Source: a virus
Virus record (IMG/VR): IMGVR_UViG_3300034418_003752
Coordinates: 1-21,353 of that record
Reading direction: 5' to 3' (one strand)
DNA: 21,353 nucleotides
The notes under the pieces were generated by a model that ran no database searches, was not told where the DNA came from, and was given only the letters and a program-made list of their open reading frames with translations. Positions within the stretch are counted from its first letter, which is position 1. Every line of letters starts with the position of its first letter. The position numbers and the translations under genes are program-made. This document shows, piece after piece, positions 1 through 21,353 of this stretch.

Positions 1-26
1 AAGATTTCGAATTGTTCGTGTGTCAT
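1..26 (-). CDS. start of a small gene running off the left edge
   Basis: An ATG at 26-24 on the minus strand opens a frame that continues to the window edge (reads MTHEQFEI). Its start overlaps the stop codon of the 52-aa gene upstream (TAATG), the same coupled junction used elsewhere in this phage. Only eight codons are visible, so nothing can be said about function; existence is inferred from the junction. Confidence 0.4.
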
Positions 27-184
27 TAGTTAGGGTCATTAAGGTTCATTGCGTTGTCGAAGTCACGCACGATTTCGATAGGTACGTGGTAGTAGTCACC
101 TGTTACAGGGTCTCTCCATGTTTCGGTCTCACCTGCATAGGTTTCCTCGCAGTATACGAGGCGGTCAAGAATTGTTTTGTCCAT
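26..184 (-). CDS. hypothetical protein, 52 aa, acidic
   Basis: A small acidic protein rich in Asp, Glu, Thr and Tyr, with a central WRDPVTGDYYHVP segment that looks like a short beta-hairpin. No family is recognised. The start is chosen because ATG 184-182 is directly preceded by the leader TCAAAACTCTAACAC, nearly identical to the leaders of three other first-in-operon genes in this arm. The stop overlaps the start of the next gene to the left (TAATG), implying translational coupling. The upstream neighbour is the tRNA-like element at 208-296 in the same orientation. Confidence 0.6.
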   Translation of the reverse strand: MDKTILDRLVYCEETYAGETETWRDPVTGDYYHVPIEIVRDFDNAMNLNDPN

Positions 185-200
185 GTGTTAGAGTTTTGAG
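185..200 (-). promoter_or_regulatory. conserved translation leader (TCAAAAnTCTAACAC)
   Basis: On the minus strand the 16 bases directly before ATG 184 match the leaders before the starts at 692, 2275 and 2502. It contains no Shine-Dalgarno sequence. This copy is one base shorter in the central A/T stretch. Confidence 0.5.
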
Positions 201-207
201 TTAATTG

Positions 208-296
208 TAGCAAGCCGAGGATTCGAACCTCGCCCGCCCCCCGACGGGGACTCGCTATGTATGAGCCGTAAGCACGCCAAACAGCTTACGTTTGCA
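208..296 (-). tRNA. degenerate or atypical type II tRNA-like gene (long variable arm)
   Basis: Read on the minus strand, 89 nt fold into a tRNA-like shape. There is a perfect 5-bp T arm (CGAGG, loop TTCGAAT, CCTCG) and a D arm with the GG of a normal D loop whose stem can extend to 7 bp (CGTAAGC/GCTTACG). A GC-rich long variable arm (CCCC GTC GGGG) fits a Leu/Ser/Tyr-type tRNA. The acceptor stem (TGCAAAC with GCTTGCT) has only five of seven pairs. The anticodon stem is weak (three pairs around CATACAT), and no loop placement gives both U33 and a good stem, so I assign no anticodon. CCA is not encoded. It may be a decayed tRNA, a tRNA mimic, or one with unusual pairing. A separate hairpin (GTAGTT/AACTAC) lies just upstream at 297-318. 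Confidence 0.5.
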
Positions 297-335
297 GTAG
301 TTGATTTAGCCTAACTACGCTCATGATGAATGTGA

Positions 336-692
336 TTATTCCAAGAAGTCGTCGACCGCTCTTGAAACATCTAATCGTCGACTCACATCAAGCCCGCAAG
401 CTTTACCCATCTTCTTGGCAAACCATTGATGGAACTGCTTCTCCTCATCTCCGAAGCATCCATACGTCTGATTACGCAGGGTGTTTCGGTTGCCGTTTTC
501 ATCGTAGGCTACGAGGAACGCAACCGTACTGCACTCACCCGTCGATGAGTTGATTTGGTGACGGTATTCGATAGCCACGGGTATGTTGTTCGTGGTGGTA
601 GTCATCACTGAGTCGTTACGCTCAGGAGTCATGCCAGTAACGATGAGTTTATCCCAAGAAGTCAGGAAGTCGGTAAGTGTGGGTAATGCCAT
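336..692 (-). CDS. hypothetical protein, 118 aa
   Basis: The protein has an N-terminal helical stretch, a Thr/Asn-rich linker near residues 30-36, a probable beta-rich middle (residues 37-75) and a basic C-terminal helix that repeats LDVSR twice (LDVSRRLDVSRAVDDF). No family is recognised. It is the first gene after promoter 729-760, and its ATG is directly preceded by the conserved leader TCAAAATCTCTAACAC, which fixes the start. The tRNA-like element follows 39 bp downstream in the same orientation and could be co-transcribed. Confidence 0.65.
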   Translation of the reverse strand: MALPTLTDFLTSWDKLIVTGMTPERNDSVMTTTTNNIPVAIEYRHQINSSTGECSTVAFLVAYDENGNRNTLRNQTYGCFGDEEKQFHQWFAKKMGKACGLDVSRRLDVSRAVDDFLE

Positions 693-708
693 GTGTTAGA
701 GATTTTGA
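693..708 (-). promoter_or_regulatory. conserved translation leader (TCAAAATCTCTAACAC)
   Basis: These bases lie directly upstream of ATG 692 on the minus strand. They match leaders of the genes starting at 184, 2275 and 2502. The T/A-rich motif takes the place of a Shine-Dalgarno site. Confidence 0.55.
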
Positions 709-728
709 TTTTGTCGTTGTTGACACTG

Positions 729-760
729 CAAAGATAAGACAGAGTTTTCGATTTTCCAAA
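729..760 (-). promoter_or_regulatory. Bacteroidota-type promoter
   Basis: On the minus strand, TTTGG (760-756) is followed after exactly 19 nt by TATCTTTG (736-729), matching the -33 TTTG / -7 TAnnTTTG pattern known for the Bacteroidota primary sigma factor. A start about 5-8 nt past the -7 element leaves a leader of about 30 nt before ATG 692. The same AAATAAATTTGG block and 19-nt spacer recur at 2543-2574. Confidence 0.75.
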
Positions 761-768
761 TTTATTTT

Positions 769-1026
769 CTAAGTCGCTGATTGTAAGTCAGTTAAAACTC
801 CATCAACTTGGTGAGAATAGCACCAGTGTCCATCGTCAAGTGTGAGTACATAGTTGTCATGTAGGCTCACCTCGTCTACCTCCTGCCCATACTTCTCGCC
901 TGGGTGGTAGGTGCGCTCGATGGCTTCTACGCCTGCTGTCTTCTGCGGGTCACGTCCGAACCCGCCTCGGTATACTACCCGTGTACCTACACGGATGAGT
1001 CGTTCATTTACAAATTTTGTTTTCAT
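769..1026 (-). CDS. hypothetical protein, 85 aa, small beta-barrel-like
   Basis: Alternating hydrophobic and polar residues, a VGTRVVYRGGFG segment and a C-terminal YVLTLDDGHWCY segment suggest a small SH3-like beta barrel, but no family can be named. I chose ATG 1026-1024 rather than the in-frame TTG at 1038, because the TTG lies inside the upstream gene and the ATG follows that gene's stop directly. It is the last gene of the leftward operon that begins at 2275; promoter 729-760 begins just after its stop. Confidence 0.65.
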   Translation of the reverse strand: MKTKFVNERLIRVGTRVVYRGGFGRDPQKTAGVEAIERTYHPGEKYGQEVDEVSLHDNYVLTLDDGHWCYSHQVDGVLTDLQSAT

Positions 1027-1028
1027 TT

Positions 1029-1223
1029 TTATCTCCAATTATTTTCATCTTTCCAAATCCACACCTCGTCTATGACGTGCCCTTTCGTGCGCTCCATGTA
1101 CGCTATGTGGTTGTTCATATGCTGTTCATCGTTGAACTTGCGGGTATAGCCCCACCCGCTGGCTTTGCCGAGTTTCCAGTTGCCCTTGTATGCGCTCTGA
1201 AATTGTAGTGTTGCTTTAATCAT
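1029..1223 (-). CDS. hypothetical protein, 64 aa, Trp/Asn-rich
   Basis: A small aromatic-rich protein with a WKLGKASGWGYTRKF stretch and a C-terminal EVWIWKDENNW. No family is recognised. It starts 4 bp after the stop of the 101-aa gene and ends 2 bp before the ATG of the 85-aa gene, so it sits in a tightly packed leftward operon. Such tight packing supports a real gene despite its size. Confidence 0.6.
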   Translation of the reverse strand: MIKATLQFQSAYKGNWKLGKASGWGYTRKFNDEQHMNNHIAYMERTKGHVIDEVWIWKDENNWR

Positions 1224-1227
1224 TGGT

Positions 1228-1533
1228 TCAAGGTTCCGTTGGAGGCTCGCACTCTTGCAGGTACTCGTCTATGATTTGGTATGCTGTTTTGTCGTCGTTC
1301 AGGTACTCATCGCGATTGCCTGACCAGTACGCGGCATTGCGTAGTACGTTCACGCCGTGGTTGTACTTGGGTCTTGGAGTTAGGTCAAATCGTGTACCCT
1401 TGAAAGCGTCTTCGAGAATCTTGGAGTTCCCACCATCAGCCTTCATGTATGCGTCGATCAACGCGGACTCGAATCCGCCCGCTGTCTTGCGCCGTTCGTA
1501 CAGCGCGTCAATGTGTTTTTGTGTTTTCATCAT
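1228..1533 (-). CDS. hypothetical protein, 101 aa, helical
   Basis: A mostly helical, charged protein. The N terminus resembles a short basic helix (KHIDALYERRK), and the C terminus is acidic (IIDEYLQECEPPTEP). No family is recognised. Two adjacent ATGs (1533 and 1530) are possible starts. The first overlaps the upstream stop as ATGATG, so either could be coupled to the preceding gene. Part of the leftward operon 2275-769. Confidence 0.65.
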   Translation of the reverse strand: MMKTQKHIDALYERRKTAGGFESALIDAYMKADGGNSKILEDAFKGTRFDLTPRPKYNHGVNVLRNAAYWSGNRDEYLNDDKTAYQIIDEYLQECEPPTEP

Positions 1534-1658
1534 TTGTTGTTTTTCCAGGTTTCATATGCAAATTCAATTGCCTCGTTGATTGATTCCGCTTCCTCGCGGG
1601 TGATGGTATACCCTTCTTGAGCGTACACCTCTATGATGGCGTTGATTTTTTCGTTCAT
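1530..1658 (-). CDS. hypothetical protein, 42 aa
   Basis: A very small acidic helical protein (starts MNEKINAIIEVYAQEGY). Existence is supported by ATGA-type overlaps at both ends: its ATG overlaps the upstream 129-aa gene's TGA, and its own TGA overlaps the downstream ATG. Function unknown; the fold looks like two short helices. Confidence 0.6.
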   Translation of the reverse strand: MNEKINAIIEVYAQEGYTITREEAESINEAIEFAYETWKNNK

Positions 1659-2044
1659 GCGTTGCGGTTTACAAAGATTTCTCGTTTGTTTTCAAGGTCG
1701 TAGATAGCTCGCTCTCCGCGCTCACTAGCGAGTGCAAGGGCTTCGTCTTCATCGTCGATGCTGTTGCAAAGGTCAAAGACAATCTTGCCGTCTTCCATCC
1801 ATGTACCCACGATGGCTGTGCTTGCGCCAGTCCGCAGTTCGTGCCTAGCTAGAGCTACGAATTCATCTAGCTTTTTGCCGAATGATTCGGCATCGTTCGC
1901 GGGTACGCTGTCTTCTGGCACGATTCCACCCACTACGAAACCGTAGGTTGGCTCAGTGAACGCCTCGCCGTCCAAAGTGAGTAAAGAACAGCCTCCGTCC
2001 ATGAGGGTTTTACCGTAGGTAAAGAATTTGATTTTGTCTTGCAT
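1655..2044 (-). CDS. hypothetical protein, 129 aa
   Basis: An acidic alpha/beta protein. The N-terminal part has a glycine-rich strand-turn pattern (YGKTLMDGGCSLLTLDG, then TYGFVVGGIVP), followed by a helix (residues about 52-70) and a strand pair (STAIVGTWMEDGKIVFDL). The C terminus is a charged helix. No family is recognised. Its ATG lies 2 bp after the stop of the 47-aa gene. Part of the leftward operon with coupled junctions. Confidence 0.65.
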   Translation of the reverse strand: MQDKIKFFTYGKTLMDGGCSLLTLDGEAFTEPTYGFVVGGIVPEDSVPANDAESFGKKLDEFVALARHELRTGASTAIVGTWMEDGKIVFDLCNSIDDEDEALALASERGERAIYDLENKREIFVNRNA

Positions 2045-2046
2045 AA

Positions 2047-2190
2047 TTAGAAATTTAGGAATTCTATGTTGGTGTTTTGGTCAAAGGCTTCGCCAACTAA
2101 GCGACAGCCCTCGTAGTCGTGGATGTAGGTGAAGTACGTGTATGCATCCACCATCTCATCCACGCTGAACTCGAGGAAGTGATTATACAT
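2047..2190 (-). CDS. hypothetical protein, 47 aa, acidic aromatic
   Basis: A 47-residue acidic, Tyr/Phe-rich protein (MYNHFLEFSVDEM at the N terminus). Its start lies 8 bp inside the end of the 30-aa membrane peptide gene in another frame, and its stop is 2 bp before the ATG of the 129-aa gene. The coupling at both ends is the main support. Function unknown. Confidence 0.55.
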   Translation of the reverse strand: MYNHFLEFSVDEMVDAYTYFTYIHDYEGCRLVGEAFDQNTNIEFLNF

Positions 2191-2275
2191 TGACCCTAGT
2201 TTTTACGTAAGTAAATGCCATCACGGCGAAGTAGATGGTGATGAATATCACCGCGCTTGTTGCGTCGTTGTACAT
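2183..2275 (-). CDS. single-pass membrane micropeptide, 30 aa
   Basis: The peptide begins MYND, has one hydrophobic segment (residues about 6-22, rich in Ile/Val/Phe/Ala) and ends in a short basic tail (VKTRVNV). The start is supported by the conserved leader TCAAAATCTTTAACTC directly before the ATG. It is the first gene of the leftward operon down to 769. Small inner-membrane peptides are common among phage early genes, but no specific role can be assigned. Confidence 0.55.
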   Translation of the reverse strand: MYNDATSAVIFITIYFAVMAFTYVKTRVNV

Positions 2276-2291
2276 GAGTTAAAGATTTTGA
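2276..2291 (-). promoter_or_regulatory. conserved translation leader (TCAAAATCTTTAACTC)
   Basis: Directly precedes ATG 2275 and differs by one base (ACTC for ACAC) from the leader before ATG 2502. It supports the start of the 30-aa gene. Confidence 0.55.
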
Positions 2292-2303
2292 AAGTTTGAC
2301 ATA

Positions 2304-2321
2304 GACACCCTTTCAGGGTGT
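2304..2321. other. intergenic hairpin ACACCC/GGGTGT
   Basis: A perfect 6-bp stem with a TTTCA loop between the 53-aa and 30-aa genes, followed on the plus strand by a second small hairpin (GGCT ATTGA AGCC, 2325-2337). No T-tract follows on the minus strand, so a simple intrinsic terminator is unlikely. It belongs with the CCCT...AGGG hairpins at 2584 and 2897. Confidence 0.5.
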
Positions 2322-2340
2322 TTCGGCTATTGAAGCCTCA

Positions 2341-2502
2341 TCAGTATGCCTGACCAACCAAGTCCTCAAGGCGCATCTGGTCATCACATGAGAGCGAGTC
2401 CCATGCATCCGTGTTGCGGATAGCGTCCATGCTGAGGAATTGAACATCGTTGAACAAGGCTGAAGCCATTTGCGCTTTCTTGCGCTGTGTGTCTGTTGAC
2501 AT
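2341..2502 (-). CDS. hypothetical protein, 53 aa, helical acidic
   Basis: A small acidic helical protein beginning MSTDTQRKKAQM and containing WDSLSCDDQMRLEDLVGQAY. No family is recognised. The start is fixed by the conserved leader TCAAAATCTTTAACAC. Promoter 2543-2574 lies about 40 bp upstream, so the gene heads a transcription unit of its own and may be followed by read-through into the 2275 operon. Confidence 0.6.
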   Translation of the reverse strand: MSTDTQRKKAQMASALFNDVQFLSMDAIRNTDAWDSLSCDDQMRLEDLVGQAY

Positions 2503-2518
2503 GTGTTAAAGATTTTGA
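2503..2518 (-). promoter_or_regulatory. conserved translation leader (TCAAAATCTTTAACAC)
   Basis: Best copy of the shared 16-base leader, directly preceding ATG 2502. There is no Shine-Dalgarno sequence. Confidence 0.55.
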
Positions 2519-2542
2519 GTGTTGACTGAATTGACAACGCCA

Positions 2543-2574
2543 CAAAGATATGGCTTATTGTCCTTAATTCCAAA
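2543..2574 (-). promoter_or_regulatory. Bacteroidota-type promoter
   Basis: On the minus strand TTTGG (2574-2570) and TATCTTTG (2550-2543) are separated by exactly 19 nt, as in promoter 729-760. The AAATAAATTTGGAA block around the -33 element is shared. It drives the 53-aa gene. Confidence 0.75.
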
Positions 2575-2583
2575 TTTATTTTT

Positions 2584-2597
2584 TTACCCTTTAGGGT
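2584..2597. other. hairpin TACCC/GGGTA next to a stop codon
   Basis: A 5-bp stem with a TTTA loop, 1 bp past the stop codon of the 84-aa gene. On the minus strand it is followed by A-rich, not T-rich, DNA, so it is not a standard terminator for that gene. Core CCCT...AGGG resembles the hairpins at 2304 and 2897. Confidence 0.45.
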
Positions 2598-2598
2598 A

Positions 2599-2853
2599 CT
2601 AATCGAAAACATGGTACATCTCCCATGTAGGAGCGTCATCATCCCACCGCACCACCGTGTGCGACTCGCACGATGGCTCGAACACGTAGTCCGAGGACGG
2701 CACGCGCTTGAAGTAGCAGTAATCATCACCCTCTTTGAGGATGATTTCGACAGCCCAGTTCGCGGCTTGCAGGGCGTCTGCGAAGTTTCGCTTACAGCGG
2801 AACTCGCCTCCTCCCTCGAACGGGAAGACAAAAGCAAAAATTGGTTGTGACAT
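2599..2853 (-). CDS. hypothetical protein, 84 aa
   Basis: A mixed alpha/beta protein. The N terminus is hydrophobic with a glycine turn (FAFVFPFEGGGEF), then one helix (residues about 24-40, ADALQAANWAVEIIL), then strands ending WDDDAPTWEMYHVFD. The layout strand-turn-helix-strands is that of many small phage proteins, but no family is recognised. I prefer this frame to an overlapping 174-codon frame because it has normal residue composition and a compact start just after the preceding hairpin. The leader (CTTTAAATCTTCGATTT) is A/T-rich and only partly matches the conserved leader. Confidence 0.65.
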   Translation of the reverse strand: MSQPIFAFVFPFEGGGEFRCKRNFADALQAANWAVEIILKEGDDYCYFKRVPSSDYVFEPSCESHTVVRWDDDAPTWEMYHVFD

Positions 2854-2890
2854 AAATCGAAGATTTAAAGGTTAGACATTTTGAAGAGTG

Positions 2891-2918
2891 ATGACACTCC
2901 CTTAGAAAGGGAGGTCAT
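2891..2918. other. long hairpin enclosing the stop codon of the 184-aa gene
   Basis: ATGAC-a-CTCCCTT, loop AGA, AAGGGAG-GTCAT: twelve pairs with one bulged A. On the minus strand the stop codon TAA (2904-2902) lies in the loop and the adjoining stem. No T-tract follows. This is the left end of the hairpin array. Confidence 0.65.
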
Positions 2919-3456
2919 CAGAAGTTGGGCATCCTTCGGCAATCAAGGCTTCAGCCTCAAGGCGTAGACGCTCTATCTCCGCAGAGCGGAGCCGAGCCAT
3001 AGCCTCCTCTGGAGACTCTCCTGGAAGGAGAGTAACCTTCATCTGTTGCTTCTTGCGAGCCTTCGGCTCGATCACAGGCACCTCCTTACGAGGCTCGAAA
3101 GGCTGAGGTTCACCTTCGGTGATGGCGTGAACAACCTTGGTCTTGGTGACCTTGCCAACTTTGTTGGCAGTGTTCTGCTTGGCTTGAGCTTGCTCAAGTC
3201 CTGCATCAGATGCCTTACGAGGAGAACGAACAGCCTTCGTCTTCTTCGAAGACGCTTTGCGTTTCTTCGACTTGGGCTTGGAAGCCTTCGGCTTCGGTTG
3301 CTCCTTCGGAGCCTCGATGGACTCGATGAGAGCCGACAACGATGCTAAAGCATCGAGGCAAGTCTTCTGCTTAGCAGAAGTAGGGTTGAACATGAAGCTG
3401 TTAACAGCTTTCTTAGTTGCCTTCAGCAACTCGGAGTGATTGATGGTGTTAGCCAT
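2902..3456 (-). CDS. basic Lys/Pro/Ala-rich low-complexity protein, 184 aa, encoded within a hairpin array
   Basis: Residues 1-48 are an ordered helical segment. Residues about 49-90 are a strongly basic Lys/Pro/Ser/Ala-rich stretch (for example KPKSKKRKASSKKTK). Residues 91-140 are a Lys-rich linker, and residues 141-180 form a charged helix (SPEEAMARLRSAEIERLRLE) ending in an acidic tail. This looks like a nucleic-acid-binding or scaffold-like tail around two helices, but no family is recognised. The start has an A/T-rich leader (TTAATCTCTTAACAAA). The gene is the first leftward gene beside the putative origin. Its DNA holds about 20 small perfect hairpins, a property that does not arise from the protein sequence alone because the same motif falls in different reading frames. 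Confidence 0.7.
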   Translation of the reverse strand: MANTINHSELLKATKKAVNSFMFNPTSAKQKTCLDALASLSALIESIEAPKEQPKPKASKPKSKKRKASSKKTKAVRSPRKASDAGLEQAQAKQNTANKVGKVTKTKVVHAITEGEPQPFEPRKEVPVIEPKARKKQQMKVTLLPGESPEEAMARLRSAEIERLRLEAEALIAEGCPTSDDLPF

Positions 3457-3948
3457 TTTGTTAAGAGATTAAGAGTTAAAGAATGAATTCACAGAATTCC
3501 ATTCATTCTTTTACTCTATCTCTACCTCTCTCACCGTGCGAATCAGCAAGCTGATTTGTCGACGCGGTGATTATCAACACGCGGCATCGAAGATGCTTCA
3601 TGTGGGTTGAGGAAACCGACTGAAAATCAAGGTGGTAGTCAACCTTCATTGATGAAGGTTATTTGGGGCTAACCAAAGGTTAGGGGGGTATTGTCCTACC
3701 TCTCTCTCCCTCAATGCTTTAGGCATTGGCCTCAACCACCTAAACAATCGCTTCAACTAAGCATAACTAACTAACTGATTCACAGTAGGTAAGAGGCTGT
3801 CACCTAGAAAAGCTGAAATGTATGCGGCACCGCACGATACATCGCACCCACGGGGTTCGCAGGATGCGTTTCGGGTCCGCGCGCCTGACGCTGTGTGATA
3901 TACATTATCCCCCCGATCTGTATGACGCATCATTTTTTAAAGCCCTCG

Positions 3949-3968
3949 TTATTCACAGGTTATCCACA
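3949..3968 (+). other. tandem DnaA boxes TTATTCACA and TTATCCACA
   Basis: Both 9-mers match the DnaA box consensus TTATNCACA exactly, in the same orientation, with starts 11 bp apart, about one helical turn. A weaker 7-of-9 match (ATATACACT) lies close downstream near 3977. Two perfect boxes in phase in a non-coding region are unlikely by chance and would let host DnaA bind side by side. Confidence 0.65.
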
Positions 3969-4043
3969 GCGCCCGCATATACACTGTTTAACATGCTGTT
4001 TCATAGAGACTTATGTGTATTCACTTAAACCATCACTTTAGAC

Positions 4044-4074
4044 TTGACTTTTACAAAAAAATGTTGTAACTTCG
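4044..4074 (+). promoter_or_regulatory. possible rightward promoter
   Basis: TTGAC (4044-4048) and TAACTTCG (4067-4074) resemble the Bacteroidota pattern, with one mismatch in the -7 element (TTCG for TTTG). It would give a leader of about 150 nt before ATG 4227. The leader includes GTGCGT-GT-ACGCAC (4136-4149) and AGATATCT (4121-4128). Confidence 0.35.
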
Positions 4075-4214
4075 CCAAGCTTGTTAGCGATAAAGCTCCG
4101 AAGCTGTTTTAATACTAAGGAGATATCTTAAGGACGTGCGTGTACGCACTAAAACAGAGGCTACGAAGCGTCAATCAAGCATATATGTTGTGAAGGCGCA
4201 AAGACTGTTTTGTT

Positions 4215-4222
4215 TATATTTG
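4215..4222 (+). promoter_or_regulatory. -7 element TATATTTG next to a start codon
   Basis: A perfect TAnnTTTG element ends only 4 nt before ATG 4227. If used, transcription would start at or next to the start codon, giving a leaderless or nearly leaderless mRNA. No clear -33 element is seen at 19 nt. Confidence 0.5.
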
Positions 4223-4226
4223 CAGT

Positions 4227-4358
4227 ATGATCGTCAAGAAGAAGAATACTTATGAGGTTAGGAGCAAGACAGGGAAGCTGTTGGGTAAGTATTTGACAAA
4301 GGCGGCGGCAGAGAGAAGACTAAAACAGATTGAGTTCTTTAAACATAAGAATAAATGA
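4227..4358 (+). CDS. small basic phage protein, 43 aa
   Basis: A Lys/Arg-rich protein with the layout strand (YEVRSKTGKLLGKY) followed by helix (TKAAAERRLKQIEFFK). This is a common shape for small conserved phage proteins near virion genes, but no function is known to me. The stop overlaps the ATG of the next gene (ATGA), so the pair is coupled. It is the first rightward gene after the origin region. Confidence 0.65.
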   Translation: MIVKKKNTYEVRSKTGKLLGKYLTKAAAERRLKQIEFFKHKNK

Positions 4359-4894
4359 AGTCTAAGAGGAGAAGAAAGCCTGGTGCTGTCGTCATAGCAA
4401 GGACATCGGAGCAGCACAGAGAGGGGTTACGCCCCTTCCACGGTTCTGGTAGGACCGATGTAACCATGGTTTTCCCTAACTCAACGGGTAACTTCAATAC
4501 GAGGGGGATGAAACAGCCTATCGACATCAAGAAGGTTGATGATCAGGGTAGGGTGATCGTGGATCATAGGGGTGTACCACCAGAAATAGACGATATCTTC
4601 ATGGGCGATACCCCAGGGACCGTTATAGAGTCCTCAACGTCCGTACAGAAGTTCAAGAAAGGAGGTATTGTAAAGAAAAAAAGGGATTACAAGAAAGAGT
4701 ACAAGAAGTTCCAGTCATCTAAAAAGATGAAGAAGTACCGTGCTAAGCTTAACAAGTACAATAGAGATAAAGGTACGTATGGGAATGGGGATGGTAAGGA
4801 CGCTTCACACAAGAATGGTGGGATCGTAGGCTTTGAGGATCAGTCTAAAAACAGGGGGAGGAAGGAGAAGTCGCGCCTCAAAAAGAAGAAATAA
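4355..4894 (+). CDS. basic phage protein with GNGDGKDASHKNGG motif, 179 aa
   Basis: The first seven residues are KSKRRRK-type basic. Residues 10-90 look folded and less charged. From residue 97 on, the chain is very Lys-rich: KFKKGGIV (99-106), then GNGDGKDASHKNGGIVGF (143-160), NRGR (166-169) and a poly-Lys end. Short basic proteins with a GDGKD..H.NG...NRGR pattern are, from memory, frequent in phages near virion genes. His and Asp could recall HNH-like metal sites, but no full HNH motif is present. Likely a DNA-associated or virion protein; function is inference. It shares a K-x-x-GG-[IY]V motif with the next gene. Confidence 0.65.
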   Translation: MKSKRRRKPGAVVIARTSEQHREGLRPFHGSGRTDVTMVFPNSTGNFNTRGMKQPIDIKKVDDQGRVIVDHRGVPPEIDDIFMGDTPGTVIESSTSVQKFKKGGIVKKKRDYKKEYKKFQSSKKMKKYRAKLNKYNRDKGTYGNGDGKDASHKNGGIVGFEDQSKNRGRKEKSRLKKKK

Positions 4895-4902
4895 ATAATT
4901 AC

Positions 4903-4910
4903 TATATTTG
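4903..4910 (+). promoter_or_regulatory. -7 element TATATTTG upstream of the 294-aa gene
   Basis: A perfect TAnnTTTG element lies in the 44-bp gap between the 179-aa and 294-aa genes, giving a leader of about 20-25 nt. There is no TTTG at 19 nt upstream, so strength is uncertain. Confidence 0.5.
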
Positions 4911-4938
4911 CACAAAGCAAAACGAAAAACAGCTTAAA

Positions 4939-5823
4939 ATGGCACGAATTTTAAAGTATAGAGGTGGCGGTATGGCACCTAATTCAGCCGCTTCTAGACT
5001 AGCCAAGATGATGCAGTCTTATAGAAACGGTGGGTATGTATATGCTCAGGGTAGCGATGAGGTAGCTGATGATAACCCCTACAACAATCCAAACAGGGAA
5101 GAAGCTGGGTTTGTATATGATATTGTAGGATCAATGATGCGAGACCAACCCTGGTATAAAACACCTTTGGAATATCGGTCAAATCTATTAGATCAATACG
5201 AAAAAGAGGGAAGGTCTCCCGAAGAGGCAATGAGAGACGATGATTTCGCGTTTATTAATTTTAAAGATGCAGCTATCCAGGAAGCTCTAGCGCTTCAAAA
5301 AATAGATCCAAAATCAGAAAAGGGTAAGCTAATTGCACAATCTGTTGCTAATGAACTCGAAAGAGATTATATGAGGCATTTCCAAGAGGTAGCCCCAGAA
5401 GAAGCGAAAAAAGGTTTTGGTGGAGGCGCTTTTCCTGAATATTACGCAAATTATTTTAGCGATAGACTAGGATATAAAGTAGACGATCCTGCACAATCTT
5501 TAATGCTGACCCCAGATATGGAGCAGAAGTTCTGGATGGGAAAACCTGACACACAAGCTGGTCCTGGCGGTTGGGTACAAAAAATAGACCCTGAGTCTAG
5601 AAAACCAATGTATAGACCGAGAACTGCGGCAGATCCGTTCGAAGCGGCTCTTGGATATAGTCAAAGAGGATTCACCTACATGCCTGAATCAGAAAGAACA
5701 AGACCTGAGTTTGAGCCTATAGAAATGCTTCAGCAAAGAGGGCCTTCAAGAATTCCTGGAGGAATTAACCAGCCAGGAGGAATGCTGGAAGCGGCCTTGA
5801 GGAATAGAGGCCTTATGAGATAA
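4939..5823 (+). CDS. hypothetical protein, 294 aa, probable virion-associated
   Basis: The N terminus has two short glycine motifs, KYRGGGM (residues 6-12) and YRNGGYV (28-34), like those in the preceding protein. The rest is acidic, rich in Asp, Glu, Pro, Tyr, with helices in the middle (EEAMRDDDFAFINFKDAAI near 92-110) and a Pro/Arg/Gly-rich, probably disordered C-terminal 70 residues. No enzyme motif is seen. The gene has its own -7 element and ends at a strong bidirectional terminator. A structural or ejected virion protein is the likeliest role, but this is a guess from context. Confidence 0.6.
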   Translation: MARILKYRGGGMAPNSAASRLAKMMQSYRNGGYVYAQGSDEVADDNPYNNPNREEAGFVYDIVGSMMRDQPWYKTPLEYRSNLLDQYEKEGRSPEEAMRDDDFAFINFKDAAIQEALALQKIDPKSEKGKLIAQSVANELERDYMRHFQEVAPEEAKKGFGGGAFPEYYANYFSDRLGYKVDDPAQSLMLTPDMEQKFWMGKPDTQAGPGGWVQKIDPESRKPMYRPRTAADPFEAALGYSQRGFTYMPESERTRPEFEPIEMLQQRGPSRIPGGINQPGGMLEAALRNRGLMR

Positions 5824-5840
5824 TAAAAAATATATAGAAT

Positions 5841-5873
5841 AAAAAAAGGCCCCTTTACGGGGCCTTTTCTTTT
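5841..5873. terminator. bidirectional intrinsic terminator
   Basis: AAAAGGCCCC (5844-5853), loop TTTAC, GGGGCCTTTT (5859-5868), followed by CTTTT on the plus strand and preceded by an A run, which gives a T-tract on the minus strand. It lies between the convergent 294-aa and secreted-protein genes and can terminate both. Confidence 0.9.
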
Positions 5874-5874
5874 G

Positions 5875-6324
5875 TTAGTCTACGGCGTATACGTAGACTT
5901 TTTCTCTACCTACTGGTACGCCACGGTAAGAAATGACATGCTTTCTTTTGCTGGGCTCTGTGCTTCCGTGTAAAATGTATTCTGCGTAATCTACATAACC
6001 GTCATTAATGACAAATACTGCTCTTTCATTGACGGGTAGGTTATTCTTGAAGCAGCACACTACGTAAACACCAGACTCATCCCATGTGTGATCGTTCCTA
6101 TTGCCTTCGTAAACGGCTTCTAGCGCATAATCAAAGGTTGAGTAATCAACATCACCAAAAAACCCTGGGTTCTCTTCCAGGCAACCACCGCTTAGTTTGT
6201 AGACTACCATGTGATCAATTTCTTGCTCACAGTATAGTGGGTGCGTTAAACTGCGGGTTAACTCTTGTGCAAAGCTTGCTACTGAGAGCAATGCAAATGC
6301 TGTACTTAAAAATAGATTTTTCAT
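5875..6324 (-). CDS. secreted small protein with signal peptide, 149 aa (moron-like)
   Basis: The first 19 residues are a clear Sec signal peptide (MKNLFLSTAFALLSVASFA, cleaved before QE), of the SFAQ type common in Bacteroidota. The mature part has four cysteines (C32, C48, C90, C91), acidic loops and probable beta strands, so it would sit in the periplasm or be secreted, perhaps with disulfides. I chose ATG 6324; a longer frame from 6396 would begin inside the promoter. The gene lies against the direction of its neighbours, with its own promoter (6371-6402) and a shared terminator (5841-5873). That cassette arrangement is typical of morons, genes carried for the phage or host outside the lytic programme. 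No family is recognised. Confidence 0.7.
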   Translation of the reverse strand: MKNLFLSTAFALLSVASFAQELTRSLTHPLYCEQEIDHMVVYKLSGGCLEENPGFFGDVDYSTFDYALEAVYEGNRNDHTWDESGVYVVCCFKNNLPVNERAVFVINDGYVDYAEYILHGSTEPSKRKHVISYRGVPVGREKVYVYAVD

Positions 6325-6370
6325 AGCAAATAACTGTTTTAAATTGTTTCGTAACTTCGGTTTGCTGATC

Positions 6371-6402
6371 TCAATATAGGGCTTTATTTCATTCAATCCA
6401 AA
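6371..6402 (-). promoter_or_regulatory. Bacteroidota-type promoter of the secreted-protein gene
   Basis: On the minus strand TTTGG (6402-6398) is followed after 19 nt by TATATTGA (6378-6371), one base away from TAnnTTTG. The predicted leader is about 40 nt. It lies back to back with the endolysin promoter at 6412-6419. Confidence 0.65.
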
Positions 6403-6411
6403 TTTTTTGTC

Positions 6412-6419
6412 TAACTTTG
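6412..6419 (+). promoter_or_regulatory. -7 element TAACTTTG of the endolysin gene
   Basis: A perfect TAnnTTTG on the plus strand, about 100 bp before ATG 6521. The -33 region is weak and falls inside the divergent promoter 6371-6402, so the two promoters probably interfere with each other. Confidence 0.6.
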
Positions 6420-6423
6420 CTTA

Positions 6424-6487
6424 TTCAATCATAGATTGAAAAAATATTACCACAACCCCAGGATAAAACGGATCAACCCGTCTTGGG
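6424..6487 (+). promoter_or_regulatory. structured endolysin leader: palindrome and hairpin
   Basis: TTCAATC-ATA-GATTGAA (6424-6440) sits right after the -7 element, at the expected transcript start. A second hairpin (6457-6487) pairs CCCAGG with CTTGGG and, inside it, ACGG with CCGT around loop ATCAAC, with a 5-nt bulge on one side. The first could be an operator or a 5'-end stabilising stem; the second an RNA-level control. Both roles are inference. Confidence 0.45.
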
Positions 6488-6520
6488 AAGCCGAACGAAA
6501 CAGAATTAAAAACAAATCAA

Positions 6521-7402
6521 ATGATCTTAAGAATCGGAAAGACAGGTCCTGAAGTAGCGCAGGTGCAGCAATTTTTAGGTTTAATCGCAGATGGTATTTT
6601 TGGTCCTAAGACCCACGCAGCCGTGTGCAAATGGCAGCGAGCCAACGACTTGATTCCAGACGGTATTGTAGGGCCAAGAACGTGGGAGGCTATGGACCTG
6701 GTGTCTACGGATGACTCTGAGAAATCATACGTCACGAGCAATGGGCTTGTAGTAAACAAGAACTTTATGCCTGGTCATGAATACTGTCAGGGACCAGTAA
6801 AGCCAGAGTGGGTGTTCTTACACCATACGGCTGGATGGAATAACCCATTTAGAACAATCAACAACTGGGCAAAAGACACTAGAGGTAGAATTGCAACAGA
6901 GTTTGTGCTAGGAGGACAGTCTATTAAAGGGAATGACGACAAGTATGACGGTGTAGTGGTTCAGGCTTTCCCGCAAGGCAACTGGGGGTACCATTTAGGA
7001 AAGAACGGTTCATTTGAGATGCACAAGAATTCTGTCGGTATCGAGGTAAATAACTTCGGTTATATCAAGGACGGCAAGACATATGCTGGGACCGTAGCGG
7101 ATCCTTCTCAGATCGTGACGCTAAAGAAGAAGTTCCGAGGATACAAAGACTGGCATCGTTACTCCGACGCTCAGATCGAGTCATTACGGCTGTGGATTCT
7201 CTGGATTGCAGAACGGGATAATATCGATGTACGCGCAGGACTGCCCGCCCTCATCAAAGAAAAAGGTGCTGACGCCTTTGAATGGAACGAGGATGCGTAC
7301 TACGGGAAAGTAAAAGGTTTGTGGACACACACGAACGTCAGAAAAGACAAGTCTGATATGTTCCCGCAGGAAGAACTCATGGACATGTTAGTTTCTTTAT
7401 AA
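6521..7402 (+). CDS. endolysin: N-acetylmuramoyl-L-alanine amidase with N-terminal peptidoglycan-binding domain, 293 aa
   Basis: Cleaves the amide bond between N-acetylmuramic acid and the stem peptide to lyse the host. Residues 3-58 are a PG_binding_1 domain (LRIGKTGPEVAQVQQFLG ... DGIFGPKTHAAV ... DGIVGPRTWEAM). Residues about 95-285 are an Amidase_2 (PGRP/T7-lysozyme-type) domain. Zinc ligands by comparison with T7 lysozyme are His101 (LHHTAGW), His270 (LWTHTNVRKDK) and Asp279 in place of the usual Cys, with Lys276 as the likely catalytic-site lysine; Tyr157-His158 lies in the conserved GYHLG turn. No signal peptide, so a holin or other export is needed. The leader has two hairpins. The next gene overlaps the stop (TAATG). 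Confidence 0.92.
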   Translation: MILRIGKTGPEVAQVQQFLGLIADGIFGPKTHAAVCKWQRANDLIPDGIVGPRTWEAMDLVSTDDSEKSYVTSNGLVVNKNFMPGHEYCQGPVKPEWVFLHHTAGWNNPFRTINNWAKDTRGRIATEFVLGGQSIKGNDDKYDGVVVQAFPQGNWGYHLGKNGSFEMHKNSVGIEVNNFGYIKDGKTYAGTVADPSQIVTLKKKFRGYKDWHRYSDAQIESLRLWILWIAERDNIDVRAGLPALIKEKGADAFEWNEDAYYGKVKGLWTHTNVRKDKSDMFPQEELMDMLVSL

Positions 7403-7536
7403 TGGCAAAGCAAGTAGCTAATTACGCACCCTCAAAAGGCAAGGTAAGCCGCCCAGGGGTACACTCTAAGACTAAGACGTCTAAGAATAAGACGAGCAAG
7501 AACTACAAGAAGTCCTATAAAGGCCAGGGCCGTTAA
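7402..7536 (+). CDS. small basic phage protein, 44 aa (SRPGVHSK...YKGQGR)
   Basis: Lys/Ser/Thr-rich protein with a SRPGVHSKTKTSKNK segment and a YKGQGR end. I recall similar tiny proteins with RPGVH and YrGQGR motifs in marine phages, function unknown. It is translationally coupled to the endolysin (TAATG). Its stop overlaps by 4 bp the stop of the convergent regulator gene. Confidence 0.65.
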   Translation: MAKQVANYAPSKGKVSRPGVHSKTKTSKNKTSKNYKKSYKGQGR

Positions 7537-7952
7537 AGTGAGTTATAGAAACGCTGCACCGCTAGCCTACCTTTCTGCGACATCGCATAACGAACTCTGT
7601 AGTTATATTTTGTCTCATCACGGAACAGATGATCCTCTAGCGTCTGAGAAGGCGTAAGCTTATCAAAGTGCTTATAGAGATACCCTGCTATCACCAGTGG
7701 GTATATCATTCTATCGGCTAAGTTCTTCCTGTTCATTCCGTATTCAGACGATACGTAGTCAATCGTAAAAAACTCTAGGTCGTAGAGGAATAGCAGCAGG
7801 TATAAATAAGACTTGGTGAGGTCTGGATGACCATCTAAAAAATCGTTTGTTGCGGAACGCAGGTTTTTTAAATGATTCTGCTTGACGTATTTCTCTGGAA
7901 GCCTAGAAACCTCCCTAAATAGTCTTGACTTTCTAACTGTTGACTTAGGCAT
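7533..7952 (-). CDS. winged-helix DNA-binding protein, MarR-like, 139 aa
   Basis: Predicted phage transcription regulator. Residues 46-58 form helix one (TKSYLYLLLFLYDLE), 61-72 a second helix (FFTIDYVSSEYG), 74-92 the recognition helix (NRKNLADRMIYPLVIAGYL), followed by a beta wing (93-125) and a C-terminal helix (SQKGRLAVQRFYNSL). This matches the MarR-type winged-helix plan, with a basic N terminus; I have no specific family. It reads against the late genes and diverges from the 101-aa gene, with overlapping promoter DNA at 7953-7978, so autoregulation is likely. It could control the switch to late genes. Confidence 0.65.
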   Translation of the reverse strand: MPKSTVRKSRLFREVSRLPEKYVKQNHLKNLRSATNDFLDGHPDLTKSYLYLLLFLYDLEFFTIDYVSSEYGMNRKNLADRMIYPLVIAGYLYKHFDKLTPSQTLEDHLFRDETKYNYRVRYAMSQKGRLAVQRFYNSL

Positions 7953-7965
7953 ATAAATTATATTG

Positions 7966-7978
7966 TATCTTTGAGATA
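7966..7978 (+). promoter_or_regulatory. -7 element TATCTTTG inside an inverted repeat
   Basis: TATCTTTG (7966-7973) is a perfect -7 element for the rightward small-gene operon. It is embedded in TATCT-TTG-AGATA (7966-7978), a small inverted repeat. A leftward TTTG...TATAATTT pair for the regulator lies across the same DNA. The repeat is a candidate operator for the winged-helix protein. Confidence 0.5.
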
Positions 7979-7992
7979 AACAAATTTACATC

Positions 7993-8298
7993 ATGAACCC
8001 CAAGGACACCCTCTTCTTCGCCGAAATGTACTCACTCGTCAAGAAGATGGAGGAGGTTATCGACGAATTTGATATGAAAGATCGAGTTCTAGCCTCCATT
8101 GTCGTAGGAGTCATCGACCTAGACGAAGTTGAATACGGAGACGGATCAGCCGAAATGAAGACCATGTATAGCTTCAACCTGCAAAGCAGAGAGGAACTAA
8201 ACGCCGTAAAAGAAGTTATGGATAATGCTTATGTCGATGAGGATGACGATATTGATCTTAGTGATCTCCTTGGTGATCTTGACATATCATTAAACTAA
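7993..8298 (+). CDS. hypothetical acidic protein, 101 aa
   Basis: An acidic protein with a helical N terminus (residues 6-28), a beta-rich middle (ASIVVGVIDLDEVEYG) and a strongly acidic C terminus (DEDDDIDLSDLLGDLD). No family is recognised. It begins the operon 7993-10001 leading to the terminase, about 15-20 nt after the predicted transcript start. The next start overlaps its stop (TAATG). Confidence 0.65.
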   Translation: MNPKDTLFFAEMYSLVKKMEEVIDEFDMKDRVLASIVVGVIDLDEVEYGDGSAEMKTMYSFNLQSREELNAVKEVMDNAYVDEDDDIDLSDLLGDLDISLN

Positions 8299-8534
8299 TG
8301 GAAGGACTTATTAGAAAAATTGTTATCGGAAAGGATCCGAAAAACGGCATGGCATACTATACGGGTATGCGGGCTGGAAAAGGAGAGATTTCCGCAATCA
8401 TAATGGATGAAGAGCATTTGTTTCGTTATCAGAAAAAAAGGTATTTAATTTACATCGAATCAGAAGACTCCACTATGCTTTGGAAGGCTATAGATTCTAT
8501 GCCCTGTATAATTGAATTTGATTTAAATTTTTAA
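8298..8534 (+). CDS. hypothetical protein, 78 aa
   Basis: A small alpha/beta protein (starts MEGLIRKIVIGKDPKNGM). The middle has AYYTGMRAGKGEIS and a strand-helix pattern near residues 49-65. No family is recognised. It is coupled by TAATG to the previous gene, and its stop is 3 bp before the ATG of the GroES-like gene. A role with the co-chaperonin is only suggested by position. Confidence 0.6.
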   Translation: MEGLIRKIVIGKDPKNGMAYYTGMRAGKGEISAIIMDEEHLFRYQKKRYLIYIESEDSTMLWKAIDSMPCIIEFDLNF

Positions 8535-8537
8535 TGA

Positions 8538-9122
8538 ATGAAAACCTTAAACTTTTTTATTGTCCACCTGGAGAAGAGATTAAATGATACAATCAAAACT
8601 GCTGGAGGACTAGAACTATATTTAGATCCAAAATACGATGAATTCAAAAATCGAATCAATGAAGGAGAGGTGGTTGCTGCGCCCCTTAAACACGATACTG
8701 GCGTGGAAGTGGGTGACACCCTTTACTTCCATCATCATGTTGTTATTAATAAGGGTCAGCCTCTTACTGGTAACGACAATCACTACATTGTTATGTATGA
8801 TCCTAACGTTGCCATCAACTCTCAAGCTTTTGCTTACAAGTCTAAAGCAACTGGTGAGGTCCGTGCGCTCTCTAATTGGGCAATTCTCGAATACGTGGAG
8901 GAAGAAGATGAGGTCAAATCGGATACTATTGAAATTGTCAAGCTTAAAGAAAGCCCTGTACGCAAAGGCCGTTTATCATTCGAGAACTCTAGGTCTGACG
9001 CTCTGGGGATAAAAGCTGGTGATATAGTTGGCTTTGAAAAGAGAAGAGATTATAGATTTACTCTTGACGAAAAGCAATACTATAGGACAAGACTAGAAGA
9101 CTTGATGTATGTCGAAGTCTAA
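8538..9122 (+). CDS. GroES-like co-chaperonin, 194 aa
   Basis: The chain looks like a long Cpn10/gp31-type protein. Residues 22-50 resemble the GroES mobile loop and strand (AGGLELYLDPKYDEF ... GEVVAAP); LEL could stand for the GroEL-binding tripeptide. Residues 54-72 give VEVGDTLYFHHHV, the usual GD turn. The C-terminal part repeats the theme: LGIKAGDIVGF (158-168) and a final YYRTRLEDLMYVEV, like the GroES ending. Length is about twice GroES (97 aa) and longer than T4 gp31 (111 aa). Phages use such proteins to fold capsid with host GroEL. Assigned from pattern, not from an alignment. A 17-codon ATG frame at 8534 was rejected because the MKTLNFF frame continues into the fold. Confidence 0.6.
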   Translation: MKTLNFFIVHLEKRLNDTIKTAGGLELYLDPKYDEFKNRINEGEVVAAPLKHDTGVEVGDTLYFHHHVVINKGQPLTGNDNHYIVMYDPNVAINSQAFAYKSKATGEVRALSNWAILEYVEEEDEVKSDTIEIVKLKESPVRKGRLSFENSRSDALGIKAGDIVGFEKRRDYRFTLDEKQYYRTRLEDLMYVEV

Positions 9123-9399
9123 GTTCACTACTATTAGCGCTGCCGAGCGCCTCATGTCTAGCATGGAGGTGGCTATCAACAACATGATCGAGGAGGTCAA
9201 GAAACCCGTCGATCCTGAAGCTGGTGGGTCTGCTCGAAAGGCCGAATTACAGTCTATTAAGCAGACGGCTATTGACTGCAAAGAATTGCTAGTAGAGCGT
9301 CAGCGTTTAGAGCAAATGGTTAAAGATCTCAAGAACAATGGAGAAATTGAAGAAGCAAAAGACTACTCAGGCGGATTCGCAGAAAGATTCTCAAAATAA
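9109..9399 (+). CDS. hypothetical helical protein, 96 aa
   Basis: Almost entirely helical, with probable coiled coil over residues 45-85 (Lys, Glu, Leu, Gln-rich). It starts 14 bp inside the end of the GroES-like gene. Its position a little upstream of the large terminase raises the idea of a small terminase or oligomeric adaptor, but no helix-turn-helix or TerS signature is visible. Treat as unknown. Confidence 0.6.
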   Translation: MSKSKFTTISAAERLMSSMEVAINNMIEEVKKPVDPEAGGSARKAELQSIKQTAIDCKELLVERQRLEQMVKDLKNNGEIEEAKDYSGGFAERFSK

Positions 9400-9520
9400 C
9401 GCTAGTGGTCTCATCTATTGGGATGACTATAACTTTGACAATCAGACAGATACAGCTGGTTACTTAAAGGAAGGCTTTAACATTATCTACGATGCCCCAA
9501 CAAGACGGAACGCTAACTAG
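9338..9520 (+). CDS. hypothetical protein, 60 aa
   Basis: The first 20 residues (MEKLKKQKTTQADSQKDSQN) lie in a second frame inside the end of the 96-aa gene, a 62-bp overlap. The unique part is aromatic and acidic (LIYWDDYNFDNQTD, then FNIIYDAP), unlike random out-of-frame translation. The next gene begins 29 bp before its stop. Three consecutive overlapping genes here show strong packing. Function unknown. Confidence 0.55.
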   Translation: MEKLKKQKTTQADSQKDSQNNASGLIYWDDYNFDNQTDTAGYLKEGFNIIYDAPTRRNAN

Positions 9521-9743
9521 CTATCCTTCTACAATAGATTATTACAGCGATGAATGGACTCATGAGTGGTCTAGTGGTGTGGATGGCACCGCACATTTTA
9601 ACCCATGTAACACGCCTAACCCACCGTGGTGGTGCGAAGAAGAAGAGCCCGTCCCCGTCGAACCGAACATTTTAATAATTGTTGGAATGTTCATGTATGG
9701 AGCGTTACTTTTGAAAAAATGCACCCGTAGCTCAGCTGGATAG
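9492..9743 (+). CDS. small single-pass membrane protein, 83 aa, stop codon inside tRNA-Arg
   Basis: A Pro/Trp/Glu-rich N-terminal part (PCNTPNPPWWCEEEEPVPVEP, residues 38-58) precedes one membrane helix (residues 59-75, IIVGMFMYGALLL) and a KK end. The last six codons (TRSSAG) and the TAG stop are the 5' end of tRNA-Arg. Topology would be N-out, C-in. A holin or spanin role is possible because the endolysin has no signal peptide, but a single short helix and an acidic ectodomain are not diagnostic. Confidence 0.55.
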   Translation: MPQQDGTLTSYPSTIDYYSDEWTHEWSSGVDGTAHFNPCNTPNPPWWCEEEEPVPVEPNILIIVGMFMYGALLLKKCTRSSAG

Positions 9744-9794
9744 AGCATCTGCCTTCTAAGCAGACGGCCACAGGTTCGAATCCTGTCGGGTGTA
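9721..9794 (+). tRNA. tRNA-Arg (anticodon UCU)
   Basis: A 74-nt cloverleaf: acceptor GCACCCG/CGGGTGT (G1-U72 wobble), D arm with GCTCAGCTGGATAGAGC, anticodon stem TCTGC/GCAGA with loop CTTCTAA (anticodon TCT at 9755-9757) and T arm ACAGG-TTCGAAT-CCTGT. CCA is not encoded. It decodes AGA and AGG; AGA is common in the late genes here, so it may boost late translation. Confidence 0.95.
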
Positions 9795-9812
9795 CGAATT
9801 AAATTAAACAAC

Positions 9813-10001
9813 ATGCCAGACCTACATTGCCCAGAATGCGGTAAGGAACGCTTTGAGCGATCGCTTACCATGAAAGTAAAAGACGGAAAGACCTATTATG
9901 TCGAAGGTAGCTGCGAATGCGGTGCCCAAATGGAACTCACTAACCCAAAAACTGGTGTTGCAGCTTTGGGAAAAATGGGTAAATTTGGAAGAAGTTATTA
10001 A
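9813..10001 (+). CDS. small zinc-ribbon protein, 62 aa
   Basis: Cys6-Pro-Glu-Cys9-Gly and Cys34-Glu-Cys36-Gly are the two knuckles of a zinc ribbon, with a short beta-hairpin between them (KVKDGKTYYVEG). The C terminus is basic (GKMGKFGRSY). It lies between tRNA-Arg and the terminase, and its stop overlaps the terminase start (TAATG). Nucleic-acid or protein contact during packaging is possible. Confidence 0.7.
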   Translation: MPDLHCPECGKERFERSLTMKVKDGKTYYVEGSCECGAQMELTNPKTGVAALGKMGKFGRSY

Positions 10002-12127
10002 TGTCCAATTTAATCGACATAGAAGGATATGAAACTAAGGGGATTAAGATCGACCCTAACGGTACAGAAGGAGAAGTTCTCGAACTCCATGGGCTACTCG
10101 TGGTACTTCCAAAGAAACCGCGCAGATCGGAAATTCTCTTCCATGACCTACCAAAGGCAATGCAGTTGTGGAAGAGGCTACCTATGCCAGAGGAATTGCA
10201 GCGGATACGCAGTATGGATGAGTGGCTCGAAAAGCCTGCCGAGTTTCGGAAAAAGTTTCGTGCTTACATCGAACAAGAGTTTCAGCGTAGGCGCGACGGT
10301 GTTTGGTTTTACAATAATGGGGTCCCTACGTATATTACAGGGCGACACTATATGTTTCTACAATGGTCTAAAATTGATATCGGATATCCATCATACCTCG
10401 CTTTCCAAAAGGAAATCTTTCTTCACATGGCTGCTTGCGAAGCTGATCCCCGTTGTTTCGGTCAGCTATATACTAAGTGTCGCCGTTCTGGCTACACTAA
10501 TATATGCTCTGCTGTCCTTGTGGACGAAGCTAGTCAAGTTAAAGAGAAACTTCTGGGCATTCAGTCAAAGACTGGTAAGGACTCCCAGGAAAACATTTTC
10601 ATGAAGAAAGTAGTTGCGATATTTCGCAGCTACCCGTTTTTCTTCAAACCAATTCAGGATGGTACTACGAATCCCCGCATGGAGCTCGCTTTCAGAGAGC
10701 CTTCGAAGAGAATTACTAAAAACAACAAAACCTCAAACAGAGGAGACGCCCTCAACACGGTTATAAACTGGAAGAACACTACGAATAACGCATATGACGG
10801 TGAGAAGCTGCACATGCTATACCTCGATGAGGCGGGTAAGTGGGAGAAGCCAGCAGACATACGCGAAGCATGGAGGATTGAAAGAACCTGTCTTATTGTA
10901 GGTAAAAAGGTTGTCGGGAAAGCTCTAGTTGGCAGCACGGTCAATCCGATGGATAAGGGAGGAAGCGAATACAGGGATTTATGGGCTGATTCAGATCCAA
11001 ACGAGCGAAACAACAACGGTCGTACTCGCTCTGGCCTCTACCGTATTTTTATCCCAGCATATAATGCGCTGGAAGGGTTTTTTGATAAACACGGAAACGC
11101 CGTTGTAGAAGAGCCAGAAAAAGAAATAGAGGGGGTAGATGGAGATTTCGTGGACCAGGGTAGCCGAAAATACCTTAAAAATGAGAGACACTCGTTTAAA
11201 GATGATCCGTCTGAGCTAAACGAGATTATTAGGCAGTTCCCGTTCACTGAAGATGAAGCGTTTAGAGACAGCATTGAGGGGAGTTTATTTAATATCGGAA
11301 AGATATATCAGCAGATAGAGCATAACGATAACCTGTATCCAAACCCAGTGGTGCAAGGTAATTTTGTATGGAGAACGAAAGACGAGGAGGTTGTTTTCTC
11401 GCCTGACCCCAACGGTAGATTTCGTGTAGCTTGGCTGCCGCCTGATCACCTAAGAAATAAAAAAGCTGATGATCGTGGAAAGCGCGTCGCCCCAAACTCT
11501 CATATCGGTGTAGGCGGCGTTGACTCATATGACCTAGACGCAACCGTTGACGGTAGAGGCTCTAAGGGTGCGCTTCACCTCTACAATAAATTCAACATGG
11601 ATGTGCCGCCAAATATGTTTGTGGTGGAGTATGCCTCCCGCCCAGATTTAGCTAGTATTTTTTATGAAGACGTGCTTATGTGTGCGTTTTTTTACGGGTA
11701 TCCGATACTTATAGAAAACAATAAATACGGGATAGCCAGGTACTTTGAATCAAGGGGCTATGACGGCTATTTGATGGATAGGCCATCCCACCTTAGAAAT
11801 AATAGCTCTAGCTCTAATGTCAGAACCAAGGGCATACCGTCTAACTCTCAGGACGTTATTCAGGCTCATGCCCATGCCATTGAAGCCTATATTCACGATC
11901 ATGTTGGAATCAACCCCGAAAACGGTGAAATAGGTAAAATGATGTTTAACAGGACGTTAGAGGACTGGATCGGCTACAAAATAGACAAGCGAACTAAGTT
12001 TGACTTGACTATTAGCTCTGGGTTGGCGCTACTTGCGGCGCAAAAAGAAAAAAAAGAAAAGCCTAAATCTGACTTTTCTGATAAGAAGTTTTTTAGGACT
12101 CACAAGCCAAAAGCCTGGCACTTGTAG
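10001..12127 (+). CDS. terL: terminase large subunit, 708 aa
   Basis: ATP-driven DNA packaging motor and nuclease. The ATPase has a Walker A-like site at residues 159-166 (KCRRSGYT), Walker B at 273-277 (LYLDE) and a motif III-like GSTVN at 311-315. The nuclease (RNase H fold) has Asp508 (GGVDSYD), Glu572 (LIENN) and Asp668 (KFDLT), the usual acidic triad. Unusually the Walker A lysine is replaced by Tyr165, so GYT stands where GK[ST] is expected; Lys159, Arg161 or Arg162 may serve instead. The last 35 residues are Lys-rich. It follows the zinc-ribbon gene with TAATG coupling and precedes the portal, the normal packaging order. The family is certain; the ATPase motif is atypical. Confidence 0.9.
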   Translation: MSNLIDIEGYETKGIKIDPNGTEGEVLELHGLLVVLPKKPRRSEILFHDLPKAMQLWKRLPMPEELQRIRSMDEWLEKPAEFRKKFRAYIEQEFQRRRDGVWFYNNGVPTYITGRHYMFLQWSKIDIGYPSYLAFQKEIFLHMAACEADPRCFGQLYTKCRRSGYTNICSAVLVDEASQVKEKLLGIQSKTGKDSQENIFMKKVVAIFRSYPFFFKPIQDGTTNPRMELAFREPSKRITKNNKTSNRGDALNTVINWKNTTNNAYDGEKLHMLYLDEAGKWEKPADIREAWRIERTCLIVGKKVVGKALVGSTVNPMDKGGSEYRDLWADSDPNERNNNGRTRSGLYRIFIPAYNALEGFFDKHGNAVVEEPEKEIEGVDGDFVDQGSRKYLKNERHSFKDDPSELNEIIRQFPFTEDEAFRDSIEGSLFNIGKIYQQIEHNDNLYPNPVVQGNFVWRTKDEEVVFSPDPNGRFRVAWLPPDHLRNKKADDRGKRVAPNSHIGVGGVDSYDLDATVDGRGSKGALHLYNKFNMDVPPNMFVVEYASRPDLASIFYEDVLMCAFFYGYPILIENNKYGIARYFESRGYDGYLMDRPSHLRNNSSSSNVRTKGIPSNSQDVIQAHAHAIEAYIHDHVGINPENGEIGKMMFNRTLEDWIGYKIDKRTKFDLTISSGLALLAAQKEKKEKPKSDFSDKKFFRTHKPKAWHL

Positions 12128-12133
12128 TTTTAC

Positions 12134-12141
12134 TATATTTG
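12134..12141 (+). promoter_or_regulatory. -7 element TATATTTG upstream of the portal gene
   Basis: A perfect TAnnTTTG element directly after the terminase stop, leaving a leader of about 25-30 nt before ATG 12172. No good -33 element; it may allow extra transcription of portal and fibre genes. Confidence 0.5.
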
Positions 12142-12171
12142 CAATGAGTTAAAATAACTCTACCACTGCAG

Positions 12172-14604
12172 ATGTATAGTAATAATAAAAAATCTTCTAA
12201 CTTTCCTGACCCGTTGGCTTCCTCTGAGGAAAAGCAGGGAAAAGATTATGGGCTTAAGTATGCTAAGTCTATATATCAGCAATGGGGAAAGATGGATCAG
12301 CAAAACTCCGTATACGGAAACAGAAAGAAGACGTTTGAGAAAAACCGTAGATACGCAAACGGAACGCAGGATACGGCTATCTACAGGTCGCTTCTTACTT
12401 CTCTTGACCCTAATAACGGCGATGGAAGTATGCTTAATCTGGATTTCACGCCAGTTCCTATCCTTCCTAAATTCGTTAGAATTGTAGTAAACAAAATACT
12501 ATCTTTTAGTCCATATCCTAACCTAGAGGCCATCGACCCGCTTTCTTCTTCCGAAAAAGACAAAGAAAGAAGGAAGATGGAGATGATGATTCAGGCTAAA
12601 GAACAATTAGCCAAGATCGAAGAAAAGACAGGGGTGAGCGTAGGCATGAAGGCTAGTGAGATACCAGAGACCCTTGAGGAAGCCGAGATATTTATCGGAA
12701 ATAACATTAAGTCTTCTTCTGAAATTGCGGCGCAGATTGCAACCAACCTTACGCTAGAGTGGAACGACTTTAATGAAAACATATTCAGACGCTGCGTTAA
12801 TGACCTTACCGTTCTTGGTATGGCGGTCACAAAAAGAGACAATGACCCTGAGTATGGTATTACGACCAGCTATGTCGACCCGTTAAATTTCGTTCACAGC
12901 TTCACCGAAGATCCTAACTTTAGTGATCTCGTTTATGCTGGACACGTTAGACACATTCCTATTCAGGAGCTTAAGCGCATGGCAGGCGACCAGTTTACAG
13001 AAGATGATTACAAAAAGATCGCTCAGCGAGCTCAGAAGAAATACGGGTATGACGCTTCTAAGCTCAACCAGTCTTCGTATGACAGGGTAAATAACGTATC
13101 TAGCTTTGGATACGATGAGTATATGATTGAGGTGCTGGACTTTGAGTTTATGTCTGTTGATTGTGAGTATTTTGAATCTAAGGAGAGTAGATACGGAAAC
13201 ATTGGTTTTTATTCTAAGGGGGAGAACTACAAGGGACCTAAAAACTCTGTATTCAATAGAGAAGTGATGAAGCTTGAAAACGCCTCTGTTTATGGCGGAT
13301 GCTACATCTTGGGTACTGACTTCCTGTTTAACTACGGAAAGAAAAACAATATTCCGAAGAATATTCACGACATCTCTCGAACCAATCTTTCGTATTCTGT
13401 CTGCGCCACTAACTTGCTGGATATGATGCCTAAGTCCATGGTGGATAGCTGCATTGGTTTTGCGGATCAGCTTCAGTTGACTCACCTTAAAATTCAGCAG
13501 GCCGTAGCTAAAGCTAAGCCAGACGGTATTATTATCGACATAGAAGGATTGGAGAATGTTCAGTTAGGTAAAGGCGGTGAACTCCAGCCTTTGGATCTAC
13601 ATGATATTTACGAGCAGACGGGCGTCTTCTACTACAGAAGTAAAAACCCAGAGGGTGGTTTTCAAAACCCGCCTATTAGGGAGATCGGAAATAGTATTCG
13701 AAATATTAACGAGTTAATCGGTCTGTATAACCACTACCTCAGAATGATTCGTGATGCAACGGGTATTAACGAGGTAATGGATGCATCGACACCTAAGTCT
13801 GACGCTTTGGTGGGCGTAAGACAACAAGCATTAGCTGCTGCAAATAATGCTATCTATGATATCACAAACTCTTCTATGGTTCTCTATAAGAAGGTTTGTA
13901 GCGATATCGTAAAGTGCGTTCAGATTATTCATCCAGATTCCATTCTTTACCGCATTTATGAGAACGCAATCGGAAAAGAAAACATGAAAGTACTAAGCTC
14001 TTTTAGGAACCTGGCTATGTATAACTTCGGTGTACGTGTGGTCAAAGAAATGGAGGAAGCAGAGCGGCAGTATTTAGAACAGAACATTCAAATTGCTCTT
14101 GGTCAGAAAGAAATCGATTTAGAAGATGCTATTGCTGTTCGTCAGTTAAAGGATATTAATCAGGCCGAGAGACTTCTCATTGTGCGTCGTAAGAAGCGTA
14201 TGGCTCAGCAACAGCAGATCGCTATGCAGAACTCTCAGCAGCAGGCTCAGATTCAGCAGCAGGCGGCGCAGGCTGCTTCTCAGGCAAGACAGCAGGAGCT
14301 TCAGATGGAGGCGCAACTGAAGGCGCAAGAGATGCAACTAAAGACTCAACTAGAGGCTCAGTTAGAAGAAGTGAAGCACGGGTTTAGAAAAGAGATAGAG
14401 ATGATTAAGGCTCAGGCTACGCTTGGGTTTAAGGAGGACGACAAAAACTTCAAAGAGAAACTTGAGGTTCTTAAGGAAGATAGAAAAGACGACCGAGTAA
14501 AGAAGCAGGCTGCGGAGCAGAGCAAGCTTATCTCTCAGAGAAAAGGGGATAGGGGTGAGCTTCCAGAAGAACCTGGAAACATAACATCAGAAATATTAGG
14601 GTAA
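12172..14604 (+). CDS. portal protein, 810 aa
   Basis: The dodecameric head-tail connector through which DNA is packaged. Placement directly after the terminase, length, an N-terminal region typical of portals (KFVRIVVNKILSF near residues 99-111), the segment LGMAVTKRDNDPEYGI followed by YVDPLNFVH (residues about 215-240), and a long helical C terminus support this. Residues about 675-790 are Gln/Glu/Lys-rich coiled coil with QQQ runs (RMAQQQQIAMQNSQQQAQ and beyond), as in the large portals of some Bacteroidota phages. It is longer than common portals (about 400-600 aa), the excess mainly in this tail. Assignment rests on context and pattern; a structure comparison would settle it. Confidence 0.75.
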   Translation: MYSNNKKSSNFPDPLASSEEKQGKDYGLKYAKSIYQQWGKMDQQNSVYGNRKKTFEKNRRYANGTQDTAIYRSLLTSLDPNNGDGSMLNLDFTPVPILPKFVRIVVNKILSFSPYPNLEAIDPLSSSEKDKERRKMEMMIQAKEQLAKIEEKTGVSVGMKASEIPETLEEAEIFIGNNIKSSSEIAAQIATNLTLEWNDFNENIFRRCVNDLTVLGMAVTKRDNDPEYGITTSYVDPLNFVHSFTEDPNFSDLVYAGHVRHIPIQELKRMAGDQFTEDDYKKIAQRAQKKYGYDASKLNQSSYDRVNNVSSFGYDEYMIEVLDFEFMSVDCEYFESKESRYGNIGFYSKGENYKGPKNSVFNREVMKLENASVYGGCYILGTDFLFNYGKKNNIPKNIHDISRTNLSYSVCATNLLDMMPKSMVDSCIGFADQLQLTHLKIQQAVAKAKPDGIIIDIEGLENVQLGKGGELQPLDLHDIYEQTGVFYYRSKNPEGGFQNPPIREIGNSIRNINELIGLYNHYLRMIRDATGINEVMDASTPKSDALVGVRQQALAAANNAIYDITNSSMVLYKKVCSDIVKCVQIIHPDSILYRIYENAIGKENMKVLSSFRNLAMYNFGVRVVKEMEEAERQYLEQNIQIALGQKEIDLEDAIAVRQLKDINQAERLLIVRRKKRMAQQQQIAMQNSQQQAQIQQQAAQAASQARQQELQMEAQLKAQEMQLKTQLEAQLEEVKHGFRKEIEMIKAQATLGFKEDDKNFKEKLEVLKEDRKDDRVKKQAAEQSKLISQRKGDRGELPEEPGNITSEILG

Positions 14605-14608
14605 CAAG

Positions 14609-15055
14609 ATGGCAAATCAAATCAACTTAGATAGGTCGCAAAGAGTAGACATCACTTGCAAGCGAGGAGACACGTTTAACCTTAACCTCGAACTCAAGGA
14701 TGATGCAGGAATAGCTTTAGTTTTGGGTAACACTCAGGACTCTAATCTTTCTGATTATTACTTCTACAAGATGGAGGTTAGGGAGGTTGACACTCATGAT
14801 GGGACAGGTGGGCCAGGAACCACTGAGGGATATGTTTTGCAAATGGATGGCACCGTCTCAACCACAGACGATGGCCTCGTTACTTTTACTAAATCTCACG
14901 ATCAAATGACTGGGGTTAACGTTCCTTCTGGGATTTATGTCTATGATATTCAGCAAAAAATCGCCCCCAATTCAGGTGGTACAAGCCCTTCTTCTGTAGA
15001 GACTTTGCTTTACGGTATTTTCAAAATTGTAGAAGACGTAACGGTTGCTGTATAA
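14609..15055 (+). CDS. small beta-rich protein before the fibres, 148 aa (possible baseplate or fibre adaptor)
   Basis: The N-terminal part reads RVDITCKRGDTFNLNLELKD, like the first strands of BppU-N-type baseplate domains, followed by many Thr/Ser/Gly strands, a FYKMEVREVD strand and a GIYVYDIQQKI strand. It probably forms a beta sandwich that anchors the fibre. It lies directly before, and overlaps, the fibre gene (TAATG). The BppU-like match is by eye. Confidence 0.6.
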   Translation: MANQINLDRSQRVDITCKRGDTFNLNLELKDDAGIALVLGNTQDSNLSDYYFYKMEVREVDTHDGTGGPGTTEGYVLQMDGTVSTTDDGLVTFTKSHDQMTGVNVPSGIYVYDIQQKIAPNSGGTSPSSVETLLYGIFKIVEDVTVAV

Positions 15056-18042
15056 TGGCTAGGGCTAGAATCAACGTAACCGTCTCTAAAGGCCCTAAAG
15101 GAGACAAAGGGGATACTGGCGCTACAGGTGCCCAAGGATTAAAAGGGGATAAAGGAGATAAGGGTCAGAAAGGTGACACAGGTGATGCAGCCACCATCAG
15201 TGTAAGCTCGTCAACACAAACAAAATCTCCAGGAACTAACGCTACCGTTATAAACACAGGTACATCTTCGGCTGCTGTATTCGAGTTTGCTATCCCGCAA
15301 GGAGCAACAGGGGCGACGGGGGCGACGGGCCCACAAGGAGCAACAGGGGCCACAGGTCCGCAGGGTCCTCAAGGCATTCAGGGTGAGACAGGCGCTACAG
15401 GTCCACAAGGACCGCAAGGCATTCAAGGCCCAGCAGGGGATATCTCCACTTCCAGCATAGATGATCTCACCGACGTAGACACCACCACGGTAGCACCTGC
15501 TGACGGCCAGGCTTTGGTGTGGGATGACGCGAACAGTCAATGGGAACCAGGTGATGTTGGAATTGACGGTATAGTTTCTGCTCCAATAGATAAGGACAAT
15601 TTGTCTGAGTGGAGGGTGTCTTCATCATCTCAAATGATAAGCGTAGGCTCATGGACTTACAATGGGATAACAAAGGTTCCATTTGGCGAAGGCCATCCAA
15701 GAGATCTATATTTCAAGCCAGACGGCACAAGGCTTTACGTTGTTGGGAACGGTCTTGATGATATTGCCTCTGTGGACTTGCCTGTTGCCTGGGATTTGAG
15801 TTCGCTTAGTTCGTCATCAACCGTCACCACAGTTAATATTGCTGGGTCTAGTTCTATTGGCGGATCAGGACTTGAAGGTAGCCTTTATAGTTTATACGTA
15901 GCCTCAGACCCTAATGATACAGACACATACGGTAAAAAGTTTTTCATCTGTGGGTCATCAAAAGATGAGGTCCAAGAATATACATGTTCAACTGCGTGGG
16001 ATTTATCTACCATGTCTGTGGACGCAACGGATTACTTGCAAGTTAGTTCAGTCACAGGTGGATCACCCTATGGTGTGACATTCAAGCCAGACGGGTCTGT
16101 CATGTACGTATCGAACACAGGTTCTGGTGTTTTTCATTATGACCTGTCAACTAACTGGGATTTAAGCACTGCCGTACATGATTCAAATAAATCTATAAAT
16201 CTATCCCTCTTTGATTCGGCTAATAATGCAGAGACGCAAATCCGAAATCTTACTTTTTCAAGTGATGGCACAAAGGTTTATATAGTTGGTGACGGGAGGG
16301 AGTGCTTATGGCAACTCAACCTGTCTACACCTTGGGATATTTCAACTTATATTCAAGACCAGGTTCTCACTCTCGGTAGTGGTTACATTGAGAACTCTTT
16401 TGATTCTGGACATAATTTCTCGGTTAGTTCTGGCGTTTACAACACGGATGATTATTTCTTTATTTTATTCAATCTTAATGACCAAATAATAAGGATAGAC
16501 AAAGTTGGTAACTTAATAAGTATTGATGGTTCTTACATAGAGAGCAGACCTGAATTTATGAATGGCCTTACTGCTTATTCTAGCATCTCTACAACTGGAA
16601 ATATATATGCCCCAGGTGCTGGATCTCGATTTGGTGGCAATATGTATGTTAATGGGCAGGTAAACATAGGTACTATTAATGGAAGCGGACTGTATCAGAA
16701 TGGCTCGCAGTTTCATGTTGGAGCACCATGGATAAGATTTAGTGGTGAAGGCCAAGCAAACGTTGGTGCTAACGAATACGGTCTTTACTTGAGGCCAACG
16801 GCTGGATATCGAGACGCTCTTTACAATTTGTACCTTCCCAATGTTAACGGAACCCTTAAGACCGATCAGGAAACCTATTATCTTGGAAGGTTTGATTCTG
16901 AAGCTGAATCAAAGGTCACTGGGGCCACAGAGGTAGTTGAATACTATTACACGGCAAGGGCAGATGGTCAAGGAGAAAAGGAGGCTTTTCTTTACGATGT
17001 CGCTGCGTCAGGGCAAACGATATCTAGAAAGGTTTATTACGCCACTAAAGCCCTTGCGGATCCAGATACCGCTGTTGATTGGACACTCGACACTTCGCAC
17101 TCATCTTATACTGACTCCGTTACCGCCGCTAAAGCTTTGCTGAACTCGGCAACATCTGGTACACCCCCTCTAACTCTTAAGGTGGCTACTACGGGTCTCT
17201 CCAGTGTAAACTTCTTAAAGCTAGACAGTGGTGATTTCACCCTGGCTTACAGCTTGAGGCTGGTAAACCCAAGCTACACTGGAGCGGCAATAAGGGTCAT
17301 AAACGACAGCAATGTGGAGGCAGACATCGGTTTTGTGGAAGAAGAACTTGACACTACGGCTCTTTTGAATCACTGCGGTTCAGGAGATGGGTACATCACG
17401 ATTTGGTACGATCAGGCTCAAAACGGGGCTACGGGATCGGGGAACGACGCTAGTTATGGCAACCCTTACTTCACTCCAGTGAATCGACCTAAGATTGTCA
17501 GTGCTGGCTCTGTGCTCACTGATGGCGGTAAGCCGTGCTTGTTTGTTGAGGACTCCTCTCTTCAGTTAGAAAGCCAGGTAGACTTCACTCCAAATGGAAC
17601 CATGATTGCTTACGTGGCTTCAAAGGATGCCTCCGCAGACTTCAACTCTGGTATGATACTGGGCGACTTCCAAGGAACTAGCAACCAACAGAACAGAATC
17701 TGGGAGAAAACCACGCAAATTGAAGGTCAAGTTCATGGCAGTAACACAAATTACACGTTTGCATCTCCAGAAGACGGGACTGTTGTTGGAGCTGGTCAGA
17801 AGTTAGTTGCTTTTTACAGAGATTCTTCTAATTATTGGTATATAGACAGGAATTCTGTAACCTCTGGAAGCAGTCTCAATAGAAACTACAATTTTTGCGT
17901 TCAGACCTTGTTTAACGGCTACAACACTATAGCGTATTCTTATCATGGAAACGTACAGGAGATTGTTATGTTCAATACTGATAAATCCTCTGAGCGAGCC
18001 GCGATTAAGTCAAACATCAATACGTACTACAGCATTTACTAA
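15055..18042 (+). CDS. collagen-like tail fibre with WD-like and ABF-type domains, 995 aa
   Basis: Host-recognition fibre. Residues 13-45 and 83-129 are collagen-type Gly-X-Y repeats (for example GDKGDTGATGAQGLKGDKGD), separated by a spacer module (residues about 48-82: AATISVSSS ... AAVFEFAIPQG). Residues about 205-480 contain propeller-like repeats with FKPDGTRLYVVG, FKPDGSVMYVSNTG, FSSDGTKVYIVGDG and W-DLST. Near 725-810, AYSLRLVNPSYTGAAIRV and ITIWYDQA resemble the arabinofuranosidase-B-type fold used in phage fibres. The last 180 residues look LamG/concanavalin-like, ending in QEIVMFNTDKSSERAAIKSNI. Trimerisation by the collagen part is expected. No chaperone domain seen. TAATG coupling to the next fibre gene. 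Confidence 0.85.
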   Translation: MARARINVTVSKGPKGDKGDTGATGAQGLKGDKGDKGQKGDTGDAATISVSSSTQTKSPGTNATVINTGTSSAAVFEFAIPQGATGATGATGPQGATGATGPQGPQGIQGETGATGPQGPQGIQGPAGDISTSSIDDLTDVDTTTVAPADGQALVWDDANSQWEPGDVGIDGIVSAPIDKDNLSEWRVSSSSQMISVGSWTYNGITKVPFGEGHPRDLYFKPDGTRLYVVGNGLDDIASVDLPVAWDLSSLSSSSTVTTVNIAGSSSIGGSGLEGSLYSLYVASDPNDTDTYGKKFFICGSSKDEVQEYTCSTAWDLSTMSVDATDYLQVSSVTGGSPYGVTFKPDGSVMYVSNTGSGVFHYDLSTNWDLSTAVHDSNKSINLSLFDSANNAETQIRNLTFSSDGTKVYIVGDGRECLWQLNLSTPWDISTYIQDQVLTLGSGYIENSFDSGHNFSVSSGVYNTDDYFFILFNLNDQIIRIDKVGNLISIDGSYIESRPEFMNGLTAYSSISTTGNIYAPGAGSRFGGNMYVNGQVNIGTINGSGLYQNGSQFHVGAPWIRFSGEGQANVGANEYGLYLRPTAGYRDALYNLYLPNVNGTLKTDQETYYLGRFDSEAESKVTGATEVVEYYYTARADGQGEKEAFLYDVAASGQTISRKVYYATKALADPDTAVDWTLDTSHSSYTDSVTAAKALLNSATSGTPPLTLKVATTGLSSVNFLKLDSGDFTLAYSLRLVNPSYTGAAIRVINDSNVEADIGFVEEELDTTALLNHCGSGDGYITIWYDQAQNGATGSGNDASYGNPYFTPVNRPKIVSAGSVLTDGGKPCLFVEDSSLQLESQVDFTPNGTMIAYVASKDASADFNSGMILGDFQGTSNQQNRIWEKTTQIEGQVHGSNTNYTFASPEDGTVVGAGQKLVAFYRDSSNYWYIDRNSVTSGSSLNRNYNFCVQTLFNGYNTIAYSYHGNVQEIVMFNTDKSSERAAIKSNINTYYSIY

Positions 18043-21000
18043 TGGCTATAAACTTCGACAGCGACACTAACCAGGTAAACATCACGGTACCATCACCGAC
18101 TACTATCACGGTGACCAAACCCGCTGATGTTTCTGTTACGGTTACAGAAAAAGGAATTAAAGGGGATGCAGCCACCATTACGGCGGGTACGGTTACCACC
18201 GTGGCCGAGGGTGTTCCTGCGGCTGTAGTGAATAGCGGTACCACGAAGGATGCTGTATTTGACTTCTCCATCCCAACTGGTCCAACGGGGGCTACTGGTG
18301 ATGCCGCTACCATCACGGTTGGTACTGTAACTACGGGCGTAGAAGGGAGTTCAGCCACAGTCACTAACTCTGGCACAAGTGGGGCTGCTGTATTTGATTT
18401 CTCAATTCCTGTTGGGGCCACGGGAGCGACTGGCGCTACAGGAGCTACAGGAGCTACAGGACCTGCTGGTGCAGATGGTGCAGATGGACAGGGGGTTCCC
18501 ACAGGGGGTGTTGCAGATCAGATAATTGTTAAGCAAAGCGCTACTGATTACGATACCGCTTGGGATTACATTCAGACAATTACAGAAGCCGTAAAAAACG
18601 TAAGTGGCGGCCCTCTTGACAAGGGCACCCCACTCCACGTCACTGGGTCTACTGGAAACACCGTTGAGGTTATTGCTGCAGATGCAACCACTAATTACCC
18701 AGCGCACTTAATTCTGAACGAGGACCTTGTTGACGAAGCAGAGGGAAGGGCCGTTGCTTTAGGCTTTATAAACAACATAGACGTCCCTGATGCATCTATC
18801 TATTCTGAGGGCCAAACCGTTTACCTTGGTGCTTCGGGTGGATGGACAACCACTAAGCCAACTGGTACTAGCGCTATTCAGAACCTTGGGGTTATCGTTA
18901 AAGTAAACGTTTCTGGGAACAAAATCTCGGGCGTTGTGCTTGGAGCTGGGAGAGCTAATGACGTGCCGAATTTACCTTCTGGTAAGTTCTTTATTGGTAG
19001 CGCTACAAACACTACTACGTCTGCATACACGCTTCCTACTGCTGACGGCACAACAGGACAGCTTTTACAAACCGACGGTGCTGGTGCGGTTACGTTCGTA
19101 GACTTCTCAGGATCCCCTTGGACAACCTCTGGTAGCGACATCTACTACACTGCTGGGAATGTAGGAATTGGAACTAGCTCTCCAGGAGTAGCGCTAGATA
19201 TCGCTGGCCAGATTAACGCTACTTCTAGCACATTCCCAGTCCTTGGCTTTACAAGAGAAACCACCCTCACCTCTGGTGCATTTACTGACGCTACTGGTAT
19301 CGCTAGCGCAATGGAACTCACCACTAAGACAAGTGGCGACATGGGTGACGGTTTTGGTGGAGGTATTGTATTTACCCTTAATGACGTAACAGAGACGTCT
19401 ACTAGTAATTACGTAGCTAGATTATACGCTCGAAGAGACGGAGCAGACAATACGGGGGCTTTACAATTCTTTACTGGAACGAACGGTCTTGACCCATCTA
19501 TGATAATTAGAGGGTCTGGGAATGTAGGTATCGGTACGGCTACACCTGCTGAGGCATTGGATGTTGTTGGAAAAGCTAACATTACGGACGCTAGTAATAA
19601 CGTATTAATATCTACTGGGAATAGCACAATTACTGCAACCAACACAGTAGCAGTAGGCTACCAAGCTTTAACTGCCTTAACCATAGGAGCTGGGAATACT
19701 GCTGTAGGTTATCAGGCTGGGGATGCTTTAACCGCTGGATCAAACAACACTCTCTTAGGTTATTCTGCTGGAACAAGCTTAACTGGTAGTAATAACACCA
19801 TTCTAGGGTATGAAGCTGGGTTGAATGCTGTCGGTTATGGAAATCAAGTTTATGTAGGTTACAGGGCAGGGGCTGGGTTTTCAGGGGATGATGACCAATG
19901 CGTTATGGTTGGTTCTGAAGCTGGTGGGTCCAATATGGGAGCTTGGGGAGTTGGCGTTGGTTTTCAAGCTAACTACAATACAAGCGGCTATGGCATCGTA
20001 GGCGTTGGGTATCAAGCTAACAGAACAAACACTGGTGCTTACTCTGTTGGGATTGGGCATGAAGCAGGATATAATAGCTCTGGAGAAAATTCAATTAGAA
20101 TTGGAAAGCACTCAGGTTATAGCTCCACTGGTGCAAACACCATTGCTATAGGTGCAGACTCCTTAAAAGTTACTACGGTTGACAACACAGTAGCAGTAGG
20201 TTACGAAGCATTAAAAGCGCTGACTACTGGTGGGTCTAATACTGCGCTTGGTGACAGAACATCAAGGGCTATAACTAGCGGTAGCGGAAACACCTCTGTC
20301 GGCATATTGGGTTTAAGCAACGTAACAACAACAAGCAACAACACTTCTGTTGGTGCTCAGGCATTGCAATTAACCACTGGGTCAAACAACACGGCTGTTG
20401 GTTTTCAGTCTGGTAATTCAATAACTACTAGCTCTGATAATACACTTCTTGGTTATGCTAGCGGTATTTTTAATACTGGGTCACAGAATGTAGCCCTTGG
20501 TAGCAGGGCTATGTACGGATCCCCTGGTTCTTCAACCTTCTCCAATACAGTAGCAGTCGGATACCAAGCATTAACCGCACTAACTACTGGAACGGGTAAC
20601 ACAGCAGTAGGTTATCAGGCTGGGGTTGCTTTGACTACTGGGGCTAACAACACGTTCCTTGGCTATCAGGCGGGAGACTCAATACTTCAGAGCAATAATA
20701 CCATTATAGGCTATGGAGCGGGGGCAACTGGTGCTAATGTCAATGGGACTGTGATTATAGGTTCTGGGGCAGCTGCCTTAGCAACAGGACCAACATATGG
20801 GGTTATCATAGGCTATCAAGCGGCAGGAAGCGCTGCCCAAAACGCTGGAAATGGCGGGGTTGTTATCGGTTTCAGGGCTGGTCAAAACAACACAGGTACT
20901 GGAAACGTGTTAATTGGGGCGAATGCTGGTCAGACTGGTAATGGTGTCGATAATATTTTCATAGGGAAAAACTCAGGTCAAAACGAAACAGGCTCCAACA

Positions 21001-21353
21001 AACTCTACATAGAGAACAGCAACTCCACCACCCCACTGATTTACGGGGAGTTCGATAATGACATCCTTAGAGTAAACGGCTCTTTCGAGGTTACTGGAGG
21101 TGTGACGGCAGATGATGGCGGTCTCACCGCAGCGGGAGACTATGGTAAAGGCGCAGAGATTTGGTATCAAGGTGCCTCCACCCCAACGGCTGGAAGCGTA
21201 TACTACTTAGACAGCTCAGGGAACTGGGCTAATACAGATGCCAGTGCTGTAGCTACGGCCAAGGGTATGATAGCAGTTTCGACAGGAACAGATTCAGACG
21301 TTGACGGAATGTTAATTAAAGGATTTGTGTACGTAGGCGCTGATCCTGGAGGC
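18042..21353 (+). CDS. second tail fibre, collagen plus YadA-head-like repeats, open at right edge (at least 1104 codons)
   Basis: Residues 1-155 hold two copies of the spacer module (DAATITAGTVTT ... AVFDFSIP and DAATITVGTVTT ... AVFDFSIP) and short GATGATG collagen runs. The middle has GNVGIGTxxP segments (near 372 and 493), typical of phage fibres. Residues about 533-980 contain 27 repeats of the xxGYQAG type (AVGYQAL, AVGYQAG, LLGYSAG, FIGKNSG ...), the pattern of trimeric autotransporter (YadA/Hep_Hag) heads, so a left-handed trimeric beta roll is likely. The gene continues past the window, so a C-terminal chaperone or receptor domain may follow. The spacer is shared with the previous fibre, so the two genes are related. 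Confidence 0.85.
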   Translation, partial: MAINFDSDTNQVNITVPSPTTITVTKPADVSVTVTEKGIKGDAATITAGTVTTVAEGVPAAVVNSGTTKDAVFDFSIPTGPTGATGDAATITVGTVTTGVEGSSATVTNSGTSGAAVFDFSIPVGATGATGATGATGATGPAGADGADGQGVPTGGVADQIIVKQSATDYDTAWDYIQTITEAVKNVSGGPLDKGTPLHVTGSTGNTVEVIAADATTNYPAHLILNEDLVDEAEGRAVALGFINNIDVPDASIYSEGQTVYLGASGGWTTTKPTGTSAIQNLGVIVKVNVSGNKISGVVLGAGRANDVPNLPSGKFFIGSATNTTTSAYTLPTADGTTGQLLQTDGAGAVTFVDFSGSPWTTSGSDIYYTAGNVGIGTSSPGVALDIAGQINATSSTFPVLGFTRETTLTSGAFTDATGIASAMELTTKTSGDMGDGFGGGIVFTLNDVTETSTSNYVARLYARRDGADNTGALQFFTGTNGLDPSMIIRGSGNVGIGTATPAEALDVVGKANITDASNNVLISTGNSTITATNTVAVGYQALTALTIGAGNTAVGYQAGDALTAGSNNTLLGYSAGTSLTGSNNTILGYEAGLNAVGYGNQVYVGYRAGAGFSGDDDQCVMVGSEAGGSNMGAWGVGVGFQANYNTSGYGIVGVGYQANRTNTGAYSVGIGHEAGYNSSGENSIRIGKHSGYSSTGANTIAIGADSLKVTTVDNTVAVGYEALKALTTGGSNTALGDRTSRAITSGSGNTSVGILGLSNVTTTSNNTSVGAQALQLTTGSNNTAVGFQSGNSITTSSDNTLLGYASGIFNTGSQNVALGSRAMYGSPGSSTFSNTVAVGYQALTALTTGTGNTAVGYQAGVALTTGANNTFLGYQAGDSILQSNNTIIGYGAGATGANVNGTVIIGSGAAALATGPTYGVIIGYQAAGSAAQNAGNGGVVIGFRAGQNNTGTGNVLIGANAGQTGNGVDNIFIGKNSGQNETGSNKLYIENSNSTTPLIYGEFDNDILRVNGSFEVTGGVTADDGGLTAAGDYGKGAEIWYQGASTPTAGSVYYLDSSGNWANTDASAVATAKGMIAVSTGTDSDVDGMLIKGFVYVGADPGG
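19641..20636 (+). repeat. in-frame direct repeats inside the second fibre gene
   Basis: The block AACACAGTAGCAGTAGG plus TACCAAGC recurs starting at 19641, 20184 and 20544. Copies one and three stay similar for about 93 bp (19641-19733, 20544-20636). Spacings of 543 and 360 bp are multiples of three, so recombination between copies would keep the frame and change fibre length. Confidence 0.7.

Follow-up and report, generated by a model that had tools for sequence, protein, structure and literature searches.

A one-sided array of strictly paired mini-hairpins overlaps a gene beside an origin-like site in a clade of uncultivated tailed phages

Strand synthesis is started by stem-loops in single-stranded DNA at G4, the M13 intergenic region, RSF1010 ssi and rolling-circle sso. 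To our knowledge, no hairpin array has been described at an oriC-type origin. The early promoters of phage N4 are small hairpins with 3-nt loops, which are extruded below physiological supercoiling (PMC4496689). The 3' overhangs of Streptomyces telomeres carry packed palindromes that are bound by Tap/Tpg (PMC4513846). An earlier note on the DNA studied here, made from its letters alone, reported an array of small hairpins and knew of no described element of this form; a search of the open-access literature likewise returned no described array that matched it.

The source sequence was IMG/VR record IMGVR_UViG_3300034418_003752. The whole stretch analyzed, 21,353 nt, is called the window, and its coordinates are used for the array. 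A hairpin was defined as a perfect inverted repeat with a stem of at least 6 bp and a loop of 2-5 nt, and hairpins were counted without overlap. A mechanical scan of positions 2891-3728 (838 bp) found 17 such hairpins, all with stems of at most 9 bp, where the earlier note had claimed 16; its coordinates and its chance estimate also held. Dinucleotide-shuffled versions of the 838 bp had 0.88 +/- 0.90 hairpins with a maximum of 5, and none of 1000 reached 17. The array outreaches this region by a further hairpin at 2853-2867, and an additional 11-bp stem with a 12-nt loop lies inside it at 3478-3511. The features are as follows, with the strand given where a feature has one.

2853-3728: hairpin array over the non-coding leader and the gene, 18 perfect inverted repeats (stems 6-9 bp, loops 2-5 nt; found by the scan, with covariation in relatives)
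2853-2867: hairpin taaatcGAAgattta, in the gap that separates the array gene from the next gene; L001 and L002, two relatives, have it at the corresponding position
2897-2913: hairpin ctcccttAGAaagggag, at the 3' end of the array gene; identical in L001 and L002
2902-3456, minus strand: gene of a 184-aa Lys/Ala/Ser-rich protein (the array gene), carrying 11 hairpins; homologs in about 35-37 IMG/VR loci
2977-2991: hairpin ctccgcAGAgcggag (scan)
3015-3033: hairpin actctcctGGAaggagagt (scan), helix 39 of the covariation analysis
3056-3070: hairpin cgagccTTCggctcg (scan), helix 38 of the covariation analysis
3153-3169: hairpin tgccaacTTTgttggca (scan), helix 35 of the covariation analysis
3183-3198: hairpin cttgagcTTgctcaag with a 2-nt loop, helix 34; its innermost pair covaries in homologs
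3238-3254: hairpin cgtcttcTTCgaagacg (scan)
3281-3295: hairpin gaagccTTCggcttc (scan)
3340-3355: hairpin cgatgctAAagcatcg, helix 20; homologs vary in both arms
3364-3380: hairpin cttctgcTTAgcagaag, helix 19; both arms and the amino acids vary, with pairing retained
3395-3410: hairpin aagctgtTAacagctt (scan), helix 18 of the covariation analysis
3415-3431: hairpin agttgcCTTCAgcaact (scan)
3478-3511: longer stem of 11 bp with a 12-nt loop, inner hairpin gaattcACAgaattc at 3485-3499, just upstream of the start codon (sequence and single-strand fold); relatives have a long hairpin of altered sequence at the matching place
3541-3556: hairpin aatcagcAAgctgatt, non-coding leader (scan), helix 14
3641-3660: hairpin aaccttcatTGatgaaggtt, leader (scan), helix 8
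3669-3683: hairpin ctaaccAAAggttag, leader (scan), helix 7
3712-3728: hairpin caatgcTTTAGgcattg, leader (scan)
3906-3923, minus strand: conserved motif ATACAGATCGGGGGGATA, marking the array's upstream edge; each genome tested has a single good copy
3949-3957, plus strand: DnaA-box-like site TTATTCACA (box scan)
3960-3968, plus strand: DnaA box TTATCCACA, in tandem with TTATTCACA, 11 bp apart

It had also been claimed that the array passes the start codon at 3456 into non-coding DNA and that protein coding is not the cause of the hairpins. The ORF at 2902-3456 on the minus strand bore out the former, and three codon-level nulls the latter. Against the 11 hairpins within the array gene, 1.65 were left after permutation of synonymous codons, 0.60 when the codon order was permuted, and 0.55 when codons were redrawn from the usage of neighbouring genes (0/1000 in each case). 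The excess thus stands under the codon-preserving shuffle that the earlier note had named as a check, and codon usage and protein repeats were excluded as its cause. The non-coding part of 2891-3728 held 5 hairpins, compared with 0.26 expected under the null. An assembly artefact was also excluded, since contigs from many metagenomes repeat the array. REP/BIME-like dispersed repeats have copies that share sequence and lie in many places; here there were 357 distinct stem-loop sequences and one array per long genome, which excluded a spreading repeat. Most stems did differ from one another, as the earlier note had said, but a few in relatives reuse cgaagccNNNggcttcg.

Covariation was analyzed in a 20-sequence alignment, with the hairpin structure taken from relative L008, which is at the upper end among relatives with about 36 hairpins across ~1.25-1.3 kb. 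The covariation of the L008 hairpins was 0.170, compared with 0.086 +/- 0.003 in shuffled alignments (0/500), so the stems do covary among homologs, a further check that the note had proposed. When the partner was slid, the score was 0.04-0.067, a control that favours the L008 structure, which itself comes from one of the aligned sequences. In total, 91 pairs were altered on both sides. Amino acids were changed in 34 of the 35 gene hairpins that were perfect yet differed from L008, although these changes come from related sequences and are not independent events. At one site the stem-preserving variants were TPSKKE, SASKKQ, TSAKQK, and TPSKKV; at a second site they were AKPKAS and ASSKKT, and at a third GLELTQA and GLEQAQA. 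Among the other gene hairpin comparisons, 79 were scored as lost and 71 as having one mismatch, which partly reflects distant members aligned in another register. With amino acids altered in all but one of the 35 re-sequenced yet perfect hairpins, structure overrides protein sequence in the array gene. The covariation, the stem-preserving amino-acid changes and the codon-preserving shuffles strongly support the earlier proposal that structure is under selection and that no repeat has spread.

The pairing and loop rules were then compared between DNA and RNA. Across 34 loci there were 490 perfect stems of at least 7 bp (null, 9.8). Among stems with a single mispair, 76 had one G-T (null, 21) and 69 had one A-C (null, 27), and the other classes were similar. 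The non-pairs in conserved hairpins were 5 G-T, 16 A-C and 54 other cells, and the G-T to A-C ratio in distinct imperfect stems with at least 3 pairs on each side was 16:8, compared with 35:22 in the background. Pairing is strictly Watson-Crick, and stems containing G-T are no commoner than stems containing A-C. Loops of 3 nt were found in 163 of the 357 distinct stem-loops, loops of 2 nt in 92, of 4 nt in 26 and of 5 nt in 15, while the background was much flatter. The pair closing the loop had a 5' pyrimidine and a 3' purine in 89% of cases, compared with 44% in the background (p = 8e-37), both in the leader and in the gene; nearest-neighbour energies of this pair did not discriminate between a DNA-specific and an RNA-specific rule. 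The 2-nt loops were mainly TT or AA, equally frequent on the sense strand, and the strand bias of loops leaned in opposite directions in leader and gene and so singled out no strand. Hairpin loops in RNA normally need 3 nt. RNA structure should also accept G-U on the transcribed strand, so the lack of a G-U preference disfavours selection on RNA. Mainly because G-U pairs are missing and 2-nt loops are common, these data suggest that the hairpins act as DNA rather than as structured RNA. The RNA roles put forward in the earlier note, an mRNA stabiliser or an RNA decoy, are disfavoured by the same intolerance of G-U pairs.

All array-bearing sequences are uncultivated metagenomic contigs. About 35-37 IMG/VR loci were homologous to the array gene, and about 30 contigs of one tailed-phage clade carried the array, which in relatives is 1.3-2 kb long. 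Close homologs (69-77% amino-acid identity) had hairpins at matching offsets from the start codon, often with changed stem sequences. Hairpins were still dense in the distant homologs L088, L113 and L075 (about 30% identity), and the array ran on into the next, different genes of L042, L088 and L113; thus, the array belongs to its place more than to one protein. The two long contigs, G001 (63.5 kb) and G002 (55 kb), had a single array each, at 20-22 kb and 34-36 kb, respectively, with the background level of hairpins elsewhere. Homologs that keep the protein without the stems were what the earlier note had set against selection for structure. About 30 homologs keep both, whereas the distant homolog in G005/L257 has few stems and that in L045/L258 is probably similar. 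Contigs G006 and G007 were without an array, and a search of them for the gene homolog found none. No arrays were present in the large parts read of elemo, phi18:3, phi38:1, Panino and the Manatee Spring podovirus, which are more distant relatives, cultivated or named.

At least eight homologous contigs (L007, L094, L107, L108, L109, L110, L112 and L117) terminate inside the array, as if it were hard to assemble or varied from strain to strain. The motif scan of IMG/VR included chance matches among the matches listed, and the clusters in L163, L184 and L220, also among the matches listed, were rejected as the same array for their dissimilar appearance. Positions 3610-4576 of L163, an apparently unrelated contig of 34% GC, held 13 small hairpins, some with repeated cccc...gggg arms, and L187 held a similar cluster; these may be a different kind of cluster.

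We analyzed the surroundings of the array. Its onset is sharp at the motif, which has the consensus of about TAATACAGATCnTGGGGATTATATATA and in each genome tested a single good copy. DnaA-box-like 9-mers lie at about -45 and -33 (or -72 and -60) from the motif, often two in tandem. At least one such site was found in about 26 of 30 motif-bearing loci, against a background at up to one mismatch of about 0.02 per 200 bp, with many of the conserved boxes carrying 1-2 mismatches. This evidence is correlative, and there are exceptions: no boxes could be recognised in L088, although it has the motif and hairpins, and L115 and L116 have arrays without the motif. In both G001 and G002, the cumulative GC skew is lowest at the array, where gene direction also switches. 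A primase-helicase is encoded by G001, as is a protein with DnaA domain IV (PF08299, E 8e-6, which does not reach Pfam's own cut-off). Upstream of the motif, both the density of hairpins and the signature of closing pairs were near background; they peaked over the leader and the gene, and decayed from about +600 to about +2000; therefore, the array is one-sided and graded from the motif. A strong promoter of the Bacteroidota type, at about +1000, does not end the hairpin signature in some loci. A promoter of this type (TTG-N19-TAnnTTTG) lies in the window at about 2540-2575 on the minus strand, after the second gene of the leftward unit, and is kept in most homologs. The earlier note had suggested an ssDNA or lagging-strand origin or a packaging signal beside the DnaA boxes. 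The origin part gains from DNA structure near conserved DnaA-box-like sites and the motif, the GC-skew minimum, and the DnaA-domain protein of one relative; for packaging, no link was found.

The 184-aa protein had no match in Pfam, PHROG or PDB searches, nor among GenBank phages or GTDB genomes. In its predicted model (mean pLDDT 65), residues 7-47 form a helical hairpin, the Lys-rich middle is disordered and a helix lies at the C-terminus. The array gene of L003-L010 contains an extra ~50-aa block with SRKAEIEAVLTSGKKLKRAERSVLNKELHALLQEE (e.g. L008 6210-6390), which is variably present among homologs and itself bears hairpins. From its presence and absence, it looks as if array segments move as modules. 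Elsewhere in the window, the large ORFs at 15055-18042 and 18042-21353 contain collagen-like Gly-X-Y stretches, the ORF at 18042-21353 has many GNNTAVGYQAG-type repeats that are adhesin-head-like, and a tRNA-Arg (TCT) gene lies at 9721-9795 inside the late gene region. The terminase ORF of G001 (26692-28828; L126) is in two pieces, which may reflect a frameshift or insertion, or else a sequencing error.

Our leading reading, held tentatively, is that the array is a selected DNA-level structure of a Bacteroidota tailed-phage clade, a one-sided series of ~20-36 fold-back elements with strict pairing and free sequence, about 1.3-2 kb long, beside a probable replication origin. With slightly more reserve, we consider it possible that no element of this class has been described before: dozens of mini-hairpins, strictly paired but independent of sequence, would form a polar field over coding and non-coding DNA at a tailed-phage replication origin, and DNA folding would dictate the sequence of an overlapping protein. 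From the sequence context we infer that the site is a replication origin; the hairpins would form as DNA in vivo and may act during initiation. What resembles an origin kit is present at the site, in this order: DnaA-box-like sites in tandem, the conserved motif ATACAGATCnTGGGGATT and an AT-rich repeat. DnaA, encoded by the host or the phage, would open the duplex at the motif, and the strands opening toward the array would fold into tiny hairpins and so be held apart. At the many hairpins, the phage primase-helicase could load or prime in a structure-specific way, and initiation would be polar as a result. For polar, strictly paired, sequence-free hairpins beside DnaA boxes, DNA structure used at strand separation appears to be the simplest account. 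Counting against the origin reading, G005 and L045 keep the motif and the gene homolog with few hairpins.

The main rival is a structured mRNA, in which the unit transcribed leftward from the motif would fold from its 5' end onward, as protection against RNases, as a control on translation or as a protein-binding structure. Along the direction of the gene and of transcription, the array does lie after the motif, and distant homologs whose promoter adjoins the gene have fewer leader hairpins; these observations fit an RNA role and count against the origin reading. The fold of the array was extreme as RNA (z = -7.4), but no less so as DNA (z = -7.8), and Rfam gave no match. Moreover, G-U was no commoner than A-C, 2-nt loops were common with TT as frequent as AA on the sense strand, and the signature extended past the strong downstream promoter in some loci. 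We therefore regard a structured mRNA as unlikely.

A serious non-adaptive rival is template switching, by which single strands exposed at an origin would fold and a polymerase would copy one arm from the other, perfecting palindromes and leaving a footprint tolerated by a fast-evolving protein. It predicts perfect Watson-Crick pairing without G-T intermediates, changes in both arms, decay away from the motif and a low-complexity protein. However, close homologs keep the hairpin positions relative to the start codon while the stems change, dense coverage survives deep divergence and is also seen in unrelated genes, and the loops are restricted to 2-5 nt, whereas longer spacers are also subject to template switching. 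We judge it quite improbable, and hardly less so a reading in which the hairpins are recognised by other proteins, as N4-type promoters for an injected RNA polymerase or as a site of packaging, ejection or segregation. N4 uses small stems with 3-nt loops, the uncontacted stem bases of which may be any pair (PMC4496689), and both contig ends of G001 fall in a giant virion-type ORF; both points favour this reading. Unlike in N4, no base was common to all stems or loops, dozens of sites are many for promoters, and the array showed no link with packaging. The pieces of the giant ORF had no match to a virion RNA polymerase by Pfam, PHROGs or PDB sequence, searches that remote homology may lie beyond.

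If the DNA-level reading is true, the array gene would be a clear case in which DNA secondary structure, and not RNA structure or protein function, is a main constraint on a coding gene. Other phages and plasmids can be searched for its signature: stems that differ from one another, pair strictly, enclose loops of 2-3 nt with a Y-R closing pair and form a one-sided gradient from a DnaA-box motif. An origin role, if true, would point to a so far undescribed way of opening or priming a phage origin, while a template-switch footprint would be a striking natural record of that mutational process.

Compared with known systems, the array resembles several in part. In RNA phage and virus coding RNAs, as in the array gene, base pairing constrains the coding sequence, but those structures accept G-U and varied loops, whereas the array does not tolerate G-U and has mainly 2-3 nt loops. 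The hairpins of G4, M13, RSF1010 and sso are one to few, specific, mostly non-coding and found in ssDNA phages or plasmids, unlike the array. Streptomyces telomeres share with it many small DNA hairpins of differing sequence side by side, and theirs are replicative, some closed by stable 3-nt loops. However, those palindromes lie at linear ends, are specific and conserved, and have a terminal protein, while the array is internal in G001 and G002 and lies over a protein gene, with no such protein identified. N4 promoters also are small DNA hairpins with 3-nt loops, and their stems can vary if paired; there are three of them with conserved contact bases, in contrast to 20-36 hairpins without shared bases, for which no such polymerase was found. 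Neither system fits as a family, and by analogy both may serve as precedents for small DNA hairpins that are read by proteins. With oriC-type origins, the array site shares tandem DnaA boxes in the same orientation 11-12 bp apart, an AT-rich stretch and, in G001 and G002, a GC-skew minimum that coincides with the switch in gene direction.

Follow-up and report, generated by a model that had tools for sequence, protein, structure and literature searches.

A pair of DnaA-type boxes at the divergence point of a marine Bacteroidota phage genome and a candidate phage-encoded DnaA-domain-IV-like reader

Results

The IMG/VR record comprises 21,353 bases, all of which were analysed (referred to as the window), and is a fragment of a larger virus, the relatives of which measure 48-71 kb. 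The virus is a marine Bacteroidota podovirus-like phage (TerL phrog_6681, portal phrog_6547) whose named relatives are the Flavobacterium elemoviruses, Cellulophaga phages and MW202828. Both the elemovirus NC_055852 and contig G001 are organized in two arms like those of the window, with leftward transcription of the replication genes and rightward transcription of the structural ones. In relatives the genes of the leftward arm include those for a primase/DnaB-like helicase (BT4734-like_N + DnaB_C), a DUF3799 exonuclease, an endonuclease and a small PF08299 protein; our fragment ends 3.4 kb into this arm. The ORF map of the window places a non-coding divergence region of 770 bp (3457-4226), as originally predicted, between the leftward early/replication arm and the rightward structural arm. 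It is bordered by the first leftward ORF (2902-3456, minus strand, 184 aa), which is kept in relatives and lacks a known family match, and by the first rightward ORF (4227-4358, plus strand, 43 aa), which is followed by an ORF at 4355-4894. The structural arm also carries a tRNA gene shortly before TerL (9721-9794, plus strand; Rfam tRNA, 72 bits), and a very long plus-strand ORF (18042-21353), which continues past the edge of the window, contains repeats of an NTAVGYQAL-type motif and collagen-like G-A-T-G stretches and probably encodes a tail fibre or adhesin.

Two perfect DnaA boxes lie within the divergence region on the plus strand, TTATTCACA at 3949-3957 (box 1) and TTATCCACA at 3960-3968 (box 2), with starts 11 bp apart. 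As predicted, both are exact, and they are the sole TTATNCACA sites in the window. Single near-boxes are frequent by chance in the window; the number of perfect tandem pairs expected per window from base composition, at spacings of 10-12, is 6.3e-5, and no perfect pair arose in 60 Markov shuffles. Two further candidate occurrences were rejected: an exact 21-mer, TTATTCACAGGTTATCCACAG, is present in 24 other viral contigs with unrelated flanks and often in longer box runs, and a box pair in the early arm of G001 overlaps the end of an open frame and is probably due to chance.

The predicted nested hairpin is present at 3532-3569, where CACCG (3532) and CGGTG (3565) enclose AATCAGC (3541) and GCTGATT (3550). 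It sits upstream of the leftward gene in a conserved stretch (approximately 3464-3555, with 78-80% identity in L033, L099 and L056) that is probably the 5' leader of the leftward transcript. An apparent excess of short perfect inverted repeats (stems of 7-9 bp, loops of 0-3) was also noted at 2897-3661, partly inside the leftward gene and partly upstream. The A/T-rich patches that had been described proved weak: the lowest-GC 40-nt stretches (25% GC) do exist but are found at 3457-3515, far from the boxes, the GC content of 3531-4080 is 46% against 45% for the whole window, and a GC scan of the region found no clear AT-rich element beside the boxes. The alignment also revealed a conserved element at 3905-3931, for which relatives carry ATAATCCCCACGATCTGTATTAC and of which a similar version occurs in G006 and G002; this element, ATAATCCCC-ACGATCTGTATTAC, is kept even in relatives without boxes.

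The other prominent feature of the region is a promoter, P1 (4044-4074, plus strand), recognized by its match to the Bacteroidota promoter consensus, TTG-N20-TAACTTCG. Some 75 bp separate box 2 from the start of the -33 element of P1 downstream, and the promoter is followed by a conserved leader RNA (4073-4215, plus strand) with a hairpin, GTGCG-TGTA-CGCAC, at approximately 4136-4149. A pattern for P1 and its leader retrieved 48 IMG/VR contigs sharing the conserved promoter core; within the non-coding region conservation is highest in the promoter and leader, and the sequence between the boxes and P1 is partly conserved too. The P1 transcript probably has a structured leader, as 27/27 relatives can form a hairpin of 5-7 bp at this position, its stem sequence taking several different, covarying forms (mean stem 6.3 versus 3.7 in shuffles). 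A closing stem pairing 4104-4111 with 4150-4157 on the plus strand (CTGTTTTA/TAAAACAG) is proposed but statistically not secured. A pair-count test on the MAFFT alignment was unconvincing because the hairpin is misaligned there, the single-sequence fold of the leader was no better than those of shuffles, and Rfam contained no family matching it. Attenuation, antitermination or priming are guesses at what the leader does. A second promoter-like -7 element, TATATTTG, is located at 4215-4222 (plus strand), 4 nt before the ATG. In the relative L164, the early-arm genes are served by promoters of their own, of the TTTG...TATCTTTG type, around 1793, 3391 and 5377, which suggests the use of host RNA polymerase.

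Conservation of the boxes was assessed among 80 relatives recruited by TerL and in the contigs matching the P1 pattern. The non-coding block 3847-4241 shows 70-77% identity in some 15 long relatives, and none of the long relatives scanned has an exact box pair. Most of the P1-pattern contigs have a diverged pair in the corresponding position ahead of P1, such as TTATGCACA/TTATCCACA in L205, TTATGCACG/TTATCCACA in L209 and L221, TTATCCACG/ATATCCACA in L202 and TTATCAAC pairs in L201 and L073. Box 2 is better kept than box 1, which has degenerated to TTATGCACG, TTACGAACA and TTATCAACT among others, and in relatives it lies upstream of P1, at a distance of 101-106 bp from the TGTAACTT of that promoter. 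In a non-redundant set of 29 sequences (<90% identity), which are kin to each other and so do not amount to 29 independent observations, 19 show a box that departs from TTWTNCACA at no more than one position, located at -118 to -99, where 500 shuffles gave a mean of 0.8 and a maximum of 4. Two of the ten that miss this criterion are L073 and L201, with the pairs given above; about one-third of the non-redundant relatives are without a recognizable box, and some of these (G001, G036 and L167) encode the DnaA-domain-IV-like protein described below. Loss of the boxes in relatives had been named as grounds for refuting the original prediction, and the outcome is mixed, a majority retaining a box in position and a substantial minority not. 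As the boxes are above chance and partly conserved, the sequences support the pair as a functional DnaA-type binding site. That the pair is a chance match is hardly credible given its expected frequency and its positional conservation, even though single near-boxes are common and only part of the relatives conserve the site.

The original prediction had noted that no initiator is visible in the window. This is true of the 21-kb fragment but uninformative, since the fragment ends so soon after entering the leftward arm and relatives encode a DnaA-domain-IV-like protein further out. This protein, of 120-195 aa, is found in 16 of the 17 related contigs that hold the primase-helicase, the sole exception being G054, where the helicase (719-2530) is near the contig end. 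Its gene belongs to the replication module together with the primase-helicase and exonuclease genes, beyond the equivalent of our fragment's left edge; it is not in the window, and this phage's own copy, if any, would be off the fragment.

A search for further members brought the family to 38 loci, and all 28 aligned members match PF08299, the DnaA domain IV helix-turn-helix (HTH). PF08299 alone was matched by all members and no AAA+ domain was found in the family, the architecture being an HTH and a long C-terminal helix without an ATPase. A sequence profile compared with the PDB placed domain IV of Escherichia coli and Mycobacterium tuberculosis DnaA first (1j1v, 3pvp). An AlphaFold (AF2) model (pLDDT 91) gave DnaA for all six best entries in VIA-align (Z 8.1-10.8), the next, unrelated entry scoring 5.8, while Foldseek returned E-values that on their own are not significant, with DnaA chains near the top at a probability of 0.98-1.00. 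The positions aligned to E. coli D433, H434, T435, T436 and H439 are mostly kept (DHSTVVH). The phage protein thus resembles bacterial DnaA domain IV (PF08299; 1J1V, 3PVP) in fold and in most recognition-helix residues but differs in its long C-terminal helix, its missing AAA+ domain and its origin in uncultivated phage contigs.

No member of the family was matched by tblastn in 50,697 phage records (E 0.01), a search of bacterial genomes with one degenerate pattern returned no relative of the protein, and literature searches returned no report of either the protein or the box site. The uncultured podovirus MW202828 from Manatee Spring (our L153), which has a related TerL (48.7% identity), encodes two separate PF08299 (DnaA_C) proteins (8033-8335 and 17107-17676), annotated 'dnaA' and 'chromosomal replication initiation protein'; they are only distantly similar to the family, with no tblastn match to it at E 0.01.

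To relate the protein to the site, we compared recognition helix and box in the 16 contigs that yielded a readable protein as well as a readable P1 region, counting the diverged forms TTATCAAC and TTATGAACA as boxes. The helix is intact, with His at the positions of E. coli H434 and H439, in 11 contigs, and a TTAT/ATAT-type box is present in all of these except L167. In the other five the helix is altered (H434 to R, or H439 to Y) and no TTAT/ATAT-type box is found, the site being TTTTCCACA or missing. The association (Fisher p 0.0014) carries no correction for phylogeny and was noticed in the same data. We treat this covariation of recognition helix and box as a lead favoring a phage-encoded box-binder over host DnaA. 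Box-keeping relatives encode the domain IV protein, so the site probably serves the phage's own DnaA-like protein, and the most likely reading of these sequences is that an early DnaA-domain-IV-like protein of the phage reads the box pair.

Discussion

The original prediction proposed a phage replication origin that depends on host DnaA. The cumulative GC-skew minimum, one of the checks it proposed, does fall at the divergence in G003 and in the elemovirus, yet skew at fourfold sites is about zero in the relatives' arms, with uneven per-gene values, so the minimum reflects coding orientation and was discarded as evidence for an origin. The boxes are of the TTWTNCACA type expected of a DnaA-dependent origin; a cluster of several boxes is absent, the two exact boxes standing alone in the window. 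No iterons were noticed beside the one pair, and no other origin signal emerged. The idea of an origin retains a DnaA-type site at the divergence and loses the support of skew, of box number and of the one-third of relatives without a box. On sequence grounds the site is a possible replication origin, favored by the type of site and by the location of the protein gene in the replication module.

The proposed dependence on host DnaA is weakened by the DnaA-domain-IV-like protein that relatives encode near the primase-helicase. An origin opened by host DnaA bound to the pair would have canonical targets, TTATCCACA being the box type of R1-R4 in E. coli oriC (PMC5835720), and a precedent in the plasmid P1 origin, which uses host DnaA (PMC4980987, PMC5043065) and for which, according to the title of a cited work, a single DnaA box suffices. 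We nevertheless consider such an origin unlikely, in view of the existence of the phage protein, the drift of the boxes among relatives (TTATCAACG, TTATGAACA, TTTTCCACA) in step with its helix, and the lack of both a box cluster and a clear adjoining AT-rich element. The oriR of phage/plasmid P1 is likewise an extrachromosomal replicon with DnaA boxes in a control region, but it has two DnaA-box arrays, a DUE and RepA iterons (PMC4980987, PMC5043065), as opposed to the one pair, with no iterons identified, and the domain IV-like protein of relatives seen here.

Our preferred explanation, to which we assign a probability of roughly 40%, is that the pair is a genuine DnaA-type site at a control hub, where the phage DnaA-domain-IV-like protein binds and marks the replication origin. 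We infer that this phage would encode the protein, that the protein would bind these boxes and that binding would start replication; the bound protein could mark the divergence region as the origin and help to bring in the phage primase-helicase, and transcription from P1 may aid opening of the DNA. Phage lambda offers a parallel, in that its ori works with a phage DNA-binding protein from the replication module and a nearby promoter could help opening (PMC5043065). The differences are that a DnaA-domain-IV-like HTH, a candidate for the role of initiator, would stand in place of O, and that the pair lies at the divergence point with P1 reading away from it.

Promoter control is an equally simple reading, and the fixed spacing fits both. 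The pair would then be an operator for P1, through which the phage protein or host DnaA switches the rightward structural operon with no origin involved. The nearly constant distance from box 2 to the -7 element, the conservation of P1 and its leader above all else in the region, and a protein that is a small HTH without an ATPase all suit an operator. Against it, the gene for that protein is part of the replication module, close to the primase-helicase, and the spacing may stem simply from the partial conservation of the intervening sequence instead of from contact with polymerase; we regard an operator without an origin as a close rival, somewhat less probable than the preferred explanation. 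Alternatively, the protein might mainly block host oriC by competing for its boxes, with the phage pair as an autoregulatory or titration site. DnaA biology suggests that an isolated domain IV would bind boxes and leave the DNA unopened, but the pair adjoins P1 rather than the protein's own gene, and we think this quite improbable.

We know of no account of how replication starts in the abundant marine Bacteroidota phages. Tentatively, and at somewhat less than even odds, we suggest that a widespread lineage of these phages has an orphan DnaA DNA-binding domain that coevolved with boxes at the divergence point, the phage thus having adopted the DnaA-box code for its own replication start or a transcription switch, and that this domain may also vie with host DnaA at oriC. 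Such an ATPase-less phage domain IV and its candidate boxes would uncouple the recognition of boxes from the melting of the origin, which would be testable in cultivable relatives (elemoviruses and Cellulophaga phages) if counterparts are found there. The protein would further qualify as a candidate through which phages interfere with the initiation of host replication.
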